64,000 nt of DNA, taken from NCBI RefSeq assembly GCF_038404985.1, contig NZ_JBBKBA010000001.1, positions 2,260,001-2,324,000 on the forward strand, given 5' to 3'. Position 1 is the first letter of the stretch; each line of letters opens with the position of its first letter. The stretch comes from Ferrovibrio sp. MS7 (GTDB lineage Bacteria > Pseudomonadota > Alphaproteobacteria > Ferrovibrionales > Ferrovibrionaceae). The translations under genes were made by a program, and so were the position numbers. Shown one piece after another: positions 1 to 64,000 of the stretch. The notes under the pieces were generated by a model. That model searched no databases and was not told the DNA's origin. It was given only the letters and a program-made list of their open reading frames with translations.

Positions 1-2049
<2,049 letters not shown>

Positions 2050-2170
2050 GGTTTCTCTCCCAAGCTTTTCATAGGTTTCTGGACTTTGTCGGACAAATTA
2101 TAGCCCAGGAAACCGGGCGCCTAAAGGCCCGGGCCTTGGCGAAGCCGGGGCGAAGAGCTACCTGTACCCT

Positions 2171-3022
2171 ATGTTCGCAGCCGCAGCAGATTTCCATCAC
2201 TTAAGCAGCCGACCGGCCAACCGGCGCTGGGTGATGCTTGCCTTGATATTGTCGCTGCTGCTGCATCTGGGCCTGGCCTGGCTGCTCTACCTGCAGCCCT
2301 GGAGTCAGGGCCTGAAGATCGCCGAGGCGCCGCTGGAAGTCGAAGTGGTGATCCCGCCGCCAGCACCGCCCCCGCCACCCCCGCCGCAGCCGCAGCGGGC
2401 TGCCGAGCCGCCGCCGCCGACAGCGCCCTTGCCCCCGCCGGAAGTGCCGCAATTGCAGCGCGCGCCGCAGGCCGAAAAATCCACCGCGCCGCCACCCAAG
2501 GCCCAGGCCGAGGCGCCAAAGCCACTGGCGCCGCCGCCAGCGCCGCCGACACAGCCGCGCACCACCGAGGCCGCCCCGCCGCCGCCGCGCCCGGTGCAAC
2601 GCCGGACCGAGGCATCATCCGTACCGTTGCCAAAAACGGCAGCGGAAACGATGCAGGCTTTGAAGGTTGCGCCGGAAATGAAGCAGTCTGAGCAGGATTT
2701 CTTCCTGTCGCAGATTGTCGACCATTGGCTGCTGAAGCGGGAGGCGCCGCAATTCGAGGAGGTCCAGATCGGCGGCGCTTATCTGGTGCTGCCCAATGGC
2801 ATGCTGGGGCCGCCCTTCAACGCCAATGATCCGGAAGACTTTCGCCTGATGATCAAGGATTGGGATGTGATCAGCCGGCGCCCGGATTTGGAATCCTTCG
2901 CCACGGCGATCCGCACTTTTGTGATTGCCATGCGTCGTGCCCAGCCTTTCGATCTGCCGCCGGATTTTGGCGACAAGCCAAAGCGCATGACGCTGAATTT
3001 CCGCGTACGTGATATTCCCTGA
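2171..3022 (+). CDS. Proline-rich TonB/TolA-like membrane-anchored protein
   Basis: A 283-aa protein with a short cytoplasmic N-terminus, one hydrophobic segment at about residues 20-42, a long Pro/Ala/Lys-rich stretch at about 50-155 and a compact C-terminal domain at about 165-283. This is the architecture of TonB and TolA: inner-membrane anchor, periplasm-spanning rod, periplasmic partner-binding domain. The C-terminus has a run in which an Arg-Arg-Ala-Gln-Pro-Phe segment is followed by LPPDF and then a short beta-like strand, reminiscent of TolA/TonB C-terminal domains, but I cannot assign it firmly. No exbB/exbD or tolQ/tolR lies beside it, so its energising partner, if any, is elsewhere. 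It stands alone, divergent from the beta-oxidation enzyme and convergent with the MFS gene. An ATG about 20 residues in is a possible alternative start. Confidence 0.7.
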   Translation: MFAAAADFHHLSSRPANRRWVMLALILSLLLHLGLAWLLYLQPWSQGLKIAEAPLEVEVVIPPPAPPPPPPPQPQRAAEPPPPTAPLPPPEVPQLQRAPQAEKSTAPPPKAQAEAPKPLAPPPAPPTQPRTTEAAPPPPRPVQRRTEASSVPLPKTAAETMQALKVAPEMKQSEQDFFLSQIVDHWLLKREAPQFEEVQIGGAYLVLPNGMLGPPFNANDPEDFRLMIKDWDVISRRPDLESFATAIRTFVIAMRRAQPFDLPPDFGDKPKRMTLNFRVRDIP

Positions 3023-3028
3023 CCAGGG

Positions 3029-4249
3029 TCAGCGCTTGATGCCGCGCCGGCCCTGCAGCAGCAAGGCGATGCCGATCAGCGTGGCCACTGCCATCAGCGC
3101 GTAAGCGGCGCCATAGCTCATGCCGGCCTTGTCATGCAGGGCGGCGAACAGCGACGGACCGGCCAGCACGCCGGCATAGGTGATGCTGAGGGTGCCGCCG
3201 GTGGCGTTGCCGATCTGGCCCGGCGGTGCCTGACGGGCGATCACCGCAATGAACACGCCGTTCCAGCCGATGGCGCAGAAGCCGAACAGCATGGTGGCGG
3301 CGGCAATGGCCAACCAGGGCCAATGCGGCGTCATGGCGGCGGTGGCAAAAGCGGCGAGCACGGCGATGGCGCCATTGATGATCAGCACCAGCAGGCCGGA
3401 ACGCAGCCGGTCTGCAAGCCAGCCCCAGGAGAGGCGGCCTGCGGCGCCGGCCACCTGCACCAGCGCCAGCAGGCTGCCGGCGGCAAGCAGGCTGAACTCG
3501 ATTTCCGCCACCAGATACGTGACAAGGAAGCCGGTGACGCTCAGCTGCACGGCGGAATAGGCCAGCGAGGCGAGGCCAAGCCAGCGCAGGATCGGGTGGC
3601 GCCAGATCATGATCAGGCCATCGAGCGGCCGGCTGAAAATCCGCGTCTCGGTCTCGCGCTCGGCATCCCATTGCTGCCGCACCCGCTGCAACAGCAGGCT
3701 GAGGCCCAGCGCCAGCAAGGCGCAGAGCAGCATCGCCGCCTGCCAGTCGAAGGCCAGAGTCATCGGCGGCAGCAGCAGCCCGGCCAGCATGCCGCCGATT
3801 GGCACGCCGCATTGCTTGATCGAGAAAATCAGGTTCATCCGCCCGCTGGCGGGCAGCCGGCTGAGCAGCAGCGAGGCTGCCGGATTGGTGAAGCCGTAGC
3901 CCGAGCCCATCACCCAGGCACCCAGCGCCATGCTCCACAGGCTGCCATAGGCGGTGAGGGCGCATCCGACGACCGATACCCAGAGCGCGATCTGGCTTGC
4001 CCGTGTCGGGCCGAAGCGGCGCACCACGCTGCCGCCGATCAGCGAGGTCAGCATGGCACCAAAATAGACGATGGCGACTTGGTAGCCGACCATGGCCGGG
4101 CCGACGCCAAGGGATTCGGCGGCCCGCGGCGCCACGGCGGAAAGGCCGAGCGCACAGAGCGTGGTGAGGGATTGCGTGCCGGTTGTGGCCGCCAGTACCG
4201 GCCATACCGGCAGGGCTTGAGTTTGCTGCGTTTCCGTACTGGCGCTCAC
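3029..4249 (-). CDS. MFS transporter
   Basis: A 406-aa major facilitator protein with about twelve hydrophobic segments spread over the whole length and a central hydrophilic loop near residues 190-210 (rich in Arg/Glu). A typical inter-helix motif after TM2 (GGSVVRRFGPTR) matches the MFS motif A region. The overall look is of the CynX/YcaD-like 12-TM exporters or anion uptake carriers; substrate cannot be told from sequence. Its start codon overlaps the stop of the upstream ferredoxin-NADP reductase-type gene by 4 bases (ATGA), so the two are translationally coupled and probably belong to one process. Confidence 0.85.
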   Translation of the reverse strand: MSASTETQQTQALPVWPVLAATTGTQSLTTLCALGLSAVAPRAAESLGVGPAMVGYQVAIVYFGAMLTSLIGGSVVRRFGPTRASQIALWVSVVGCALTAYGSLWSMALGAWVMGSGYGFTNPAASLLLSRLPASGRMNLIFSIKQCGVPIGGMLAGLLLPPMTLAFDWQAAMLLCALLALGLSLLLQRVRQQWDAERETETRIFSRPLDGLIMIWRHPILRWLGLASLAYSAVQLSVTGFLVTYLVAEIEFSLLAAGSLLALVQVAGAAGRLSWGWLADRLRSGLLVLIINGAIAVLAAFATAAMTPHWPWLAIAAATMLFGFCAIGWNGVFIAVIARQAPPGQIGNATGGTLSITYAGVLAGPSLFAALHDKAGMSYGAAYALMAVATLIGIALLLQGRRGIKR

Positions 4250-5532
4250 TGCTGCGCCTGCTGTTGCGCCTGGATCGCCAGCAGATCGGGCCAGCGCGCC
4301 AGCTTCTCGCGTGGAGCGCCAGGGCGGGCGGCGGCGATCTCGGCGGCTTCAATGTGTTTCCAGGCGGCGAAATCCAGCACGGCAATACCCTGCTGCTTGA
4401 GCCATGCATCCAGGCCGGCACTGCCCGGCTTGGCCGGGGCGGCATCACTGGCGAAATCGGCCAGCAGCCGGTCGGCGACCGTTTTGGCTTCGGAACGATT
4501 GGTCGGGATAGTGCCGCTGGGGCCGCGCTTGGCCCAGCCGACCACATAGAGGCCCGGCGCGATCAGGCCGTCGCTGTTCGGCAGCCTGCCGTTCGATGCC
4601 GCTGCCGGCAGGTCGCCCTTCGGCGCCGTGTGATAGCCGATGGCGCTGATCACAGTGCCGACGGTCAGCGGCTTGGTGCCGCCGGCAACATGCAGGCCCT
4701 CGACGCGGCCGTTGCCGACCAGTTCGAGCGGCGCGCTGTGAAACAGGAAATGCAGCATCACCGGCTTTTCGTCGGTGCGGCCTGCATATTCATGCAGGAG
4801 CTGCAGGTTGCGTTCCTTCACCTTGGCCTCATTCGGATCAAGGCCGGCGGGAATGCTGTCGGGCAGGTCGCTCTTGCGCAGCACCGGGCGCAGGCGTTCG
4901 AGCTTGCCGAGTTCGGCGAGTTCGGCACTGGTGAAGCTGGCCTCTATCGGGCCGCGGCGACCGATCATGTAGATATCGGTGATGCCGGCGGCCTGGATCG
5001 CTGCTGCCGCATGGGCACAGAGATCGCTTGCTGCCAGTTCCGCTGGCGTCTTGGCCAGCAGGCGGGCGATGTCGACGGCCACATTACCCTGGCCGATGAT
5101 GGCGATACTGTTGCTGAGCTGCGGGTTCAGGTCGGCGAAATCGGGATGGCCGTTATACCAGCCGACGAAAGCCATCGAACCATAGACGCCGGCAAGGTCT
5201 GCCCCCGGGATCCCGAGCGGGCGATCCTGGTGCGCGCCAACCGCCAGCACCACGGCATCGTAATGCGCCTGCAGCACGCTGAGCGGCAGGTCGGTGCCGA
5301 CCTCCAGCCGGCCAAGGAAACGGATATTCGGGTTGGTGAACAGGCGGTCGAATTGCCGCGTCACCGCCTTGGTTCCCTGGTGGTCCGGCGCCACGCCGAA
5401 ACGCACCAGGCCATAGGGGGTGGGCAGACGGTCGATCACATCGATCTTCAGAGCGGGATTCTGGCGGATCAGGGCATCGGCGCAAAACAGGCCGGAGGGG
5501 CCGCTACCGACAATGGCGACATGCTGCAACAC
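4246..5532 (-). CDS. FAD-dependent ferredoxin/adrenodoxin--NADP+ reductase family protein
   Basis: A 428-aa flavoprotein of the adrenodoxin reductase / FprA type, which passes electrons between NADPH and a ferredoxin. The FAD-binding Rossmann loop GSGPSG lies at residues 9-14, followed by the family signature LPTPYGLVRFGVAPDH around residues 36-51. A second dinucleotide fold GQGNVA at 147-152 should bind NADPH, and the C-terminal GWAKRGPSGTIPTN segment near residue 350 is the conserved FAD-closing motif. The protein is slightly shorter than the usual 450-460 aa. It is the first gene of a two-gene unit with the MFS transporter (4-base overlap) and is divergent from the N-formylglutamate amidohydrolase operon. 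The physiological ferredoxin partner is not encoded nearby. Confidence 0.88.
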   Translation of the reverse strand: MLQHVAIVGSGPSGLFCADALIRQNPALKIDVIDRLPTPYGLVRFGVAPDHQGTKAVTRQFDRLFTNPNIRFLGRLEVGTDLPLSVLQAHYDAVVLAVGAHQDRPLGIPGADLAGVYGSMAFVGWYNGHPDFADLNPQLSNSIAIIGQGNVAVDIARLLAKTPAELAASDLCAHAAAAIQAAGITDIYMIGRRGPIEASFTSAELAELGKLERLRPVLRKSDLPDSIPAGLDPNEAKVKERNLQLLHEYAGRTDEKPVMLHFLFHSAPLELVGNGRVEGLHVAGGTKPLTVGTVISAIGYHTAPKGDLPAAASNGRLPNSDGLIAPGLYVVGWAKRGPSGTIPTNRSEAKTVADRLLADFASDAAPAKPGSAGLDAWLKQQGIAVLDFAAWKHIEAAEIAAARPGAPREKLARWPDLLAIQAQQQAQQ

Positions 5533-5633
5533 TGGGATACCTATGGCCTTTTTTCTTCACGGTCAGTTTATGCGGGCCGGGGTGGCCTTGCAATTAACCG
5601 GGGCCGGGCCTATCAACGAAGGGTAGCCTGCCC

Positions 5634-6398
5634 ATGAACGAGCCTGTCTCTTTTCGCATCCTCAACGGTTCCGGTCGCGCACCGGCCGTGCTGCTTTGCG
5701 ACCATGCCAGCCATGCCGTGCCGGCGGAACTCGGCGATCTGGGCCTGAGCCATGAGCAGATCACCCGACATATCGGCTGGGACCCCGGCGCCGCCCTGGT
5801 GACGGAAAAGCTGAGCCGGAGCCTGGATGCGCCGGCTTTGTTCAGCGGCTATTCCCGCCTGGTGATCGATATCAACCGCGCGCCGGATGATCCTACTCTG
5901 ATCTGCGAGATCAGCGATGGCGTGATCGTGCCGGGCAACCGCGCCCTCGACGATGCCGAACGCCAGCGCCGCATCAGCGCCTATTTCACACCCTACCATT
6001 CTGCGGTGGCGGCGCAGATCGACAGCGCATTGCAGCGTTGCGCAAGCCCGGCAGTGCTTTCGATCCATTCCTTTACCCCGCGCATGAAGGGCCGCGACCG
6101 GCCCTGGCATGTCGGCATCCTGTGGAACCAGGATGGCCGCCTGGCGATTCCGCTGATGCAGGCCCTGCGCGAGGAGGGCGAACTGGTGGTGGGCGACAAC
6201 GAGCCCTATAGCGGTCGCAGCCAGGCCGGCTACAGTATCCGCGAACATGGCGAGCGCCGTGGCCTGCCGCATGTGCTGGTGGAAATCCGCCAGGACCTGA
6301 TCGCGGATGAGGCCGGCGTCGCCGAATGGGCGGCACGGCTGGACCGCTGCTTCCGCCGCATCCTGGCCGAAAACGGCACCGCGATCCTCGCTGCATAA
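5634..6398 (+). CDS. N-formylglutamate amidohydrolase family protein
   Basis: A 254-aa member of the N-formylglutamate amidohydrolase (FGase/HutG-type) family, which hydrolyses N-formyl-L-glutamate or related N-acyl amino acids. Seen in the sequence: the N-terminal CDHASHAVP segment, the GWDPGA motif near residue 44, an IDINRAPDD segment and the SIHSFTP motif, all characteristic of the family. No histidine-utilisation genes flank it; instead it starts a tight operon with a carboxylate-amine ligase (3-base gap) and a DUF1244 protein. That pairing suggests a role in turnover of small amide conjugates rather than the Hut pathway, which is inference. Confidence 0.88.
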   Translation: MNEPVSFRILNGSGRAPAVLLCDHASHAVPAELGDLGLSHEQITRHIGWDPGAALVTEKLSRSLDAPALFSGYSRLVIDINRAPDDPTLICEISDGVIVPGNRALDDAERQRRISAYFTPYHSAVAAQIDSALQRCASPAVLSIHSFTPRMKGRDRPWHVGILWNQDGRLAIPLMQALREEGELVVGDNEPYSGRSQAGYSIREHGERRGLPHVLVEIRQDLIADEAGVAEWAARLDRCFRRILAENGTAILAA

Positions 6399-6401
6399 GC
6401 C

Positions 6402-7526
6402 ATGGCCGATTTCACCATCGGCATCGAGGAGGAATATCTGCTGGTGCAGCGCGCCAGCGGTGTCCTGGCCGTGGAGCCGCCCGATGCCATGCTGGCCGAG
6501 GCACAGCAGGTGGCCGGCGGCCAGGTCAACCCGGAATTCCTCAAATGCCAGATCGAGGTTGCCACCGGGGTCTGTGGCAGCCTGGGTGAAGCACGTGCCG
6601 ATCTGGTACGGCTGCGCCGTGCCGTGGCAGAGGTTGCCGCGCGCCACGGCCTGGCGCCGATTGCCGCCGGCACGCATCCCTTCGGGCGCTGGGCCGAACA
6701 GCGGCATACCGACCGGCCGCGCTATGATGCCCTGGCCAGCGACCTTGCCGGCGTCGCCCGCCGCCTGGTGATCTGCGGCCTGCATGTGCATGTCGGCATC
6801 GCTGACGAAGATCTGCGCATCGACCTGATGAACCAGGTCAGCTACTTCCTGCCGCATCTGCTGGCTTTGTCCACATCGTCGCCATTCTGGCAGGGCGAGG
6901 TGACCGGCTTGCAGAGCTACCGTGTCTCGATCTTCGACAGCCTGCCGCGTACTGGCCTGCCGGAGCGGTTCGAGAGCTGGGGCGAATATCAGCGGATGGT
7001 CGGCCGCATGGCGGGGGCGGGCCTGATCGACGATGGCACCAAGCTGTGGTGGGATATCCGCCCTTCGGCGCGTTTCCCGACCCTGGAACTGCGTGTCACC
7101 GATGTCTGCACGCGGCTGGATGATGCCATCAGCATCGCGGCGCTCTATCGCGGCCTGCTCGCCGCGCTGTTGCGGTTGAAGCAGCGCAACCAGCGCTGGC
7201 GGCTTTATGCCAATGCCCTGATCGACGAGAACCGCTGGCGTGCCGCGCGCTATGGCGTCGAGGGCCGGCTGGTGGATTTCGGCAAGGGCGAGGCGGTGGA
7301 CTATGCCCTGCTGCTGGAGGAACTGATTGAACTGGTGCGCGAGGAAGCCCAGGCCGGCGGCTATTGGGCGGAAGTGCTGGGCGCGCGGGCTATCCTGGCG
7401 CGGGGCACTTCGGCGCAGCGCCAGTTGCAGGTCTACCGCGCCGCCCTAGATAACGGATTGGACCATGCCGCGGCGCTCCGGGCCGTGGTAGACTGGCTGT
7501 GCCAGGAAACACTGAATTTTGATTGA
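6402..7526 (+). CDS. Carboxylate-amine ligase, YbdK / GCS2 family
   Basis: A 374-aa glutamate-cysteine ligase family 2 protein. The N-terminus carries the family signature GIEEEYLLV at residues 6-14, and the conserved CGLHVHVGI segment (around residue 125) and a downstream RPSARFPTLELRV stretch complete the ATP-grasp-like GCS2 fold. YbdK-type enzymes show weak gamma-glutamylcysteine synthetase activity in E. coli; the physiological substrate is unsettled. It follows the amidohydrolase gene by 3 bases and is followed closely by the DUF1244 gene, so all three are probably co-transcribed. A hydrolase and a ligase acting on carboxylate-amine bonds in one operon is a consistent picture. Confidence 0.9.
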   Translation: MADFTIGIEEEYLLVQRASGVLAVEPPDAMLAEAQQVAGGQVNPEFLKCQIEVATGVCGSLGEARADLVRLRRAVAEVAARHGLAPIAAGTHPFGRWAEQRHTDRPRYDALASDLAGVARRLVICGLHVHVGIADEDLRIDLMNQVSYFLPHLLALSTSSPFWQGEVTGLQSYRVSIFDSLPRTGLPERFESWGEYQRMVGRMAGAGLIDDGTKLWWDIRPSARFPTLELRVTDVCTRLDDAISIAALYRGLLAALLRLKQRNQRWRLYANALIDENRWRAARYGVEGRLVDFGKGEAVDYALLLEELIELVREEAQAGGYWAEVLGARAILARGTSAQRQLQVYRAALDNGLDHAAALRAVVDWLCQETLNFD

Positions 7527-7537
7527 AGGAGAGGGCG

Positions 7538-7852
7538 ATGACCCAGGCCATCGACGATAAGACCCGCACCGAGCTGGAAGCTGCCGCCTTCCGCCGCCTG
7601 CTGCAGCATCTCGGCGAACGCACCGATGTGCAGAATATCGACCTGATGAACCTGGCCGGTTTCTGCCGCAATTGCCTGTCCAACTGGTATCAGGCCGCCG
7701 CCGAGCAGAAGGGCATCGCGCTGGACAAGATGGCGGCGCGCGAGATCGTTTACGGCATGCCCTACCCGGAATGGCAGGCGAAGTACCAGAAGGAAGCCTC
7801 GGCCGAGCAGAAGGCGAAATTCGCCGATGCCCAGAAGGCGCATAACCACTGA
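7538..7852 (+). CDS. DUF1244 (SMc04008-like) domain protein
   Basis: A 104-aa protein of the DUF1244 family, common in alpha- and gammaproteobacteria and of unknown function. The diagnostic region is the stretch around NLAGFCRNCLSNWY (two cysteines three residues apart) followed by YGMPYPEWQ. The ATG at 7538 is preferred over a TTG at 7523 because an AAGGAGAG ribosome-binding site lies just upstream of it. It is the last gene of the N-formylglutamate amidohydrolase / YbdK operon, and an inverted repeat follows at 7884. Confidence 0.88.
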   Translation: MTQAIDDKTRTELEAAAFRRLLQHLGERTDVQNIDLMNLAGFCRNCLSNWYQAAAEQKGIALDKMAAREIVYGMPYPEWQAKYQKEASAEQKAKFADAQKAHNH

Positions 7853-7883
7853 GTTGACCCCAGGGGCGACCTATTGAGTTTGC

Positions 7884-7908
7884 CCACAAGCTGTCATGTT
7901 GCTTGTGG
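7884..7908. terminator. Inverted repeat after the DUF1244 operon
   Basis: Arms CCACAAGC and GCTTGTGG are separated by 9 bases. It lies 32 bases after the DUF1244 stop and could end that operon, but no T-run follows. The right arm overlaps a DnaA-box match. Confidence 0.35.
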
Positions 7909-7912
7909 ATAA
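7904..7912 (-). promoter_or_regulatory. Consensus DnaA box upstream of gapR
   Basis: The minus strand reads TTATCCACA, an exact match to the strict E. coli-type DnaA box. It lies about 80 bases before the gapR start codon and partly overlaps the inverted repeat at 7884-7908, whose left arm is a poorer match. A single 9-mer can occur by chance; the position in front of a nucleoid/replication gene is what makes it worth noting. Confidence 0.4.
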
Positions 7913-7990
7913 CTAAGGCGCGGCGGTTCCGCGCCGGCCCGCCTCGGCTATAATCCGGTCCCTGGAATTCCGCCTAGCCTGAGGATTGTC

Positions 7991-8257
7991 ATGGCCACCA
8001 AGTTGAAGACCGGCAATTTCGCCGCCGACCAGCTCCAGCAGCTCGTCATGCGCATCGAGCGCCTGGAAGAAGAGAAGAAGGCCCTGGCCGACGATGTGAA
8101 GGAAGTCTATGCCGAGGCCAAGGGCCATGGCTTCGACATCAAGATCCTTCGCCAGGTGATTCGCCTGCGCAAAATGGACAAGGCCGACCTGGACGAGCAG
8201 ACCGAATTGCTCGACCTCTATATGGGCGCGCTCGGCATGCAAGAGGCGGCGGAGTGA
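7991..8257 (+). CDS. gapR: GapR family DNA-binding protein (DUF2312)
   Basis: An 88-aa DUF2312 protein. The family prototype, Caulobacter GapR, is an essential nucleoid-associated protein that encircles overtwisted DNA and assists topoisomerases during replication and transcription. The sequence is nearly all helix: a long coiled-coil-like N-terminal helix (about residues 13-50, with LEEEKKALADDVKEVYAEAK) and the conserved KGHGFDIKILRQVIRLRK segment that follows. Length and composition match the family closely. It has its own upstream region (about 138 bases) with a DnaA-box match, and is followed one base later by a small secreted protein gene. Confidence 0.95.
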   Translation: MATKLKTGNFAADQLQQLVMRIERLEEEKKALADDVKEVYAEAKGHGFDIKILRQVIRLRKMDKADLDEQTELLDLYMGALGMQEAAE

Positions 8258-8258
8258 G

Positions 8259-8651
8259 ATGCAACGCGGCGCCGCGCTAGTCCTTAGCGTCGCCGCCGCT
8301 TTGCTGCCGGCCCTTCCAGCCGTTGCCCAGGGCCGTCCGCCGATCGTCACAGACGACGCCCAGGCATGCGTCACCGTCGCCAATCTGACGCAATATAACT
8401 GGCCGATCCGTATCAAGCGCGAAGGCCGCGTGCATTCCACGGTGAATTCCAAGCCGCGTGAAGTGACGCGCTATTGCGCGCCGGACCGCCTTGGCTCCGG
8501 CGAATTCATTTATGTGATCCTGCTGTCGTCCTGGCTGCCGCTCGGCGAATGCAAGCTGCGCAATCGCGGCACCATGGAAATCTTCCGCGAACCCAGCACC
8601 GAGACGGATAGCGGCGAAGTCACCCGTATCAAATGCTACGAAGGGCGCTGA
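8259..8651 (+). CDS. Small secreted protein of unknown function
   Basis: A 130-aa protein with a clear Sec signal peptide (hydrophobic residues about 5-23, cleavage likely after AVAQG region). The mature part has four cysteines, which could form two disulfides in the periplasm, and no motif I recognise. It begins one base after the gapR stop, so it is probably co-transcribed, though a functional link to GapR is not evident. Confidence 0.7.
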   Translation: MQRGAALVLSVAAALLPALPAVAQGRPPIVTDDAQACVTVANLTQYNWPIRIKREGRVHSTVNSKPREVTRYCAPDRLGSGEFIYVILLSSWLPLGECKLRNRGTMEIFREPSTETDSGEVTRIKCYEGR

Positions 8652-8652
8652 G

Positions 8653-9501
8653 CTAAGCGCGCTGCGCTTCCAGCCATTTCGTCACCTCCGGCATCACCAG
8701 GGCCGGCTGCCGCACCCAGCGGAAATGGTCGATCTTCTCGAAACCCAGCGCCTTGGGATCGAGGTGGATGCGGGTGAGGGCGGCCTTGGACATCTTGCCG
8801 ATCAGCGCATCCATGGTGTGGCGCGGCGCAAAGAAATCACCCTGCAATGAGATCGCCAGCACTGGCAGCGTCACCTCGGCGAGTTTCGGCTCGTAATCGA
8901 CGCGCGGCTGGCCGAGCATGAAGCGGCCGGTGCGCGCCTGGCGTGCCCAGTCGCGCATCACGCCGCGCGCCTCGCGGCCGGCGAAGCGGAAACGCTTGCC
9001 GGGAAAATGGCCCAGCAGCCGCCCGATCTGGCCCGCCACCTGGCTGTAGAGCAGGAAGGGGAAACCCCAGAGTTTCCAATGCACCGAGCAGGCCGCGATG
9101 ATGATCAGGCCATCCAGCTTCGCCGGCTGGGTGCTGGCATAGAGGTTGCTGATCTGGCCGCCGAGGCTGTGGCCGAGCAGATAGAATTTCGATGCCGGAA
9201 AACGCGCCTGCATCGCCTGCACCGCCAGCGGCCAGTCCTCATGCAGCATGTCGTGGTAGCTGAAATCGTAATCCCAGCCGGGTCGCTTCGCATCCTCGGC
9301 GGCTTCATGGCCGCGCAGTTCGGAAACGCCGACATGGCAGCCGGCGGCATGCAGGGCTTCCGCCAGCAGGCTGTAATAGCCGGCCTGCACGCCCATCGCC
9401 GGCTGGATCAGGATGGCGGGTGCGTCGGCCCGTTCATGCTGAAGCAGCGTCAGCGTGAAGCGCGTGCCATTGTTCCGCGTGAGGGTGACTTGTTCGCTCA
9501 T
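8653..9501 (-). CDS. Alpha/beta hydrolase
   Basis: A 282-aa alpha/beta hydrolase. The nucleophile elbow GHSLGG is visible in the middle of the protein (context YLLGHSLGGQISNLYA), and an N-terminal substrate-pocket region QPAMGVQAGYY precedes it, as in the YheT-like / COG4757 hydrolases. The reading frame can be extended upstream to 9666, but those 55 extra residues translate an intergenic palindromic repeat, so the ATG at 9501 (MSEQ) is chosen as the true start. Convergent with the small secreted protein gene; separate from its upstream neighbour. Confidence 0.85.
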   Translation of the reverse strand: MSEQVTLTRNNGTRFTLTLLQHERADAPAILIQPAMGVQAGYYSLLAEALHAAGCHVGVSELRGHEAAEDAKRPGWDYDFSYHDMLHEDWPLAVQAMQARFPASKFYLLGHSLGGQISNLYASTQPAKLDGLIIIAACSVHWKLWGFPFLLYSQVAGQIGRLLGHFPGKRFRFAGREARGVMRDWARQARTGRFMLGQPRVDYEPKLAEVTLPVLAISLQGDFFAPRHTMDALIGKMSKAALTRIHLDPKALGFEKIDHFRWVRQPALVMPEVTKWLEAQRA

Positions 9502-9598
9502 GCCGCAATCAGGCCATGAGCTAGGCTGCTTGGCAATTACCTTTCTGGTAATGACGCAGCGGCATGCCGCGAGGGAAATGCCGATTTTATCCCTCTCC

Positions 9599-9664
9599 GT
9601 CACCCTCGCGGAAGCGAGGGTCCCATTTTGCCGAAAATGGGATACCGGCTTTCGCCGGTATGAC
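9599..9664. repeat. Intergenic palindromic element, ATGGGAT/ATGAC family (two inverted copies)
   Basis: Three hairpins in a row: 9602-9621 (arms ACCCTCGC/GCGAGGGT), 9622-9641 (CCCATTTT/AAAATGGG) and 9642-9661 (ATACCGGC/GCCGGTAT). The outer two are inverted copies of one unit, an arm pair flanked by GGGAT-side and ATGAC-side borders, with different but self-complementary arms. Related copies sit at 22283-22302 and 22325-22350. It lies between the hydrolase and the indolepyruvate oxidoreductase gene. Confidence 0.75.
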
Positions 9665-9678
9665 ACAGAAAAGGATTT

Positions 9679-12600
9679 CTACTCCGCCGCCGTCGCCAGC
9701 GGGGCCGGGTTGCGGAAGCTGGCGAGCAGGGCAGCTTCCTTTTCCTTCGCCGCCTGCAGGTGCTTCAGCTTCACATGGCCGTAGCCACGGATTTCCTCCG
9801 GGATCGCCGCCAGTTCCACCGCCAGGGCGTGATTGGCCGGGGTGAGGTTGGCGCAGAGTTCGGTGAGCAGCTTTTCGTAATCCTTGATCAACTGCCGCTC
9901 GGTCTTGCGCTCCTCGGTGTAGCCGAAGATATCCAGGGCCGTGCCGCGCAGATGCTTGAAGCGGGCCAGCACACCGAAGGCCTTCAGCATCCAGGGGCCG
10001 AACTGCATCTTCTTCGGCAGGCCGGTCTGCGGGTCTTCCTTGGTCAGCAGCGGCGGCGCGAGGTGGAATTCCAGTGTGAAGTCGCCCTCGAACTGCGCAT
10101 TCAGCTTGGCCTTGAAGTCGCCATCGGTATAGAGCCGCGCCACTTCATACTCGTCCTTGTAGGCCATCAGCTTGTAGGCATAGCGCGCCACGGTTTCGGC
10201 GAGGCCGGTGAAGCCCTTGGCCTTGGCGGTTTCCGCCTGGCGCACGCTTTCCACCAGCGCCTTGTACTTCTCGGCATAGGCCTTGTCCTGGTAGGCGACA
10301 AGCAGGTCATAGCGCTTGGCGACGATGTCTTCCAGGCTGGTGGCGAAGACCTGCAATTCCGCTGGCGGGATCGCCGGGCGGGCTATTGCTTCCACCATCT
10401 TCGGGTCCTGGGCATAGAGTCGGCCCCAGTTCAGTGCGCGGATATTGCCTTCCACGGCGGCGCCGTTGAGTTCAATGGCCTTGAGCACGGCATTGAGCTT
10501 GAGTGGGATCAGGCCGCGCTGCACGGCATAGCCGAGCATGAACATGTTGGTGGCGATGGCATCGCCCATCAACGCCGTGGCGATGCGGGTGCCTTCGAGG
10601 AATTCGCTCAGGTTGTCGCCGGCTGCCTTGCGGATCGCCTGCACCATGCCGCTCTCGTCGAACTGGATATTCGGGTTGAGCGTGAAGGCGGCGGTTGGCG
10701 TGCGGTGGCTGTTGATCACCACGCGGGTGGCGCCGCTATGCATCTTGTCCAGTGCGTCGGGGCTGGCTGCCACCACCATGTCGCAGCCCAGCACCAGGTC
10801 GGCGCCGCCGGCGGCAACGCGCACGGCGTGGATGTTTTCCGGCTCGCGCGCAATGCGCACATGGCTCAGCACGGCGCCGTTCTTCTGCGCCAGGCCGGTG
10901 AAATCCAGCACGCTGGTGCCGTAGCCTTCCAGATGCGCCGCCATGCCGAGAATCTGCCCGATGGTGACAACGCCAGTGCCGCCGATACCGGTGATCAGGA
11001 TGTTGTAAGGCTGTTCCAGGCCCGGCACTTCCGGCTTCGGCAGCTTCTCGATCATCGCCGCGATATCGGCTTCCGAGGGGCCGCTCTTGCTCGCCTGCAC
11101 CTTGGCGCGCTTCAGGCGGCCGCCATGCACGGTGACGAAGGAGGGGCAGAAGCCGTTGACGCAGGAGAAGTCCTTGTTGCAGGCCGACTGGTTGATCTTG
11201 CGCTTGCGGCCAAGTTCGGTTTCCAGCGGCTCGACCGAGACGCAGTTGGATTTCACCGAGCAATCGCCGCAGCCTTCGCAGACGGCATCATTGATGAAGG
11301 CGCGCTTCTGCGGGTCGGGGAAGGTGCCGCGCTTGCGGCGGCGGCGCTTCTCGGCGGCGCAGGTCTGGTCGTAGACCAGCACGGTGCAGCCCTCGATCTC
11401 GCGCAATTCCTTCTGCACGGCATCCAGTTCGTCGCGGTGGCGGATAGTCACGCCCGGCGCCCAGGGGGTATCCACCGGGTATTTGTCGGGATCGTCGGTC
11501 ACCACCACGATCTTCTTGGCGCCTTCGCCATAGACCTGCTGCGTTATAGAAGCCGGATTGAGTACGCCGTCATGCTGCTGACCGCCGGTCATCGCCACGG
11601 CGTCGTTGTAGAGGATCTTGTAGGTGATGTTCACCTTGGCGGCGATCGACTGGCGCACCGCCAGCAGGCCGGAATGGAAATAGGTGCCATCGCCCAGGTT
11701 AGCGAAGATATGCTTCTCGTTGGTGAACGGTGCCTGGCCGACCCAGGGCACGCCTTCGCCGCCCATCTGGGTGAAGGTGGCGGTCTCGCGGTTCATCCAC
11801 AGCGCCATGAAATGGCAGCCGATGCCTGCGGCGGCGCGGCTGCCTTCCGGCACGCGGGTGGAGGTGTTGTGCGGGCAGCCGGAGCAGAAATACGGCGTGC
11901 GCTGGGTGGTTACTTTCAGCGCATTCTTTTCGCGCACCTTCTGCTCCAGGAAGGCGATGCGCTCTTCCATCAGCGGATTGGTATAGAACCGCTTGATGCG
12001 GTTGTAGATGGCGCGCGCCACCATGCCGGGATTGATTTCGCCGGCGGACGGCAGAATCCACTCGTGGTTTTCATCGAACTTGCCGACCACGCGGGGACGC
12101 ACATCCTCGCGCCAATTGTAGAGCTGTTCCTTGAGCTGGTTCTCGATCATGGCGCGCTTTTCTTCCACGACCAGGACTTCCTCGAGCCCTTCCGCGAAAT
12201 GCCGGGCGCCTTCGCGCTCCAGCGGCCACACCATGCCGACCTTGTAGAGCCGGATGCCGATTTCGGCGGCCAACTTGTCGTCGATGCCGAGTTCATCCAG
12301 CGCCTGGCGTACATCAAGATAGGACTTGCCAGTGGTGATGATGCCGAGCCTGGCGCGCGGGCTGTCGATCACCACGCGGTCGATCTTGTTGGCGCGGGCG
12401 AAGGCCAGCGCGGCATAGACCTTGTGCTGCTGCAGGCGCAGTTCCTGCTCCAGCACGCCATCCGGCCAGCGGATATTGAGGCCACCTTCCGGCATGGCGA
12501 AGTCGGTCGGGTATTGCAGCACCAGGCGTTCAGGGTCGATGGAAACACTGGCCGAGCTTTCCACCGTCTCGGTCTGGCATTTGAAGCCGACCCAGATACC

Positions 12601-13176
12601 GGCATAGCGCGACATCGCCCAGCCGATCAGGCCGTAATCGAGGAATTCCTGCACGCTGGCGGGATTCAGCATTGGAATCATCGCCGCCATCATCATGTGC
12701 TCGGACTGATGCGCCAGCGTGGAGGAAGCCGCACCGTGGTCGTCGCCGCACAAGGCCAGCACACCGCCATTGGGCGAGGTGCCGGCGGAATTGGCATGCT
12801 TGAACACGTCCATGGCGCGGTCGACGCCGGGGCCCTTGCCATACCAGATGCCGAACACGCCGTCGTAATTGGCGCCCGGGAACATGCCGACCTGCTGGCT
12901 GCCCCAGACCGAGGTGGCGGCCATGTCTTCATTCAGGCCGGGCTGGAAATGGATGTGATTCTCTTTCAGGAACTTGCGCGCCTTCCAGAGCTGCTGGTCG
13001 AACATGCCGAGCGGCGAGCCGCGATAGCCGGAGATGAAGCAGCCGGTATTCAGGCCAGCCAGCAGGTCGCGCTTACGTTGCAGCATGGGCAGGCGAACCA
13101 GCGCCTGGGTGCCGGTGAGGAACACACGCCCTTTTTCCAGGGTGTATTTGTCGTCGAGCGTGACATTCGTCAGCAT
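9679..13176 (-). CDS. Indolepyruvate ferredoxin oxidoreductase family protein (fused alpha and beta parts)
   Basis: An 1165-aa fusion that oxidatively decarboxylates aryl- or branched-chain 2-oxoacids to acyl-CoA with ferredoxin as acceptor. In order: an N-terminal pyrimidine-binding-like domain (about 1-330), a CSGCPHNTS motif near residue 430, a thiamine-diphosphate domain with GDGTYFHSG and NDAVAMTGGQ (about 490-560), a cysteine-rich ferredoxin-like region (CEGCGDCSVKSNC and CNKDFSCVNGFC, about 630-690) and a C-terminal IorB-like 2-oxoacid:ferredoxin gamma domain beginning with ITGIGGTGVVTIG near residue 730. The length matches the alphaproteobacterial fused form. The start is supported by an AGGAGG motif about 10 bases upstream. 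The gene stands alone. Confidence 0.93.
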   Translation of the reverse strand: MLTNVTLDDKYTLEKGRVFLTGTQALVRLPMLQRKRDLLAGLNTGCFISGYRGSPLGMFDQQLWKARKFLKENHIHFQPGLNEDMAATSVWGSQQVGMFPGANYDGVFGIWYGKGPGVDRAMDVFKHANSAGTSPNGGVLALCGDDHGAASSTLAHQSEHMMMAAMIPMLNPASVQEFLDYGLIGWAMSRYAGIWVGFKCQTETVESSASVSIDPERLVLQYPTDFAMPEGGLNIRWPDGVLEQELRLQQHKVYAALAFARANKIDRVVIDSPRARLGIITTGKSYLDVRQALDELGIDDKLAAEIGIRLYKVGMVWPLEREGARHFAEGLEEVLVVEEKRAMIENQLKEQLYNWREDVRPRVVGKFDENHEWILPSAGEINPGMVARAIYNRIKRFYTNPLMEERIAFLEQKVREKNALKVTTQRTPYFCSGCPHNTSTRVPEGSRAAAGIGCHFMALWMNRETATFTQMGGEGVPWVGQAPFTNEKHIFANLGDGTYFHSGLLAVRQSIAAKVNITYKILYNDAVAMTGGQQHDGVLNPASITQQVYGEGAKKIVVVTDDPDKYPVDTPWAPGVTIRHRDELDAVQKELREIEGCTVLVYDQTCAAEKRRRRKRGTFPDPQKRAFINDAVCEGCGDCSVKSNCVSVEPLETELGRKRKINQSACNKDFSCVNGFCPSFVTVHGGRLKRAKVQASKSGPSEADIAAMIEKLPKPEVPGLEQPYNILITGIGGTGVVTIGQILGMAAHLEGYGTSVLDFTGLAQKNGAVLSHVRIAREPENIHAVRVAAGGADLVLGCDMVVAASPDALDKMHSGATRVVINSHRTPTAAFTLNPNIQFDESGMVQAIRKAAGDNLSEFLEGTRIATALMGDAIATNMFMLGYAVQRGLIPLKLNAVLKAIELNGAAVEGNIRALNWGRLYAQDPKMVEAIARPAIPPAELQVFATSLEDIVAKRYDLLVAYQDKAYAEKYKALVESVRQAETAKAKGFTGLAETVARYAYKLMAYKDEYEVARLYTDGDFKAKLNAQFEGDFTLEFHLAPPLLTKEDPQTGLPKKMQFGPWMLKAFGVLARFKHLRGTALDIFGYTEERKTERQLIKDYEKLLTELCANLTPANHALAVELAAIPEEIRGYGHVKLKHLQAAKEKEAALLASFRNPAPLATAAE

Positions 13177-13234
13177 CCCGTTTTTCCTCCTGCTGGCGCA
13201 TTGCCACCGGCCCTTGGGGTCTGGACCAAATAGG

Positions 13235-13280
13235 TAAGCAATACTGACCTAATTATAAACCAGCCCGTGCCTGAGTCGAT
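13235..13280 (-). promoter_or_regulatory. Possible promoter of the indolepyruvate oxidoreductase gene
   Basis: On the minus strand a TATAAT hexamer (about 13250-13255) is preceded after 16 bases by TCGACT, a fair -10/-35 pair, about 75 bases before the ATG at 13176. Inferred by eye only. Confidence 0.35.
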
Positions 13281-13319
13281 AGTCTTATTATCGCCGGGCA
13301 GGCGCTATCCGGGCTGGTT
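13258..13319. repeat. Long imperfect inverted repeat between divergent genes
   Basis: AACCAGCCCG (13258-13267) and CGGGCTGGTT (13310-13319), with inner arms GCCTG/CAGGC, can form a long cruciform. It lies in the 255-base gap between the divergent indolepyruvate oxidoreductase and epimerase genes and overlaps the presumed -35 region, so it may be an operator or an mRNA leader structure. The rest of this gap shows nothing recognisable. Confidence 0.45.
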
Positions 13320-13431
13320 GCTCTTTGCTTTGATTCTGGTAGATAGCCGGCCATAGTCAATGAGAGGCACCGCCTAAGCGTTCCAGTCGAGCGTTCCGGG
13401 GCGGTTTTCCGGCCCGCATAAGGACCTGTAC

Positions 13432-14418
13432 ATGACCGTTCTGCTCACCGGTGCCGCCGGTTTCATCGGATACCATGTCGCCGAGGTGCTGCTGGGGCGC
13501 GGGGAAGAGGTCATCGGCGTTGACAATCTGAACGACTATTACGATCCCGCCCTGAAGCAGGCCCGCCTGGCCCGGCTGCAGGGTCGCAAGGGCTTCCGCT
13601 TCCTGAAACTGGATATCTCCGATTGGGATGCCATGCGCGAGGCGCTGGCGCATGAGCCGGTCACCCGCGTGGTGCACCTCGCCGCCCAGGCCGGCGTGCG
13701 CTATTCGCTGATCAATCCCTTCGCCTATATCCGCGCCAACCTGATGGGCCATACCACGATCCTGGAGCTGTGCCGGCAATGGCCCCAGCTTAAGCACCTG
13801 GTCTATGCCTCATCCTCCTCGGTCTATGGCGGCAACACCAAGCTGCCGTTTGCGGTGGAGGACCGCGTCGACCAGCCGGTGTCGCTCTATGCTGCCACCA
13901 AGAAGGCCGACGAACTGATCAGCCACGCCTATTCACATCTGTTCCAGATTCCGCAGACCGGCCTGCGCTTCTTCACCGTCTATGGTCCCTGGGGCCGGCC
14001 GGACATGGCGATGTATCTGTTCACCAAGGCGATCCTGGAAGGCAAGCCGATCGACGTGTTCAATCACGGCGACATGCAGCGCGACTTCACCTATATCGAC
14101 GACATCGTGCGCGGCATCATCGCCTGCCTCGACAATCCGGCGCCGCCGAACGAGCAGGGGCGGCCCTACAAGGTCTACAATATCGGCAACAACAAGCCGG
14201 AAGAGCTGCTGCGCCTGATCGAGGTGCTGGAACAGGCTTTGGGCCGCAAGGCCGAGAAGCGCCTGCTGCCGCTGCAGCCCGGCGACGTGAAGTCCACCTA
14301 TGCCGATATCGAGGCGATCCGCAACGACCTCGGTTTCCAGCCCACCACGCCGATTGATGTCGGCGTGCCGCGTTTCGTCGAATGGTACCGCAATTACCAT
14401 GGGCGGAATGAGGCATGA
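13432..14418 (+). CDS. UDP-glucuronate 4-epimerase-like NAD-dependent epimerase
   Basis: A 328-aa extended short-chain dehydrogenase that should interconvert UDP-glucuronate and UDP-galacturonate. The NAD loop GAAGFIG is at residues 7-13, followed by the family hallmark DNLNDYYD (about 32-39), the ASSSSVYGG strand, the catalytic YxxxK pair in SLYAATKKADEL and the RFFTVYGPWGRPDMA segment, which is strongly typical of the LspL/GAE group. Galacturonate is used in lipopolysaccharide core or capsule. Its stop overlaps the next gene's start by 4 bases (ATGA), coupling it to two thioesterase-like genes. Confidence 0.9.
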   Translation: MTVLLTGAAGFIGYHVAEVLLGRGEEVIGVDNLNDYYDPALKQARLARLQGRKGFRFLKLDISDWDAMREALAHEPVTRVVHLAAQAGVRYSLINPFAYIRANLMGHTTILELCRQWPQLKHLVYASSSSVYGGNTKLPFAVEDRVDQPVSLYAATKKADELISHAYSHLFQIPQTGLRFFTVYGPWGRPDMAMYLFTKAILEGKPIDVFNHGDMQRDFTYIDDIVRGIIACLDNPAPPNEQGRPYKVYNIGNNKPEELLRLIEVLEQALGRKAEKRLLPLQPGDVKSTYADIEAIRNDLGFQPTTPIDVGVPRFVEWYRNYHGRNEA

Positions 14419-14900
14419 GCGACATCAACCCGGAAGGCGTCGATCCCAAGGTCATCGACGCCTATATCCGCCAGGGCATTCCGCATTGCGGCGCCACCGG
14501 CATGCGGCTGGTGCGGATGGCGGCGGAAGATACCGTGATGGCGCTGCCCTATAACCCGGATCTGGTGGGTGACCCCACCACCGGCGTGCTGCATGGCGGC
14601 GCGGTGACAGCGCTGATCGATACCGTGTGCGGCATGGCGGTGCTGGCTGGCACGCGCAAGCTGCAGGCCATCGCCACGCTGGATCTGCGCATAGACTATC
14701 TGAAGCCGGCACGGGCGCAGGCGGAATTGCTCGCTGCCGCCCATTGCTACAAGATCACCCGCACCATCGCCTTCGTGCGTGCCCGCGCCTATCACGAGGA
14801 TGCGCCGGACGATCTGATCGCCTCCTGCGTCGCCACCTTCATGCTGGGTTCCTCCGACAAGCCGGCGGTAAGCCTGCGCCGCAAGGAGAAGCCGGCATGA
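14415..14900 (+). CDS. PaaI-family hotdog thioesterase (first of two)
   Basis: A 161-aa hotdog-fold protein of the PaaI group, which hydrolyses aryl- or acyl-CoA thioesters. The segment GVLHGGAVTALIDTVCGMA carries the HGG motif with the catalytic Asp on the following helix, and a central strand ATLDLRIDYLKPA completes the fold. It overlaps the epimerase upstream and the second thioesterase downstream by 4 bases each. Confidence 0.88.
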   Translation: MSDINPEGVDPKVIDAYIRQGIPHCGATGMRLVRMAAEDTVMALPYNPDLVGDPTTGVLHGGAVTALIDTVCGMAVLAGTRKLQAIATLDLRIDYLKPARAQAELLAAAHCYKITRTIAFVRARAYHEDAPDDLIASCVATFMLGSSDKPAVSLRRKEKPA

Positions 14901-15334
14901 GCAGCGATCTGGAGACTTTCGTCCGCGAGGCACGCCAGGCCGAGGATTATGCCCGCTTTGTGCAGGCCGTGCCTTACCTGCGCTTCCTGGGCCTGTCCGT
15001 GCGCAAGGGCGCCGAAGGGCCGGTCTGCGTGCTGCCGGCCGACCCCAAGCTGATCGGCAACGCGCAACTGCCGGCTTTGCATGGCGGCGTGATCGGCGCG
15101 CTGCTGGAATCGGCAGCGATTATCCAGCTCATCTTTGCCGCCGAGACCGACACGATTCCGAAGATCATCGACCTGAGCGTGGATTACCTGCGCTCGGCCC
15201 GCCCGGTGGAAACCTTCGCCCGCGCCACCATCACCAAGCATGGCCGCCGCGTCGCCAATGTGCGCGCTGAAGCCTGGCAGGACGATCCGGCCAAGCCGGT
15301 CGCCGCCGCCCACGCGCATTTCCTGCTGGGGTAA
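14897..15334 (+). CDS. PaaI-family hotdog thioesterase (second of two)
   Basis: A 145-aa hotdog-fold protein with PALHGGVIGALLESAAIIQL (HGG motif; the usual helix Asp is replaced by Glu) and IIDLSVDYLRSARPVE. It resembles its upstream neighbour in layout but is clearly diverged, so a tandem duplication followed by specialisation, possibly a heteromeric enzyme, is plausible. The start ATG at 14897 overlaps the upstream stop (ATGA). A longer frame reading back to 14627 is only an overlap with the first thioesterase. Confidence 0.87.
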   Translation: MSSDLETFVREARQAEDYARFVQAVPYLRFLGLSVRKGAEGPVCVLPADPKLIGNAQLPALHGGVIGALLESAAIIQLIFAAETDTIPKIIDLSVDYLRSARPVETFARATITKHGRRVANVRAEAWQDDPAKPVAAAHAHFLLG

Positions 15335-15347
15335 TCGCCCCCCCATT

Positions 15348-15420
15348 CGTCATGCCCGGACTTGATCCGGGCATCTGTCTCGGATTGCAAGAGATCCCCG
15401 GGTCAGGCCCGGGGATGACG
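15348..15420. repeat. Paired palindromes, CGTCAY...RTCTC family
   Basis: Two hairpins in opposite orientation: 15352-15374 (arms ATGCCCGGA/TCCGGGCAT, loop CTTGA) and 15394-15416 (ATCCCCGGG/CCCGGGGAT, loop TCAGG), bordered by CGTC and GACG. Same family as elements at 20402, 39086, 43710 and 49294. It lies between convergent genes and may also end transcription. Confidence 0.8.
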
Positions 15421-15428
15421 ATTTGCGA

Positions 15429-16226
15429 TCAATTCAACTGCGCATACACCGCGCGGGCAATCGGCAGCAGCTTGTCGCGCTCCAGCGCGCCGACCAGGGC
15501 GTAGCCATAGCCGCCATCGATCCAGTAGAAGCCGGCGGCGCCGTTCTGCTCGTTGAAATGGAAGGCGGTGTCAGTGCCGGGTTCGCCGGAGCGGACATAG
15601 AGCGTCAGCCGTTCGCCGCGCTTGTTCTCGTACATGAACTGCGCCGCCGCGCCATTGCTGGCTGCCGGCAGCAGCCGCCCGCCGATCAGGCTGAAGCCGG
15701 CTTCCGCCAGATACGGCGCCTTGAGCTGGGTGCCGAGGCGCTTGGAGAGCCAGGCGACGAGATGCTTTTCTTCCGCCGCCGGCACTTCCACCGGATGCAG
15801 CACTTCCGCCGTATAGAGCAGATGCGCGCGGGCCGCCTCACGTGACAGCGGCGCTGCTGCCACCTGCGGCTGGCGTTCCAAAACACTGCCGCGGCCCCAC
15901 CAGCCGAGGCCGGCGCCCAGGGCAGCCACCAGCAGCAGCGCGGCGATACGCGGCAATGCCTTGCGTGCACGCTCGGCGAAAGTCGGGCGCAGGAACACAG
16001 CGCCGAGCATCGCCGGCATTGCATCATTGGATTGGACATCATCAAGCTGCGCGCCGAAATGCTGGCGCAGGGCATCGGCCTGTTCCTGCCAGGCGGTGAC
16101 GCGCGCGGCGGCCTCCGGGTTGCGCAGCAGATAGGCCTCGACGCGGCTGCGTTCGGCGCCGTTCAGCCGGTCATCGACATAGGCATGCAGCGTCGCGTCG
16201 TCGATGCTCTCGTCGCGGTCGCTCAT
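15429..16226 (-). CDS. Anti-sigma factor, membrane-anchored
   Basis: A 265-aa protein with an N-terminal cytoplasmic region like other anti-sigma domains (DATLHAYVDDRLNGAERSRVEAYL, about residues 9-32), a single transmembrane segment near residues 90-110 and a periplasmic C-terminal domain of about 150 residues. It overlaps the sigma factor gene upstream by 4 bases (ATGA), the usual arrangement for an ECF sigma and its regulator. The zinc-binding HxxxCxxC motif of ZAS anti-sigmas is not evident. A longer reading frame to 16373 overlaps the sigma gene and is rejected. The periplasmic domain should sense the inducing signal, which is unknown. Confidence 0.82.
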   Translation of the reverse strand: MSDRDESIDDATLHAYVDDRLNGAERSRVEAYLLRNPEAAARVTAWQEQADALRQHFGAQLDDVQSNDAMPAMLGAVFLRPTFAERARKALPRIAALLLVAALGAGLGWWGRGSVLERQPQVAAAPLSREAARAHLLYTAEVLHPVEVPAAEEKHLVAWLSKRLGTQLKAPYLAEAGFSLIGGRLLPAASNGAAAQFMYENKRGERLTLYVRSGEPGTDTAFHFNEQNGAAGFYWIDGGYGYALVGALERDKLLPIARAVYAQLN

Positions 16227-16768
16227 TTCACTCTCCTCAGGCTCGGGCTTTTCTGGCGCGGGCGGTTCGGGTCGGCATCGCTTTCGCCATGCAGCAGGCG
16301 GTGCAGCCGGTCGCGGGCGCGGGTCAGGCGCGACATCACGGTGCCAAGCGCCACGCCCTGCACGCGGGCGCATTCCTCGTAGCTCAATCCTTCCACGGCG
16401 ACCAGCAGCAGTAGGCTGCGCTGTTCCTCGCTCAGGCTATCCAGGGCGGTTTGCATATCCAGCAGTTCCAGCCGCTCGAACTGGCCGCCGCTCACCGCCG
16501 GTTCGTCGGCGTCATCCAGCGCTGCGCCATCCGGGCGCCGGCCTTCGCGGCGCAGGCCATTGGCCCAGGTATTGTGCAGGATGGCGAACAGCCACGGGCG
16601 CAACGCGCCGTCGTCGCGCCGCTGGCCCCAGGCAGCCAGCGCCTTGGCCAGGCTATCCTGCACCAGGTCATCGGCTTGGGCCGCATCGCGGCAGAGCGAA
16701 CGGGCATAGCGTCGCAAGCGGGGAATCTCCGCTTCCAGCAGATGCGGCGGTTGGCGCCTAAATAGCAT
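16223..16768 (-). CDS. ECF-type RNA polymerase sigma factor
   Basis: A 181-aa extracytoplasmic-function sigma-70 factor. Region 2 is visible as RYARSLCRDAAQADDLVQDSLAKAL (core binding, -10 recognition; cited by its start near residue 19) and the WLFAILHNTWAN segment; region 4 is the helix-turn-helix in SYEECARVQGVALGTVMSRL followed by RARDRLHRLL. The ATG at 16768 is chosen because it begins the conserved domain; the frame extends to 16840 with poor sequence. It is co-encoded with the anti-sigma factor downstream and lies close to a COG4315 lipoprotein gene upstream on the same strand. Confidence 0.9.
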   Translation of the reverse strand: MLFRRQPPHLLEAEIPRLRRYARSLCRDAAQADDLVQDSLAKALAAWGQRRDDGALRPWLFAILHNTWANGLRREGRRPDGAALDDADEPAVSGGQFERLELLDMQTALDSLSEEQRSLLLLVAVEGLSYEECARVQGVALGTVMSRLTRARDRLHRLLHGESDADPNRPRQKSPSLRRVK

Positions 16769-16843
16769 CAGAGAAACAGCACAGCATCGGGCGAATCCGG
16801 CCCGGGCGCGGCTCGATTGCGCCGCCCGGGCCGGCAGCATGCC

Positions 16844-17248
16844 TCAGGGCCGGGCGACGTGCCAGGCATTGTTGAGGAAACCGTCGCCGGTGGTGTCGCC
16901 CGGCTTGGTATCCTTGGCCCAGGCATAGAGCGGCTTGCCCTTGTAGGCCCACTGCTTGCCGCCATCGTCGCGGGTGATGATGCTCCAGTCGCCCATCGGC
17001 TTGGCGTCGGCTGCCGCCATCAGCGGCGGCCAGTTGGTGGCACAGGGGCCGTTGCAGGCCGATTTGCCAGGCGTGGCGTCGCGGTCGAAGGTATAGAGCG
17101 TCATGCCCTTGGCATCGGTGAGTACGCTGCCGATGGCGGTGCTGCCGGGCTTGGCCGGCGCCATGTCGGCGGCGCAGGCCGCCAGCAGCAGGGCCAGCCC
17201 GAAGCCGGCCAAGGTGGTCTTGAGAGTGCGGGTGGTCTTGATCGTCAT
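16844..17248 (-). CDS. COG4315-type lipoprotein with Yx(FWY)xxD repeats
   Basis: A 134-aa lipoprotein. A signal peptide ends in the lipobox LAAC near residues 22-25. The mature part contains two copies of the secreted-repeat motif (LYTFDRD and LYAWAKD), plus a paired-cysteine segment SACNGPCATNWPP and the family's C-terminal ending near NNAW. The function of this family is not established. A ribosome-binding site AAGGGG precedes the ATG at 17248. It lies 75 bases upstream of the ECF sigma gene on the same strand, so it may be in its regulon or its operon. Confidence 0.87.
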   Translation of the reverse strand: MTIKTTRTLKTTLAGFGLALLLAACAADMAPAKPGSTAIGSVLTDAKGMTLYTFDRDATPGKSACNGPCATNWPPLMAAADAKPMGDWSIITRDDGGKQWAYKGKPLYAWAKDTKPGDTTGDGFLNNAWHVARP

Positions 17249-17360
17249 ATGGTTCCCCTTCTTGGGTGGTTGCACTGTCCTGCCCTCTTTAGGTGAGACG
17301 CGCGGGAATGTGATTTATTCCGTCTTGCCGCCGGAAAATTGCGGCACTAACCTCAAGCTC

Positions 17361-17900
17361 ATGCGGATCGGCTGGAGTCTCCTCGTTTTTCTGCTGATTT
17401 TCGCGGCGCCCGCCCGGGCCGCCGAGTCGCTCGATGCGCTGTTCGACAAGCTGCATGAAACCGAAAACCCGATCGAAGCCCGCCAGATCGAGCGCAAGAT
17501 CTGGGAAGCCTGGGGCGTTTCCGGCTCCGACACCCTGGACAGCCTGCTGCAATCCGGCATCCAGTTGATGAACCAGGGCGAGTTGCAGCGCGCCGATCAG
17601 GTTTTCACCGCCATGATCGAGCTGAAGGGCGATTTCGCCGAAGCCTATAACAAGCGCGCCACGGTGCGCTTCATGGCCGGCGACTATGCCGGTTCGGTGG
17701 CCGATGTGGAGCGCACGCTGCGTCTGGAACCGCGCCATTTCGGCGCGCTGGCCGGCCTGGGCCTGATCATGGAGCGGGTCGACAACCTGCCCGAGGCGCT
17801 GCGCGCCTATCGCCGCGCCATGGCGGTGAACCCGCATCTGGCGGATATGGCGAACAAGCTGAAGGAAGTCCGCCGCAAGCTGGACGCCAAGGAACTTTAG
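17361..17900 (+). CDS. Secreted tetratricopeptide-repeat protein
   Basis: A 179-aa protein with a signal peptide (about residues 1-20, ending APARA) and about three TPR units between residues 70 and 170 (for example AEAYNKRATVRFMAGDYAGS and ALAGLGLIMERVDNLPEALRAY). TPRs bind partner proteins; here it probably acts in the periplasm. The ATG at 17361 is chosen because it begins the signal peptide. It stands alone between divergent and convergent neighbours. Confidence 0.82.
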   Translation: MRIGWSLLVFLLIFAAPARAAESLDALFDKLHETENPIEARQIERKIWEAWGVSGSDTLDSLLQSGIQLMNQGELQRADQVFTAMIELKGDFAEAYNKRATVRFMAGDYAGSVADVERTLRLEPRHFGALAGLGLIMERVDNLPEALRAYRRAMAVNPHLADMANKLKEVRRKLDAKEL

Positions 17901-17906
17901 CCGCTT

Positions 17907-18239
17907 CTAGAATTTGAAGATGAATACCACTGCCGCCACCAGGCAGGCGAAGGCGGCGAGATAGTTCCAGCGGATCGCTTCGCCGAGATAGAAGATCGAG
18001 AACAGCGCGAAGACGCCGAGCGTGATCACCTCCTGGGTGATCTTGAGCTGCGCCGCCGTGAAGCCGCCGGTGGTGAAGCCGATGCGGTTGGCCGGCACCG
18101 CCAGGCAATATTCGAACAGCGCGATGCCCCAGCTTATGGCAATCACCTTCCACAGCACCTGTTCAGGGAATTTCAGGTGCCAGTACCAGGCGAAGGTCAT
18201 CAGCACATTGGAGCCGATCAGCAGCAGTATCGTGGTCAT
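17907..18239 (-). CDS. DMT family small membrane protein (DUF486)
   Basis: A 110-aa protein with four hydrophobic segments (about 3-20, 30-47, 68-85, 90-108), matching DUF486, a half-size member of the drug/metabolite transporter superfamily. The core segment EYCLAVPANRIGF is typical. Such proteins are thought to work as dimers; substrate unknown. It lies 17 bases downstream of pyruvate kinase on the same strand. Confidence 0.87.
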   Translation of the reverse strand: MTTILLLIGSNVLMTFAWYWHLKFPEQVLWKVIAISWGIALFEYCLAVPANRIGFTTGGFTAAQLKITQEVITLGVFALFSIFYLGEAIRWNYLAAFACLVAAVVFIFKF

Positions 18240-18256
18240 GAAGGGGCTCCGGGATG

Positions 18257-19669
18257 TCAGGCCTTGGCGATGCGCAGCACATTGGTGCGGCCGGGCGTGC
18301 CGAAAGGCACGCCGGCGGTGATGACGAGATAGTCGTTCGGCTTGGCCAGGCCGCTTTCGCGCGCCATGGCTGAAGCACGCTGCACCATGTCGGAGAAATC
18401 CACCGCATCGGGCGAGACCACCGGGTTGACGCCCCAGGCCAGCGCCAGGCGCCGCGCCGTGGCGGTAGAGGGCGTGAGGCAGAGGATCGGCGATTTCGGC
18501 CGTTCGCGCGCCGCGCGCAAAGCCGTGGAGCCGGACATGGTGTAGGTGACGATGGCGACGGCGTTGATGGTTTCCGCCACCTGGCGCGCGGCCGCCGTGA
18601 TCGCATCGGCGGAGGTGGAATCCGGGCTGGCATGCTCGGCATCCATGATGCCGCGGTAATGCGGATCGCGTTCGACCTGGGCGGCAATCGAATCCATGGT
18701 GGCGACGGCGGCCACCGGATGATCGCCGGACGCGGTTTCCGCCGAGAGCATCAGCGCATCGGCGCCGTCATACACGGCGGTGGCGACATCCGAGACTTCG
18801 GCGCGGGTCGGCACCGGCGCCTTGATCATGCTTTCCAGCATCTGGGTGGCCACCACGACAGGTTTGCCGGCACGCCGCGCCAGCCGCACGATGCGCTTCT
18901 GCAGGCCCGGCACTTCCGCCAGCGGCAATTCGACGCCGAGATCGCCGCGCGCCACCATCAGCGCATCGGCCAGTTCCACCAGCCGGGGCAGGCAGGTGAT
19001 CGCCGCCGGCTTCTCGATCTTGGCCAGCAACGCCGCGCGGCCCTGGATCAGCCCGCGTGCTTCCTCCAGATCCTCGGGCCGCTGCACGAAGCTCAAGGCC
19101 ACCCAGTCGACGCCCATATCCAGTGCCACCGCCAGGTCGGCGCGGTCCTTCGGCGTCAGCGGGCTCATCGGGATCAGCGCGCCGGGCAGGTTGACGCCCT
19201 TGCGGTCGCTCAGGCGCCCGCCCACCAGCACCTCGGCCTCGGCCCAGCCGGCCCCGGTGGCCACCACTCTGAGGCGCAGCTTGCCGTCATCCAGCAGCAA
19301 TTCGGCGCCGACGCCCAAGGCTGCCATTACCTCCGGATGTGGCAGCGCGACCCGGCTCGAATCGCCCGGTGCCGCTTCGCCATCGAGGCGGAAACGCTGC
19401 CCGGCCACCAGCTCCACGGCGCCTTCCTTGAAGGTGCCGATACGCAGCTTGGGGCCCTGCAAATCGGCCAAGAGGCCGATGGGCTGGCCCATTTCCCGCT
19501 CCAATGCCCTCACGGCATGGATGCGGGCGCGGTGATCGTCATGGCTGCCATGGCTGAAATTCAGCCGAAAAACATCGGCACCGGCCTCCACCAGGGCGCG
19601 AATCTGCTCCGGCTGCGAACTGGCCGGACCCAGGGTGGCGACGATTTTGACATTCCGCGTGCGGTGCAT
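18257..19669 (-). CDS. pyk: Pyruvate kinase
   Basis: A 470-aa enzyme that makes pyruvate and ATP from phosphoenolpyruvate and ADP, the last step of glycolysis. Seen: the N-terminal KIVATLGPASS, the FRLNFSHG segment, the barrel motif AKIEKPAAI, the signature MVARGDLGVELPL and the KPVVVATQMLESMI stretch, then the C-terminal regulatory domain (about 345-470). Length is normal for the bacterial enzyme. The ATG at 19669 begins the conserved domain; a longer frame upstream to 19720 is not supported. Downstream lies the DUF486 gene. Confidence 0.96.
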   Translation of the reverse strand: MHRTRNVKIVATLGPASSQPEQIRALVEAGADVFRLNFSHGSHDDHRARIHAVRALEREMGQPIGLLADLQGPKLRIGTFKEGAVELVAGQRFRLDGEAAPGDSSRVALPHPEVMAALGVGAELLLDDGKLRLRVVATGAGWAEAEVLVGGRLSDRKGVNLPGALIPMSPLTPKDRADLAVALDMGVDWVALSFVQRPEDLEEARGLIQGRAALLAKIEKPAAITCLPRLVELADALMVARGDLGVELPLAEVPGLQKRIVRLARRAGKPVVVATQMLESMIKAPVPTRAEVSDVATAVYDGADALMLSAETASGDHPVAAVATMDSIAAQVERDPHYRGIMDAEHASPDSTSADAITAAARQVAETINAVAIVTYTMSGSTALRAARERPKSPILCLTPSTATARRLALAWGVNPVVSPDAVDFSDMVQRASAMARESGLAKPNDYLVITAGVPFGTPGRTNVLRIAKA

Positions 19670-19811
19670 GGCCGATTCCTTCTTTCCCGTCAGCCTAGGG
19701 GCAACCGGGCCGCGACCCAAGGGAATCCGTGGATTATGCTACGGCTAGGCGTTGCGGCATATGCTGCGGCGCAGTAAAAGTCTGCCGCATCGCAGCATCC
19801 CGGAGCCAGCC

Positions 19812-20345
19812 ATGGACATCGCACGCATTCCGGTGGGGAAGAACCCGCCCCACGACGTCAACGCCGTGATCGAAATCCCGGCCGGCGGCGTGCCGGTGAA
19901 GTACGAGCTGGACAAGGATTCCGGCGCGCTGTTCGTCGACCGCTTCATCCACACCGCGATGTTCTACCCGGCGAATTACGGCTTCATCCCGCACACGCTC
20001 TCGGGCGACGGCGACCCCTGCGACATCCTGGTGGTGAGCCATATCCCGGTGGTGGCCGGCGCGGTGATCCGCTCGCGGCCGATCGGCGCCCTGCTGATGG
20101 AAGACGAAGCCGGCGGCGACGAGAAGATCATCGCCGTGCCGGTGGACAAACTGCACCCGTTCTACACCGATGTGCGCACCTACGAAGACCTGCCGGCCAG
20201 CCTGCTGACCCAGATCGAACACTTCTTCAGCCACTACAAGGACCTGGAGAAGGGCAAGTTCGTCAAGAACACCCAGTGGGTCGGCCCGGAAGAAGCCGCC
20301 AAGCTGATCACCGATGGCGTGAAGCGCGCGGCCGGCTTGAGCTAA
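19812..20345 (+). CDS. ppa: Inorganic pyrophosphatase
   Basis: A 177-aa soluble family I pyrophosphatase, which hydrolyses pyrophosphate and so pulls biosynthetic reactions forward. The metal-binding signature is DGDPCDILV around residues 66-74, with KYELDKDSG (substrate-binding Lys and Glu) at 30-38 and FYPANYGFIP at 51-60. Length and motifs are those of the hexameric bacterial enzyme. Divergent from pyruvate kinase. Confidence 0.96.
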   Translation: MDIARIPVGKNPPHDVNAVIEIPAGGVPVKYELDKDSGALFVDRFIHTAMFYPANYGFIPHTLSGDGDPCDILVVSHIPVVAGAVIRSRPIGALLMEDEAGGDEKIIAVPVDKLHPFYTDVRTYEDLPASLLTQIEHFFSHYKDLEKGKFVKNTQWVGPEEAAKLITDGVKRAAGLS

Positions 20346-20354
20346 CACTTCCTA

Positions 20355-20414
20355 CCAGTCTCGTCATCCTCGGCCCAGTCTCGTCATCCTCGGCCCAGTC
20401 TCGTCATCCTCGGC
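20355..20414. repeat. Three 20-bp tandem repeats
   Basis: Three perfect copies of a 20-base unit starting CCAGTCTCGTC. The unit is the left border and left arm of the CGTCAY...RTCTC hairpin that follows at 20406-20428, so only half of a palindrome has been amplified. Confidence 0.9.
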
Positions 20415-20495
20415 CTTGAGCCGAGGATCTCCCGCAAGCACAGACTCCAGCCGCCACGCGGCCTGAGATGCCTGGCTCAAGGCCGGGCATGACGA
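20402..20495. repeat. Paired palindromes, CGTCAY...RTCTC family
   Basis: Hairpin 20406-20428 (arms ATCCTCGGC/GCCGAGGAT, loop CTTGA) and, inverted, 20468-20490 (ATGCCTGGC/GCCGGGCAT, loop TCAAG, one mismatch). It separates convergent ppa and the GMC oxidoreductase gene. Confidence 0.8.
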
Positions 20496-20513
20496 CGGGT
20501 TTTGGCGTCTATC

Positions 20514-22139
20514 TTACCCCCTTGCATCGCGGATAATGCTCTCGGCGGCCTTCTCCGCGATCATCAGGGTCGGCGAGGCCGTATTGCCCGAGGTGATCAG
20601 CGGCATTGCCGAGGCATCCACCACGCGCAAGCCATCAATGCCGCGCACCCGCAACTCGCCATCCAGCACCGCCATGCGGTCGTGGTCCGGCCCCATCTTC
20701 GCGGTCGACACTGGATGGAAGATGGTGGCGCCGAGATCGCCCGCCGCCTTTACCATGTCGGCCTCGCTCGCCACCCCGGGGCCGGGCAGGTATTCCTCCG
20801 GCTCATAGGGCGCCAGCGCCCGGGCCTGTGCCAGCCGCCGCGTCAGCTTGATGCTGTCCACCGCCACGCGCTGATCCTCTGGTGTCGAGAGATAATTCGG
20901 CTGGATCGCCGGGGCGGTGAAAGCATCGCGGCTCTTGATCCGCACATGGCCGCGCGACGTCGGGCGCAGATTGCAGATACTGGCGGTGAAGGCGGGAAAC
21001 TTGTGCAGCGGATCGCCGAACTTATCCAGCGACAACGGCTGGATGTGATACTCGACATTCGCCGTGGCATGCTCCGGGCTTGAGCGCGTGAACATGCCGA
21101 ATTGCGAGGGCGCCATGGTCAGCGCGCCGCGCCGGAATAGCGCATATTCCAGCGCGATCTTCGCCTTGGCGAAGAGCGACTGATCGAGTTCGTTGATAGT
21201 CGTGACGTTCTTCACCTTGTAGATCAGCCGCACCTGCAGATGATCCTGCAGATTCTCGCCGACGCCGGGTGAGTCATGCAGCACCGGGATGCCATGCTGC
21301 TGCAACAGCGCCCCCGGCCCGATGCCCGATAGCTGGAGCAGTTGCGGCGAGGCGATGGCGCCAGCGGTGAGCAGCACTTCGCGCGCCGCGCGCACGCGGT
21401 AGCGGCGGCCATTCAGCGTGTAGATCAGCCCGGTGGCGCGGCGGCCTTGCAATTCGATCCGCTCGGCATGGGCCTGCAGGCGCACGGTGAGATTCTGCCG
21501 GTGCATCACAGGCTTGAGGAAGCCCGTCGCCGCCGACCAGCGCCGGCCCTTATGCTGGTTGACCTGGAAATAGCCCGCGCCTTCATTGTCGCCGCCATTG
21601 AAATCCGCCACCGGCGGAATGCCGATTTCAGCACCAGCGCGGCCCACGGCATCCAGGATATCCCAGCGCACGCGCGGCTGCTCGACGCGCCATTCGCCGC
21701 CGCTTTTGTGCAGCGGAGCCTCACCGGCGAAATGATTCTCATGCTTGAGGAAATAGGGCAGCACATCATCCCAGCCCCAGCCGGTGAGGCCAAGCTGGCG
21801 CCAGGCATCGTAATCGGCGGCCTGGCCGCGCATGTAGACCATGGCGTTGATCGCGGTGCAGCCGCCCAGCACCTTGCCGCGCGCATAGCCGATGGAACGG
21901 CCATTCAGCCCCGGCACTGCCTCGGTCTTGAAGCACCAGTCGGAACGCGGATTGCCGATGGCGAACAGATAGCCGATGGGAATGTGAAACCAGATCCAGG
22001 TGTCGTCGCCGCCGGCTTCCAGCACCAGCACGCGGCGCGATGGATCGGCGGAAAGCCGGTTGGCCAGCAGCGACCCCGCCGTGCCGCCACCAACGATCAC
22101 GTAATCGAATGTGCCGCCATCCTCGAAATCTTCAGCCAT
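20514..22139 (-). CDS. GMC family oxidoreductase (choline dehydrogenase-like)
   Basis: A 541-aa FAD-dependent glucose-methanol-choline family enzyme that oxidises an alcohol. The FAD loop GGGTAGS lies at about residues 17-23, the GMC signature 1 region GKVLGGCTAINAMVYMRG near 88-105, signature 2 in GAIASPQLLQLSGIGP near 264-279, and the catalytic His in HPVSTAKMGPD with the closing VDASAMPLITSGNT segment near the C-terminus. Alcohol substrate unknown; BetA-like and many alkanol dehydrogenases share this pattern. A GGGAGAAA ribosome-binding site precedes the start. No betaine-aldehyde dehydrogenase is adjacent, so a betaine role is not supported. Confidence 0.92.
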   Translation of the reverse strand: MAEDFEDGGTFDYVIVGGGTAGSLLANRLSADPSRRVLVLEAGGDDTWIWFHIPIGYLFAIGNPRSDWCFKTEAVPGLNGRSIGYARGKVLGGCTAINAMVYMRGQAADYDAWRQLGLTGWGWDDVLPYFLKHENHFAGEAPLHKSGGEWRVEQPRVRWDILDAVGRAGAEIGIPPVADFNGGDNEGAGYFQVNQHKGRRWSAATGFLKPVMHRQNLTVRLQAHAERIELQGRRATGLIYTLNGRRYRVRAAREVLLTAGAIASPQLLQLSGIGPGALLQQHGIPVLHDSPGVGENLQDHLQVRLIYKVKNVTTINELDQSLFAKAKIALEYALFRRGALTMAPSQFGMFTRSSPEHATANVEYHIQPLSLDKFGDPLHKFPAFTASICNLRPTSRGHVRIKSRDAFTAPAIQPNYLSTPEDQRVAVDSIKLTRRLAQARALAPYEPEEYLPGPGVASEADMVKAAGDLGATIFHPVSTAKMGPDHDRMAVLDGELRVRGIDGLRVVDASAMPLITSGNTASPTLMIAEKAAESIIRDARG

Positions 22140-22219
22140 GCGTTTCTCCCTTGGCCGCCAGTTTAGGGAAGCCGGGGTGAGGGCGGGAAGGCGCGGCGGA
22201 GGGGTAAAACAACTTTACC

Positions 22220-22264
22220 GAAAATGGGATTTGCAAAAATGGGATGTGCAAAAATGGGATGCTG
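22220..22264. repeat. Three 15-bp tandem repeats (AAAAATGGGAT core)
   Basis: Copies at 22220-22234, 22235-22249 and 22250-22264 share the core AAAATGGGAT. The same core borders the hairpins of the ATGGGAT/ATGAC element, so this is a border sequence repeated in tandem. Confidence 0.8.
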
Positions 22265-22277
22265 GCCTGGATACAGA

Positions 22278-22352
22278 ATGGGATGCCCGCCTGCGCGGGC
22301 ATGACAAGGAAAACAAATAAGGTCGTCATGCTGGCGAAAGCCAGCATCCCAT
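22278..22352. repeat. Palindromes of the ATGGGAT/ATGAC family (outward-facing pair)
   Basis: Hairpin 22283-22302 (arms ATGCCCGC/GCGGGCAT) lies between ATGGG and GAC, and hairpin near 22327-22346 (ATGCTGGC/GCCAGCAT, loop GAAA) is its inverted partner. Arms differ from those at 9642-9661, but the borders are the same. The surrounding 22140-22500 gap has no gene. Confidence 0.75.
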
Positions 22353-22502
22353 TTCCATATCCCGACGCTTCCCAAACGCTTCCCAAAGCTTCCCGGACAT
22401 TCCGGCGATTTTGTCACAGGGCTGTTTTCCGCTGTTTACCGACAAAACACTATACAGAACATTATGCGAACAGTCAATCGGCCACTATAGCGCCCCCAGC
22501 CC

Positions 22503-23243
22503 CTACAACGCCCCCAGCAGCGTCATGCCGCCATCCACCAGGATGGATTGCCCCGTCACATAGCCGGCCAGCGGCGAGGCCAGGAACAGCACCGCGCCGG
22601 CAATGTCGTCGGGCGTGCCGATGCGGCCCAAGGGCAGGCGGGCGGCCACGGCGGCTTCATTGCCGGCCTGGTTGGCGGTCAGCTTGGTCGGCACGAAGCC
22701 GGGGCCGACGCCGTTCACCCGGATGCCCTGCTTGCCCCATTTGATCGCCAGCGCCTTGTTCAGATGCTTCAGCCCGATCTTGCTGGCGGAATAGGCCGGG
22801 TTGTTGCGCGCCGCCTGCTCGGCCACCACGGAATCGAGATTGACGATGGCGCCGCCGTGCTTGCCTAAAGCCGGCTGCAGGGTGGCGCACACATCCATGA
22901 TGCCGGTGAGGTTGATATCCAGCACGCGGGCAAAGCCGGCGCGCTCGAATTCCTGGCCCCGATACAGCACCGTGCCGACGCAGTTCACCAGCACATCCAG
23001 TTCGGGAAACAGCGGCGCGAGTGCCGCCACCGAAGCCGGGTCGGAGACATCCAGGCGCTGGAAGCCAAGCCCGGAGAAATCCTGGGCATAGCTTGCCGCC
23101 TCGCGCGTGCCGGTGACGGTGACGCGGGCACCCAGCGACGCGAAGGCCCGCGCCACGCCATAGCCGATGCCATCCGAGCCGCCAGTAACCAGCACGCTCC
23201 TGCCGGTGAAATCCAACGCGCCCGCGAAGCCTGCTGCGGCCAT
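22503..23243 (-). CDS. SDR family oxidoreductase
   Basis: A 246-aa classical short-chain dehydrogenase/reductase. The cofactor loop TGGSDGIG is at residues 20-27, the NxxG-like strand (VNCVG) near 86-90, the catalytic Ser138, Tyr151 and Lys155 (in YSASK) are all present, and the C-terminal GQSILVDGG motif is intact. It resembles 3-oxoacyl-ACP reductase or L-xylulose/carbonyl reductases; substrate not determinable. The ATG at 23243 has a GAGGGAAA ribosome-binding site just upstream; a longer frame to 23822 runs through the divergent PAS gene and is rejected. Confidence 0.9.
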   Translation of the reverse strand: MAAAGFAGALDFTGRSVLVTGGSDGIGYGVARAFASLGARVTVTGTREAASYAQDFSGLGFQRLDVSDPASVAALAPLFPELDVLVNCVGTVLYRGQEFERAGFARVLDINLTGIMDVCATLQPALGKHGGAIVNLDSVVAEQAARNNPAYSASKIGLKHLNKALAIKWGKQGIRVNGVGPGFVPTKLTANQAGNEAAVAARLPLGRIGTPDDIAGAVLFLASPLAGYVTGQSILVDGGMTLLGAL

Positions 23244-23402
23244 TTTTCCCTCCCGTTTATCGCCCGATCCTTGCCCAGCATGATGGGCGATCCGGCCGCG
23301 CCCTGGAAGCCGCCAATAGCCTCGGCGGAGTGGCATTCGCGCCGCCCGGCGCCGTATACTGGGGCGGAGTATCAGGCCATGCGCCAGGGTGGGACCGACG
23401 CG

Positions 23403-23888
23403 ATGACCACACGTAAAAGCCGCCTCCACGCCGAATTGAATCCGGCGCTGGATGACGCGCCGCGCCTCTGCGCGCTGCGCGACTATTGGCGTGCGCGCTG
23501 CCCGGCCGATGGCGGCATCCCCCGGCGCCAGGATATCGACCCGACGCAACTGAAAGAGCATCTCGGCAGCCTGTTCATCGCCGAGCCGATAGAAGGCGGC
23601 GCCGATTTCCGCTACCGCCTGATCGGCGCCGATCTCACCGCCATACACGGCCATGAATTCACCGGCTCGAAAGTGAGCGAACTCTTCTGGGGTTTCTCCG
23701 CCGAGGACGCCGCCACGGTGATCAACGCCTATCAGATCGTGGTGCGCAAACACGTGATCCTGCGTGCCGGCGGCGCCGTGCTCTGGGCCGGCAAGGACTA
23801 CCTGCCCTTCGACTCCCTCCACCTGCCGATCCTGGCCCCAGACGGGCAGAGCACCTGGCTGCTGGGGGAGTTGATGTTTTTGGGGTAG
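23403..23888 (+). CDS. PAS domain protein (PAS_5/DUF1457-like)
   Basis: A 161-aa protein made of one PAS-like domain of the type abundant in Rhodospirillales. Typical marks are the N-terminal RLCALRDYWRARC-P region, IPRRQDIDPTQLKEHLG, and FRYRLIGADLTAIHG followed by a GSKVSELF stretch. The binding partner or ligand is unknown, and there is no output domain. ATG 23403 was chosen; ATG 23379 in the same frame is possible. A second protein of the same kind is encoded at 44779. It is the last GC-rich gene before the AT-rich island. Confidence 0.78.
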   Translation: MTTRKSRLHAELNPALDDAPRLCALRDYWRARCPADGGIPRRQDIDPTQLKEHLGSLFIAEPIEGGADFRYRLIGADLTAIHGHEFTGSKVSELFWGFSAEDAATVINAYQIVVRKHVILRAGGAVLWAGKDYLPFDSLHLPILAPDGQSTWLLGELMFLG

Positions 23889-24232
23889 GGGGGCGAGAGG
23901 ACGGCGTCGGCCTGTGAAGTGCTAGATATAGGCCGAAGCCTAAAGAGCGCGGTCCTACTGGTGAAATCGGATACGCTAGCAGAGTCCTTTCACCATTATT
24001 TCCTCGCGTATATCGCTTGGTGACTACTTGCCTTGATTAGGTGATCGACTGGAATCTTGGCGATTTTTAACGACTAAGGCCGTGCCTTCGGGCGGATATT
24101 TGAGAGCAGATGAACGCGAAAAGCATATGTACAAAATTGATAGTTAGGCATAAGAACATTTTATAATTGTATATTTTTAAATTTATGGCCAGCATAGCAC
24201 GGCATAAATTCAATTATTGATGGATCTTTAAA
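23889..24232. other. Non-coding left flank of the AT-rich island
   Basis: Composition shifts from GC-rich at the left to strongly AT-rich near 24110. No gene is visible. At 23956-23985 there is a run resembling the D-arm region of tRNA-Leu (TGGTGAAATCGG then ACGCTAGCAGA), but the rest of a tRNA is missing. A promoter-like pair occurs at 24137-24167. Confidence 0.6.
24137..24167 (+). promoter_or_regulatory. Possible promoter of the dGTPase-like gene
   Basis: TTGATA at 24137-24142 and TATAAT at 24162-24167, 19 bases apart (a little long), 65 bases before the ATG at 24233. The region is AT-rich, so chance matches are more likely. Confidence 0.4.
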
Positions 24233-25753
24233 ATGGCTCAAAACGCTAAAAAAAACAAAACTGCCACTAAGAAATCGACGAATAGTAGGAAGACCAACCC
24301 CACAACAAAAATGAATTGGGCTCAGCTTATGTCGAGAAAAAGGTTGGGGGTAGAAGCTAGCCCGTCCGATAAAAACCCTCAATTTCCAGAAACAATTTCT
24401 ATTGAGGAAAGGACCCAATTTGAGTCTGACATCGACCGGATAATATACTCGGGCGCATTTAGACGGCTGGGGCGAAAGACCCAAGTTCACCCATTGGCAG
24501 CGAACGATCATATTCACACACGTTTGGCCCATAGTCTCGAAGCGTCGCGAATGGGAAAAGCTTTGGGGAGAGCTATTGGTGTTGAATTAAAACGCCAAAA
24601 GAAATTACCTCGCGATATATCACCGGAGGACATATCAACGGTCGTTCAAGCCGCTTCTCTTGCTCATGATCTAGGAAACCCTCCGTTTGGTCATGGAGGG
24701 GAAGAGGCAATGGCTCATTGGTTTGAAATTAACGGACCGGAGTTTTTCAAATTCTTTAATAAAGAATATCAAAACGATTTGATTAATTTTGAAGGTAATG
24801 CTCAAGGTTTTCGAATTCTCACTCAAACAGAGCGAAGACTTTTCAAAGGTGGTGTTCGACTGACTTGTGCGACATTGGCTGCTTTCCAGAAATATCCCTG
24901 GACTAGTCAAAAGAAGGGAAAAAAGTTTGGTGCATTTTTATCTGAGAAAAACATTTTAGAGCAGGTGGCTAAAGAAACCGGATTAATCCAAAAAAATGAT
25001 CATGAATGGTGTCGGCATCCATTGGCCTATTTAGTCGAAGCTGCGGACGATATCTGTTATGCAATTATTGATATTGAGGATGCTGTAGAATTAAAAATTA
25101 TTACATATGAGCGGGCACGTGACGCGCTATTAAGCGCTTTTGATTCTGATAGCGCAAAAAGAATTCGAGAAGACTTGAACCCTGAGGGAAACAGTAGAGA
25201 AAATCTTGCGATAATAAGAAGTCATATTTTTGATATTGCGGTCCCGGCAGTCAAGGAAGGCTTCATGAATGGATATGATGATATAATGTCTGGCGTTATG
25301 TCCGGTTCAATATTTGGGAAAATGCAAGAATACAAAAGGTTCAATCAATTTATTCTAGATGCCAAAAAAATCGCGCACGAGGAAATATTCAAAGATAGAA
25401 GAAAAATTGAAAATGAGATTGGCGCATATGCAATTTTTGACACGACATTGAAGGCATTCTGTGAAGCAGCAATAAATAAAGCCAGAGTTTTGTCACATGA
25501 CCCAAAGCGATCTGAGAGTAGTGAAAAAAGACAGAGTGATACAGCTTTGTCGTGGAAGTCTGATTTAGTTCTTAAATTGCTTGGACATCATGCTCCCTCA
25601 GGGACAAATGTGCCTGGAGAGCAAGAAACCTGGACGGAATATCAATGCTTACGGCGAGTGATAGACTACGTAAGTGGTATGACAGATAATTACGCTACGT
25701 ATATTTCAAAGCAACTTCAGGGCATGGGTTTTTCCGGGGGGCAACGCCCCTAG
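24233..25753 (+). CDS. dGTPase-type deoxynucleotide triphosphohydrolase in an AT-rich island
   Basis: A 506-aa HD-superfamily enzyme that should cut dNTPs to deoxynucleosides and triphosphate. After a Lys/Thr-rich N-terminus (1-27) come RLGRKTQVHPL (78-88), the metal-binding H100 in HTRLAHS, H145-D146 in LAHDLGNPPFGHGGE, FEGNAQ (186-191) and EAADDICY (269-276, likely last metal ligand), so all active-site elements look intact. The length resembles E. coli Dgt (505 aa). Base and codon use is far more AT-rich than its neighbours, and no flanking gene is related, which points to recent acquisition. Some bacterial dGTPases defend against phage by depleting dNTPs; others are housekeeping. Whether the host has another dgt elsewhere cannot be seen here. 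Confidence 0.93.
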   Translation: MAQNAKKNKTATKKSTNSRKTNPTTKMNWAQLMSRKRLGVEASPSDKNPQFPETISIEERTQFESDIDRIIYSGAFRRLGRKTQVHPLAANDHIHTRLAHSLEASRMGKALGRAIGVELKRQKKLPRDISPEDISTVVQAASLAHDLGNPPFGHGGEEAMAHWFEINGPEFFKFFNKEYQNDLINFEGNAQGFRILTQTERRLFKGGVRLTCATLAAFQKYPWTSQKKGKKFGAFLSEKNILEQVAKETGLIQKNDHEWCRHPLAYLVEAADDICYAIIDIEDAVELKIITYERARDALLSAFDSDSAKRIREDLNPEGNSRENLAIIRSHIFDIAVPAVKEGFMNGYDDIMSGVMSGSIFGKMQEYKRFNQFILDAKKIAHEEIFKDRRKIENEIGAYAIFDTTLKAFCEAAINKARVLSHDPKRSESSEKRQSDTALSWKSDLVLKLLGHHAPSGTNVPGEQETWTEYQCLRRVIDYVSGMTDNYATYISKQLQGMGFSGGQRP

Positions 25754-26146
25754 ATATCAGAAAAGGGCTCGGGATTGCTCCCGAGCCCTTCGGCGTTCTC
25801 TAACAAGAGATTCGCTGTGATCGATCAGGTCTCCACAGGAGACCTGCTATCCAGCTTGCTCCCGAGTGTCCACTGGACACTCGTCCGCTGCGCTGCCCTT
25901 CGGGCCTCTGCGCCCACGAGCCTCCACTGGAGGCTCGCGCGCTTAGAGCCTATCGGACTTTGAGCCGTAGGCTTAAATCGAAAGGGCTCGGGATTGCTCC
26001 CGAGCCCTTCAGCATTCTCTAACAAGGGATCCGCTGTTCGCGATCAAGTCCGCACTGCGGACTTGCTATCTCCTGCTTGCTACCGAGTGTCCACTGGACA
26101 CTCGTCCGCTGCGCAGCCCGTCGGTCTTTAAGTCCGCAACGCGGAC
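25754..26146. repeat. Palindrome block: two diverged copies of a hairpin-rich unit
   Basis: Gene-free. Two related units, about 25761-25978 and 25979-26155, each start with the same strong hairpin (25763-25790; 25982-26009; arms AAGGGCTCGGGA/TCCCGAGCCCTT) followed by a shared CTCTAACAAG segment. Each then holds short hairpins with 9-base arms and a 3-base ACT/ACA loop: 25826-25846, 25863-25883, 25917-25937, 26045-26065, 26084-26104. Arms differ (CAGGTCTCC, CGAGTGTCC, CGAGCCTCC, CAAGTCCGC, CGAGTGTCC) but every one is self-complementary. Confidence 0.85.
25763..25790 (-). terminator. Terminator-like hairpin, leftmost copy
   Basis: 12-base arms and a 4-base loop; on the minus strand the stem is followed by TTTTCT, so it could stop transcription from pntB. 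On the plus strand no T-run follows, though it sits only 9 bases after the dGTPase stop. Confidence 0.5.
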
Positions 26147-26155
26147 TTAAAGACC
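26123..26155. repeat. Palindrome with 15-base arms spanning the pntB stop
   Basis: Arms GGTCTTTAAGTCCGC and GCGGACTTAAAGACC with loop AAC. The pntB stop codon (26147-26149) and last codons lie inside the right arm. Confidence 0.8.
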
Positions 26156-27544
26156 TTTAACAATATCCTCCACCATCTTCTTGGCGTCGGCGAGCAGCAT
26201 CATCGTGTTGTCCTTGTAGAACAGGTCGTTGTCGATGCCGGCATAGCCGCTGGCCATCGAGCGTTTCACGAACAGCACGGTCTTGGCCTTGTCCACATCG
26301 AGGATCGGCATGCCGTAGATCGGGCTTTTCGGGTCGTCGCGCGCGGCGGGGTTGGTCACGTCGTTGGCGCCGATCACGAAGGCCACATCTGCGGTCTGGA
26401 ATTCGGAGTTGATCTCCTCCAGTTCGAACACCTCGTCATACGGCACATTGGCTTCCGCCAGCAGCACGTTCATGTGGCCCGGCATGCGGCCCGCCACCGG
26501 ATGGATGGCGTATTTCACTTCCACGCCTTCCTCCTTCAGCTTGTCGCCCATTTCGCGCAACGCATGCTGCGCCTGGGAGACGGCCATGCCATAGCCCGGC
26601 ACGATGATGACCTTGCCGGCATTCTTCATGATGAAGGCGGCGTCGTCGGCCGAGCCCTTCTTGTAGGGCTTCTCCACCTTGCTGCCGCCAGTCGCCGCCG
26701 CCGTGTCGCCGCCGAAGCCGCCGAGGATGACGTTGAACAGCGAGCGGTTCATGCCCTTGCACATGATGTAGCTCAAGATCGCGCCCGACGAGCCGACCAG
26801 CGCGCCGGTGACGATCAGCGCCGGGTTCTGCAGCGTGAAGCCGATGCCGGCCGCCGCCCAGCCGGAATAGCTGTTCAGCATCGACACGACCACAGGCATG
26901 TCGGCGCCGCCAATCGGGATGATGATGGTGAAGCCGACGATCAGCGCCAGCAGCGTGACGGCCCAGAACAGTTCCTTGCTCGGGTTCATGCAGAAGGCGA
27001 CGATCAGGCCGAGGATCACCAGGCCGATCAGGGCGTTCAGCATATGCTGGCCCTTGAAGATCACCGGGCTGCCGGAAACCAGGCCCTGCAGCTTGGCAAA
27101 GGCCACCAGCGAGCCGGAGAAGGTGATGATGCCGATGACCACGCCGAGGCTCATCTCGATGCGGGCGGCGACAGTGATGACGCCGGCCGGATTGAGAATG
27201 CCGTAAGGCGCCGGATTGTAGAAGGCGGCGGCCGCCACCAGCACGGCGGCAAGGCCGACGAGTGAGTGCATGGCGGCGACAAGCTGCGGCATCGCCGTCA
27301 TCTGGATGCGGCGGGCCAGCACGGTGCCGACGCCACCGCCGATCACCAGGGCAACCAGCACCCAGGCAATCGAGCCGGAGAGGTCGCCGAGATTGGCGAT
27401 GGTGGTGAGCACGGCAATCGCCATGCCGACCATGCCGAAGGTGTTGCCCTGGCGGCTGGTCTCTGGGCTGGAAAGCCCGCGCAGAGCCAGGATGAACAAC
27501 ACCGAGCTGACGAGATAGAGCAGGGCGGTAAGTTGGATGGACAT
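26147..27544 (-). CDS. pntB: Re/Si-specific NAD(P)(+) transhydrogenase subunit beta
   Basis: A 465-aa subunit of the proton-translocating transhydrogenase, which uses the proton gradient to reduce NADP with NADH in the inner membrane. About nine hydrophobic segments (residues 1-260) form the proton channel; the C-terminal domain III (about 290-465) has the NADP-binding loop GYGMAVSQAQHA and the conserved GRMPGHMNVLLAEANVPYD and GANDVTNPAA segments. It is the last gene of pntAA-pntAB-pntB, and its stop lies inside a long palindrome. Confidence 0.96.
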   Translation of the reverse strand: MSIQLTALLYLVSSVLFILALRGLSSPETSRQGNTFGMVGMAIAVLTTIANLGDLSGSIAWVLVALVIGGGVGTVLARRIQMTAMPQLVAAMHSLVGLAAVLVAAAAFYNPAPYGILNPAGVITVAARIEMSLGVVIGIITFSGSLVAFAKLQGLVSGSPVIFKGQHMLNALIGLVILGLIVAFCMNPSKELFWAVTLLALIVGFTIIIPIGGADMPVVVSMLNSYSGWAAAGIGFTLQNPALIVTGALVGSSGAILSYIMCKGMNRSLFNVILGGFGGDTAAATGGSKVEKPYKKGSADDAAFIMKNAGKVIIVPGYGMAVSQAQHALREMGDKLKEEGVEVKYAIHPVAGRMPGHMNVLLAEANVPYDEVFELEEINSEFQTADVAFVIGANDVTNPAARDDPKSPIYGMPILDVDKAKTVLFVKRSMASGYAGIDNDLFYKDNTMMLLADAKKMVEDIVKGL

Positions 27545-27557
27545 GATCTATGGCCCC

Positions 27558-27869
27558 TTAATGCTTCTTCGCCGGGGCGTCTTTTTTCTTGTACATCGCC
27601 AGCATGCGCTGGGTGACAAGGAAGCCGCCGAAGATATTCACCGCGGCGAGCGCGATGGCGAGCAGGCCGAACACCTTGGAGGCATCGAACACCGCCGAGG
27701 CACCGGCGGCGATCAGCGCGCCGACGATGATCACCGACGAGATGGCGTTGGTGACGCTCATCAGCGGCGTATGCAGGGCCGGGGTGACGCTCCACACCAC
27801 GTAATAGCCGACGAAGCAGGCCAGCACGAAAACGGTGAGCAGCGAGAAGAAGGAGTAAATCTCACCCAT
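27558..27869 (-). CDS. pntAB: Transhydrogenase subunit alpha, membrane part (PntAB)
   Basis: A 103-aa protein with three to four transmembrane helices that is the C-terminal membrane portion of the alpha subunit, encoded separately as in other alphaproteobacteria such as Rhodospirillum. It has the conserved LACFVGYYVVWSVTPALHTP segment (helix 1) and VFGLLAIALAAVNIFGGFLVT (helix 4 region, about 67-87; cited by start). Start at 27869 is two bases after the stop of pntAA; a longer frame upstream overlaps pntAA and is rejected. Confidence 0.95.
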   Translation of the reverse strand: MGEIYSFFSLLTVFVLACFVGYYVVWSVTPALHTPLMSVTNAISSVIIVGALIAAGASAVFDASKVFGLLAIALAAVNIFGGFLVTQRMLAMYKKKDAPAKKH

Positions 27870-27871
27870 GA

Positions 27872-29023
27872 TCAGTTCCCCTCTTTCAGCATCGGGTGCA
27901 CCACGGCGCCGCCGCGGGTGACGCAGGTGCCGGTCACGGTTTCGTCGTCGGCCTTGAACTTGAATGTCTTGCTTTCCTTGTCCCAATGCGGGGAGAGGAA
28001 ATTCCAGAGGTTCTTCGAGAACAGGTTGGAGGCATCCACCGGCACGCGGCTGGGATAGTTGGTGTAGCCTACCACCTTGACGCCGTCGACATCGACGATC
28101 TGGTCCGGCTTGGACAGCGGGCAATTGCCGCCGGCCTCCACCGCCAGATCGATGATCACCGAGCCGGGCTTCATGCTGCGCACCATTTCCTCGGTGACCA
28201 GCACCGGGGCGGGGCGGCCGGGGATCAGCGCGGTGGTGATGATGATGTCCTGCTTCTTCACCGTCTCGGCAATGAGGGCTGCCTGCTTGGCCTTGTACTC
28301 GGCCGACATTTCCTTGGCATAGCCGCCAGCGGTCTGGCTGGCGCGGGCTTCCTCGTCATCGACCCAGACGAACTTGCCGCCGAGGCTTTCCACCTGCTCC
28401 TTGGTCGCCGGGCGCACGTCTGTCGCCGAAACCACGGCGCCGAGGCGCTTGGCGGTGGCAATCGCCTGCAGGCCGGCCACGCCGACGCCCATGACGAAGA
28501 CGCGGGCCGGCGCGATGGTGCCGGCCGAGGTCATCATCATCGGGAAGGCACGGCCGAACACGGCCGCCGCATCCAGCACCGACTTGTAGCCGGCGAGGTT
28601 CGACTGCGAGGACAGAATGTCCATCGACTGGGCGCGGGTGATGCGCGGCATCAGTTCCATGGCATAGGCGTCGATGCCGGCGGCGGCATAGGCCTTCACC
28701 TGCTCGCGCTGCTGCAAGGCACCCAGGCCGGCGACCAGGATGGCGCCTTTTTTGAGCAAAGCCAGTTCGTCATTACCTTCGGCGGCGGTCATCGGCCGCT
28801 GCACCTTCAGCACCATGTCGGCATCGCCGAGCGCGCTCCTGGCGTCGGGCGCGATCTTGGCGCCGGCTTCGGCGAATTGGCTGTCGGGGATATCGGCACC
28901 GGCGCCGGTGCCGGTTTCCACCACCACCTCGGCGCCAAGCTGGGCAAATTTCTTCACCGTATCCGGCGAGGCGGCGGCGCGCCGTTCACCCGGACGGCGC
29001 TCCTTCGGAATCGCTATCTTCAT
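27872..29023 (-). CDS. pntAA: Re/Si-specific NAD(P)(+) transhydrogenase subunit alpha, NAD-binding part
   Basis: A 383-aa cytoplasmic NAD(H)-binding subunit (domain I). It starts with the family's PKERRPGERRAAASP segment, has the alanine-dehydrogenase-like Rossmann loop GVGVAGLQAIATAKRLGA (about 178-195) and ends with a long NYPSRVP-containing tail. First gene of the three-gene pnt operon. The upstream 107 bases hold a hairpin that probably terminates the cox subunit IV gene. Confidence 0.96.
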   Translation of the reverse strand: MKIAIPKERRPGERRAAASPDTVKKFAQLGAEVVVETGTGAGADIPDSQFAEAGAKIAPDARSALGDADMVLKVQRPMTAAEGNDELALLKKGAILVAGLGALQQREQVKAYAAAGIDAYAMELMPRITRAQSMDILSSQSNLAGYKSVLDAAAVFGRAFPMMMTSAGTIAPARVFVMGVGVAGLQAIATAKRLGAVVSATDVRPATKEQVESLGGKFVWVDDEEARASQTAGGYAKEMSAEYKAKQAALIAETVKKQDIIITTALIPGRPAPVLVTEEMVRSMKPGSVIIDLAVEAGGNCPLSKPDQIVDVDGVKVVGYTNYPSRVPVDASNLFSKNLWNFLSPHWDKESKTFKFKADDETVTGTCVTRGGAVVHPMLKEGN

Positions 29024-29098
29024 AGCTTATCGCTCCCTGAACGCGCTGGCTGCCCGGCGCGATCGACTTTGTACGAACAAAATGACTGTGAATAAGAC

Positions 29099-29121
29099 AA
29101 CGGCGCCGCTGGGGCGCCGTT
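29099..29121 (-). terminator. Terminator-like hairpin after the cox subunit IV gene
   Basis: Arms AACGGCGCC and GGCGCCGTT, loop of 5, followed on the minus strand by GTCTTATTC. It lies just after the stop codon at 29131. Confidence 0.5.
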
Positions 29122-29130
29122 GCGGTAATC

Positions 29131-29271
29131 TTAGTGCACCAGGAATTTCGCCATCAGCGCCAGCGTGATGGCGATGGCGATGCAGGACCATGTGGTTGCC
29201 TTCATGAAGCCGCTATAGGCGGCCTTGTGCTGGCTGATATCCATGGTGCCAAGCTTATGTTCCTCGGCCAT
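29131..29271 (-). CDS. aa3-type cytochrome c oxidase subunit IV (small)
   Basis: A 46-aa protein, too short for most gene callers. The frame reads a cytoplasmic start (MAEEHKLGTMDISQHKAAYS), the conserved FMKATTW segment and one transmembrane helix ending in the C-terminus FLVH. This matches the fourth subunit of aa3 oxidases (PF07835), which binds the edge of subunits I and III. A GAGGGAAG ribosome-binding site precedes the ATG. It lies 107 bases upstream of pntAA on the same strand, away from the other oxidase genes, as is common in this class. Confidence 0.9.
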   Translation of the reverse strand: MAEEHKLGTMDISQHKAAYSGFMKATTWSCIAIAITLALMAKFLVH

Positions 29272-29412
29272 CGGCTGCTTCCCTCTAGTTCTTGCTGCGA
29301 GCGGTGTTTATGGCCCACGCCGGGGCGGGCCGTTTTTCCGCCCGGATACTACGCTTTTACCCCCCGGTCCTACAACCCTTCGCGGCTGCGGTAGGGGGCT
29401 CAGGCCCCGGCG

Positions 29413-30303
29413 TCAGGCCGAGGCATTGACCAGCGCGCCGCCCTGCTGCTGGGCCACCCGGCCGATCAGGCCGTTGAGCGCGGCATAGGCGGCGGAGGCC
29501 CGGGCAGCGGGCGATTCGGCGGGACTTTGCCCGGGCGCCGGATTAGGTGCGGGCGCCGTGCCAGCCTCGGCCTGCTGCGCTTCCTGCTCGGCTTTCTTTT
29601 CGGCGCGGATCTGCGCCAGGGCTTCCAGCCGCAAGGCCTGGGCGGCGGCGGCCACGGCGCGGTCGGCGCCCGAGGGGTCGGCCGGGGCCAGCGCGGCGGC
29701 GGCCACCTGGGCCGCTTTCTGCAGGGTCGCTTCCGGGTCGTTCTCGGCGGAAATGTCGATGCTCACCTCGCCGCTGGTGGCATACATCTGGCCATCGGGG
29801 CCGCGCGTGTAGCTGTAGGACGGCGCGCCGGCATATTGCCCGCCCACGGCGGCATGCGCCCGCTCATGCGCCCGCACCTTGGCGTCGATCGCCTTCAGCT
29901 TCGCCACCTGGGCCTTTTCTTCTTCCGATAGCTGGTCAGCCGACTGCGCCTTGCCGCTGCCGGCGGCGGGCGTGGCCTGCTCCTGGGCGGTGAGCAGGGT
30001 GTTGCTGGCCAGGCGACCGGTGCCGCTGCTGCCGATGCCGCTGCTGCCAGTGCCGGTGCTGGCTGCGGTCACGGCGCCGGGGCCGATGCCGTTCTGCCGC
30101 GCCGATTCCGTGCGCGCGCTGGCCAGGCCGGGAAACTGCGCCGCAAGCTGGGCGCGGTTGAAGGCGCCATGTTCGCTGCAATCCAGCGCGCTGCACACCG
30201 CGCTGCCGTCATTGGCCCGGCTCTGGGCCGTGGCAAGGGCGGGGGGCGCGGCGCCAAAGGCCGGCAGCGTGGCCGGCGAATAGAGCGACAGGCTGCCAAT
30301 CAT
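29413..30303 (-). CDS. Putative metalloprotease, CJM1_0395 / SprA-related family
   Basis: A 296-aa protein. A zinc-protease-like HExxH motif is seen as HERAH (about residue 149) in the context KVRAHERAHAAVGG, followed by GPDGQMYATSGEVSIDIS, the signature of the SprA-related / CJM1_0395 family. The N-terminal 130 residues are Ala/Gly/Ser-rich with a tandem of SSGIGSSGTG-like repeats and look disordered. Whether it is an active protease has not been established for the family. Alone on the minus strand. Confidence 0.8.
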   Translation of the reverse strand: MIGSLSLYSPATLPAFGAAPPALATAQSRANDGSAVCSALDCSEHGAFNRAQLAAQFPGLASARTESARQNGIGPGAVTAASTGTGSSGIGSSGTGRLASNTLLTAQEQATPAAGSGKAQSADQLSEEEKAQVAKLKAIDAKVRAHERAHAAVGGQYAGAPSYSYTRGPDGQMYATSGEVSIDISAENDPEATLQKAAQVAAAALAPADPSGADRAVAAAAQALRLEALAQIRAEKKAEQEAQQAEAGTAPAPNPAPGQSPAESPAARASAAYAALNGLIGRVAQQQGGALVNASA

Positions 30304-30516
30304 GCCCCGATTGTCGCCCCCTGGCGGGCGCCGTCAACCGGAAAGCTGACTCCTGCCAACAGGAGCGGGTGTTGAGCCGGCAACACGCGCCACTACCCGC
30401 GTATCTTCTCCGCCGCCATGCGTCGGAAATTCCGCAACTTGACTCTGCGCGTGCTTGATTGCTCCAGTCACAAGGCGCCGAGACACGGGGCGTATGGAAA
30501 ACTATAAATGGTTTCG

Positions 30517-31455
30517 CTATTCGCTCAATCTGATATCAGCGCGGTCCGCCGACGAAGACCGGTGAATAAACCTTGGTCTATGAAATAAAGATGATGCCTG
30601 AACTTTAAAAACACGCATGTCGATGGGGACTTTTTCCAAGGATGAGAACATATTCCCGAATCTGCTTCGGTTGTCGTGAACGAGTAGAATTTCATTAGTC
30701 ATTATATCCACCGCGCCTATGCGATAGGAAATTTCGACGTCACACCCACCAATCAATACAGTGTATTTCCCAGCGTCATTTTCTTCTTCAATAGCTTGAT
30801 AGAGTTTGCCGGCTACAGGAATACATGTTCTCATCGCCTGCAAATTTTGGGTTTGCCCGTTTACAGACAGCGCCCCATTTCGAATGCTGACGGTATCCCC
30901 AGGTATTGCGGCGATTCTTGAAATGAGGAAATTGCCTGCTCGTTCATACACAACGAGATCGCCTCTGCGAGCGGAATTTTTCTTGAAGTAATGATGTTCT
31001 ATAACAATGACATCATTAGGAAATATGTTCGGAAGCGAAAGTTCTGACGGTCCTTGAAAAAACCCCCAGGCGGATAGTTTGAACAAATGAATGCTGATGA
31101 TTATTGCCAGGGAGAAAATTGGGTAGGCTCTCAGGAATACCGATAAAAAGAGCACATTCTCAGTGCAAAACGCGGGCGTGGCAGGAAGCAGACGCTTTGG
31201 TAAGAATTGAAGAGCTGTAGCCAGCAGCGCCCGCAACAGCATGTATGAGACAGCTGTGGTCAGCTTGAATTGCACTTCGGTGGAGTTTTGAGGAATGTCA
31301 AAGAAAACAAAATACAAAACAGCAATATCAAGAACAGTGATAACTATCGACGCAAAGGTCGCGGCACGAAAATTATTGTTTCGATGCAGGATGCGCCCTG
31401 GCGCAAGATAGTCGAAAACGATTCGAAGCCCGGATGTGAAAACTTTCCGCATCAC
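30517..31455 (-). CDS. Membrane protein with a signal peptidase I-like (S26) domain, catalytic residues apparently missing
   Basis: A 312-aa protein. Four hydrophobic segments (about 33-53, 65-86, 101-120, 115-133) precede an S26-like region: the Box B-like segment ELSLPNIFPNDVIVIE (138-153), GDLVVYE (165-171), box D-like ISRIAAIPGD (178-187) and box E-like DNRSRF (261-266). Aligning the Pro of box B with E. coli LepB, the nucleophile serine position is Leu139 and the general-base lysine position is Ser179, so the Ser/Lys dyad seems to be lost (Ser140 is off by one). The gene is AT-rich against its neighbours and has no conserved neighbour. It could be a pseudoenzyme or a divergent peptidase; an alternative is an LPXTG-type or TraF-like processing enzyme. 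Confidence 0.55.
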   Translation of the reverse strand: MMRKVFTSGLRIVFDYLAPGRILHRNNNFRAATFASIVITVLDIAVLYFVFFDIPQNSTEVQFKLTTAVSYMLLRALLATALQFLPKRLLPATPAFCTENVLFLSVFLRAYPIFSLAIIISIHLFKLSAWGFFQGPSELSLPNIFPNDVIVIEHHYFKKNSARRGDLVVYERAGNFLISRIAAIPGDTVSIRNGALSVNGQTQNLQAMRTCIPVAGKLYQAIEEENDAGKYTVLIGGCDVEISYRIGAVDIMTNEILLVHDNRSRFGNMFSSLEKVPIDMRVFKVQASSLFHRPRFIHRSSSADRADIRLSE

Positions 31456-31698
31456 CCATTAGCCTCGCAGCTCTCGAAATCGCAGCGCAAAGCCCCAGTA
31501 TATTCCCGCCGCGAAACCGGCATGCCTTTGCACCTGGATCATCCTGCAAAAATAGAGGCTAGAGTATTTCGCCCCTGTGTAAGTAAAATCTTATCTGTAA
31601 TTATCAATTGTATATTTTATTGCTCTTTTTTGCAATGCAGCCGGTGTGTCTGACATATTTTTGGGTGCGCGTTTTCCGGTTTAGTCGCAAGCTTTATT

Positions 31699-33042
31699 CT
31701 AATCAGTCTGTTCCAGCCCCGCCGCCTTCAGCGCCGCCTGCTGGCGTTTTTCCAGTGCCTTGGTGTCGAAGCCTTCGATCAGGTCGTGGAACAGGCGGTG
31801 CCAGTTGATCGCTGCCTTCAGATGCAGGAATACGCCGCCGAGGCCGATGGCGGCGCGGTCCATGAACACGAATTCGCGCGGCGGCGTCACGCCGCCGAGT
31901 TTCTTCAATTCGGCATGCACCTTCTCGGCTACTTCGCGGCCATAGATGCCGCTTTCTTCCATTTCCTGGATGCGGCGCGGGCGGTCTTCCAGCAGCGGCG
32001 CGTAGACGAATTCGGCCCAGAGATTGAGCGTGTCGATCACTTCGTTGCTCAAGCCCGAAAAGCCCCAGGTCTCGTAGGCATGCACCGCCAGCGCGCGGTC
32101 CTGGGTCGAGATAGCGCGGTAGAGGTCGATCACGCCGCCGACGAACTTTGCTGGGAAAATGCGCACGCAGCCGAAATCCAGCAGGTTGATGCCGAGATCG
32201 TCGCGCACCGTGTAATTGCCCAAATGCGGATCGCCATGGATCACGCCGCAGCGGTAGAACGGCACATACCAGGCGCGGAACAGGTTGTAGGCAATCGTGT
32301 CGCGGGCTTCCTGCGGCGCGTCCTTGTAGGTCAGCAGCGGCTTGCCGTCCAGCCAGGTCATGGTCAGCAGCCGGCCGGTGCTTAAAGGCTTCACCACGTC
32401 GGGCACATGCACCTGCGGCTCGTCTTTCAGCATCGCGGCATAGAGCCGCATATGCGCCGCTTCGCGCTGGTAATCCAGTTCCTCGCGCAGCCGGTCGGCG
32501 ATCTCGGCATGGATATGGCGGGTGTCGATGGCCGGATCGATGCGGCTGTAGATGCCGAAGATCAGCTTCAACTGCTTCAGATCGGCTTCCACCGCCGAAG
32601 CCATGTCCGGGTATTGCAGCTTGGCCGCCAGGTTGCCCTGCTGCTTGGTCGCCGCGCGATGCACCTGGCCGAGCGAGGCGGCGGCGGCTGCCTGCAAATC
32701 GAAGCGGGTGAATTTCGCCTGCCAGTCGGGCCCGAGTTCAGCAACCATGCGGCGCTTGACGAAAGCCGGCCCCATCGCCGGCGCATTGGCCTGAAGCTGC
32801 GTCAGTTCCTGCACATATTCCTTCGGCAGCGCGTCGGGGATGGTGGACATGATCTGCGCCACCTTCATCAGCGGGCCTTTCAGGCCGCCGAGCGCCGCAC
32901 GCAGATCCGCCGCATGCTTGCCACGGTCGAGCTTGACGCCAAGCACGCGCTCGGCGCCGAGCTTGGCGGCAAGGCTGCCAACCGAGGCGCCGACACGGGC
33001 ATAGCGCCGGGCGCGGCCTAAGGCAGTGTCTTCCTCAGCCAT
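31699..33042 (-). CDS. ABC1/UbiB family atypical kinase
   Basis: A 447-aa protein of the ABC1/ADCK/UbiB family. The family-specific KGPLMKVAQ (KxGQ-like) motif near residue 55, the ATP-binding Lys in NLAAKLQYP, the HGDPHLGNY catalytic segment and the metal-binding DFGCVRIF (DFG) are all visible. Members support ubiquinone biosynthesis or lipid-linked processes; this short form is the type that often sits downstream of a peptidase F gene. It lies 5 bases after oligopeptidase F on the same strand, so the two are co-transcribed. Confidence 0.9.
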   Translation of the reverse strand: MAEEDTALGRARRYARVGASVGSLAAKLGAERVLGVKLDRGKHAADLRAALGGLKGPLMKVAQIMSTIPDALPKEYVQELTQLQANAPAMGPAFVKRRMVAELGPDWQAKFTRFDLQAAAAASLGQVHRAATKQQGNLAAKLQYPDMASAVEADLKQLKLIFGIYSRIDPAIDTRHIHAEIADRLREELDYQREAAHMRLYAAMLKDEPQVHVPDVVKPLSTGRLLTMTWLDGKPLLTYKDAPQEARDTIAYNLFRAWYVPFYRCGVIHGDPHLGNYTVRDDLGINLLDFGCVRIFPAKFVGGVIDLYRAISTQDRALAVHAYETWGFSGLSNEVIDTLNLWAEFVYAPLLEDRPRRIQEMEESGIYGREVAEKVHAELKKLGGVTPPREFVFMDRAAIGLGGVFLHLKAAINWHRLFHDLIEGFDTKALEKRQQAALKAAGLEQTD

Positions 33043-33047
33043 TCTGT

Positions 33048-34835
33048 TTAACCAAGGGCTTCAAGCTCGTCGATAAAGCCGCCGATCACGCCGAGCCCCT
33101 TGGACCAGAAGGCGGGATCCGAGGCATCGAGGCCAAAGGGGGCGAGCAATTCCTTGTGGCGCTTGCTGCCGCCGGCCTTGAGCATGGCGAAATACTTCTC
33201 CTGGAAACCCTTCTCGGCATCCTGGTAGCGGGCATAGAGCGCGTTCACCAGGCAATCGCCAAAGGCATAGGCATAGACATAGAAGGGCGAATGCACGAAA
33301 TGCGGGATGTAGCACCAGAAGGTGCTGTAGTCGGCATCGAATTTCAGCGCCGGGCCTAAGCTCTCGCGCTGCACGCCGAGCCAGATATCGCCCAGCGCAT
33401 CCGGCGTCAGCTCGCCCTCGCGCCGCGCATTGTGCACGCGCTGCTCGAACTTATAGAAGGCGGTCTGCCGCACCACGGTGTTGAGCATGTCCTCCACCTT
33501 GGAGGCCAGCATCAGCTTGCGCTGCTTCGGCTTGGCCTGGGCCAGCAGAGCGCGGAAGGTGAGCTGCTCGCCGAACACGGAAGCCGTCTCGGCCAGGGTC
33601 AGCGGCGTATCGGCCATCAGCGGGCCCTGCTCGGCGGCGAGCAACTGGTGCACGCCATGGCCCAATTCATGCGCCAGGGTCATCACGTCACGGGTGCGGC
33701 CGAGATAGTTCACCAGCAGATAGGGATGCGCGCTCGGCACTGTCGGATGCGCAAACGCGCCCGAGGCCTTGCCCGGCCGCGCCGGGGCGTCGATCCAGTT
33801 ATTGTCGAAGAAACGCTTGCCGAGATCGGCCAGTTTCGGCGAGAAGCGGCCATAGGCGCCGAGCACGATGTCGCGCGCTTCCTCCCAGGGGATCAGGCGG
33901 TCCTTGTCCTCAGGGAGAGGCGCGTTGCGGTCCCACCAGTCAAGCTGGCGCTTGCCCATCCACTTGGCCTTCAGCGCGTAGTAGCGGTGGGACAGGCTGG
34001 GGTAGCTGGCGGTCACGGCATCCACCAGGGCGTTCACCACTTCCGGTTCAACGCAGTTGGACAGATGCCGCGAGGATTCGGGCAGCGGATATTTGCGCCA
34101 GCGGTCCTCGATCTCCTTGTCCTTCACCAGCGTGTTGGTGATCAGGGCGAAGAGGCGGACATTCTGCTTGAACACCTTGGCCAAAGCCTTGGCGGCCTGG
34201 CGGCGCTTGGCCGGGTCGGTGTCGGAAAGCAGATGCAGCGTCTGCTCGGCGGTCAGTTCCTCGGTCCCAAGCTTGAAGCGCAGGCCGGCCATGGTCTCGT
34301 CGAACAGGCGGTTCCAGGCGGCGGCGCCGGAAACCTGCTTCTCATGCAGCAACTGCTCGATCTCGTCGGAAAGCTGGTAGGGGCGATAGAGCCGCAGATC
34401 ATCGAGCCAGGGCTTGTAATGCTTCAGCTTCTTCGACTGGGCGAGTTTCGTCTCCAGCGCCTTGTCGTCCAGCTTGTTCAGTTCCAGGCCGACGAACAGC
34501 AGGCGGGTGGTGACGGCGTTCAGCTTCTCCTGGATATCCTGGTAGAAGCGCGCCACCTGCGGATCGGCCATGTCGGCGGCGTAGCTCAGCGAGCCAAAGG
34601 CGTAGATGCGGCCGATGGTGTCCTGCAGCTTCTCGTAGTCCTGGATCAGCCCGGCCAGTTCGTCGCCGCTCATCGCGGCGATGCGGCCCTTGCCGCGCTT
34701 TTCCAGCGCCTCGGCGGTCTTGGCGGCATTGGCCATGGCGGCGTGGAACGGCTTGGAATCGCGGCCCGGATAGAGGTCGTCGAGATTCCAGTTCGGCAGT
34801 TTGCCGAGCTTTTTCGCCTGGGCCGCGGATGCCAT
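33048..34835 (-). CDS. pepF: M3 family oligoendopeptidase F
   Basis: A 595-aa zinc metallopeptidase of family M3 that cuts oligopeptides in the cytoplasm. The zinc motif HELGH lies near residue 388 (context TLAHELGHGVHQLLA), with the downstream third-ligand Glu in ETASVFGEQL. The N-terminal oligopeptidase-F domain begins with LPNWNLDDLYPG. Length is typical. It is followed 5 bases later by the UbiB-like kinase gene; the two form an operon. Confidence 0.94.
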   Translation of the reverse strand: MASAAQAKKLGKLPNWNLDDLYPGRDSKPFHAAMANAAKTAEALEKRGKGRIAAMSGDELAGLIQDYEKLQDTIGRIYAFGSLSYAADMADPQVARFYQDIQEKLNAVTTRLLFVGLELNKLDDKALETKLAQSKKLKHYKPWLDDLRLYRPYQLSDEIEQLLHEKQVSGAAAWNRLFDETMAGLRFKLGTEELTAEQTLHLLSDTDPAKRRQAAKALAKVFKQNVRLFALITNTLVKDKEIEDRWRKYPLPESSRHLSNCVEPEVVNALVDAVTASYPSLSHRYYALKAKWMGKRQLDWWDRNAPLPEDKDRLIPWEEARDIVLGAYGRFSPKLADLGKRFFDNNWIDAPARPGKASGAFAHPTVPSAHPYLLVNYLGRTRDVMTLAHELGHGVHQLLAAEQGPLMADTPLTLAETASVFGEQLTFRALLAQAKPKQRKLMLASKVEDMLNTVVRQTAFYKFEQRVHNARREGELTPDALGDIWLGVQRESLGPALKFDADYSTFWCYIPHFVHSPFYVYAYAFGDCLVNALYARYQDAEKGFQEKYFAMLKAGGSKRHKELLAPFGLDASDPAFWSKGLGVIGGFIDELEALG

Positions 34836-34946
34836 ACGTCGCTCCTTGCTTTGAACGACTCTAAATATGGGCGGCGGCCGGTGTTAAGGCCAGAGGGCGG
34901 GGAATTAAATTCTGGTGAGGAACCGCTGCTTGTTCGGCGGGCTGTT

Positions 34947-35915
34947 TTATTCAGCGGGTTGGGCCCAGAGGTAATACTGGCTCGCCACCGGCGACCAGAT
35001 CACCGACCACAGCACCGGCTTCTCCTGGCCGCTGGCATGGCGCACGCGGCCAGGCTGCATGCGCCGGGGCGCACCGCTGCGGGCGGCATCCAGCCGCGCG
35101 GTAACGACGAGCTGGTCATTGGCGGAGAACAGCGAGACCAGCGGGCGGCCGATGATCGCCTCGCGCTCCATGCCCCAGATGTCGCGGCAATTCGGCCCGA
35201 TCTCGACGATACAGGCGGTGTCGTCGAGCAGGCCGGGCACATCGGGGGCGAGGTCGATCAGGCGCCGTGCCCGTGCTTCGCTTTCGCTCAATTGCTCGGC
35301 CAGCGCCGAGATACGGCTATTGCTGTCGGCCAGGGCTGCGGCGGCGGCATTCTCGATGGCATAGAGTTCGCGGAAATGCGACACGCCGGCGATCAGCGCC
35401 AGCGCCGCCAGTTGCGCCAGACTCCAGCTTACCATGGCATCGAGCTGCGACGAGCCGGCGGCGGCATGCTCGATCAGGTAGGTGCCGACACTCAGCAGGA
35501 TTGTTCCGGCGGTGATGCCAGACAACCACAGCGCCCGACGCCGCTCATTCACCGCGAACAGGAACAGGTAGACCGGGATCGCCCAGCCCATATGAACGAA
35601 TACCTTGTCGCCATCCTTGGTCAGGAACAGCGCGTTCGTCACGTTCCCGGCGATGTAGAAGGAAATCCAGAGCGAGAGGCCGAAGGCGATGCGCTCGAGC
35701 CAGATGGTGCCGCGCCACAGCAGCAGTACCAGCAACACCAGGCCGGTGAGCAGCATCGGCGGGATGGTGAGCCATTCGAATGGAGAGAGCAGGCCGGCCG
35801 GCCCGGCGACGAACAGGCCGTAGCAGCTCCCCAGCGTCATCAGCACGCAGACCGTGATCAGGCATTGCAGGGCAAGCCGGCGTTCGGCGAGGGTGGCGTT
35901 CAGTGTGATAGCCAT
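34947..35915 (-). CDS. Membrane-bound PAS-domain sensor without an output domain
   Basis: A 322-aa protein with about five to six hydrophobic segments (residues 15-185), a short coiled coil (about 187-213, SRISALAEQLSESEARARRL) and a PAS-like domain (about 215-315, containing IVEIGPNCRDIWGMEREAIIG). There is no GGDEF, EAL, histidine-kinase or HTH module, so it is either a signal-relay partner or truncated relative to the sensor proteins it resembles. The gene lies 15 bases downstream of the lytic transglycosylase. Confidence 0.78.
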   Translation of the reverse strand: MAITLNATLAERRLALQCLITVCVLMTLGSCYGLFVAGPAGLLSPFEWLTIPPMLLTGLVLLVLLLWRGTIWLERIAFGLSLWISFYIAGNVTNALFLTKDGDKVFVHMGWAIPVYLFLFAVNERRRALWLSGITAGTILLSVGTYLIEHAAAGSSQLDAMVSWSLAQLAALALIAGVSHFRELYAIENAAAAALADSNSRISALAEQLSESEARARRLIDLAPDVPGLLDDTACIVEIGPNCRDIWGMEREAIIGRPLVSLFSANDQLVVTARLDAARSGAPRRMQPGRVRHASGQEKPVLWSVIWSPVASQYYLWAQPAE

Positions 35916-35930
35916 GCCGCTAGCGGGGGA

Positions 35931-37787
35931 TCAGGGCTTCTTTTCCGCCGTCCGCAGATCGCTGTCGGTGGCGCGGTCATGGGCGCGGTAAAGCGGCCAG
36001 TCACCGGTGACGGTGGAGGAGAGGCTGTCATGCGGCTGGCCGATGCGGGCGCGGTAGATCCAGTGATTGGTCAGCACGCGCTGCACGAACAGCCGGGTTT
36101 CAGAAAGCGGGATACTCTCGATGAACAGCAGCGGGTCTTCCTGGCGGCCTTCGCGCAGCCATTTCTGCAGATTGCCCGGACCGGCATTGTAGGCGGCGGC
36201 GAGGTAGAACAGGTTGCCGCGGATCATCGGCATTTCCAGCAGATGCTGCAGGTAGCGCTGGCCCAGCTCGATATTGTATTCCGGCGCCAGCAGGCGGTGG
36301 CGGCTGTTCTTCAGCCGCAGGGTATGGTCGCCCGCCACATAGCCGGCGGTGCGCGGCATCAACTGCATCAGGCCGGCGGCACCGGCGCTGGAGGAAGCGC
36401 GCGGGTTGAAGGCGCTTTCCTGGCGCATGAAGGCGAAGATCAGCGCACGGTCGAGCGCGAAGCCGCCTTCCGGCTCCCAGGGCGGCAGCGGATACATGGC
36501 GTTGTCGTAGGCATCGCCCTTCACGCTGCGCCAGGCCAGGCCGATCTTCATCGCCGAAGCCGGAGTCTGCAGCCGGCCAGCAAGGCCGAGCAGGGCGAAA
36601 GCCAGCGGGTCGGAGGCCTGCGAAAACACGCGGGCGATTTCGCGGTCGGCACGCACCGCCTCGCCGATTTCGTTCAGCGCCAGGGCGCGGCGGATCGCCG
36701 GCATCTGCGCCAGCTTGCCGGCATCTTCCGCCACCAGCGGCGCCGGCGCCCAGGAGAAGGGCATTTCCTGGCCCAACTGGTTCAGCGCCAGCAGGCCGTA
36801 GAAGGTGCGTTCCTGCGTCGCCGCCACCTGCAGCAGGCGCATCGCTTCCGCCGGCTGGCGCAGCCGGAGCATGACGCGCGCGCCCCACCAGGCACCGGCG
36901 GCCTTGTCCCAGTTCGAGGCGACCTGCGAAAAGGCCAGGTTTTCGAAATGATGCGCGGCGTTGTCGTAGCGGCCCATGCGCCAGGCAGCGATGCCGGCGA
37001 CCCAGTCGGCTTCCGGCACGCGGGCGCGTGAACGCTGCGCGGCGGGGCCGGCCAGCGCCAGCGCCTTGGCGTCGTCGCCATTCAGGAACCAGCTCCAGGC
37101 GACGCGGCGGCGCCAGTCGTCGAATTCGGAATTGGACAGCCGCGAGCGGATTTCCGGCTTGTTGATCAGCGCCTCGGCCTGGCTGACCTTGTCCTTGCGC
37201 AGCAACTGGCCGAGTTCGCCCTCGGCGCGGGCGATCATCTGGGCGGCGGCCGGGTCGCGCTCCTTCGGGATCGGGCGCGAGCGCGTGGTGGCGACGCTGC
37301 CTGGATCATTGGGGAATTCGCCGGTATCGACCCCGGTGGGGGCAGGCGGGGCCTTGTCCTTCTTGCCCTTCTTTTTCAGCGCCAGGCGGTAGATTTCCTC
37401 GGCGCCGGGATGATCGCGGTAGTCGCGCAGCCAGTTGCTCAATTCGGCATAGCCGGCGTTATACCCGGTCGGATGGGTGTAGCGCTGATGCAGTGCATGG
37501 CCGCGCAGGATCGGGTCCTTGATCAGCTTCAGTTCGCGGTCGGCCTCGGCGAAGCGCAGGTCGGCCTGAAGCTCGAAAATACGGCCATAGCGGTCGCTGT
37601 CAGCCTGATTGAGGATGGTGGGCAGGTCGGTTTGGGCCAGTGACTGCGCTGGGGCCAGTAATGCCGCCAGCCCCAGGCCAGCAGCCAGCAACAGGGCGCC
37701 GAAGCCCAGCCGGGCCACTAGGCGCCGCCGGATTTCCCCCGTCTGCAAAAGCTGCCAGGTCACAATTTGTCGCGATTGGCTTGGCAT
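35931..37787 (-). CDS. Soluble lytic murein transglycosylase (Slt-like)
   Basis: A 618-aa periplasmic lytic transglycosylase that cleaves peptidoglycan to give 1,6-anhydromuropeptides. It has a signal peptide/anchor region (about residues 24-52), a long helical TPR-like superhelix (about 60-440, ring-shaped as in Slt70) and a C-terminal goose-lysozyme-like SLT domain with the catalytic Glu near residue 457 in ESAFNPRASSSAGAAGLMQL. Length and order match Slt70. It is followed by the PAS protein gene. Confidence 0.92.
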   Translation of the reverse strand: MPSQSRQIVTWQLLQTGEIRRRLVARLGFGALLLAAGLGLAALLAPAQSLAQTDLPTILNQADSDRYGRIFELQADLRFAEADRELKLIKDPILRGHALHQRYTHPTGYNAGYAELSNWLRDYRDHPGAEEIYRLALKKKGKKDKAPPAPTGVDTGEFPNDPGSVATTRSRPIPKERDPAAAQMIARAEGELGQLLRKDKVSQAEALINKPEIRSRLSNSEFDDWRRRVAWSWFLNGDDAKALALAGPAAQRSRARVPEADWVAGIAAWRMGRYDNAAHHFENLAFSQVASNWDKAAGAWWGARVMLRLRQPAEAMRLLQVAATQERTFYGLLALNQLGQEMPFSWAPAPLVAEDAGKLAQMPAIRRALALNEIGEAVRADREIARVFSQASDPLAFALLGLAGRLQTPASAMKIGLAWRSVKGDAYDNAMYPLPPWEPEGGFALDRALIFAFMRQESAFNPRASSSAGAAGLMQLMPRTAGYVAGDHTLRLKNSRHRLLAPEYNIELGQRYLQHLLEMPMIRGNLFYLAAAYNAGPGNLQKWLREGRQEDPLLFIESIPLSETRLFVQRVLTNHWIYRARIGQPHDSLSSTVTGDWPLYRAHDRATDSDLRTAEKKP

Positions 37788-37852
37788 GACGAGCCGGCAT
37801 ACCCCATGAAACCCGTATGGGCAAGCCTATATTATGTACCATATAAGTTGTA

Positions 37853-39064
37853 TTAGCGGCGGCGCGGCATCACGGCGATGATGCCGGCGCCGATAAGGCA
37901 GGTGGTGGCACAGATCAGGATCGGGGCCAGGTAGCTGCCGAAGCGGTCGAAGGCGGCGCCGGCCAGGGTGGGACCGATCAGGGTGGAAAAGGCGACGCTG
38001 GTATAGAGCGCGCCGATCACCGCACTGGCGGCGCGGGCGCCGAACAGGTCGACGGTGACCGCCGGGGCGAGCGCCACGAAGCCGCCATAGCAGAGGCCGA
38101 AGCCGAGCGCGAACAGCCCCAGCGGGATGAAGCCATCGGCCAGCGGCCACAGCGCCAGCATGATGCCGGAGCCGAACATGGCGGCGGCGAAGGCCGGGCC
38201 GCGCCCAACCCGGTCGGCCACCGGGCCGAGCAGGAAGCGCCCGAGCATCGAGCCGATCCCGATCAGCCCGACCAGCCAGACGCCCTGGTCGCGCGACAGG
38301 CCCTGGTCCTGGGCATAGGCGGGGAGATGCACGAAAGGTACGAAGGTGCCGATGCAGTTCAGCGCGCAGGCAAGGTAGAGCAGCCAGAACAGCCGGTGGC
38401 GCAACGCTTCCGCCAGAGTGAGGCCGGGCGGCGGGGCGTTGGATGGGACAGCTTCCCCGGCCGCCGCGCCGACACCATCCGGGCGCAGGCCCATGCTGGC
38501 GGGATTGGGCCGCAGGGCCACCACCGCCAGGGCGCCGAGGATGGCGGCGGCGATGCCGAGCAGCAGATAGGCCTGGCGCCAGGTCAGGCTGTCGATCAGC
38601 CAGGCGGCGACCGGCGGCATCACCACCGTCCCTAAGCCAATCCCCATAACCGCAAGACCAGACGCCTGGCCGCGCTTGGCGATGAACCAGTGCTGCACCG
38701 TGCCGATGGCCGGCACATAGGAAAAGCCGACGCCGACGCCCATGCCGATGGAATAGGCGATCAGCACTGTCAGCAGGCTATCGGCGAAGCTGGCGGCGAT
38801 CATGCCGGCGGCGACAGCGGCAAGGCCGAAGCCGATCACCGGCCGCGGCCCGAGCCGGTCGGCGAGCGGGCCGCTGATGGCGCCGAGCGCGAAATAGAGG
38901 AAGGCGGCGAGCGAAAACACCAGCGACACGGTGGCGCGGCTGGCTTCGAATTCACGCCGCAGCGGTTCGAAGAAGGCGGGGAAGGAATAGGCGGCGCCGA
39001 AGCCGACGAACATCACGGCAAAAGCCGCCGCCACCACGACCCAGCCATAGAAGATGCGGTTCAT
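37853..39064 (-). CDS. MFS transporter, OFA-like
   Basis: A 403-aa 12-TM major facilitator. The N-terminus RIFYGWVVVAAAF and the following FGAAYSFPAFFEPLRREF are typical of the oxalate/formate antiporter and monocarboxylate (OFA) branch, and the loop 2-3 motif (ISGPLADRLGPR) is present. The ATG at 39064 matches usual starts in this branch; a longer start at 39085 is possible. Likely carries an organic anion; substrate unknown. Confidence 0.86.
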   Translation of the reverse strand: MNRIFYGWVVVAAAFAVMFVGFGAAYSFPAFFEPLRREFEASRATVSLVFSLAAFLYFALGAISGPLADRLGPRPVIGFGLAAVAAGMIAASFADSLLTVLIAYSIGMGVGVGFSYVPAIGTVQHWFIAKRGQASGLAVMGIGLGTVVMPPVAAWLIDSLTWRQAYLLLGIAAAILGALAVVALRPNPASMGLRPDGVGAAAGEAVPSNAPPPGLTLAEALRHRLFWLLYLACALNCIGTFVPFVHLPAYAQDQGLSRDQGVWLVGLIGIGSMLGRFLLGPVADRVGRGPAFAAAMFGSGIMLALWPLADGFIPLGLFALGFGLCYGGFVALAPAVTVDLFGARAASAVIGALYTSVAFSTLIGPTLAGAAFDRFGSYLAPILICATTCLIGAGIIAVMPRRR

Positions 39065-39085
39065 AAAAGCGTTTCCCGACTTCAC

Positions 39086-39160
39086 GAGATGCGCGGATCA
39101 AGTCCGCGCATGACGCTTATTATTATTCTCGTCACCCCCGGGCTTGACCCGGGGGTCTCG
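39086..39160. repeat. Paired palindromes, CGTCAY...RTCTC family
   Basis: Hairpins 39089-39111 (arms ATGCGCGGA/TCCGCGCAT, loop TCAAG) and 39134-39156 (ACCCCCGGG/CCCGGGGGT, loop CTTGA). The order of the two orientations is reversed relative to the other copies. Located between the MFS and uracil-DNA glycosylase genes. Confidence 0.8.
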
Positions 39161-39182
39161 TTACGACTGCTCTCAATCGACT

Positions 39183-40097
39183 TCACCCGCCCAGTTCCTC
39201 GAGCTTCACGGCCAGGCTGAGCATGTCGCGCCAGGCTTCGCGCTTCATGCCGGGCTGGCGCAGCAGATAGGCCGGATGCAGCATCGGCAGGGCGGGAATG
39301 TTCAGGCCGTCCTTGGCATAGACATGCCAGTTGCCGCGCAGCTTGGTGATGCCCTGGCTGGTGCCGAGCAGGGTGGCGGCGGCATGCCGCCCCACCAGGG
39401 CGATCACCTTTGGCCGCACCAGAGCGATGTGGCGCTCGACGAAGGGACGGCAGGCGATGATTTCCTCCGGCGACGGATCACGGTTGCCCGGCGGACGCCA
39501 GAAAATGACGTTGGAGATATAGGCGTTGCTTTCGTCGCGCTGAATGGCGGCCAGCATGCGGTCGAGCAACTGGCCGCTCTGGCCGACGAAGGGCGCACCC
39601 TGGGCATCTTCGTCGCGGCCCGGCGCTTCACCGATCAGCATGATCGTTGCCGCCGGATTGCCACGCGCGAACACGGTATTGGTGGCGGTGGCCTTCAGCG
39701 CGCAGCCCTCGAAGGCGGCTACAGCGGCCTTCAGTTCCTCGACGCTGTTGCAGGCCAGGGCCGCCTTGGTGGCGGCGGTTTCCGCTGCCTGTGCCGAGAG
39801 CAGCGCCGGAGAGACCGGCGCACGCACCGGCGGCGCTGCCGGTGTGAAGGTGAAAGCTGCCCCATCGGACAGACCCTGGCCAGATACGGGCGCTTGCGAT
39901 GCGGAAGCAGCGGGTTTCGTTGCGGCAGGTGTGGCCGGCCTGGCGGCAGCAGGCGCATTGGCAGCGGGGCGGGGTGGCGGTGCCTGGGTGCGGTCCACCG
40001 GCGCGTCGCCGATACACTCGTCGGCGCCGGATTCGACATAGAAACGCAGCAGCGCGCCGGCGCTGAGCGTCTCCCCGGTTATATCATTTGTGTGCAT
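39183..40097 (-). CDS. Uracil-DNA glycosylase family 4-like protein
   Basis: A 304-aa protein. The C-terminal 190 residues are a family 4 / UdgX-type uracil-DNA glycosylase: [20 protein letters not shown] (water-activating motif, about 155-174), a [12 protein letters not shown] segment and the C-terminal [13 protein letters not shown] motif that flips the base. Family 4 enzymes bind a 4Fe-4S cluster; candidate cysteines (LACNS, FEGCA, IIACRP) are present. The N-terminal 110 residues are Ala/Pro-rich and may be disordered. ATG 40097 was chosen; a longer frame upstream is not supported. Confidence 0.9.
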
Positions 40098-40194
40098 AAA
40101 CCTGTCCTGGCCCGGCGCCGTTGGCTTGGGCAATATAGTCTGGTAAGCAGGGGCCAATCGTCAACAGTGCCAGAAGACCAGCAATAGGTGCGGG

Positions 40195-41856
40195 ATGGAA
40201 CGCGAAACAATGGAATATGATGTGGTGGTGGTGGGAGCCGGCCCCTCCGGCTTGTCCGCCGCCATCCGTCTCAAGCAGCTTGCCGCCGAGCAGGACCACG
40301 AAATCTCGGTCTGCGTGATCGAGAAGGGTTCGGAAGTCGGCGCGCATATCCTTTCCGGTGCCGTGGTCGATCCGATCGGCCTCAACGAACTGATCCCGGA
40401 CTGGAAGGAAAAGGGCGCGCCGCTCAATACGCCGGTGACCGAGGACCGCTTCCTGATCCTGACCGAAGCGAACCACATCTATATCCCGAACTTCATGCTG
40501 CCGCCGCTGATGAACAATCACGGCAACTACATCGTTTCGCTCGGCAATGTCTGCCGCTGGCTGGCGACCCAGGCGGAAGAACTCGGCGTCGAGATCTTCC
40601 CCGGCTTCGCCGCCGCCGAAGTGCTGTATGGCGACAAGGGCGAAGTGGTCGGCGTTGCCACCGGCGACATGGGCATCGGCCGTGATGGCGAGAAGAAAAG
40701 CGGCTACACGCCTGGCGTGGAACTGCGCGCCAAATACACGCTGATCGCCGAGGGCGTGCGCGGTTCGCTGGCCAAGGAAATCCAGCAGAAGTTCAATCTG
40801 CGCGAGGGCGTCGAGCCGCAGAAGTTCGGCATCGGCATCAAGGAGCTGTGGCAGATCGATCCGGCCAAGCACAAGCCGGGCCTGGTGGTGCATACGCAAG
40901 GCTGGCCGCTCGACAGCAGCACCGCCGGCGGCAGCTTCATGTATCACCTCGAGGACAACCAGGTCGCCGTCGGCTTCGTGGTCAACCTCAATTACCAGAA
41001 TCCCTATCTCTCGCCGTTCGACGAATTCCAGCGCTTCAAGACGCATCCCTCCGTGCGCGAGTATTTCGAGGGCGGCAAGCGCATTGCCTATGGTGCCCGC
41101 GCCATCAACGAAGGCGGCCTGCAATCGGTGCCGAAGCTGAGCTTCCCGGGCGGCGCGCTGATTGGCTGCTCGGCCGGCTTCGTCAACGTGCCGCGCATCA
41201 AGGGCAGCCACAACGCCGTGAAGAGCGGCATGCTGGCGGCGGAAGCGGCCTTCGCGGCGCTCAAGGGCGGTTCTGATGGTAGCGTCGAACTGGGCGATTA
41301 CAACGAGGCGGTGCGCGAAAGCTGGATCTGGAAAGATCTGTGGAAGGTGCGCAATGTCAAGCCGGCGCTGAAATACGGCATGTGGCTCGGCACCCTGATC
41401 GGCGGCGCCCATATGTGGCTGAACGACCTCGGCCTCGGCTTCCTGGTCGGCTGGACTTCCAAGCATGGCAAGGCCGACCATGAGACCCTGAAGCCGGCGG
41501 CCGAGTGCAAGCCGATCCAGTATCCGAAGCCGGACGGCAAGATCAGCTTCGACAAGCTGTCCTCGGTGTTCCTGTCCTCGACCAACCACGAGGAAGACCA
41601 GCCGATCCATCTGCGGCTGAAGGACCCCAGCATCCCGATTGCCAGGAATCTCCCGCTTTATGACGAGCCGGCGCAACGCTACTGCCCGGCGGGCGTGTAC
41701 GAAGTGCTGCGGGATGCGGATGGCAGCAATCCCCGGTTCCAGATCAACGCGCAAAATTGTGTTCACTGCAAGACTTGCGACATCAAGGATCCGGCCCAAA
41801 ATATCAACTGGACCGTGCCGGAAGGTGGTGGCGGCCCGAACTACCCGAATATGTAG
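40195..41856 (+). CDS. Electron transfer flavoprotein--ubiquinone oxidoreductase
   Basis: A 553-aa membrane-associated flavo-iron-sulphur enzyme that passes electrons from ETF to ubiquinone. The N-terminal FAD loop GAGPSG is near residue 15, the hydrophobic ubiquinone-contact plug follows in the middle, and the C-terminal 4Fe-4S ligands are seen in YCPAGVYE and [17 protein letters not shown]. Length and order match the bacterial and mitochondrial enzyme. It links fatty-acid and amino-acid oxidation, such as the beta-oxidation enzyme at the left edge, to respiration. It precedes the TPR lipoprotein gene by 37 bases. Confidence 0.96.
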
Positions 41857-41893
41857 TCCCCCGATATGTAGTTCTCAGAAGCGAGGCAGCTTG

Positions 41894-43699
41894 ATGCGTC
41901 CGGCCGAAGCGAAAGTTACCCCCTGCGCCCGCCGGATCCATGGCCTGGCCTCGCCTGGAACAAAATCCTGGGCGAAACAACGCGCGGCGCTGGCGGTGAT
42001 GCTGGCGCCGCTGCTGCTTTCGGCCTGCGTCACCGCGCGGGCGCCGCAGCCGGTGCCCGTCGACGTGGCGGTGGCCGAAGAGTCCGACATGCTGTCGCCC
42101 TACGGCCATTTCCTCGCCGCGCGCCATGCCCGCCTGAGCTTCGACTACACGGCTGCCGCCGACTACTATCTCAAGGCACTGAGCGAGGAGCCGAATTCCG
42201 GCCTGCTGGCCCAGGGCGCCTTCCTCTCGCTGCTGGCCGATGGCCGCGTGCCACAGGCGCTGGAACTGGCGCCGGTGCTGCGCGACAACAATCCCGCCGA
42301 CCATATGGCGCGGATCTCGGTCGCCACCGGGGCGATGCTGCGGCGCGACTATGATTCGGCCCTGCGCGTGGTGGCGGAGGGCCCGACCTCCGGCATCCAC
42401 GCCGCCTTCAATCCGCTGATCGCCGCCTGGGCCTATGCCGGCAAGGGCGAGGCCGACCGCGCCCTTGAGGCTTTGGGCCGGCTCGACCGCAATCCGCTGT
42501 TCGGCGGTGTGCATGATCACCTGAAGCCGATGCTGCTGGAACTGCTCGGCCGCTATCGCGAGGCGGAAGCGGATTACCGCGAGGCGATGGCCAAGCCGGA
42601 GCGTGTCGGCATTCGCATGAGCGATGCCTATGCGCGTTTCCTCGAGCGCCGTGGCCGCGCCGACGAGGCGCGCGCCCTCATCGCCAGCCAGCTCAAGCTC
42701 AATCCCGACAACGGCACGCTGATGCGTGCCGAGCGCCGCCTGCGCAGTTCGAACAGCCTGGGCAGCAATGTCGCGCCGATGATCGGCAATGCCAATGAAG
42801 GCTTCGCCGAAAGCCTGCTGGCGGCGGCTACCGCCTTTGGCCGCAACGATGGCGGCGAGTTGACCGAACTGCATCTCCAGCTTGCCCTGGCGTTGCGCCC
42901 CGATCTGGATGATGCCCGCGTCACGCTGGCCGACATCTACGAGAGCCGCAAGCAATGGGACCGCGCCATCAAGACCTATGGCACGGTGCAGTCCGACGGT
43001 GCCTTCGCTGACGTGGCGCAATTGCGCATCGCCTGGTGCATGAACGAGCGTGGCGACCACGATGCCGCCGTGCGCATGCTGCGTAAGATCGCCCGCGACC
43101 GCCGCGACGACGCCCGCCCGCTGATCACGCTCGGCGACCTCTACCGCCAGATGGAGCGCTGGCAGGAAGCGGCGACTGAATACACCGCTGCCTTCCAGCG
43201 CATTCCGGTGCTGGAGAACCGGCACTGGATCCTGCTGTTCAGCCGCGGCATCGCCTATGAGCGCTCGAAGCAGTGGAGCAAGGCGGAAGCCGATATGCTC
43301 AAGGCGCTGGAATTCCAGCCCGAGCAGCCGATGGTGCTGAACTATCTCGGCTATACCTGGATCGATATGAACCGCAATATCGACCGCGCCACCGACATGA
43401 TCCGCCGCGCCGTGACGATGCGGCCGAACGACGGCGCCATCGTCGACTCGCTCGGCTGGGCCTATTACCGCGTCGGCCGCTACGACGAGGCCGTGGTGCA
43501 GCTTGAGCGCGCCGTGGAACTCAAGGGCGGCGATCCAGTGATCACCGATCACCTGGGCGATGCCTATTGGAAAGTCGGCCGCCGCGCCGAGGCGCAGTTC
43601 CAGTGGCGCCGCGCGCTCGGCCTCAAGCCGGAGCCAGAACTGGAGCAGCAGATCCGCCGCAAGCTCGAAACCGGCCTCGATCCGGTCGCGCAGAAGTGA
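41894..43699 (+). CDS. TPR-repeat lipoprotein
   Basis: A 601-aa protein. After a basic N-terminal stretch comes a hydrophobic segment with a lipobox (LLLSAC, Cys about residue 45), so it is likely a lipoprotein, then about fifteen TPR-like helix pairs across residues 70-600 (for example FDYTAAADYYLKALSEEP; NYLGYTWIDMNRNIDRATDM). It is a widespread conserved alphaproteobacterial gene that usually precedes ispE, as here. Function not established; TPRs suggest an outer-envelope assembly role. ATG 41894 is chosen; an upstream frame reading overlaps the ETF-QO gene. Confidence 0.86.
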   Translation: MRPAEAKVTPCARRIHGLASPGTKSWAKQRAALAVMLAPLLLSACVTARAPQPVPVDVAVAEESDMLSPYGHFLAARHARLSFDYTAAADYYLKALSEEPNSGLLAQGAFLSLLADGRVPQALELAPVLRDNNPADHMARISVATGAMLRRDYDSALRVVAEGPTSGIHAAFNPLIAAWAYAGKGEADRALEALGRLDRNPLFGGVHDHLKPMLLELLGRYREAEADYREAMAKPERVGIRMSDAYARFLERRGRADEARALIASQLKLNPDNGTLMRAERRLRSSNSLGSNVAPMIGNANEGFAESLLAAATAFGRNDGGELTELHLQLALALRPDLDDARVTLADIYESRKQWDRAIKTYGTVQSDGAFADVAQLRIAWCMNERGDHDAAVRMLRKIARDRRDDARPLITLGDLYRQMERWQEAATEYTAAFQRIPVLENRHWILLFSRGIAYERSKQWSKAEADMLKALEFQPEQPMVLNYLGYTWIDMNRNIDRATDMIRRAVTMRPNDGAIVDSLGWAYYRVGRYDEAVVQLERAVELKGGDPVITDHLGDAYWKVGRRAEAQFQWRRALGLKPEPELEQQIRRKLETGLDPVAQK

Positions 43700-43709
43700 A
43701 AAGCAGCGC

Positions 43710-43837
43710 GTCATGCCCGGCCATGGCCGTTCGTGCCTGTGCGCCTACGAACGCCACTAGGCGTTCGTAGGCTTACAGTGAGCCGGGCATCTCTTCCAAT
43801 TTGGCGGAAGACCCCCGGGTCAAGCCCGGGGGTGACG
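43710..43837. repeat. CGTCAY...RTCTC palindrome pair with a second palindrome inserted in its loop
   Basis: The left hairpin arms ATGCCCGGC (43713-43721) and GCCGGGCAT (43782-43790) are normally 5 bases apart (CTTGA in other copies), but here 60 bases separate them. The inserted piece contains another palindrome, 43743-43772, with 13-base arms GCCTACGAACGCC/GGCGTTCGTAGGC around ACTA. The right partner hairpin is intact at 43811-43833 (ACCCCCGGG/CCCGGGGGT, loop TCAAG). Confidence 0.8.
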
Positions 43838-43881
43838 ACGGTTTTTGATGGTGGGCGGTTTTTGATGTTCGGTGGCTTCTG

Positions 43882-44742
43882 ATGGCTGCTGCAATAGCCC
43901 GCCTGGCGCCGGCCAAGGTCAACCTGTTCCTGCATATCACCGCCAAGCGGCCCGATGGCTATCACACGCTGGAAAGCCTGGTGGTATTTGCCCGCGATGT
44001 AGCGGCAGCCGACCGCGTGGCGGTGGCCCCGGCGGACGCGCTTTCACTAAAGATCGATGGGCCTTTCGCTGCCGGGCTGGAAGCCGATGACGGCAATCTG
44101 GTGCTGCGCGCGGCGAAGCTGCTGCGTGGCGATAAGCGGCTCGGAGCGCTACTGACCCTGACCAAGACCTTGCCTGTTGCTTCCGGCATCGGCGGCGGCT
44201 CGGCGGATGCGGCGGCGGCCCTGCATCTGCTGAACCAGCATTGGCAGTTGGGCCATGATGCCGCCGCGCTGGCGCGGATCGGCCTGCAGCTTGGTGCCGA
44301 TGTGCCGGTCTGCCTGTTGGGCCGTCCGGCGATGATGACCGGCATCGGCGAGCAAGTCGTGCCGCTGGATGGCCTGCCGCCGGCCTGGCTGGTGCTGGCC
44401 AATCCCGGCATCGCGCTGCCGACGCGCGAGGTATTCACGGCACTCAACGGCACCACCGGTCCGGCGCAGCCTTTGTCGCGCCCGCCGGCCAGTGCCGCCG
44501 ACCTGGCGATCCTGCTGCGCGAACGGCGCAACGATCTGGAAGCCCCGGCGCGGTTCTTGAGCAGCGCCATCGACCCGGTGCTGGCGGCGCTGAAGGCGCA
44601 AAGCGGCTGCCTGCTGGCGCGGCTTTCCGGCTCGGGCGCCACCTGTTTCGGGCTGTTCGCGGAACAGCGTCTGGCCGAGCATGCCGCGCGCATGCTGGCC
44701 CGCGCCTATCCCGATTGGTGGCTGGCGGCAACCGCGATCTGA
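43882..44742 (+). CDS. ispE: 4-(cytidine 5'-diphospho)-2-C-methyl-D-erythritol kinase
   Basis: A 286-aa GHMP kinase that phosphorylates CDP-methylerythritol in the non-mevalonate isoprenoid pathway. The N-terminal APAKVNLFLHI, the ATP loop PVASGIGGGSADAAAAL (about 96-112) and the C-terminal LSGSGATCFGLF motif are all present. Length is normal. It follows the TPR lipoprotein after a palindromic element. Confidence 0.96.
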   Translation: MAAAIARLAPAKVNLFLHITAKRPDGYHTLESLVVFARDVAAADRVAVAPADALSLKIDGPFAAGLEADDGNLVLRAAKLLRGDKRLGALLTLTKTLPVASGIGGGSADAAAALHLLNQHWQLGHDAAALARIGLQLGADVPVCLLGRPAMMTGIGEQVVPLDGLPPAWLVLANPGIALPTREVFTALNGTTGPAQPLSRPPASAADLAILLRERRNDLEAPARFLSSAIDPVLAALKAQSGCLLARLSGSGATCFGLFAEQRLAEHAARMLARAYPDWWLAATAI

Positions 44743-44778
44743 CGCCGGCCCAAGGGCGGCCAGAGCAGCGTGCCAATA

Positions 44779-45282
44779 TCAAAGTGGCGTAAAGGTGATC
44801 CGTACTTTCTCGTTGCCGGGAAGAGGTTTTCCCGGGCTGCCGAGATCGTAGAGGGTGGCGCCGATCAGGAAACGCACATCGCCGCTATCATCGGCCAACG
44901 GCAGTGCAAGCCGCTCGCCCTGGCCGGTGCCGCCCAGTTTCTCGAAAACATGGCCGATATTATGCATCACGCAGACTTCGTCGCAGACCTTGGCGTAGCG
45001 CTCGCGCACGGCCGCTGCCGCTTCGGGCGGAAATATCTCGTCGAGGCGGGCGCCCTGGCGCACGGTCTGCACCATGTCGCGGATGTCGTTGCCGGCGAGC
45101 CGCACCTGGAAATCCCGGTTGGCGCGGTCGTATTCGTAGAGAAACACGCCGGACAGCAGGTTGCGCAAATCCACCGGGCTGATGCTGGAGCGCAGCGGCA
45201 CCCGTGCGCCAGCGCGCTTGCCGAGATAGAAGGCAAGCAGGTCGCGCAACGGCGCCGCCACTACATGACCGAAGGCCGACAT
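44779..45282 (-). CDS. PAS domain protein (PAS_5-like, second copy)
   Basis: A 167-aa protein of the same PAS group as that at 23403. Shared marks are the central YDRANRDFQVRLAGNDIRDM segment and a GARLDEIFPP stretch in the position of GSKVSELF. No output domain. The ATG at 45282 is used; the frame extends to 45411 with no clear support. Convergent with ispE. Confidence 0.75.
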   Translation of the reverse strand: MSAFGHVVAAPLRDLLAFYLGKRAGARVPLRSSISPVDLRNLLSGVFLYEYDRANRDFQVRLAGNDIRDMVQTVRQGARLDEIFPPEAAAAVRERYAKVCDEVCVMHNIGHVFEKLGGTGQGERLALPLADDSGDVRFLIGATLYDLGSPGKPLPGNEKVRITFTPL

Positions 45283-45506
45283 GTCGGGTTGCTGGCCGAC
45301 AGCCGCCGGCTCATGGGGTAGATTGTTTCCGTGCGGCAAAGTAGCCCTCTGCTGTTTTGCGCATCCTAGGCGGGATAATCCTTGGGCGCAAACAAGCCAG
45401 GCATTTGGCAAACGGCGGTTTCCTGAGGCTGGAAAAGCAGGGGGCTTCCGACTATCTTCCGGCCCGCTCAGCGCTCAGCCGGCGGCAAGCCTGCCTGCGC
45501 TGCTGC

Positions 45507-45580
45507 TGGGGTGTAGCCAAGCGGTAAGGCAGCGGTTTTTGGTACCGCCATCCCTGGTTCGAATCCAGGCACCCCAGCCA
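45507..45580 (+). tRNA. tRNA-Gln (TTG)
   Basis: A cloverleaf with acceptor stem TGGGGTG / CACCCCA, D-arm around AGCCAAGCGGTAAGGCA, anticodon stem GCGGT/ACCGC around loop TTTTGGT (anticodon TTG), T-loop GGTTCGAATCC and an encoded CCA at the end. It carries glutamine. Confidence 0.95.
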
Positions 45581-45666
45581 GTTTTCCCCGGAAATCCGAA
45601 ACACCTGTCATGCGCCGTTCAGCGCGCATGCGATGTCCGGTCAGCCCAGCGGTAGCAGCTTGGCAT

Positions 45667-45691
45667 GGAGGGAATGTTAAGCATTCCCTCC
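45667..45691. repeat. Hairpin between tRNA-Gln and the hydrolase gene
   Basis: Perfect 10-base arms GGAGGGAATG and CATTCCCTCC with loop TTAAG, immediately upstream of the ATG at 45707. Could be the end of tRNA processing or a 5' leader structure of the hydrolase mRNA. Confidence 0.55.
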
Positions 45692-45706
45692 CTAGAAAGA
45701 CTCTTC

Positions 45707-46567
45707 ATGACGGATGAGCGCGCTTCCGATGCCGATGCCGCAACCGTTGCGGGGCCACAGGCCGCGCAGCGGCGGCTGAGTCATGGCGTCTGGCTGACCA
45801 AGACTGCGCAGCCGATCGCGGTGTCGAAGATGCAGGCTGGCCCTAAGCTGCCGCTCGGCAGCACGCGGCCCCTGGCTTTGCTGCTGCATGGCATGACCAT
45901 GGACCGCACGGCGATGCTGCCGCTCGGCGCCGAACTGCTCGCCGATTTCGATATCCTCTGCCTCGACCTGCCTTGCCATGGCGAGTCGCTGGATATTCCG
46001 CCCGATGGCGATGGCAGCCCGGCGGCGTTGGCCGAGCTGATCCTGCCGGCGCTGGCGATGGGCATGCCTCGCCTGCTGCGGGACCAGCCGGTGCTGCTGG
46101 TCGGGCATTCCTTCGGCGGCCTGGTGGCGGCGGTGCTGGCGCGGCATTTCCCTGGCGTGATCGGCCTGGTGCTGGGTGATACGCCGCTGGCGATGGCCAA
46201 GCAGCGGGCGGCCACGGCGATACTGCGCCTCGGCCTCGATGATGGTGAAATCCGCCGCCATGCGGCGATCACGCGCGACGGTTTCGGCGTTGTCCCCGGC
46301 GGCAACGAGGAACGGATTTACTACGATCTGCCGCTGTTGCAGCCGGCGCCGGTGCTGCTGCTGCATGCCGCCCTGCCGTTTGGCAGCAAGCGGGTGGATG
46401 AGCGGGTACCGTCCTGCATCGACAGCATGGACCTGGCCGTGATGGCAAAATTCGGTGCCGGCAAGGTGACATGCCAGGCCCTCGAAGGCACCTCGCATAT
46501 CCTGTTCAACGAAGCGCCCGAGGCGGCGGCCACAGCCATCCGGGAATGGCTGCGGCAACAGCATTAA
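45707..46567 (+). CDS. Alpha/beta hydrolase
   Basis: A 286-aa alpha/beta hydrolase with LLLHGMTMDRTAM (oxyanion region), the nucleophile elbow GHSFGG and a C-terminal SHILFNEAPEAAA histidine region. Substrate unknown. The ATG at 45707 is chosen because a strong hairpin covers the upstream alternative (45665). It lies just after tRNA-Gln and convergent with a surface-protein gene. Confidence 0.84.
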   Translation: MTDERASDADAATVAGPQAAQRRLSHGVWLTKTAQPIAVSKMQAGPKLPLGSTRPLALLLHGMTMDRTAMLPLGAELLADFDILCLDLPCHGESLDIPPDGDGSPAALAELILPALAMGMPRLLRDQPVLLVGHSFGGLVAAVLARHFPGVIGLVLGDTPLAMAKQRAATAILRLGLDDGEIRRHAAITRDGFGVVPGGNEERIYYDLPLLQPAPVLLLHAALPFGSKRVDERVPSCIDSMDLAVMAKFGAGKVTCQALEGTSHILFNEAPEAAATAIREWLRQQH

Positions 46568-46573
46568 GCCGCC

Positions 46574-47050
46574 TCAGTTCACCACGCGCCAGGCGCCGTC
46601 GGGCATCAGGCAGGCGGTGCCATAGCTCGCCTGCGGCACGCCGGCCACCACCACGGTGGCCTGGTATTCGCGGCAATACTGGCCGTTCTGCGCCTGGTAG
46701 ACCGGCGAGGCCGGCACGGCGGAAAGATTCGGCCCGCCATAGGGGGCTGGGGCATAGACCACCGGCGGCGGCGGCACGTAGTAGCGCACCGGCGGCGGCT
46801 GCACCACGACGACGCGCGGGCGATAGGCCGGCGGGCCCCAATAGCCGCCGCGATAGGCGTAATGCGGGCTACCATGGCGATGACCGCCACGATAGCCGTA
46901 ATCGTACCAGGGCCGGCCATGCCAGGGACCGGTGGAATAGCCGAAGGAAAAGCTGTCAGCGGCGGCGGGACGCGGCGCCAAGCCTGCCGCAAGCAGGGCG
47001 GCACTGGCAGCCAGCACCAGCATTTTGCCGCGCGCGGGGCGCTTGTTCAT
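46574..47050 (-). CDS. Secreted surface protein, Gly/Tyr/Pro-rich
   Basis: A 158-aa secreted protein. A signal peptide (residues about 10-33, ending PAAA) precedes a Gly/Tyr/Arg-rich stretch (about 37-75), a Pro-rich segment (VVVVQPPPVRYYVPPPP) and a C-terminal domain with YCREYQ...TACLMPDGAWRVV, the ending seen in small alphaproteobacterial surface antigens (RT0821-like). Two cysteines in that domain may pair. Function unknown. Start 47050 (MNKRP) is chosen over an upstream in-frame start. Confidence 0.82.
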   Translation of the reverse strand: MNKRPARGKMLVLAASAALLAAGLAPRPAAADSFSFGYSTGPWHGRPWYDYGYRGGHRHGSPHYAYRGGYWGPPAYRPRVVVVQPPPVRYYVPPPPVVYAPAPYGGPNLSAVPASPVYQAQNGQYCREYQATVVVAGVPQASYGTACLMPDGAWRVVN

Positions 47051-47203
47051 GACACGATATCTCCTCAACGATTGGCACCCTGGGGAACCGGCTTCATGAT
47101 GAAACCATGGCACAAGGCTGCGGCTTGATCATGGCGTATTGATGGCGCAGGCTGAGCTTGTAACCACATTACAGCCTGTTTCAGCCTCATCGCAGAGCGT
47201 GTC

Positions 47204-47752
47204 ATGACCGAAGCCAAACCCGAACGCCGCTTCATTCCCTGCCGCATCGCCGTGCTCACGGTGTCGGATACGCGCCAGGCCGCCGAGGATAAATCCGGCC
47301 AGACCCTGGTCGACCGCCTGACCGAGGCCGGCCATGAACTGGCAGCACGCGCCATCGTCACCGACGATATCCCGGCGATTCAGGCCAAGCTGCAAGAGTG
47401 GATCGCGGATGACGGCATCGACGTGGTGCTTTCCACTGGCGGCACCGGCGTCACGGGGCGCGACGTGACGCCCGAGGCCTTCGAGGCTTTGTATGAGAAA
47501 TCCATCCCGGGCTTCGGCGAGCTGTTCCGCATGCTCAGCTTCCAGAAGATCGGCACCTCCACCATCCAGTCGCGCACCACCGCCGGCGTGGCGCGCGGCA
47601 CCTATCTGTTTGCTTTACCGGGTTCCCCAGGCGCTTGCCGCGATGCTTGGGATTTAATTCTTAAAGATCAGCTTGATTACCGCCATCGCCCCTGTAATTT
47701 TGTTGAATTGTTCCCTCGTTTGCGCGAACATGAGCGCCGCAAACCCAGTTAG
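47204..47752 (+). CDS. moaB: Molybdenum cofactor biosynthesis protein B (molybdopterin adenylyltransferase-like)
   Basis: A 182-aa MoaB/MogA-family protein acting in molybdopterin biosynthesis (adenylation of molybdopterin). The motif [17 protein letters not shown], the pocket stretch [11 protein letters not shown] and the [22 protein letters not shown] segment (three to four short motifs) are typical. Length matches. It is not next to other moa genes, which lie elsewhere. Confidence 0.93.
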
Positions 47753-47805
47753 CCCGCCTTGCGCATGACTTGCGGGGCTGCCGGCTGTGCTGGAACCGAG
47801 GCCCC

Positions 47806-48915
47806 GTGAAGAAATTCGTCGCCCGCGCCATCACCACTGAAGCCGACCAGGCTCGCCCGGATGCCCGGCGCGGCCGGGGCGCCTTGAGCGATGTCGGCAG
47901 CCGCTACGATACGCTCAAGCGCGAACGCCAGGATGATGGCTGGGGCGTGTGGGATGAGGTCGAGCCGCTCAAGACCATCCTGCATGACGACACCACGCGC
48001 AGCATCATCGCCTGGAACAAGTCGCCCGATATTCCCTTCGACCGCTCGATCAATCCCTATCGCGGCTGCGAGCATGGCTGCGTCTACTGCTTCGCCAGGC
48101 CGAGCCATGCATATCTCGGTTTCTCGCCCGGCCTGGATTTCGAAACCCAGATCATGGTGAAGCGCAACGCCGCGACGCTGCTGCGCCAGGAACTCAGCAG
48201 TCGCGGCTATCGCGTCGCGACCATGAACATGGGCACCAACACCGATCCCTATCAGCCCGTCGAGCGCGACCTCGGCATCACGCGGCAGATCGTCGAGGTG
48301 CTGCGCGAGACGAAGCATCCGCTCGGCATCGTCACCAAGAATCATCTTGTCACCCGCGACATAGACCTGTTCAAGGACATGGCGCGCGACGGCCTGGTGA
48401 AGATTTTCCTTTCCGTCACCACGCTGGACCGCCAACTTGCCCGCCGCATGGAGCCGCGCGCCTCGACGCCGCCGAAGCGGCTGGAGGCGATCCGCATGCT
48501 GGCCGAGGCCGGCATCCCGGTGGGCGTGATGGTGGCGCCGATCATCCCGATGCTCAACGACATGGAGATCGAGGGCATTCTTGCCGAGGCCCATGCCGCC
48601 GGCGCACGCGAGGCCGGCTATGTCATGCTGCGGCTGCCCTTCGAACTGAAAGAATTGTGGCGCGAATGGCTGGCCGAGCATTATCCCGACCGCGCCGCGC
48701 GGGTGATGAAGCTGATTCAGGAATCGCGCGGCGGTAAGGATTACGTGCCGCAATTCGGCAGTCGCATGCGCGGCGAGGGGCCATACATGGAACTGGTGGC
48801 ACAGCGTTTCGCGCTCGCCACGCGCAAGCTCGGCTTCAACACCAACCGCCTGCGGCTGCGCAGCGATCTGTTCCAGCCGCCGGCCAGGGATGTCCGGCAG
48901 GGGAGTCTGTTCTGA
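47806..48915 (+). CDS. PA0069 family radical SAM protein
   Basis: A 369-aa radical SAM protein of the SplB-like PA0069 group. The cluster-binding motif CxxxCxxC appears as CEHGCVYC (about residues 88-95), followed by the MNMGTNTDPYQPVE and LGIVTKNHLVTRD segments. The chemistry is unknown; the group resembles DNA spore-photoproduct lyase. The GTG at 47806 is chosen as start, with no strong ribosome-binding site visible. Its stop overlaps the next gene's start. Confidence 0.9.
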   Translation: MKKFVARAITTEADQARPDARRGRGALSDVGSRYDTLKRERQDDGWGVWDEVEPLKTILHDDTTRSIIAWNKSPDIPFDRSINPYRGCEHGCVYCFARPSHAYLGFSPGLDFETQIMVKRNAATLLRQELSSRGYRVATMNMGTNTDPYQPVERDLGITRQIVEVLRETKHPLGIVTKNHLVTRDIDLFKDMARDGLVKIFLSVTTLDRQLARRMEPRASTPPKRLEAIRMLAEAGIPVGVMVAPIIPMLNDMEIEGILAEAHAAGAREAGYVMLRLPFELKELWREWLAEHYPDRAARVMKLIQESRGGKDYVPQFGSRMRGEGPYMELVAQRFALATRKLGFNTNRLRLRSDLFQPPARDVRQGSLF

Positions 48916-49277
48916 TGGCGGCCAAACCCCCAAGCCAGCGGCTGCGCGAAATCTGCCTTGCCCTGCCGGAAGCCGCCGAGCAGGAAACCTGGGAGGTGCC
49001 GACCTACCGCGTGCGCGGCAAGATCTTCGCCATGGAGGTTGCCCGCCCAGGAGCAGATGGCCGCGATCGCCCTGCCTTCTGGTGCAAGGGCCAGCCGGGC
49101 AGCCAGCAGATCCTGGTTGGCGCCGATCCGCAGCGTTTCTTCGTGCCGCCGTATTTCGGGCCGAAAGGCTGGGTCGGGATGTGGATCGACCGCAAGGCCG
49201 ATTGGGCGGAAGTGGCCGAACTGGTGCGCCGCAGCTACCGCCAGGTGGCGCCGAGGAAGCTGGCGGAGCGGGTGTGA
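48915..49277 (+). CDS. MmcQ/YjbR family DNA-binding-like protein
   Basis: A 120-aa protein of the MmcQ/YjbR family. It has the LPEAAEQETWEVPTYRVRGK segment (about 18-37) and a conserved FVPPYFGPKGWVGMWIDR region. These proteins have a CyaY-like fold and were found to bind DNA in one member; the role is unclear. It overlaps the radical SAM gene by one base, so the two are co-translated. Confidence 0.9.
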   Translation: MAAKPPSQRLREICLALPEAAEQETWEVPTYRVRGKIFAMEVARPGADGRDRPAFWCKGQPGSQQILVGADPQRFFVPPYFGPKGWVGMWIDRKADWAEVAELVRRSYRQVAPRKLAERV

Positions 49278-49293
49278 AAGCTTCTCTATGCAT

Positions 49294-49367
49294 CGTCATG
49301 CCCGGGCTCGACCCGGGCATCTCCTTCCACTTGGCCTGAGATCGCCGGGTCAAGCCCGGCGATGACG
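49294..49367. repeat. Paired palindromes, CGTCAY...RTCTC family
   Basis: Hairpins 49298-49320 (arms ATGCCCGGG/CCCGGGCAT, loop CTCGA) and 49341-49363 (ATCGCCGGG/CCCGGCGAT, loop TCAAG), in opposite orientation with GACG at the right border. It fills part of the gap between convergent genes; the remaining 49368-49486 shows nothing. Confidence 0.8.
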
Positions 49368-49486
49368 AGAGGGGGGCAGATGGTCCGCCGGGGCCTGTAC
49401 TAGGGTCGGACTACGGCCTAGCCCGGCGGCAGACTATGACAGGGTCTGTTTTGGACTCTGGCCGCGCGGGAATGGCGCAGTGACAA

Positions 49487-49699
49487 TCATGGCCGCATGA
49501 ATTCCCAGTCGCGGTCTTCCAGAGTGTCGATGGCGAAGTGTAGCGCCGAGCGCACATCCTCGGGCTTGCGGTGTTGCTTGAGGATGCGCACGGCTTCCGC
49601 CAGCAGGTTGGTCGCCACCACGTCCGGCGCAATCGACTGCTTTGCCGCTTCCGCCAAAGCGGCTTCGACATGGCGGCTGACCATCTGATAGGCACTCAT
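49487..49699 (-). CDS. Small conserved-looking protein of unknown function
   Basis: A 70-aa, mostly helical soluble protein (for example VEAALAEAAKQSIAPDVVA). The frame has coding-type GC-rich third positions and follows the DUF294 gene by about 80 bases on the same strand. No motif recognised. Confidence 0.6.
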   Translation of the reverse strand: MSAYQMVSRHVEAALAEAAKQSIAPDVVATNLLAEAVRILKQHRKPEDVRSALHFAIDTLEDRDWEFMRP

Positions 49700-49780
49700 G
49701 GCTGACAGGCCCTCATCGCGGCATCTCCTCTAGCTATCCTGCGATCATGGCGATGGCAGCAAGACCTGCCTTGATCCGGA

Positions 49781-51238
49781 TCAAGCCGTGGCGGGGGCGG
49801 TGAGCACGTTCTGCACCATGTCGGGCAGCAATTCGAGGTGGCGCAAGGCTGCCTTGAGCCGGGTGCGGTCCTGGCGCGGCAGCGCATCCAGCGGCAGGCG
49901 GCTGCCCGGCGGCGTGCCGGCGGCAAGGGCGGCGAGCTGCTGGCGCAGCAGCAGGCGCAGGATCAGGTCATGGGCCTGCAGCAGGCCATCGAGATCGTCG
50001 GCTTCGATCAGGCCGCGCGCGGCGGCGGCGCGCAGCCGCGCCTGGGTGCTGGTTTCGGTGAGGCCGAGTTTCAGCGCCATGCAGCGCGCGGCACTCACCA
50101 GCGGCAGCAGGCCGCCGAGCTTGAGGTCGATCAGCCCTTCCTTTTCGCGCAGGCGGCCGAACAGGCCGATGGCGGGATGGATCTGGGCGGCCTGCTCGGC
50201 CAGCAGCCGCAGGAACAGCGGCGAGGCCCGCGCCGCCGCCAGGGCTTCGCGGCGCAGGTTTTCGCCGAGCCGCCGCTCGCCATGGATCGGCTGCAGGTCG
50301 AAGAAGATATCAACATTGAGCAGGGCTTCCGCCGAATGGCGCCGCACCCATTCGGTGACGCGCGCGCGCCATTGCCCCTGGGCGCCGCGCCAGGCGGTGT
50401 TCATCGCCATCACGCCGCCCTTGCAATAGGGAATGCCGGCGGCGTTCAGCAGGTCGGAGAGCTGCGTGCCGGCGCGCGCATACCAGCCATCATCCTCGCT
50501 GCTGCCGGCATGGATGATGGCGTTGTCCTGATCCGGCACCAGCAGGCTTTCGCCGCGCCCGCCGGAGCCGAGCATCAGCAGGCACCACGGTGCTGGCGCC
50601 GGCTCCAAAAGCTGCTCAACCAGGGCGGCGGCGCGGGCCGTGATATCGGCATAGATGCCGCTGATCACGGCGGCGATTTCCACCGGCTCGAGTTTTTCTT
50701 CCAGCAGCATGCGGCACAACGCCGGCAGGCTGGCGCGCGCCGCATTCAATTCCGCCGCCGTGGTTGCCGCCTCGATTGCATCGGCCACCGATTGGGCTTC
50801 CGTCGCGCGCTGGCGCAGCAAAGCGCGGGCCGAGACCATGCCGATATAGGCGCCGCGTCCATCCGTCACCGGCAGGTGGCGCAGATTGAACCGCCGCATG
50901 CGGCCGATGGCGCGGAACAGCAGGGTATCCTGCGGCAGGCTGATGATCTGCGGCGTCATCACGGCTTCGGCGCGCATGGCGGCGCTGGCGGCACCATGCT
51001 GCGCCAGGGCACGGGTGAGGTCGCGCTCGGTGAGGATGCCGACCACCTGGTCGTGGCGGCGCACCAGCAGCACGCCGATATTCTCCGCCGTCATCGCTTG
51101 CGCCGCCTGGGCCAGCGGACAATCGGCATCGATACTGCTGACCGGCTGGCGCATCACCTCGGCGAGGTGCCGGCGATACGGCATCAGGTCGAGCAGGCGC
51201 CGGCTGTCGTCACTCGCATGATTGCCCATGTCAGTCAT
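49781..51238 (-). CDS. CBS / DUF294 nucleotidyltransferase-like signalling protein
   Basis: A 485-aa protein. Two CBS domains (about residues 28-145, DADCPLAQAAQAMTAENIGV and TPQIISLPQDTLLFRAIGRM) are followed by a DUF294 nucleotidyltransferase-like domain with GSGGRGESLLVPDQDN (about 224-239; DxD-type metal site) and a C-terminal helical substrate-binding domain. Such proteins resemble GlnD-like uridylyltransferases and are often encoded with DnaQ-like exonucleases and sodium:acetate-type symporters, exactly as here. It starts 10 bases after the exonuclease gene on the same strand. Confidence 0.9.
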   Translation of the reverse strand: MTDMGNHASDDSRRLLDLMPYRRHLAEVMRQPVSSIDADCPLAQAAQAMTAENIGVLLVRRHDQVVGILTERDLTRALAQHGAASAAMRAEAVMTPQIISLPQDTLLFRAIGRMRRFNLRHLPVTDGRGAYIGMVSARALLRQRATEAQSVADAIEAATTAAELNAARASLPALCRMLLEEKLEPVEIAAVISGIYADITARAAALVEQLLEPAPAPWCLLMLGSGGRGESLLVPDQDNAIIHAGSSEDDGWYARAGTQLSDLLNAAGIPYCKGGVMAMNTAWRGAQGQWRARVTEWVRRHSAEALLNVDIFFDLQPIHGERRLGENLRREALAAARASPLFLRLLAEQAAQIHPAIGLFGRLREKEGLIDLKLGGLLPLVSAARCMALKLGLTETSTQARLRAAAARGLIEADDLDGLLQAHDLILRLLLRQQLAALAAGTPPGSRLPLDALPRQDRTRLKAALRHLELLPDMVQNVLTAPATA

Positions 51239-51247
51239 GTGGCAGTG

Positions 51248-51991
51248 TCAGTCATGCGGCAGCACCAGATCCATCGCCCAGCCGGCACGCTGCTGGCCAT
51301 GGATCAGATCGCGGGCGCGGCGCATCACGGCTTGCGCACCGCCGAGCGTGCCGATGCCATGGCCGATCAGGTGTGGCCGGAGGGCGCACCAGAGTTTCGC
51401 CGCCGTCTCGGCATCGCCGGTGGCGGAATGGCGGGCCTCGATCTGTATGCCAAACTGTGCCGCGATGGCCTCGATGCCGCAATCGCGGCTGCGCGGATAC
51501 AGGCCGCCATAGAGCAGGCCGATATCCAGCACTGCCGGCGGCGGCATGAAGCCAAGCTGCGCCCGCGCCGCCTCCTCGCGCAGCAACGCAAGATCGAAGC
51601 CGATATTGTGCCCGAGCAGCACGCGGTGATGCCAGAAGCGCAACACCGTGCCGCCGACCAGCGCAAAACTCGGCGCGGTGGCCACCATGGCATCGTCGAT
51701 ACGATGGATCGCGGTAGCGCTGGCCGGGATTTTGCGGCCCGGATGCAGCAGCAGATCCAGCAGCGCGCCTTCCGCCTGATCGCCGCGCCAATGCAGGCCG
51801 CCGATGCTGACAATGCGGTCGCGCGCCGGGTTCAGCCCGGTGGTTTCGGTATCGAGCACCGCGAGCGGCAGGTCATGCAGCGACAGGGTGGCAGGCAGGC
51901 GCGGGCCAGCCTCGGGCCCATGGCGCCGGGCGGCAAAATGGGTGCGCCAGGATTGCAGCAACCGGCGCGGCAAGGATGTCGGACGGGCCAT
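51248..51991 (-). CDS. DnaQ-like 3'-5' exonuclease
   Basis: A 247-aa DEDD exonuclease. Exo I motif LAVLDTETTGLNP is near residue 45, Exo II near HNIGFDLALL (about 130) and Exo III in HSATGDAETAAKLW (about 190) with a HxAxxDA-like order. It resembles the DnaQ proofreading fold. In this locus type it may act on RNA or DNA linked to transport regulation rather than replication, which is inference. ATG at 51991 was chosen; 52012 is possible. Confidence 0.87.
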   Translation of the reverse strand: MARPTSLPRRLLQSWRTHFAARRHGPEAGPRLPATLSLHDLPLAVLDTETTGLNPARDRIVSIGGLHWRGDQAEGALLDLLLHPGRKIPASATAIHRIDDAMVATAPSFALVGGTVLRFWHHRVLLGHNIGFDLALLREEAARAQLGFMPPPAVLDIGLLYGGLYPRSRDCGIEAIAAQFGIQIEARHSATGDAETAAKLWCALRPHLIGHGIGTLGGAQAVMRRARDLIHGQQRAGWAMDLVLPHD

Positions 51992-52027
51992 GGCCCGGAC
52001 TCTATGCCGCATAAAGGCAAAATAAAA

Positions 52028-52053
52028 CCCCGCCCGGATCGCTCCGGGCGGGG
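52028..52053 (-). terminator. Rho-independent terminator of the MHS transporter gene
   Basis: Arms CCCCGCCCGGA and TCCGGGCGGGG with a 4-base loop, followed on the minus strand by TTTTATT. It lies 25 bases after the transporter stop. Confidence 0.85.
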
Positions 52054-52077
52054 CCGATAGACTAAAGGACTGGCCGC

Positions 52078-53787
52078 TTAGTCGGCGGTGATGTCCTTGC
52101 CGTTGTTTTCCGGCACGAACAGGGCGCCAATCACCACGGTCGCGAGCGCGATGATGATCGGATACCAGAGGCCGAAATAGATGTTGCCGGATTCCGCGTT
52201 CATGGCGAACGAGGTCGCCGGCAGCAGGCCGCCGAACCAGCCGTTACCGATATGGTAGGGCAGCGACATGCCGGTGTAGCGGATGCGGGTGGGGAACAGT
52301 TCCACCAGCGCCGCCGCGATCGGGCCGTACACCATGGTGACCAGGATGACCAGGTAGGTCAGCGCCAGCACCAGCGGGAAGGCCTGGCCGGTGAACACGC
52401 CGAAGAAGCTCGTCACCTTGACGATGCTGTCATTCGGCTTGCCCGGCACCGGATAGCCGACGTCGCCCAGCGCCGCGTTGATCGCGCCGGTGAAGGCTGC
52501 CGGCACGGTGCGGGCGGCGTCGCCGCTCAGCTTGGTGGTGTCATAGGAGGTGATCTCCTTGCCACCGATCTTCACCTTGGCGACGGTGCCGCTCGGGGCA
52601 TCCTCGACATGGTAGTTCACCGACGAGCGGGCCAGCAGCGAGCGGGCGTTATCGCAGGACGAGGTGAACTTGGACGTGCCGGTCGGGTTGAACTGGAACG
52701 AGCAATCGTCCTTCGCGGCGACCACGACCACTTCCGACTTCTGATGCGCGGCATGCAGCATCGGGTTGGCGGTGGCGGTGATGAACTTGAACACCGGGAA
52801 GTAGGTGATCGCGGCCAGCACGCAGCCCGCCAGGATGATCTTCTTGCGGCCGATCTTGTCCGACAGCGCGCCGAAGATGATGAAGCCGCCGGTGCCGAGG
52901 ATCAGCGACCAGGCGATCAGGATGTTGGCGGTGAACAGGTCAACGCGCAGCACCGACTGGATGAAGAACAGGGCGTAGAACTGGCCCGTGTACCACACCA
53001 CGGCCTGACCGGCGACGAGGCCAAGCAGGGCGAGGACGGCGAACTTGGCGTTCTTCCACTGGCCGAAGGCTTCGGACAGCGGTGCCTTCGACTGGCGGCC
53101 CTCTTCCTTCATCTTCTTGAACGCCGGGCTCTCTTCCATCGACAGACGGATATAGAGCGAGATGGCGAGCAGGAAGATCGAAAGCAGGAACGGGATGCGC
53201 CAGCCCCAGGCGGCGAAGTCCTTTTCGCCGGTATAGGTGCGCACCACCAGGATGATCAGCAGCGACAGCAGCAGGCCGAGCGTGGCGGTGGTCTGGATCC
53301 AGGAGGTGAAGTAGCCGCGCTGGTTGCGCGGGGCATGTTCGGCCACGTAGACGACCGCACCGCCATATTCACCGCCCAAAGCCAGGCCCTGCAGCATGCG
53401 CAGCGCGATCAGGATGATCGGGGCCGCGGCGCCCATGGTCTCGTAGCTGGGCAGCAGGCCGACCAGGAAGGTGGACGAACCCATGATCAGGATGGTCATG
53501 AGGAAGGTGTATTTGCGGCCGATCAGGTCGCCTAAGCGGCCGAAGAACAGGGCGCCGAACGGGCGCACCAGGAAGCCGGCGGCAAAGGCCAGCAGCGCGA
53601 AGACGTTACGGGTCGCTTCCGGGAAGGAAGAGAAGAACTGGGCGCCGATGATCGCCGCCAGCGAGCCGTAAAGGTAGAAATCGTACCATTCGAAGATGGT
53701 GCCGGCGGAGGACGCCAGGATGACCTTGCGTTCCTCCTTGGTCAGCATGCGCGAGCTGCGCTCCTGCTGCATGGTCAATTCGCTCAT
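52078..53787 (-). CDS. MHS family MFS transporter with an unusually large periplasmic loop
   Basis: A 569-aa metabolite:H+ symporter family transporter. The start SAGTIFEWYDFYLYG and the RPFGALFFGRLGDLIGRK motif (loop 2-3) are typical of the ShiA/KgtP group, as is the GGEYGGAVVYVAEHAP segment. A loop of about 120 residues between predicted TM9 and TM10 (about residues 340-465), with a cysteine pair (DDCSFQF and TSSCDNA), is added relative to standard members of about 430 aa; with MFS topology it faces the periplasm. It probably carries a monocarboxylate or dicarboxylate. The ATG at 53787 has a GGGAGA ribosome-binding site upstream; TTG 53796 is possible. A terminator follows. Confidence 0.9.
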   Translation of the reverse strand: MSELTMQQERSSRMLTKEERKVILASSAGTIFEWYDFYLYGSLAAIIGAQFFSSFPEATRNVFALLAFAAGFLVRPFGALFFGRLGDLIGRKYTFLMTILIMGSSTFLVGLLPSYETMGAAAPIILIALRMLQGLALGGEYGGAVVYVAEHAPRNQRGYFTSWIQTTATLGLLLSLLIILVVRTYTGEKDFAAWGWRIPFLLSIFLLAISLYIRLSMEESPAFKKMKEEGRQSKAPLSEAFGQWKNAKFAVLALLGLVAGQAVVWYTGQFYALFFIQSVLRVDLFTANILIAWSLILGTGGFIIFGALSDKIGRKKIILAGCVLAAITYFPVFKFITATANPMLHAAHQKSEVVVVAAKDDCSFQFNPTGTSKFTSSCDNARSLLARSSVNYHVEDAPSGTVAKVKIGGKEITSYDTTKLSGDAARTVPAAFTGAINAALGDVGYPVPGKPNDSIVKVTSFFGVFTGQAFPLVLALTYLVILVTMVYGPIAAALVELFPTRIRYTGMSLPYHIGNGWFGGLLPATSFAMNAESGNIYFGLWYPIIIALATVVIGALFVPENNGKDITAD

Positions 53788-54099
53788 GAGTCTCAAATCT
53801 CCCTAGCTGCCGGTTGTTGTTAAATCTCCACGGGTGTGGCGACGGCAGTTCAATTCGCAGCATTAACCGCATTCGCAGGGAGCCGCCATTCAACCAAAGT
53901 CTAGCCGGGAGTGGTTATAAGTTATTGATTGTATGTAAATATTTTTGATTCTAATGTAAATAATCCGTAAACAGATTGCCGCCTCTGGCGAGGATGCCGG
54001 CCTGGCTGTGGTTACAGACAATGTATAAATAATGTAAACAATCAGTAATTGTGTTTTATGCCACAAGCAGTTGCTTTGCAGCAAAAGCGAGAGCCGGAA
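53788..54099. promoter_or_regulatory. AT-rich region upstream of the MHS transporter with a repeated 19-mer
   Basis: No gene is visible. Two similar 19-mers, TAATGTAAATAATCCGTAA (53952-53970) and TAATGTAAACAATCAGTAA (54030-54048), agree at 17 of 19 positions, with a third partial site near 53930. The sites are 165-260 bases upstream of the transporter start and could bind a regulator. Confidence 0.5.
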
Positions 54100-54744
54100 T
54101 CAGGCGGCGGCGGGCAGGCGGCTCAGGTCGGCGATCAGATCCTGGCTACGGAAGCGTTTGCCCATGCTGGTGCGGAGCGCCACCATGTTGAAGCCGAGAT
54201 CGCCAGCAATGACTTCGAGGTCGTTGCGCTTCAGCTTGATGTGGATCGGCGCCAGTTCCAGGATCAGCGCCGCGGTGGACCGGATCACATGCTCCGGCGG
54301 CAGCGGGTCGACCTGGCAGCTCAGCGCGAAACGGGCCTGGAAGGCTTCGATGCGGTCGTTCCAGCCTTCGGTGCGATGCCCCGGCACATGCTCATTCAGT
54401 ATCTCGCCGTAGAGGCGCGCCAGATGCGCAGAAACCGCCTGTCGCGCGGCAGCATCCGCCGGTCGCAGGCAGCCTTCGGTTACGATCAGCGTGTCCGCCA
54501 GGGTCATGGAGAAGGCTTCCCAGCGGCAGATTTCCATCAGCTCGGTGAAGGTCTTTTCCTTCATCAGCTTTTCGAAAGCCAGCAGGGTTTTCACGCGGCA
54601 ATAGCCGATCACCGACTTCTGCGCCAGGTAAGCGGCCTCGCCGGCCACGAACTGGCGCAGCTCGGCGGCATCGGCCACCTTGGGCGGAAAGAAGAATTCG
54701 ATGCTGCGCCGCAGCAGACTGCGCTCGGCTATTCCCTGGTTCAT
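54100..54744 (-). CDS. Uncharacterised helical protein linked to the DUF4212/symporter locus
   Basis: A 214-aa soluble, mostly helical protein with no motif I recognise. Charged/hydrophobic alternation is strong (for example GYCRVKTLLAFEKLMKEKTF), and it contains three or four cysteines in total. An AGGGAGG ribosome-binding site precedes the ATG at 54744. It is divergent from the DUF4212-symporter genes across a 260-base control region, which makes a regulatory or accessory role in uptake likely but unproven. Confidence 0.72.
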   Translation of the reverse strand: MNQGIAERSLLRRSIEFFFPPKVADAAELRQFVAGEAAYLAQKSVIGYCRVKTLLAFEKLMKEKTFTELMEICRWEAFSMTLADTLIVTEGCLRPADAAARQAVSAHLARLYGEILNEHVPGHRTEGWNDRIEAFQARFALSCQVDPLPPEHVIRSTAALILELAPIHIKLKRNDLEVIAGDLGFNMVALRTSMGKRFRSQDLIADLSRLPAAA

Positions 54745-54885
54745 TTTGCCTCCCTGACACTGCCCCGGTTTATCCCTGCCGGCGGCGTCGCGCACGGGAT
54801 TTCACTTGCAGGAACAATAATTTACTAAATATTTATACAAATTGGAAAATTGTTTCGCGCTAGGGTTTCGACCTTGGTCTAATGA

Positions 54886-54925
54886 GTCAAAGTTTACACC
54901 GTGGTTATAGTTTACGCCACGTAGG
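54886..54925. promoter_or_regulatory. Direct repeat in the control region before DUF4212
   Basis: AGTTTACACCGTGG and AGTTTACGCCACGT lie a few bases apart in the gap between the divergent 214-aa protein gene and the DUF4212 gene. This is a candidate operator for coordinated control of the two units. Confidence 0.4.
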
Positions 54926-55006
54926 GGAGGATTCGAGGGGTTCGCAATGCCTCTCCATGCGCTGGCTCAACAACAACACAAACCTAAAGGGGTAGGAGCG
55001 CCAAAA

Positions 55007-55273
55007 ATGACTCAACTTTCACCGGACAAGGCTAAAGCCTATTGGTCCCGCACGTCGGGGCTGATGTGGACCATGCTGGCGATCTGGTTCCTGGCGGGCT
55101 TCGGCGTGCATCTCTTCGCGCCGCAGCTCAACAGCATCCGGATCATCGGTTTTCCGCTCGGCTTCTACATGGCCGCGCAAGGCTCGCTGATCATCTTCGT
55201 CGTGTCGCTGTTCTGGTTTGCCCGCAAGCAGAACGAGATCGACGAGGAATTCGGCGTGGCTGAAGAAGAGTAA
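55007..55273 (+). CDS. DUF4212 small membrane subunit of a sodium:solute symporter
   Basis: An 88-aa protein with two transmembrane helices (about 18-40 and 48-70; contexts SGLMWTMLAIWFLAGFGVHLF and FPLGFYMAAQGSLIIF). The DUF4212 family is found just ahead of VC_2705-type SSS symporters and is thought to be an accessory subunit. An AGGAG ribosome-binding site sits 8 bases before the ATG at 55007; the upstream in-frame ATG at 54947 is less well placed. The symporter gene starts 14 bases after its stop. Confidence 0.92.
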   Translation: MTQLSPDKAKAYWSRTSGLMWTMLAIWFLAGFGVHLFAPQLNSIRIIGFPLGFYMAAQGSLIIFVVSLFWFARKQNEIDEEFGVAEEE

Positions 55274-55287
55274 GGGGGAACACAGCC

Positions 55288-57132
55288 ATGGCTAACAATT
55301 CGCAAAGCGGCGGCGGTTTCATCAATAACCTCGGCAAGATCTACGGCATCTATACCGGCGGCTTCGCTGGCTTCGTGATCTTCCTCGCCATCCTCGAGAA
55401 GATGGGTGTCTCGAACCAGGTGATCGGTTACCTGTTCGTGTTCATGACCATCGGCGTCTACGCGCTGATCGGCATCATCTCGCGCACGGCGGAAATGGGC
55501 GAATACTATGTCGCCGGCCGGCGTGTGCCGGCGCTCTACAACGGCATGGCCACCGGTTCCGACTGGATGAGTGCTGCGTCGTTCATCGGTATGGCCGGTT
55601 CGCTCTACCTGCTCGGCTACGATGGCCTTGCCTTTGTGCTCGGCTGGACCGGCGGCTACCTGCTGGTGTCGATCCTGCTCGCGCCGTATCTGCGCAAGTT
55701 CGGCCAGTACACGGTGCCGGACTTCCTCGGTGCCCGCTACGGCGGCAACGTGGCGCGCTTCTTCGGTGTGATCGTGCTGATCTCGGCGTCCTTCACTTAT
55801 GTGACGGCGCAGATCTTCGGCGTCGGCATCATCGCCTCGCGCTTCCTCGGCATCTCGTTCGAGGTTGCGGTGTTCGTCGGCCTCGCCGGCATTCTGGTCT
55901 GCTCGATGCTGGGCGGTATGCGCGCCGTCACCTGGACCCAGGTGGCGCAGTATATCATCCTGATCATCGCCTACCTGATCCCGGTGGTGATCCTTTCGGC
56001 CAAGACCACCGGCGTGCCGATCCCGCAGTTGATGTACGGTCAGGCGCTGGAGAAGATCGAGGTGCTGGAGAAGACGCTGGGTGTGGTGAAGGCCCACACG
56101 GCGACATTCGCGAATGCCCAAGGCGTGGTGAACTTCACCGACGGCTTGAACTTCTTCGCGCTGATCTTCTGCCTCATGGTCGGCACCGCTGCGCTGCCGC
56201 ACATCCTGATGCGCTACTTCACCACGCCCAGCGTGCGTGAAGCGCGTCAGTCTGTCGCCTGGTCGCTGTTCTTCATCTTCCTGCTCTACTTCACGGCGCC
56301 GTCCTACGCGGCTTTCGCGAAGCTGGAAGTGTACCAGAACGTGATCGGTCAGCAGATCACGGCTCTGCCCGCCTGGGTGCAGTCGTGGGGTGCCATTGGC
56401 CTCGTCGGCGCTTGCGACGCGGCCAATGCCGATACCATCTACGCGCTCTGCAAGGGCGTGAAGGGTAATGCGGACGGCATCCTGCAGCTTTCCGAGTTCC
56501 GTATCCACACGGATGCGATCGTGCTGGCAACGCCGGAAATCGCGGGTCTGCCCTATGTCATCGCCGGCCTGGTGGCCGCTGGTGGCCTGGCGGCGGCGCT
56601 CTCGACCGCCGACGGTCTGCTGCTGGCGATCGCCAACGCCCTGAGCCATGACGTGTACTACCGCATGATTGATCCGCAGGCTCCGACCGCTCGTCGCCTG
56701 ATCATCAGCCGCGTGCTGCTGGTCGTGGTGGCGATCGCCTCGGCGTATGTGGCCGCGCAGAAGCCCTCTACCATCCTCGCGATGGTGGCCTGGGCCTTCT
56801 CGATTGCCGCATCGGGCTTGTTCCCGGCGCTGGTGATGGGTATCTGGTGGAAGCGTACCTCCAATGCCGGTGCCATCGCGGGCATGATCGTGGGCTACGG
56901 CGTTTGCCTGTACTACCTGATCACCACGCAGTTCTATGGCGCACCGCTCTGGTTCGGGGTGAAGAACATCTCCTGTGGCCTGTTCGGTATCCCGGCGGCC
57001 TTCATCACCACCTACGTGGTCAGCCTGTTCACGGCGGCCCCGTCGAAGGAGATGCAGGACTTCATCGACTCGATCCGTGTTCCGGCAGGTGAGGTGAAGC
57101 TGGCCGACGAACGCGACGCCGTATCGCATTAA
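55288..57132 (+). CDS. Sodium:solute symporter (VC_2705 type, acetate/short-chain acid uptake)
   Basis: A 614-aa SSS family symporter with about 13 transmembrane segments. The segments ATGSDWMSAASFIGMAGSL (sodium-site region) and GGLAAALSTADGLLLAIANAL (the SSS signature near residue 435) are typical. Relatives of this subtype, with a DUF4212 partner, take up acetate and related acids with sodium. A hydrophilic insertion of about 60 residues between the early and later helices (about 255-290) is present. A strong terminator follows at 57164. Confidence 0.93.
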   Translation: MANNSQSGGGFINNLGKIYGIYTGGFAGFVIFLAILEKMGVSNQVIGYLFVFMTIGVYALIGIISRTAEMGEYYVAGRRVPALYNGMATGSDWMSAASFIGMAGSLYLLGYDGLAFVLGWTGGYLLVSILLAPYLRKFGQYTVPDFLGARYGGNVARFFGVIVLISASFTYVTAQIFGVGIIASRFLGISFEVAVFVGLAGILVCSMLGGMRAVTWTQVAQYIILIIAYLIPVVILSAKTTGVPIPQLMYGQALEKIEVLEKTLGVVKAHTATFANAQGVVNFTDGLNFFALIFCLMVGTAALPHILMRYFTTPSVREARQSVAWSLFFIFLLYFTAPSYAAFAKLEVYQNVIGQQITALPAWVQSWGAIGLVGACDAANADTIYALCKGVKGNADGILQLSEFRIHTDAIVLATPEIAGLPYVIAGLVAAGGLAAALSTADGLLLAIANALSHDVYYRMIDPQAPTARRLIISRVLLVVVAIASAYVAAQKPSTILAMVAWAFSIAASGLFPALVMGIWWKRTSNAGAIAGMIVGYGVCLYYLITTQFYGAPLWFGVKNISCGLFGIPAAFITTYVVSLFTAAPSKEMQDFIDSIRVPAGEVKLADERDAVSH

Positions 57133-57163
57133 GCGACACGGGCAAGCGCTCTGCTTGTCACGG

Positions 57164-57202
57164 GCGGCGGGGACCTTATAGTGGTCCCCGCCGCTTTCTT
57201 TT
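57164..57202 (+). terminator. Rho-independent terminator of the symporter operon
   Basis: Arms GCGGCGGGGACC and GGTCCCCGCCGC with a 7-base loop followed by TTTCTTTT. Confidence 0.9.
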
Positions 57203-57222
57203 GTCCGTATTAAGGTTGCTCA

Positions 57223-57540
57223 ATGCCTGCAAAGCCTGATTTCTTCTGGGACTTTCTGCCCTTCTGGATTGTCGCCTACAGCCTCGCCGTGATCGGCTGG
57301 ACCTGTGTCGGCCGCTTCCTGATGAGTGCCTTCCTGCCGCCGGACAGCCCGAATTACATCCATCGCTGGTTCGTGCGGCTGACCGCCTGGCCGGTGCAGT
57401 TCGTGGCCTTCTTCACCCCGGCCTTTGTGCTGCCGCGCATTCTGCCGCTGGTCACCGCCTTCTGGGCCTTCCTGCTGCGCTATGTCGCCTATGTGATTTT
57501 CGCGCGCTATGGAATGGCGCCGACGCTGGGAGTGAACTGA
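57223..57540 (+). CDS. Small membrane protein, first of three
   Basis: A 105-aa protein with three hydrophobic segments (about 12-34, 50-72, 74-95) and aromatic-rich loops. No family recognised. The next gene starts 4 bases after its stop, so the three small membrane genes here form an operon. Confidence 0.75.
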   Translation: MPAKPDFFWDFLPFWIVAYSLAVIGWTCVGRFLMSAFLPPDSPNYIHRWFVRLTAWPVQFVAFFTPAFVLPRILPLVTAFWAFLLRYVAYVIFARYGMAPTLGVN

Positions 57541-57544
57541 AGCC

Positions 57545-57847
57545 ATGCTCAACGCGCAAACCCTGTTCGTTGCCGTGCTCGGCGTCACCCTGATCAACGG
57601 CTTCGTCTCGCCAATCCTGCCGCTGGTGTTTGTCTGGGCGCCGGTCTGGATGCCGGAATTCGCGCCGCAGACGCCCATCGCCATTCTCTACGGCACCTCG
57701 CTGATCGTCTCTCTTTCCACCCTGATCATCTCCGGCGTGCCGGCGGCTTTGTTCGAGCGCTTCACCGGCCGGCAGGCGACCGATACCGTGTCGATGCTGG
57801 TTTGGCTCGGCACGGCTTTTCTGCTTACCCTGCCTGGCCTGATCTGA
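57545..57847 (+). CDS. Small membrane protein, second of three
   Basis: A 100-aa protein with three hydrophobic segments (about 6-28, 45-66, 78-98). No family recognised. It follows the first gene by 4 bases and precedes the third by 9 bases. Confidence 0.75.
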   Translation: MLNAQTLFVAVLGVTLINGFVSPILPLVFVWAPVWMPEFAPQTPIAILYGTSLIVSLSTLIISGVPAALFERFTGRQATDTVSMLVWLGTAFLLTLPGLI

Positions 57848-57856
57848 CGGAGCTGA

Positions 57857-58255
57857 ATGGACGAGGATATCGAGGCCATCGACCAGCGCATCCGCCGCCT
57901 GGCTGGCCTCTCGGTCGGCCGCGGTTGTTTCTTCGCTGCGCTGGCGATCTGGTGCACGATGATCGGCCTGATCTACGAGCCGGTCCTGTCGCTGAAAAGC
58001 GGCGCCATCCTCACGCTGCTGGTGGCCGCTGCGCTGGTGCTGAAGGCGCAGACGGTGCGGCGCTATTCCTACAAACAGACGGAAGTCTGGATTCTGCTCG
58101 ACCGCAAGGTCGATCTGCTGCCGGCGCATGCACAGCGCCTGATCACGCAGGCGCTGCACCAGATGTATCTGCGCTACGCATTGTTTGCCATGCTGCTGGC
58201 TTTGCTGTTCTGGGGCCTGGCGCTGCTGTTTTCAGTCGTCGGCAAGCCAGGCTAG
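57857..58255 (+). CDS. Small membrane protein, third of three
   Basis: A 132-aa protein with an acidic N-terminus, two hydrophobic segments at about 22-65, a basic cytoplasmic middle (QTVRRYSYKQ to DRKVDLL) and a C-terminal hydrophobic segment at about 105-128. No family recognised. Probable third member of the same operon; convergent with the cheW gene 6 bases downstream. Confidence 0.75.
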   Translation: MDEDIEAIDQRIRRLAGLSVGRGCFFAALAIWCTMIGLIYEPVLSLKSGAILTLLVAAALVLKAQTVRRYSYKQTEVWILLDRKVDLLPAHAQRLITQALHQMYLRYALFAMLLALLFWGLALLFSVVGKPG

Positions 58256-58261
58256 AACAAT

Positions 58262-58717
58262 CTACGCCGCCGCTGGCAGGACCGGCTCCGCAGGCTCCTG
58301 CCCGCTACCGATATGCTGCAGCGAGATCAGCGGTACCAGCTTGTCGCCGATAGTTGCCACGCCATCCACCAGCTTCGACGACCAGGCCTCATTGGTTTCG
58401 GCGCGGGTGATCTGGCTGGTGTCGACGGAGATGATGTCGGATACGCCATCCACCAGCAGGCCGAAAGGCTTGTTTTCCAGCATCGCCACCACGATCACAT
58501 CCTGCGGTTTTGGTGTTGGCGCCGGCTTGCCCATCAGCAGGCGGGCATCCAGCACCGCCAGCACCTGGCCGCGCAGGTTCAGCAGCCCGAGGCAGCTTGC
58601 GTCACAGTTGGGCAGCGGCGAAACATTGGTCCAGCCGCGGATTTCCTGGATCTGCAGCAGCGGCAGGGCATAGGCCTGGTCGCCAAGCGTCACCAGCAGG
58701 GCATCGAAATTTTCCAT
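58262..58717 (-). CDS. cheW: CheW-type chemotaxis adaptor
   Basis: A 151-aa CheW-domain protein linking chemoreceptors to CheA. Typical features are LPLLQIQEIRGW near the N-terminus, GLLNLRGQVLAVLDAR (about 44-59) and the GVSDIISVDTSQI segment. It lies 18 bases downstream of the chemoreceptor gene on the same strand and is probably co-transcribed with it. Confidence 0.92.
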   Translation of the reverse strand: MENFDALLVTLGDQAYALPLLQIQEIRGWTNVSPLPNCDASCLGLLNLRGQVLAVLDARLLMGKPAPTPKPQDVIVVAMLENKPFGLLVDGVSDIISVDTSQITRAETNEAWSSKLVDGVATIGDKLVPLISLQHIGSGQEPAEPVLPAAA

Positions 58718-58735
58718 AGCTTGCTCTCCTTTCGC

Positions 58736-60673
58736 TCAGGCGGCGCGGGCCAGGGGCGCTGACCGCTGTATCTTGAAGAAGCTGACCAGTTGCGCCAGGT
58801 CGCTGGCCTGGTTGGAAAGCGCCTGGGCGGAAGCCGAGGTCTCTTCCACCAGGGCGCCATTGCGCTGGGTCATCTCGTCCATCGAACCGACGGCGGTGTT
58901 GATCTGCTCCAGGCCCAGCGCCTGTTCGCGGCTGGCAGCGGCGATTTCGGCGACGATGGTGGAAACCTTCTGCACCGCTGTCATGATCTGCTCCAGGCTG
59001 CGGCCGGCATCGCTTACCAGCTTGCCGCCTTCGCGCACCTGGCCGTTGGACTGGCTGATCAGTGCCTTGATATCCTTCGAGGCATTGGCGGAACGCTGCG
59101 CCAGCGCCCGCACTTCCTGCGCCACGACGGCAAAGCCCTTGCCGGCCTCGCCGGCGCGCGCCGCTTCCACGGACGCGTTGAGCGCCAGCAGGTTGGTCTG
59201 GAAGGCAATCTCGTCGATCAGGCCGACGATGTCGGTGATCCGGGTCGCCGAGGTTTCGATCTCGCCCATCGCGGTGACGACATTGCGCATCACCTTGCCG
59301 CCATTCTCCGCCGCGTCGCGCGCCGTCTCGGCGAGCTGGTTGGCGGCCTGGGCGTTGTCGGCATTCTGCTTCACCGTGGTGGTGATTTCATGCATCGATG
59401 CCGCCGTTTCCTCGATGGCGGCGGCCTGCGCTTCGGTGCGTTGCGCCAGGTCCTGGCTGCCGCTGGAAATTTCCGCCGCCGCCTCGTTCACATTGGCGGC
59501 GCTGGTGCCAAGATCGCCAGCGATTTCGCGCAGCTTGGCCGCCATGCGGTTCATGTCGGTCTTGAGCTGGCCGAAAACACCCTGGTAGTTGCCACGGATG
59601 TCATGGGTCAAATCACCCTGGGCCATGCCGCCGGCCACCGTGGCGACTTCGCTGGTCACCTGCTGCAGCATGCCGGTGAGGCCGTTCAGCCGCTGGCTGA
59701 TGGTAAGCAGGAAGCCTTCCTTGTCGCCTTCGTTCAGCCGCATGCCGAGATCGCCGGCCGAGGCCTTGTCGCAAAGCTGCGAGATTTCCTCGATCGCCTT
59801 GCGCTCGCGGGCTTCACGCTCGGCACGCTGTGCCTCGGAGGTGCTGCGCTGTTCGGCGATATCGGCTTCGGCTTTTTCGCGGGCGATCATGCTGTCCTTG
59901 AACACCTGCACCGCGCCGGCCATGGCGCCGATCTCGTCCTTGCGCTCGGCGCCGCTGACGGCGACCGTGGTGTCGCCACCAGCCAGCGTGGTCATGGTGG
60001 CGGTCATGGCGCGGATCGGGCGAATGATCGTGCCGATGGCAATGAAGCCGCCGATCAGCAGGCCGAGCACCACAGCCGCCGCCACCGCAATCAGCAAAGT
60101 CCAGCGCTGCTGGCGATAGAGTTCGGTAACGGCTTCGTTCGTGTCATTCACCGCCTTGCTGAGTGTCGTTGCGGTGTCGCGCAGGTTGTTCACGGCGGCA
60201 TCGCGCGCGGCACCGACTTCCGGGCGCCGCTGATAATCGCGGGAGGCTTGCGCGCCTTCGGCGCGGGCAATGCGGGCGATCTCGCGACGCGTTGCGGCGA
60301 AGGCATCCACCATGCGGCGGGTCTCGGCGAAGCTGGCGCTCTCGGCGGCCGGCTGGATCTTCGCCCAGGCATCCAGATCCGCGTTGATCTGACTCAGGCT
60401 TGCTTCGATGCCTTTTGCATATCGCTCGGTTTCCTCCGGCGTGTTCGCCAAGTAGAGGCCGCGAGAATCGGCAATAGTCGTCTGGGTCAGGGCAAAGACA
60501 TGGTCGCTGTAGAGGGCGCGGGTTGCCTTGTTCGCCATCTCATCGGTCACCTGATCCGAAACATCGATGATGTAGCGGGCCATTACGCCGACGCCGATCG
60601 TGGCGAGCGAGAGCAGGATCAGCAGGGCTGAAATGCGGGTGAGGATCTTGGTGTTGTTGATCAGGCGCAACAT
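58736..60673 (-). CDS. Methyl-accepting chemotaxis protein
   Basis: A 645-aa transmembrane chemoreceptor. TM1 (about 12-33), a periplasmic ligand domain (about 35-185), TM2 (about 190-212), a HAMP region near 213-265, then a long coiled-coil signalling domain with the hairpin tip [20 protein letters not shown] (about 490-509). It clusters with cheW directly downstream. No pentapeptide tail. The ligand is unknown. Confidence 0.95.
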
Positions 60674-60767
60674 GGGGCTCTCCAGGATGCCAGCAAAACG
60701 TCACCGGGCAGGCGGCGCCTGTCCGATACCGTTGGTCTAATCCTGGAGCTGGTTCTGGCCGAGTGAC

Positions 60768-60800
60768 AATCCGCTAACAGCGACAAGGTGTTAGCGGATT
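60768..60800. terminator. Inverted repeat between the cyclase and the chemoreceptor gene
   Basis: Perfect 12-base arms AATCCGCTAACA and TGTTAGCGGATT with a 9-base loop. It follows the cyclase stop (60866, minus strand) and precedes the chemoreceptor start; no T-run, so it could be a terminator or an operator. Confidence 0.5.
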
Positions 60801-60865
60801 TTAACCGGCAGGGCTGTGGAATCGGCGCGACGCGGTAGAAAGCGTCACATTGCTATAAGCAGGCG

Positions 60866-61744
60866 CTAATCCCGCCGCCAGAGCGGCCACATGCGGCGCG
60901 GATCGACGCCATAGGGATAGCGCAGCGCCAGCATCATCGCCATGCCGAGCAATGGCCAGTGGAACCAGATGCTGTGGCGGCTGGTCAGCAGATTGATCAG
61001 GGCAAGGAAGACGATGACGACGACACCGCGCATGGCATTGCGGCGCCATTTGCGGATCGCCTCTTCGCTATCCTGCGGCCCGCCATCCGTCTCATCATGC
61101 TGCGGGCGGCCTTGATAAACCGGCGGCTGGGCGCTGGCGCGGGCCGGCTGGTCCACCTGGATGCGGTAGGCCGGCACCGGCTCGGCGATATTCTTGATTT
61201 CGCGCGAGCCGATGAAGTCGAAGCAGAAATCCAGCTTCTTGCGCACCTGCTCGAATACCGTGCCGGAAATGCACACACCACCGGCTTCGGCGAGCGATTC
61301 CAGCCTTGATGCGATATTCACGCCATCGCCAAGCAGGTCGGTGCCATCCACCATCACGTCGCCGAGATTGATGCCGATGCGGAATTGCAATGGCGGCGTG
61401 CCGGGCGCATCCAGTTTCAGCGCCGCATTGCGCGCGGCGACGCGGCGCTGTGCTTCCACGGCGGCGAACACGGCTTCCACGGGGGAAGAGAATTCCGCCA
61501 GCAGGCCATCGCCCCAGGTATTCACCACGCGGCCATGATGCCGCTCGATCTCCTGGATCATCTCGCCGCGATAGAGCTTGAGCCGCTGCACGGTGCCGAC
61601 TTCATCGGCTTCCACCTGGGCGCTGTAGCCCTGCACATCGGCGCAGAAGATCGTGGTCAGCTTGCGCGGCAGCGGACGCGGGGCCTCCGTCTTGGCATCA
61701 GGGGAGGTGGGGCCAGGGGGCGGAGAGCCGGGATCAGTCTGCAT
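60866..61744 (-). CDS. Class III adenylate/guanylate cyclase with C-terminal transmembrane pair
   Basis: A 292-aa protein. The N-terminal half is a class III cyclase domain with the first metal Asp in FCADVQGYS, the second in TWGDGLLAEF and the conserved GDVMVDGTDLLGDGVNIASRLE region (about 115-136). It should make cAMP or cGMP. Two hydrophobic segments near residues 232-275 (ALINLLTSR and GMAMMLAL regions) place it in the membrane, with the catalytic part in the cytoplasm. No sensor domain is visible. ATG 61744 was chosen because it starts the domain; an upstream frame to 61834 is poor. Confidence 0.9.
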   Translation of the reverse strand: MQTDPGSPPPGPTSPDAKTEAPRPLPRKLTTIFCADVQGYSAQVEADEVGTVQRLKLYRGEMIQEIERHHGRVVNTWGDGLLAEFSSPVEAVFAAVEAQRRVAARNAALKLDAPGTPPLQFRIGINLGDVMVDGTDLLGDGVNIASRLESLAEAGGVCISGTVFEQVRKKLDFCFDFIGSREIKNIAEPVPAYRIQVDQPARASAQPPVYQGRPQHDETDGGPQDSEEAIRKWRRNAMRGVVVIVFLALINLLTSRHSIWFHWPLLGMAMMLALRYPYGVDPRRMWPLWRRD

Positions 61745-61885
61745 CAGGGCAGCCTCGTCTGGCGCGGATGAAAAGCGGGCAGCAGCCAGTATAGCCCTAC
61801 TGGCCCGGGACCGGGGAGGGCGGATCTGCGCCAAAAAATGTGACGGCGGCTGCTTGGGCAGCGGTTTCCGGCAGGTTTGCAGTCG

Positions 61886-61919
61886 TGGCTAACCACATGG
61901 CTAACCCGTCTGGCTAACC
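61886..61919. repeat. Three TGGCTAACC direct repeats
   Basis: TGGCTAACC at 61886, 61898 and 61911, spaced 12 and 13 bases, in the gap between the cyclase gene and the 3' end of tRNA-Ile2. Spacing near one helical turn is suggestive of binding sites. Confidence 0.5.
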
Positions 61920-61950
61920 CAGATGCAAGATTTTGAAATATAAAGGAAAA

Positions 61951-62027
61951 TGGTGGGCCCGGAGGGACTTGAACCCCCAACCAGACCGTTATGAGCGGCC
62001 GGCTCTAACCAGTTGAGCTACAGGCCC
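61951..62027 (-). tRNA. tRNA-Ile2 (CAT, presumed lysidine-modified)
   Basis: Read on the minus strand: acceptor GGGCCTG, D-arm TAGCTCAACTGGTTAGAGC, anticodon stem GGCCG/CGGTC with loop CTCATAA (anticodon CAT), T-arm GGGGGTTCAAGTCCC, and an encoded CCA. CAT may mean Met or Ile2; the acceptor GGGCCTG equals that of alphaproteobacterial tRNA-Ile, not Met, which favours Ile2, whose C34 would be modified by TilS. It lies downstream of rpoD. Confidence 0.8.
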
Positions 62028-62031
62028 GGAG

Positions 62032-62054
62032 ACTTGAGGCGCTATTTATGCGCC

Positions 62055-62060
<6 letters not shown>
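62032..62060. terminator. Hairpin at the rpoD stop
   Basis: Arms ACTTGAGGCGC and GCGCCTCAAGT with a 7-base loop; the rpoD stop (62055-62057) is inside the right arm. It sits between rpoD and tRNA-Ile2 and may end rpoD transcription or separate it from the tRNA; no T-run follows. Confidence 0.5.

Positions 62061-64000
<1,940 letters not shown>

What the first reader, a model, noticed from the sequence alone, without database searches (positions are those of the whole stretch)
43710..43790. One palindromic repeat apparently inserted inside another
Other copies of the CGTCAY...RTCTC hairpin have 5 bases (CTTGA) between the arms. Here the arms ATGCCCGGC and GCCGGGCAT are intact but 60 bases apart, and the extra sequence is dominated by the ACT-core palindrome. 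The left part of the loop still looks like C and the right ends in TGA, as expected if about 55 bases entered the loop. This suggests that the ACT-core element moves or is copied into hairpin loops, although no transposase was seen here.
Basis: partly seen in the sequence, partly recalled or inferred. Interest (0 to 1): 0.6.

Follow-up and report, generated by a model that had tools for sequence, protein, structure and literature searches.

The report
Mobile hairpin nested in REP loops
A roughly 50-base folded DNA element has repeatedly become lodged inside the loops of another family of short palindromic repeats in a Ferrovibrio bacterium, and comparison with close relatives shows the occupied loops were once empty, so one tiny repeat family is spreading inside another.

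Summary
At 43709-43793 a CGTC-type REP hairpin (arms 43713-43721 and 43782-43790) has a 60-nt loop where plain copies have CTTGA. The extra sequence is a structured element: GCCCTTCGGGC hairpin, then CTSTGCGCC-stem-tip-stem-CGCGCTTASAG. A covariance model finds 42 copies in this 4.58-Mb genome: 28 in loops of the same REP family, 10 in loops of a second REP family, 4 elsewhere. All 38 nested copies share one orientation. The genome also holds 146 plain REPs by a strict pattern. Relatives give empty sites. Two congeners have a plain REP dimer at this same TPR-ispE junction, and five more have no REP there. Three other REPs are plain here but filled in a conspecific MAG. In two of those the left REP arm was replaced too, so the filled state is derived and probably copied from another filled REP. 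"ACT core" is not the hallmark: ACTA is only this copy's tip. No Y1/RAYT transposase exists in the genome and no longer parent element was found. Best reading: a non-autonomous palindromic element entered REP loops at least three times, then spread by short-homology conversion or template switching between REPs. New variant of a known kind; mechanism inferred.

The parts
43709..43793 (+). Outer CGTC-type REP hairpin (tag CGTC 43709-43712, arms 43713-43721 and 43782-43790, tail CTC) whose loop is 60 nt instead of 5
   Evidence: family description PMC3733652
43722..43781 (+). Enlarged loop containing the nested element; last three bases TGA are the remnant of the plain CTTGA loop
43726..43736 (+). 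First hairpin of the nested element (consensus GCCC-TTC-GGGC; here GCCG-TTC-GTGC, decayed; GCCG-TTC-GGGC in the conspecific)
43737..43778 (+). Second, long hairpin of the nested element: CTGTGCGCC TACGAACGCC-ACTA-GGCGTTCGTAGGC TTACAG
   Evidence: CM match 43720-43781, 62 bits
43810..43838 (-). Partner REP in inverted orientation, plain CTTGA loop; the same partner is present in G002 and G004
25889..25951 (+). Second copy of the nested element in the window (AGAG subtype), not in a REP loop but inside a tandem hairpin unit next to an inferred pntB 3' end
   Evidence: (68 bits)
15349..15375 (+). Plain REP (empty loop) for comparison
39131..39157 (+). Plain REP (empty loop) for comparison
49295..49321 (+). 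Plain REP (empty loop) for comparison

Best explanation
The 55-or-so extra bases are one copy of a small (about 48-55 nt), non-coding, doubly folded mobile element that lives mostly inside the loops of CGTC-type REPs. Shown: it is a family of 42 copies with strong compensatory variation; it sits in one orientation in the loops of two REP families; it is absent from the same loops in relatives; at least two fillings are derived. Inferred: (1) the element entered REP loops at least three times, because three junction classes exist: TTACAG|TGA and TTAGAG|CCCGG in REP-A, TTACA|GAGGG in REP-B. (2) After entry it multiplied mainly by copying from a filled REP into a plain REP, through gene conversion or template switching on single-stranded REP DNA. 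The shared CGTCAY arm guides the copying on the left, and TGA (or the whole right arm) closes it on the right. (3) Rarer insertions outside REPs, for example an exact 48-nt in-frame insertion in an IS3 transposase gene, show that it can also insert without REP arms, by an unidentified route.
For: 42 copies in G000 at E<=1e-3, 18 in the 72%-complete conspecific G001. Covariation: 96.7% of cells paired, 10 of 20 pairs with double changes, 0/500 shuffles. Thirty-eight of 42 are in REP loops, all in the same orientation. Junction class matches subtype: AGAG with A-CCC (6) or outside (3); ACAG/AAAG with A-TGA (22), REP-B (10) or IS3 (1). Empty site at this very locus: G002 and G004 have a plain dimer; G003, G005, G006, G007 and G009 have no REP in the junction. 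Within-species empty/filled pairs at G001:C2:70275, 60766 and 556768. In the first two the filled copy has a foreign left arm (ATGCCCG) against the native right arm (CGCGCAT, CGGGGAT), while the empty allele is perfectly paired; this shows direction and co-conversion. Candidate donors: 556768 resembles C1:1891021 with identical arms (95%), 60766 resembles G001:C2:415430 (97%). REP arms otherwise agree (19 of 27 against 7.4 expected, maximum 16 in 20,000 shuffles). IS3 insertion: 16-aa in-frame gap against a homologue. No Y1 transposase in G000 or G001; no half-elements.
Against: Conversion is inferred from two co-converted arms; the third polymorphic site has identical arms and cannot tell. 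Agreement of many rare arm types (ATACGCG, ATCCTCG, ACCGCCG) would fit precise insertion into existing loops equally well. Copies outside REPs need another route. G001 is a MAG. At the window locus the arms in G002/G004 (GCGCGGG/CCCGCGC) differ from those here, so more than a simple insertion happened since that split.
Confidence: 0.6

Rival explanations
1. Site-specific transposition: the element is a MITE-like passenger moved in trans by a transposase or recombinase that recognises REP loops, as IS1397, IS621, ISPpu9 and ISRm22 recognise REPs.
For: All 38 nested copies sit in the loop in one orientation. IS families that insert at a fixed point in REPs are documented (PMC1525189). Non-REP insertions exist, one an exact 48-nt in-frame insertion. 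Rare arm types stay matched after insertion.
Against: No longer element with these ends in the genome; no Y1 transposase. Junctions differ between the three contexts and show no constant duplication. Two of three fresh fillings replaced the left arm.
Confidence: 0.25
2. Whole composites (filled REP plus partner) move as units, so the element was nested once per context and only the finished 130-bp dimer spreads. Not exclusive with the best explanation.
For: The composite matches over about 130 nt at many loci. Some REP loci differ wholesale between the two conspecific genomes, e.g. G001:C2:450719, G001:C1:65400, G000:C2:73067.
Against: At three loci the flanks and partner REP are orthologous and only the loop, with the left arm in two, differs. 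Seven arm types carry the element.
Confidence: 0.35
3. The long loop is ancestral and plain REPs arose by loss of the loop insert.
For: None specific.
Against: Plain REPs occur at the orthologous locus in G002/G004. The element model finds three copies in G002/G004 at E<=1e-3, none in a REP loop, and none at all in the other members sampled. Filled copies with mismatched arms are derived.
Confidence: 0.03
4. Chance palindrome or regulatory RNA unrelated to mobility.
For: REPs lie at 3' ends of genes and probably fold in mRNA (PMC3733652).
Against: 42 similar copies, 0 expected by shuffling; no Rfam family.
Confidence: 0.02

Closest known systems
CGTC-tagged REPs (families CGTC-1 and CGTC-3; Di Nocera et al. 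2013, PMC3733652)
   Same: The two outer hairpins: CGTC or TGTC tag, 8-9 bp stem, 4-5 nt loop, head-to-head dimers, alphaproteobacterial, no dedicated transposase.
   Different: That survey reports loops of 4-5 nt (a few variants); a 50-nt structured element nested in the loop is not described in the passages read.
GTAG-14 REPs of Bradyrhizobium with long self-complementary loops (PMC3733652)
   Same: REP with an internally paired, enlarged loop (up to 27 nt).
   Different: Other REP superfamily; loop not reported as a separately dispersed element found in other REP families or in genes.
Insertion sequences targeting REPs (IS1397, ISKpn1, IS621, ISPpu9/10, ISPa11, ISRm22; PMC1525189)
   Same: Fixed-position insertion of foreign DNA in a REP.
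   Different: Those are full IS elements with a transposase; here about 50 nt, non-coding, no parent found.
Correia/NEMIS elements, 107- and 155-bp forms differing by a 50-bp internal sequence (PMC2229807)
   Same: Small palindromic repeat existing with and without an internal block of about 50 bp.
   Different: TIRs, TA termini and target duplication; the internal block is not reported as an independent element in other repeats.
RUP/BOX/SPRITE repeats of pneumococcus (PMC3049150)
   Same: Small repeats found inserted into one another.
   Different: Sporadic overlaps, no systematic loop targeting reported.

Membership tests
CGTC REP (outer hairpin) | CGTC/TGTC tag at one end, 8-9 bp stem starting AT/AC, 4-5 nt loop, short tail, mostly head-to-head dimers | tested here: met
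   146 strict plain copies, loop CTTGA, often in inverted pairs; PMC3733652. The window copy itself fails only the loop length.
CGTC REP (nested element itself) | CGTC tag and 8-9 bp stem with 4-5 nt loop | tested here: not met
   The element has no CGTC tag and a two-hairpin fold with a TT bulge.
GTAG REP / REPIN mobilised by RAYT | GTAG tag at hairpin foot | tested here: not met
   No GTAG at the ends of the element.
GTAG REP / REPIN mobilised by RAYT | Y1 (HuH) transposase gene in the genome | tested here: not met
   PF01797: none in G000 (99.9% complete) or G001; one in G002.
MITE | Small, non-coding, dispersed, with filled and empty sites | tested here: met
MITE | Terminal inverted repeats shared with a resident transposon | tested here: not met
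   No separate halves or longer elements; the ends GCCCTTCGGGC and CGCGCTTASAG are not inverted repeats of each other.
MITE | Target-site duplication of constant length | tested here: inconclusive
   Possible CCC repeat at the IS3 and A-CCC sites; none at TGA or REP-B sites.
Known RNA family (Rfam) | Match at gathering score | tested here: not met

The most novel reading that the evidence does not exclude
A dedicated, still unknown factor recognises REP hairpin loops as single-stranded DNA and installs a 48-nt folded passenger there in fixed orientation, with REP arms serving as guide: a transposition mode without terminal inverted repeats or a conventional target duplication.
Probability: 0.15. 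Interest if true: 0.75.

Novelty: new variant of a known kind. Interest (0 to 1): 0.5.

Why it matters
How CGTC REPs spread is an open question; the survey that defined them states they lack a dedicated transposase (PMC3733652). A nested element marks the REP loop like a tag: filled/empty pairs within one species show which bases were copied at each event (loop, or left arm plus loop). That makes the copying route of these REPs directly testable in a small set of genomes. It also adds a case in which one miniature palindromic family parasitises another, in two REP families at once.

Tried and rejected
Rfam search of filled loci and of the window: no relevant family. Viral contigs: none with the element. 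Search for half-elements, hence a longer parent: none. Y1/RAYT transposase as mobiliser: absent. First long-loop pattern (25-55 nt) was too short and missed even the known copies; the 45-75 nt version found them in G000 and G001 and nothing with a nested element elsewhere in the genus. Search for other copies of the IS3 gene to get a same-genome empty site: only one copy; a plasmid homologue was used instead. The ACT-core family as a unit was rejected: tips vary, and the tandem GAGTGTCC-ACT-GGACACTC hairpins at 25826-26105 do not share the conserved frame of the element.

Full report
WHAT IS THERE. At 43709-43793 a CGTC-type REP has intact arms ATGCCCGGC (43713-43721) and GCCGGGCAT (43782-43790) around a 60-nt loop; plain copies have CTTGA. 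The loop ends in TGA, as plain loops do. It lies between the stop of a TPR gene (43699) and the start of an IspE-like kinase gene (43882; gene names from reading the sequence). The nested fold is real: DNA z -6.8, RNA of the whole dimer z -8.7. The partner REP at 43810-43838 is plain.

A FAMILY, NOT AN ACCIDENT. BLAST with the loop finds about 25 relatives in the same genome. Aligned copies share GCCCTTCGGGC, then CTSTGCGCCC, a variable stem and tip, then CGCGCTTASAG. The variable stem keeps pairing through double changes: 10 of 20 pairs, 24 cells, 0 of 500 shuffles. A covariance model finds 42 copies in the genome, 18 in a conspecific MAG, 2 and 1 in two congeners, none at E<=1e-3 in the other 14 genomes of the genus and family. 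No viral contig matches. The tip ACTA is particular to this copy and its ortholog; the 'ACT core' is therefore not diagnostic.

WHERE THE COPIES SIT. Of the 42: 22 in REP-A (CGTC) loops with junction TTACAG|TGA (one degenerate); 6 in REP-A loops with junction TTAGAG|CCCGG; 10 in loops of a second REP family, REP-B (GTCACCCTCGCGAAAGCGAGGGTCCCATTT type); 4 outside REPs. All 38 nested copies have the same orientation relative to the CGTC/TGTC tag. The strict plain REP-A pattern has 146 copies, so roughly one REP-A in six is filled. Subtype and junction go together, and the AGAG and ACAG subtypes each occur both inside and outside REPs, which suggests at least three separate entries (inference). 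In the two congeners the few copies at E<=1e-3 are all outside REP loops: one lies between genes in G002, and both genomes have one in an rhs-like gene.

EMPTY SITES. At this locus G002 and G004 carry a plain REP dimer, while G003, G005, G006, G007 and G009 have a short TPR-ispE junction without any REP; for G008 only the ispE side was recovered. The most economical order is: no REP, then REP dimer, then nested element in the ancestor of G000 and G001 (whose ortholog carries the same insert). Within the species, three REPs are plain in G000 and filled in G001: C2:70275 (empty ATGCGCGGA-CTTGA-TCCGCGCAT), C2:60766 (empty ATCCCCGGG-CTTGA-TCCGGGGAT), C2:556768 (empty ACCGCCGGG-CTTGA-CCCGGCGGT); the sequence around each hairpin is closely alike. 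In the first two the filled allele has the left arm ATGCCCG, which no longer matches its right arm. The empty alleles are perfect hairpins, so filling is the derived state and the event replaced the left arm together with the loop. The best-matching copies elsewhere carry that left arm, or, for 556768, identical arms on both sides.

HOW IT PROBABLY WORKS. Short-homology copying between REPs (gene conversion or template switching, which I cannot separate) explains fixed orientation, class-specific junctions, co-converted left arms and the absence of a resident Y1 transposase or any longer parent element. Gene conversion was proposed for REP evolution long ago: the title of Higgins et al. 1988, cited in PMC12306157 and PMC2267715, asks it; I did not read that paper. 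REP arms in filled copies agree in 19 of 27 cases against 7.4 expected. Either most events respect the arms, or pairing is restored or selected; this is the main point where a loop-specific transposase remains possible. The copy in an IS3-family transposase gene (C2:1021624) is a clean 48-nt, 16-codon in-frame insertion relative to a plasmid homologue, so insertion without REP arms also occurs. Whole composites may also move (rival 2); the explanations are not exclusive.

RELATION TO WHAT IS KNOWN. The outer hairpins are CGTC REPs, for which no dedicated transposase is known and whose loops are 4-5 nt (PMC3733652). ISs that target REPs (PMC1525189), the 50-bp internal block that separates the two NEMIS sizes (PMC2229807), long paired loops in Bradyrhizobium GTAG-14 REPs (PMC3733652), and pneumococcal repeats inserted into each other (PMC3049150) are the nearest parallels. 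My searches of the held open-access library found no description of this element or of a systematic repeat-in-REP-loop family; that library is incomplete.

LIMITS. G001 is a MAG with 72% completeness. Polarity is shown at two within-species sites plus the window locus. The mechanism is inferred from sequence only. IS110 and other transposases were not surveyed.

Noticed in passing
window 25762-26155: Two tandem units of about 220 nt full of hairpins (AAAGGGCTCGGGATTGCTCCCGAGCCCTT, GAGTGTCC-ACT-GGACACTC and others) next to a gene end that reads as pntB. The conspecific appears to have one unit, which ends in a nested-type element where G000 has a different hairpin (GGTCTTTAAGTCCGCAACGCGGACTTAAAGACC).
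   Followed up: partly
G000:C2:1021624-1021682 (L110): Element inserted in frame (48 nt, 16 codons) in an IS3-family transposase gene.
   Followed up: yes
G002:C133:102650 (L064) and G004:C22:23077 (L063): Element inside an rhs-like gene: the upstream and downstream parts lie in different frames, so the gene looks broken.
   Followed up: partly
G000:C1:716214, C1:778499; G001:C2:468042: AGAG-subtype copies sit at gene 3' ends in inverse orientation, so that CTCTAAGC lies at or beside the stop codon; in one case (C1:716214) the element seems to supply the TAA stop itself.
   Followed up: no
G001:C2:450719, G001:C1:65400, G000:C2:73067, G000:C1:2231586: Whole REP clusters differ or are absent between the two conspecific genomes at orthologous intergenic sites, indicating fast REP turnover.
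   Followed up: partly
G000:C1:784062-784134 (L026) and C1:679944 (L103): Internally deleted filled REPs: one lacks the first hairpin, one is fused to the partner REP.
   Followed up: no
G000:C3:352616 (L020): A REP left arm followed by a diverged left half of the element and a different GC-rich hairpin (GGAGGCGGCTTTGCCTCC).
   Followed up: no
window 20363-20430: Triplicated REP left half (CGTCATCCTCGGCCCAGTCT) in front of a complete REP.
   Followed up: no
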